A DNA stretch of 5,291 nucleotides, from positions 1-5,291 of the forward strand of contig JACPHL010000228.1 of NCBI GenBank assembly GCA_016188625.1. Reading direction: 5' to 3'. The position numbers and the translations under genes are program-made. Positions 1-5,291 of the stretch are shown here, piece after piece. This DNA comes from Candidatus Rokuibacteriota bacterium (lineage in GTDB: Bacteria; Methylomirabilota; Methylomirabilia; Rokubacteriales; JACPHL01). Below the pieces are notes generated by a model. The model worked only from the letters and a program-made list of their open reading frames with translations, had not been told where the DNA came from and did no database searches. Within the stretch, counting starts at the first letter, position 1. Every line of letters begins with the position of its first letter.

Positions 1-175
1 CCGAACCTCCCCCCGAGGGTTGCGCGGGCGAAGCCCGCGCTCGGAGCGGACTATCCAATCCGCGAGTCGAGGGATGGGGCAGGGGCCCCAGCCCAGGGGG
101 ATTCCAAGGGGGGCCCGCCCCCTTGGGCCTTGGGGTGACAGCGAGCGGAGCGAGCGCCAGAGGGGCGGAGCCCCT
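1..175. repeat. Intergenic region packed with short hairpins
   Basis: No convincing gene lies here; an open frame runs through it from position 20, but its Arg/Gly/Pro-rich product looks like non-coding GC-rich sequence. It carries a series of perfect inverted repeats: GCGCGGGC/GCCCGCGC at 22-29 and 33-40 with a GAA loop, TGGGGC/GCCCCA at 75-80 and 85-90, CCAAGGGGG/CCCCCTTGG at 104-112 and 118-126, and AGGGGC/GCCCCT at 161-166 and 170-175 with a GGA loop. A short GAGCG-type tandem lies at about 141-157. The mix of GAA/GGA-loop hairpins and GAGCG tandems looks like a dispersed intergenic repeat family. That is inference, since only one copy is visible. The last hairpin touches the candidate ATG at 176. 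Confidence 0.5.
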
Positions 176-994
176 ATGGGGAGCGCCTTGAGGCCGCAGG
201 CCCCGAGGCGCGACGGGTCCAGAGCGGCGCGTCCCGCCTCATGGCCGGGCGCGCCCGCGCCCGGGGACGTCGGGGCGCTCGTGCTGCAGGCCCATCGCCT
301 CCTCTTCCGGCATTTCCGCACCTTCGTCGGGCTCCTGGCCCTCCCCCATGCGGTCGGCTTCGCCCTCGTCCTCGTCGCCCTGCGCGGGTCCCCGCGCGCC
401 CTCGTCCTCCCGCTCCTGGCGGCGTGGGGGGTCGTCTACCTGGCGGCGTGGACCGCGCTGATCTGGGCCATCTGGGAGGCGATCGGGGGGCGGCGGGTCG
501 GGATCCTGCGCGCCCTGCGCGAGGTGACCCCGGGGGTGCTGGGGCGGCTCCTGCTCACCCATCTCCTGGCCGTGGCCCTGCTGAGCCTGGCCCTGGGCGT
601 CCTGGTGGCGATCCTCGCCCCCCTGGGCGCCCTCGCGGGCCCCGTCGCGGCGCTCCTGGGCGGCGCGGTCGGGGCCGTCTTCGTCGTGGGGGCGTGGCTC
701 CTGCCGGTCCTCTTCCTCCCCCAGGTCGTGATCCTGGAGGGGGCGGGCGGGCTCGCCGCCCTCGCCCGCGGCCGCGCCATCGTAGCCGGCCGGCGCTGGC
801 GCATCCTCGGGTTCTGGGCGCTCTTCACGCTGCTGGAGGGGCTGGTCTCGTGGGGTTTCTCGGCCTGGCCCCCCGTGCAGGCGTTCGCCCAGCTCGTGGT
901 CGCCCCGATCGGCGCCATCTGGGTCACCCTCCTCTACGCCGAGGGCCCGCGTCCGTCCGGCGCCGGCCCCGGACCGCGACGGGGGGAGGGATGA
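176..994 (+). CDS. Multi-pass membrane protein, YciC/GPDPase membrane-domain-like
   Basis: 272 residues from ATG 176. After a Pro/Arg/Ala-rich N-terminus (residues 1-35) comes an amphipathic stretch, LLFRHFRTF, then about six hydrophobic segments near residues 51-69, 76-100, 125-150, 152-184, 208-228 and 236-254. The C-terminal half has the pattern VVILEG, then a small/Arg helix (LAALARGRAIVAGRRWRILG), then PIGAIWVTLLY. This matches what I recall of membrane proteins related to YciC and to the membrane domain of some glycerophosphodiester phosphodiesterases, whose function is mostly unknown. No catalytic motif is visible, so the role is unassigned; an inner-membrane location is inferred. The start is uncertain. 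ATG 176 has a purine-rich GGAG five bases upstream, but that lies in a hairpin. GTG 281 (residue 36) is in frame immediately before the conserved-looking part and would remove the low-complexity N-terminus. The stop sits one base before the next gene, so the two are probably co-transcribed and translationally coupled. Confidence 0.8.
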   Translation: MGSALRPQAPRRDGSRAARPASWPGAPAPGDVGALVLQAHRLLFRHFRTFVGLLALPHAVGFALVLVALRGSPRALVLPLLAAWGVVYLAAWTALIWAIWEAIGGRRVGILRALREVTPGVLGRLLLTHLLAVALLSLALGVLVAILAPLGALAGPVAALLGGAVGAVFVVGAWLLPVLFLPQVVILEGAGGLAALARGRAIVAGRRWRILGFWALFTLLEGLVSWGFSAWPPVQAFAQLVVAPIGAIWVTLLYAEGPRPSGAGPGPRRGEG

Positions 995-995
995 G

Positions 996-1376
996 ATGGA
1001 GCTGAGCCGGGACGAGTTCGAGGGCCTGGTCCACACGGCCCTGCGGGGCCTCCCCCGGCGCTTTCGCCGGAAGCTCCAGAACATCGCCGTGGTCGTGGAG
1101 GAGTGGCCCGACGACGAGACGCTCGAGGAGATGGAGATCGAGCCGCCGGACACCCTCTACGGCCTCTACCGCGGGGTCTCCCTGGAGCGCCGGGGGTCGT
1201 GGTACGGCGGGGTCCTTCCCGACGTCATCACCATCTACCGGGGCCCGATCCTGGAGACCTGCGAGACCCCCGAGGAGATCGAGGCCCTGGTCCAGGACGT
1301 GGTGGCCCACGAGATCGGCCACTACTTCGGGCTGGACGACGAGCGCCTCGAGGAGCTCGAGGCCGGGGACGACTGA
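996..1376 (+). CDS. Small zincin-type metallopeptidase family protein
   Basis: 126 residues. The C-terminus holds the zinc signature HEIGHYFGLDDERLEEL: H105, E106 and H109 form HExxH, followed by Gly112 and acidic residues 114-116 that could supply the third ligand. The N-terminus begins SRDEFEGLVHTALRGLP, and the middle contains DTLYGLYRGVSL and PDVITIYRGPIL. These features match the Zincin_1 (PF06262, formerly DUF1025) minimal metallopeptidase family, whose usual length is about 110-140 residues. The protein is acidic, has no signal peptide and is probably cytoplasmic. Family substrates are not established, so peptidase activity is inferred from the intact HExxH. The start ATG 996 follows the upstream stop by one base, and GGGGGGAGGG at 981-990 is a strong ribosome-binding site at good spacing. 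This indicates an operon with the membrane protein. Confidence 0.93.
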   Translation: MELSRDEFEGLVHTALRGLPRRFRRKLQNIAVVVEEWPDDETLEEMEIEPPDTLYGLYRGVSLERRGSWYGGVLPDVITIYRGPILETCETPEEIEALVQDVVAHEIGHYFGLDDERLEELEAGDD

Positions 1377-1526
1377 GCGCGGCCACCCTGCCGGCACTGT
1401 CCGAATTCCTTGCCCGCACGCCCGCTTCGGGCGATCCCTCGCGCCGGCCCCGGGAATAAAAGTGGTTTTCCCGAAAGCGGGTTTGGGGGATTTTCAACCC
1501 GAGTCCCGACCCCGGATATTTTTTGC

Positions 1527-1555
1527 TTGACAGGGGTTTCAATATCTACTAGTTT
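1527..1555 (+). promoter_or_regulatory. Candidate sigma70-type promoter of the AbiEi-like gene
   Basis: A perfect -35 hexamer TTGACA lies at 1527-1532. With a 17-base spacer, a weak -10 hexamer TAGTTT (three of six consensus positions) falls at 1550-1555. The A/T-rich surroundings and the position just upstream of ATG 1593 fit a promoter. The -10 is the weak element; TACTAG at 1547-1552 is another reading but has a 14-base spacer. The -10 overlaps the left arm of the 1554-1573 inverted repeat, so a bound protein there would block polymerase. Confidence 0.5.
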
Positions 1556-1573
1556 TTCAGCAGACGCTGAAAA
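1554..1573. promoter_or_regulatory. Perfect 8+8 inverted repeat, possible operator
   Basis: TTTTCAGC at 1554-1561 and GCTGAAAA at 1566-1573 are exact reverse complements separated by AGAC. The repeat overlaps the predicted -10 region and ends 19 bases before the ATG at 1593. A dyad of this size over a promoter is the usual target of a dimeric helix-turn-helix protein. The adjacent gene encodes a winged-helix protein, so autorepression is a reasonable inference. It could instead fold as a leader-RNA hairpin. Confidence 0.45.
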
Positions 1574-1592
1574 TGATCGCACAACTGAAACC

Positions 1593-2639
1593 ATGCTGCA
1601 GTCCCGCGAAATCAAAAAGCAGGCGGCTCAGCGGCTGCGTGAGGTCTTCCCTCTCGCCCGGGAGTGGCAGGAGTCCATCGACTCCCAGGTGGGCGGCCAG
1701 CCGGTGGACATCCTGGTGAGGTTCCGGATGGGGGGGGAGGAGAAGACGCTGCTCTGCGAGGTCCGATCGGTCGGCCAACCGCGCTACATCCGGGAGGCGA
1801 TCACGCGCCTGGCCAACCTTCGCCAGCAGCTCCCCGACAGCTACCCGATCGCCGTCGCCACCTACATCAGCCCCCAGTCCGCCGCGCTCCTCAGGCGGAA
1901 CGGCTGCGGCTACCTCGACCTCTCGGGGAACTGCTATCTCGCCTTCGACAACGTCCTCATCGAAAAGGAGGGGAAGCCCAACCTCCGCCCGGCCACCCGC
2001 CCGCTCAAGACCCTCTTCGCCCCCCGCGCCACCCGCGTCGTCCGCGCCCTCCTCGCCGAGCCCCAGCGCCCCTGGCATCTCGAGGAGCTGGCCCGCGCCG
2101 TGGGGGTGAGCCTCGGCCATGCCCACAACGTGGTGAAGCGGCTCGGGGACCTCGAGTGGGTGGCGCGGGACGAGGCCAACCGGATCCGCCTCGCGGCCGC
2201 GGGCGAGCTCCTGGATGCCTGGCGGGAGGAGTACACCTATCGGGCCAACGCCCTCCACGCCTACGTCTCCCAGGAAGGGGTCAAGCGCCGCCTCATGGAG
2301 GCCATCGCGCGCTACGCCAAGGGGCAGGGGACCCCCTACGCCTTCACCCTCCACGCCGGGGCCTCCCTCGTGGCCCCGCAGGTCCGGGTCCCGACGATCC
2401 ACTGCTACTGGGCGGGAGACCCCGAGCCGCTGGCCCGGGCCCTCGGCCTCCAGCCCGTGGAGGGCGAGGGGTCTGTCTATCTCCTCACCCCCTACGACAT
2501 GGGCGTCTTCTACGCCCCCCTGCAGAAGGGGGGGCTGGCCGTCGTCTCGCTCCCCCAGCTGTACGTGGACCTCTACCACCATGAGCGGCGCGGTCGCGAA
2601 CAGGCCGAGAAGCTCCGGCGGGATGCGATCGGCTACTGA
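1593..2639 (+). CDS. AbiEi-like winged-helix protein with nuclease-like N-terminus
   Basis: 348 residues from ATG 1593. The N-terminal third (about 10-130) shows a degenerate PD-(D/E)xK-like layout: D39 in VDILVRF, then LLCEVRS with E56 and R58 where active nucleases have ExK. It continues with helix YIREAITRLANLRQQ, AVATYISPQ and the motif GYLDLSGN (106-113). Residues 140-200 form a winged helix, with HLEELARAVGVSLGHAHNVVKRL as the helix-turn-helix. The C-terminus has LPQLYVDLYHHERRGREQAEKLR (320-342). I recognise this arrangement from proteins annotated as type IV toxin-antitoxin AbiEi-family antitoxins or transcriptional regulators. In AbiE systems AbiEi represses its own promoter and counters the AbiEii nucleotidyltransferase toxin. 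No such toxin is seen, so this may be an orphan regulator. The start is chosen because the control region lies directly upstream; no good Shine-Dalgarno precedes it. Confidence 0.8.
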   Translation: MLQSREIKKQAAQRLREVFPLAREWQESIDSQVGGQPVDILVRFRMGGEEKTLLCEVRSVGQPRYIREAITRLANLRQQLPDSYPIAVATYISPQSAALLRRNGCGYLDLSGNCYLAFDNVLIEKEGKPNLRPATRPLKTLFAPRATRVVRALLAEPQRPWHLEELARAVGVSLGHAHNVVKRLGDLEWVARDEANRIRLAAAGELLDAWREEYTYRANALHAYVSQEGVKRRLMEAIARYAKGQGTPYAFTLHAGASLVAPQVRVPTIHCYWAGDPEPLARALGLQPVEGEGSVYLLTPYDMGVFYAPLQKGGLAVVSLPQLYVDLYHHERRGREQAEKLRRDAIGY

Positions 2640-2654
2640 GCTGCCCCGCGCAGT

Positions 2655-2683
2655 GGGCCGGGGGAACGCCGGGGCCGGGGGAA
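2655..2683. repeat. 12-bp direct repeat, 17-bp period
   Basis: GGGCCGGGGGAA occurs at 2655-2666 and again, unchanged, at 2672-2683, separated by CGCCG. The second copy runs into the Shine-Dalgarno of the first lysine-rich microORF. It may be a replication-slippage duplication or a protein- or RNA-binding element; nothing in the sequence settles which. Confidence 0.6.
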
Positions 2684-2691
2684 GGAGGTGA
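2682..2691 (+). promoter_or_regulatory. Extended Shine-Dalgarno before microORF 1
   Basis: AAGGAGGTGA is a ten-base exact match to the complement of the usual 16S rRNA 3' tail, longer than at any annotated gene in this window. Its core ends ten bases before GTG 2699. It supports real translation of the 13-codon frame, although GTG 2688, inside the site, opens a competing frame. Confidence 0.7.
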
Positions 2692-2698
2692 GCACCGA

Positions 2699-2740
2699 GT
2701 GGCGAAGAGGAAGAAGGCGGCTGCCAAGAAGAAGAGATAG
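2699..2740 (+). CDS. Lysine-rich microprotein 1 (13 residues)
   Basis: GTG 2699 to TAG 2738-2740 encodes MAKRKKAAAKKKR, in which eight of thirteen residues are Lys or Arg and the rest are Ala apart from the start Met. It is not a gene I recognise. The composition resembles the Lys/Ala tails of bacterial histone H1-like proteins, which bind nucleic acid, but at 13 residues there is no domain, so any function is inference. Coding is supported by the ten-base Shine-Dalgarno at good spacing and by a near copy 76 bases downstream with the same length, composition and translation signals. It lies 59 bases after the AbiEi-like gene on the same strand and could be co-transcribed with it. A competing frame from GTG 2688 would give an Arg-rich 39-residue peptide ending at 2807. 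The repeated 13-codon pattern favours the short frame. Confidence 0.5.
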   Translation: MAKRKKAAAKKKR

Positions 2741-2758
2741 CGGAATAACGCAGCTGAG

Positions 2759-2786
2759 CCGCCGGGAGGCCGGAGCCTCCCCGCGG
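2759..2786. promoter_or_regulatory. Strong hairpin between the two microORFs
   Basis: GGGAGGC (2764-2770) and GCCTCCC (2775-2781) pair around a CGGA loop. After a single C-C mismatch, CCGC (2759-2762) pairs with GCGG (2783-2786), giving about 11 base pairs. No T-run follows, so a simple intrinsic terminator is unlikely. It may act as a stability element, attenuator or processing site between the two small frames. Confidence 0.5.
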
Positions 2787-2797
2787 ACCCTGCGGGA

Positions 2798-2808
2798 AAG
2801 GGGGTGAT
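2798..2808 (+). promoter_or_regulatory. Extended Shine-Dalgarno before microORF 2
   Basis: AAGGGGGTGAT matches the 11-base anti-Shine-Dalgarno complement AAGGAGGTGAT at all positions but one, and that change still allows a G-U pair. Its core ends 11 bases before ATG 2816, almost the same spacing as at microORF 1 (ten). Such long matches are not expected by chance twice within about 130 bases. Confidence 0.7.
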
Positions 2809-2815
2809 TACCTAG

Positions 2816-2857
2816 ATGGCGACCAAGAAGAAGGCTGCCAAGAAGAAGAAGAAGTAG
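2816..2857 (+). CDS. Lysine-rich microprotein 2 (13 residues)
   Basis: ATG 2816 to TAG 2855-2857 encodes MATKKKAAKKKKK, with eight of thirteen residues Lys. It aligns with microprotein 1: both have a short Met-Ala start, a KK-Ala-Ala-KKK core and a basic end, and both share the DNA word GCTGCCAAGAAGAAG. The pair looks like a tandem duplication. The peptide is too short for standard gene finders. It is highly cationic, and binding to DNA, RNA, ribosomes or an acidic partner is possible but unproven. The frame ends just before a strong hairpin at 2873-2901, which could close the transcript. An alternative view is that the AAG-rich RNA matters and the peptide is a by-product, but the near-perfect Shine-Dalgarno argues for translation. 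Confidence 0.55.
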   Translation: MATKKKAAKKKKK

Positions 2858-2872
2858 GAGGGAACCACCCGA

Positions 2873-2901
2873 GGGTGGGGGGTGAACCAGACCCCCCACC
2901 C
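2873..2901. terminator. Strong GC hairpin downstream of the microORFs
   Basis: GGGTGGGGGGT at 2873-2883 and ACCCCCCACCC at 2891-2901 are perfect 11-bp arms around a seven-base loop. The structure begins 15 bases after the stop of microORF 2, so it probably ends or protects that transcript. No T-run follows on either strand, so termination may be rho-dependent or hairpin-only. An overlapping alternative pairing, CCACCC (2865-2870) with GGGTGG (2873-2878), would compete with the left arm. Confidence 0.55.
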
Positions 2902-2918
2902 GGACTCATCGATCCCAG

Positions 2919-2946
2919 CGAGGGGGGCCGGCCTCGGCCCCCCTCG
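2919..2946. terminator. Strong GC hairpin downstream of rpmB, possibly bidirectional
   Basis: CGAGGGGGGCCG at 2919-2930 and CGGCCCCCCTCG at 2935-2946 form a perfect 12-bp stem with the four-base loop GCCT. It starts 12 bases beyond the rpmB stop, as read on the minus strand. It also lies downstream of the plus-strand microORFs, so it can serve both convergent transcripts. There is no T-run on either side. Confidence 0.6.
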
Positions 2947-2958
2947 TGATCTCTCGAC

Positions 2959-3150
2959 TCAGAGGGCCCTGACGACCTTGCCGGCGCGGAGGCAGCGGGT
3001 GCAGACCTTCACCCGGCGCGTCTGCCCGTGGACGACGGCGCGGAGGCTGACCAGGTTGGGGAGCCAGCGACGCGTGCTGACGTTATGGGCATGGCTGATC
3101 CGGTGGCCGACCACCGGCCCCTTGCCGCAGAGATCACAGCGCTGCGCCAT
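2959..3150 (-). CDS. rpmB: 50S ribosomal protein L28
   Basis: 63 residues, the normal length for L28. It begins MAQRCDLCGKGPVVGHRISHAHNVSTRRW and continues LPNLVSLRAV, then TRRVKVCTRCLRAGKVVRAL. These are the standard L28 landmarks: the CxxCGK start, the GH-xSHA-N-T-RRW stretch and a basic C-terminal part. Both cysteine pairs are present (C5/C8 and C50/C53), so this is the zinc-ribbon form rather than the cysteine-free one. L28 is part of the large ribosomal subunit and is translated in the cytoplasm. An upstream extension of the frame to 3255 is rejected, because GGAGG on the minus strand lies about ten bases before the ATG at 3150 and the promoter lies within the extension. The gene is transcribed alone, divergent from recG and convergent with the microORFs. 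Confidence 0.98.
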   Translation of the reverse strand: MAQRCDLCGKGPVVGHRISHAHNVSTRRWLPNLVSLRAVVHGQTRRVKVCTRCLRAGKVVRAL

Positions 3151-3184
3151 TCGGACGACTCCTCCGGGTGTCTCGCTGGGAGTG

Positions 3185-3200
3185 GCTTGTCGGGACAAGC
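3185..3200. promoter_or_regulatory. Perfect palindrome between rpmB and recG
   Basis: GCTTGTC at 3185-3191 and GACAAGC at 3194-3200 are exact reverse complements with two bases between them. The palindrome covers the predicted recG -35 box (3187-3192). It also lies at the predicted rpmB transcription start (about 3199), so the rpmB mRNA would open with this sequence. It may be a shared operator, or a 5'-terminal RNA hairpin (with a slightly larger loop) in the rpmB leader. Confidence 0.5.
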
Positions 3201-3215
3201 ACCCCTTTATAGCAT
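3187..3215 (+). promoter_or_regulatory. Weaker candidate promoter of recG
   Basis: TTGTCG at 3187-3192 and TAGCAT at 3210-3215, with a 17-base spacer, each match consensus at four of six positions. Transcription would begin near 3222, giving a leader of about 26 bases before ATG 3248. It overlaps the rpmB -10 box and initiation region on the other strand, so the two promoters should exclude each other. Confidence 0.4.
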
Positions 3216-3234
3216 AGGTGCGGAGGCCTGACAA
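3206..3234 (-). promoter_or_regulatory. Promoter of rpmB
   Basis: Read on the minus strand, -35 TTGTCA (3229-3234) and -10 TATAAA (3206-3211) are separated by exactly 17 bases. Each hexamer matches the sigma70 consensus at five of six positions. Transcription would begin near 3199, leaving a leader of about 50 bases before the rpmB start codon. Confidence 0.75.
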
Positions 3235-3247
3235 CCCCCCCCTCCAG

Positions 3248-5291
3248 ATGGCCAAGCCACAGCCGACCGGCCAGGGCCTCCGCGCCTCGCTCCAGTACCT
3301 GAAGGGGGTGGGGCCGAAGCGGGCCCGCCTCCTCGCCCGCCTGGGCCTCGAGAGCGTCGAGGACGCCCTCCACTTCCTCCCCCGCCGCTACGAGGACCGG
3401 AGCCGGTTCGTCCCCTTCCGCCAGCTCCGGGAGGGGGAGCCCCAGGCCTCGGCGGGCACGGTCGTGGGGGTGAGCCGTCCGCCCAGGGGGGGCCGGGCGC
3501 CACTGAAGGTCCTCTTCCGGGACGACTCGGGCTTCCTCGCCGCGGTCTGGTGGAACCAGCCCTACCTGACCGAGACCTTCCGCCGGGGGCAGCGCGTGGT
3601 CCTCTACGGGAAGGTGGCCCACTACCGGAACGGCCCCCTCGAGCTGCAGCACCCCGAGTTCGAGATCGTCGAGGACGACGACGAGGAGTCGCTCCACATG
3701 GGCCGCCTGGTCCCCGTCTACCCCTTGACCGAGGGGCTGACCCAGCGGCCGATGCGGTCGCTCCTCCACCGGGTGGTGGAGGCCCACGCGGATCGGGTGC
3801 CCGACCCGCTCCCGCCCGAGCTCCTCGGCCGCCGCCGCCTCGTCCCCCTGGCGCGGGCGCTCCGTGCCGTCCACTTCCCCGAGGCCGAGGAGGCGGCCCG
3901 GGCCGCCCGCCGGCGCCTGGCCTTCGAGGAGTTCCTCCTCCTCCAACTCGGCCTGGCGATCCGCCGTCGGCGTGAGGGGGCGCGGCCGGGGATCGCCCTG
4001 GACCCGCCGGGCGAGCTGGTCGCCCGCCTCAGCCGGGGCCTCCCCTTCGCCCTGACGGCCGCCCAGGAGCGGGTCTGGGAGGAGATCCGCCGCGACCTCG
4101 CCCGGCCGGTCCCGATGAGCCGCCTCCTCCAGGGCGACGTGGGCTCGGGGAAGACCATCGTGGCCACCCTCGCCCTCCTCACCGCCGTCGAGGCCGGCTA
4201 CCAGGCGGCCTTGATGGCCCCGACCGAGATCCTGGCCGAGCAGCACTGCCTCACCCTCCGGGGGCTCCTCGCGCCGCTCGAGGTCCCGGTGGCCCTCCTG
4301 ACCTCGGGGCTCAAGGGCGGCGAGCGCGAGACCGCCCTGGCGGTGGCCCGGAGCGGCCGGGCGGCCGTCGTGATCGGGACCCACGCCCTCATCCAGGAGG
4401 GCGTCGAGTTCGCCCGCCTCGGGCTCGCCGTCGTGGACGAGCAGCACCGCTTCGGGGTGCTCCAGCGGGGTGCCCTCCGGGCCAAGGGCGGGGCCCCCGA
4501 CGTCCTGGTGATGACCGCCACCCCGATCCCGCGCACGCTGGCCCTCACCCTCTACGGGGACCTCGACCTCTCGGTGCTCGACGAGATGCCGCCCGGGCGC
4601 CAGCCGATCCGCACCGAGTGGCGGACCGGGTCCCGCCGGGCGCGCATCTACGAGTTCCTGCGGGGCGAGCTGGCGCGGGGGCGCCAGGTCTATGTGGTCT
4701 GCCCGCTGGTGGAGGAGTCGGAGGCCTCCGATCTCAAGGCGGCCACCGAGATGGCCGAGCGGCTCGAGACGGAGGTCTTCCCGGAGCACCGGGTGGGGCT
4801 CCTCCACGGCCGGCTGCGCTTCGAGGAGAAGGAGGCCGTGATGCGGGCCTTCAAGGCCGGGACCCTCCACGTTCTGGTGACGACCACGGTGATCGAGGTG
4901 GGGATCGACGTCTCCAACGCCTCGGTGATGCTGGTCGAGCACGCCGAGCGCTTCGGGCTGGCCCAGCTCCACCAGCTCCGCGGCCGCGTGGGGCGCGGCC
5001 CGGCGCGCTCCTACTGCGTCCTGCTCACGGGGGAGCCGCTGAGCGAGGAGGCGCGGCGGCGCCTTCTGGCGATGACCGAGACCCAGGACGGCTTCCGGAT
5101 CGCCGAGGTGGACCTGGAGATCCGGGGACCCGGCGAGTTCTTCGGGACGCGCCAGTCCGGGCTCCCGGAGCTCCGGATGGCGGACCTCCTCAGGGACGGC
5201 CCGATCCTGGAGGAGGCCCGGCAGGAGGCCTTCGCCCTCGTCGAGGAGGACCCACAGCTCGCCCGCCCGGAGCACCAGGCCCGCCGCGAGG
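3248..5291 (+). CDS. recG: ATP-dependent DNA helicase RecG, 3' end cut by window
   Basis: 681 codons are visible and the frame is open to the right edge. RecG is a superfamily 2 helicase that remodels stalled replication forks and Holliday junctions. Residues 18-35 (LKGVGPKRARLLARLG) are a helix-hairpin-helix-like start. Residues about 55-145 form the OB-fold wedge domain, with WWNQPYL and a VLYGKV strand. Helicase motifs follow: Walker A GDVGSGKT (296-303), MAPTEILAEQH, DEQHRFG (397-403), MTATPIPRT (422-430), DEMPPGR and QLRGRVGRG (576-584), then GEFFGTRQSG near the end. Walker A falls close to its place in E. coli RecG (693 residues), so probably only a few tens of residues are missing. No frameshift is seen. 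ATG 3248 has no Shine-Dalgarno, since the sequence before it is C-rich; GTG 3218 is an in-frame alternative adding ten residues. The gene is divergent from rpmB. Confidence 0.97.
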   Translation, partial: MAKPQPTGQGLRASLQYLKGVGPKRARLLARLGLESVEDALHFLPRRYEDRSRFVPFRQLREGEPQASAGTVVGVSRPPRGGRAPLKVLFRDDSGFLAAVWWNQPYLTETFRRGQRVVLYGKVAHYRNGPLELQHPEFEIVEDDDEESLHMGRLVPVYPLTEGLTQRPMRSLLHRVVEAHADRVPDPLPPELLGRRRLVPLARALRAVHFPEAEEAARAARRRLAFEEFLLLQLGLAIRRRREGARPGIALDPPGELVARLSRGLPFALTAAQERVWEEIRRDLARPVPMSRLLQGDVGSGKTIVATLALLTAVEAGYQAALMAPTEILAEQHCLTLRGLLAPLEVPVALLTSGLKGGERETALAVARSGRAAVVIGTHALIQEGVEFARLGLAVVDEQHRFGVLQRGALRAKGGAPDVLVMTATPIPRTLALTLYGDLDLSVLDEMPPGRQPIRTEWRTGSRRARIYEFLRGELARGRQVYVVCPLVEESEASDLKAATEMAERLETEVFPEHRVGLLHGRLRFEEKEAVMRAFKAGTLHVLVTTTVIEVGIDVSNASVMLVEHAERFGLAQLHQLRGRVGRGPARSYCVLLTGEPLSEEARRRLLAMTETQDGFRIAEVDLEIRGPGEFFGTRQSGLPELRMADLLRDGPILEEARQEAFALVEEDPQLARPEHQARRE

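Follow-up and report, generated by a model that had tools for sequence, protein, structure and literature searches.

Lysine-rich 13-codon twin genes are conserved throughout Rokubacteriales and have look-alikes in several other phyla

Two tandem genes, each just 13 codons long, are real and are conserved across the Rokubacteriales, an order of uncultured soil bacteria; several other phyla have look-alikes. Their peptides consist almost entirely of lysine and alanine and probably serve to cover nucleic acids or other polyanions or to neutralise their charge. The genes, here called microORFs A and B, are located in a stretch of 5,291 nucleotides (the window) from a 2.6-Mb draft genome of a Candidatus Rokuibacteriota bacterium. 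Below, we demonstrate their gene structure, conservation, protein-level selection for lysine, operon position and multi-copy status.

The microORFs in the window and the evidence for coding

A sequence-only reading had drawn attention to the two 13-codon frames, their Shine-Dalgarno (SD) sites and a common peptide word. All were found where it had placed them (Table 1). The common word is GCTGCCAAGAAGAAG, and at the DNA level A and B are 76% identical over 41 nt. The 16S rRNAs of three relatives end with GGATCACCTCCTTTCT. SD1, the site of A, is a perfect 10-base complement of this end. SD2, the site of B, is a 12-base complement with a single A-to-G change, at which a G-U pair is still possible. 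Thus, the predicted anti-SD match of 10-11 bases was accurate for SD1 and slightly generous for SD2. The spacing from GGTGA to the start is 7 nt in A and 8 nt in B, where GGTGA ends at 2807, i.e. it differs by one base as had been claimed. The whole window contains exactly two AAGGRGGTGA sites, SD1 and SD2. When 2640-2958 was subjected to dinucleotide shuffling, none of 5000 shuffles produced a K/R-rich frame whose SD scored 9/10 or better, as compared to the two observed; this bears out the earlier argument that the recurrence is unlikely to be due to chance.

Table 1. Features of the window around microORFs A and B.
Feature	Position	Strand	Basis
AbiEi-like gene, 348 aa, AbiEi_2 domain and winged-helix HTH, first in putative operon	1593..2639	+	Pfam AbiEi_2 24.4 bits, cut-off 21
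SD of microORF A (SD1), AAGGAGGTGA	2682..2691	+	Exact complement of relatives' 16S 3' end
microORF A, GTG start, MAKRKKAAAKKKR	2699..2740	+	Orthologous A frames, 11-23 aa, 50/58 loci
Hairpin between A and B, not conserved	2759..2786	+	Folds in window; relatives' mean z after A -0.18
SD of microORF B (SD2), AAAGGGGGTGAT	2797..2808	+	Compared with relatives' 16S 3' end
microORF B, ATG start, MATKKKAAKKKKK	2816..2857	+	Orthologous B frames, 10-14 aa, 58/58 loci
Conserved hairpin after B, GGGTGGGGGGTGAACCAGACCCCCCACCC, probable transcript 3' end	2873..2901	+	z < -1 in 50/58 loci; consensus structure
Probable terminator: perfect 12-bp inverted repeat ahead of the convergent rpmB 3' end	2919..2946	.	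Inverted repeat in window
rpmB (ribosomal protein bL28), convergent neighbour	2959..3150	-	Pfam Ribosomal_L28

Coding was examined in 58 regions upstream of rpmB in which sites were selected by GGRGGTGA alone, leaving composition unfiltered. The coding strand carried 109 such sites, the opposite strand a single one. A start codon was present 3-11 nt beyond the SD at 106 of the 109 sites, and every one of these 106 open frames contained at least 50% Lys+Arg. Across the 58 loci we counted 893 lysine codons (AAR; 828 AAG and 65 AAA) and no asparagine codon (AAY), whereas 90 of 281 Ala/Thr codons (32%) had C or T in the third position (Fisher p 4.5e-62; the counts are not phylogenetically independent). 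Copies A contain 433 K and 116 A codons, copies B 482 and 129, respectively. At the rpmB loci MAKKKAAKKKKK is encoded by nine DNA versions and MAKKKATKKKKK by eight. Ungapped divergence is 55-74% in the flanks, i.e. near saturation, and 12-29% in the frames. Because lysine codons never became asparagine codons while Ala/Thr third positions are free, selection acts on the peptide; an RNA-only reading was ruled out on the same grounds. Therefore, it is near certain that A and B are genuine protein-coding genes. The initial suggestion of real small genes below the usual annotation cut-offs is thus borne out by the frames in 58 rpmB loci and by a codon pattern of selection on lysine.

Conservation, gene order and conserved hairpins

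A DNA search with 2640-3160 yielded matches in 59 of 59 genomes searched. Many were matched at two or three separate places, and the part in common was the microORF with its SD. Of 60 Rokubacteriales genomes, 58 contained the motif pattern GGTGAN{4,9}RTGN{0,6}AARAARAARGCNNNNAARAARAAR, as did 2 of 35 genomes from the other orders of the class; the pattern read backwards, used as a control on the same genomes, had no matches. In one of the two pattern-negative Rokubacteriales genomes (G035) related frames are present which were missed by the pattern (L186). The sequence-only reading had suggested a search beside rpmB/recG in relatives, and the frames do recur there: 50 of 58 rpmB-side loci have the tandem pair and eight a single copy, with starts of A and B mostly 84-104 nt apart. 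Broken frames, which that reading had named as the opposing outcome, were not seen in the relatives. Start codons, SDs (at least 7/10, mostly 9-10/10, at the 58 loci) and Lys codons are conserved. None of 26 rpmB loci in the other orders of the class had a microORF pair; therefore, the rpmB-side pair is a trait of Rokubacteriales. One bin, G026, contains two distinct rpmB loci (L019 and L022) with a separate microORF pair at each, i.e. either a duplication or a mixed bin.

Placement downstream of AbiEi-like genes, another proposal of the initial reading, was invariant. At each of the 56 testable loci, i.e. those with a contig extending far enough, an AbiEi-like homologue precedes the first microORF by 5-70 nt on the same strand. 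An AbiEii nucleotidyltransferase adjoining the AbiEi-like gene was not found; downstream are only A, B and then the convergent rpmB, with recG on its far side. A conserved hairpin follows B and, as a rule, none follows A. Accordingly, the AbiEi-like gene, A, B and the hairpin look like a single operon which faces rpmB. Upstream of the AbiEi-like gene the window carries a Zincin_1 metallopeptidase gene (996-1376), and the few relatives with locus sequence reaching that far have it as well.

Many Rokubacteriales genomes possess a third family member, copy C, with 10-13 aa and mostly a GTG start. Usually it stands alone, with a divergent B12-binding radical-SAM gene on one side and convergent nrdR-glyA on the other; in one subgroup it is found 150-180 nt beyond the matched end of pyrE. 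Its codons, 305 for Lys and none for Asn, show a pattern like that of A and B.

In the window a hairpin follows each frame; at the A/B locus the relatives conserve only that after B. A hairpin after every frame as a component of the unit was considered and dropped, since conservation is limited to B and C. The B and C hairpins have conserved sequence (GGTGGGGGGTGGCGGCCTCCCACC; CGGCCCTGTCGG...CCGGCAGGGCCG) and lack a U tract (window 2873-2901; L023-L041 and L201-L218 after C). They are unlike each other. The B core, a run of 24 bases identical among 22 of 40 genomes, is present once per genome and solely at the microORF locus; the C core, in 16 of 40 genomes, likewise occurs once and solely beside the microORF. 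The C hairpin is very stable (mean z -3.78), and it is unchanged whether C is near pyrE or nrdR. A search of the Rfam families gave no match. The B and C hairpins may be terminators or 3' stabilisers.

Proposed function and alternatives

What could such peptides do? Nucleic-acid binding in the manner of an H1 tail was one role suggested by the sequence-only reading. We consider it rather probable that A, B and C are strongly translated, minimal polycations resembling a histone H1 tail which act in trans on nucleic acids or other polyanions. The near-perfect SDs and the Lys codons directly after the start would favour abundant translation. The products would be lysine peptides of 10-23 residues with Ala/Thr spacers and 8-9 positive charges per 12-13 residues, presumably too short and too highly charged for folding and hence disordered. 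From their chemistry one would expect binding to polyanions in trans, comparable to that of a histone-H1-type tail segment released from its protein. Targets might be DNA, which would be coated or condensed, rRNA or the ribosome, or another polyanion such as polyphosphate. Because the genes are multi-copy and C is placed independently, we prefer a polycation to a partner-specific role. Lys/Ala composition alone is no proof of any one binding partner. Further, a general polycation would need neither an AbiEi-like partner fixed at A/B nor hairpins with conserved sequence; both hint at more specific roles. On a wider scale, we tentatively entertain the possibility that free-standing Lys/Ala genes of 10-22 residues, in tandem or at fixed places in several phyla, encode polyamine-like polycations, and that the Rokubacteriales mRNAs with their locus-specific conserved hairpins are dual-function RNA/peptide genes. 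If true, few of the conserved protein genes known to date would be as small as these Lys/Ala genes.

Conceivably, the RNA comes first, i.e. the transcripts work chiefly as small RNAs by way of the hairpins conserved at their 3' ends, with the peptide as an additional product. The restriction of both hairpin cores to a single site beside the microORF, and the constancy of the C hairpin in the pyrE and nrdR contexts, are compatible with this. However, protein-level selection on the Lys codons is very strong, Rfam has no match, the B and C hairpins differ, and they are perhaps mere terminators or 3' stabilisers; we regard an RNA function of this kind as rather unlikely. The invariable AbiEi-like gene immediately upstream raises another question: do A and B replace the absent AbiEii and tune how the AbiEi-like regulator binds DNA or how active it is, in a toxin-antitoxin-like module? 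Such a partnership would fit the tandem pairs that follow winged-HTH and HEPN-like genes in G071, from another family of Methylomirabilota, and in L162, from Nitrospirota. Yet copy C has no AbiEi-like neighbour, and the neighbours are unrelated in Eisenbacteria (an NtrC-type regulator) and in Chloroflexi-labelled genomes (a uracil-DNA glycosylase). This makes an AbiEi-directed role doubtful, even more so than the RNA function.

Leader peptides are comparable in size to short, Lys-rich frames with strong SDs, and the microORFs could be leader or stalling peptides which regulate a downstream gene via ribosome behaviour on Lys codons. This was rejected as very improbable: a co-directional gene directly downstream is absent, the next gene being convergent (rpmB for A/B, nrdR for most C), a conserved hairpin ends the unit, and the unequal lengths of A and B as well as the C copies misfit a single leader. 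Finally, AAG-rich tracts are simple sequence and might represent a chance or low-complexity purine tract and no gene at all. The shuffles and the reversed-pattern control exclude chance and, together with the lack of Asn codons and the free Ala/Thr third positions, reduce the probability of this reading to practically nil.

How do the proposed polycations compare with known systems? The very small basic ribosomal proteins bTHX and eL41, about 25 aa, are similar in size and basicity; they differ by being Arg-rich with defined sequences. The histone-H1-like proteins, Chlamydia Hc2 (PF07382) and the KPAA tails of AlgP and PhaF, are likewise very basic, of low-complexity Lys/Ala sequence and expected to be disordered. 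Hc2, AlgP and PhaF have 150-350 residues, whereas the microORF peptides comprise 10-23 residues, lack a folded domain and are encoded by tandem microgenes with near-perfect SDs. AlgP KPAA-repeat peptides bind DNA in vitro, and AlgP was found at polyphosphate granules (PMC9239181). Short members had no matches among Pfam and NCBIfam models, nor did members of 22-23 aa match the HC2/NCBIfam H1-like profiles. With the type IV toxin-antitoxin system AbiE (AbiEi/AbiEii) the locus shares the AbiEi_2 domain of the upstream gene; unlike in AbiE, two Lys microORFs take the place of AbiEii, and the chromosomal position is fixed beside rpmB/recG. An AbiEi-type regulator gains an unexpected fixed partner.

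Free-standing, very short coding ORFs are known as microproteins of up to 20 aa in sORFdb. Those short entries are mostly from Escherichia; a ribosome binding site was detected for no ORF of up to 10 aa and is absent in 87.5% of those of up to 20 aa (PMC11796252). The ORFs of 10-13 aa described here differ by SDs of mostly 8-10/10 and by order-wide conservation. Considering how rarely short sORFdb ORFs have a ribosome binding site, such conserved, well-equipped microORFs are unusual. A literature search with the peptide strings retrieved no paper from the collection searched. Since ORF prediction for a global smORF catalogue began at 30 bp (PMC11364881), microORFs of this kind may stand there unnamed. 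Conserved genes of 10-13 codons fall under standard annotation limits and Lys-rich products are nearly invisible to trypsin-based proteomics; therefore, a whole class of genes could be missed. The codon evidence, the order-wide conservation and the simplicity of the peptide make a minimal polycation, as a selected component of the cell in uncultured bacteria, directly testable.

Look-alikes outside the Rokubacteriales

A scan of a genome collection for the motif returned at least 117 stretches. Besides Rokubacteriales, the matches listed include strong-SD microORFs, 10-22 aa long, from Eisenbacteria, Nitrospirota and Chloroflexi-labelled soil genomes as well as from Eremiobacterota, Verrucomicrobiota, Brocadiales and candidate-phyla bacteria. 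Among them several are tandems (L092, L122, L162). In Eisenbacteria, the phylum of L178, 23 of 47 genomes have one copy each. As a control, one of 34 genomes of a Bacillales family matched, by chance within a long protein. The phyla with Lys/Ala microORFs may have common ancestry or have converged on so simple a peptide. A phage origin was discarded; 2.9 million viral contigs yielded 15 motif stretches, most of which belong to longer proteins and have weak SDs.

Among the matches listed, Phycisphaerae and Patescibacteria have AAKKK proteins of greater length, about 20-110 aa. In Phycisphaerae and other Planctomycetes, AAKKK-repeat proteins of 32-109 residues have the same SD type (L080, L087, L091, L110, L114, L123, L134, L154), and a nadD-looking gene is near many of them. 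These proteins are candidates for longer versions of the microORF peptide. Against HC2 a 70-aa Planctomycetes look-alike scored 19.0 bits with Pfam (cut-off 40) and 18.8 bits with NCBIfam (cut-off 80), a weak resemblance below both cut-offs.

Tandem Lys microORFs follow winged-HTH and HEPN genes in one Nitrospirota genome (L162:2124-3470, minus strand) and in one genome from another family of Methylomirabilota (L200:2464-3693, minus strand). In L162 the winged HTH is fused to a nucleotidyltransferase, and the HEPN-like gene was assigned by position. A single microORF with a related HTH gene ahead of it is present in L109 and in L116.
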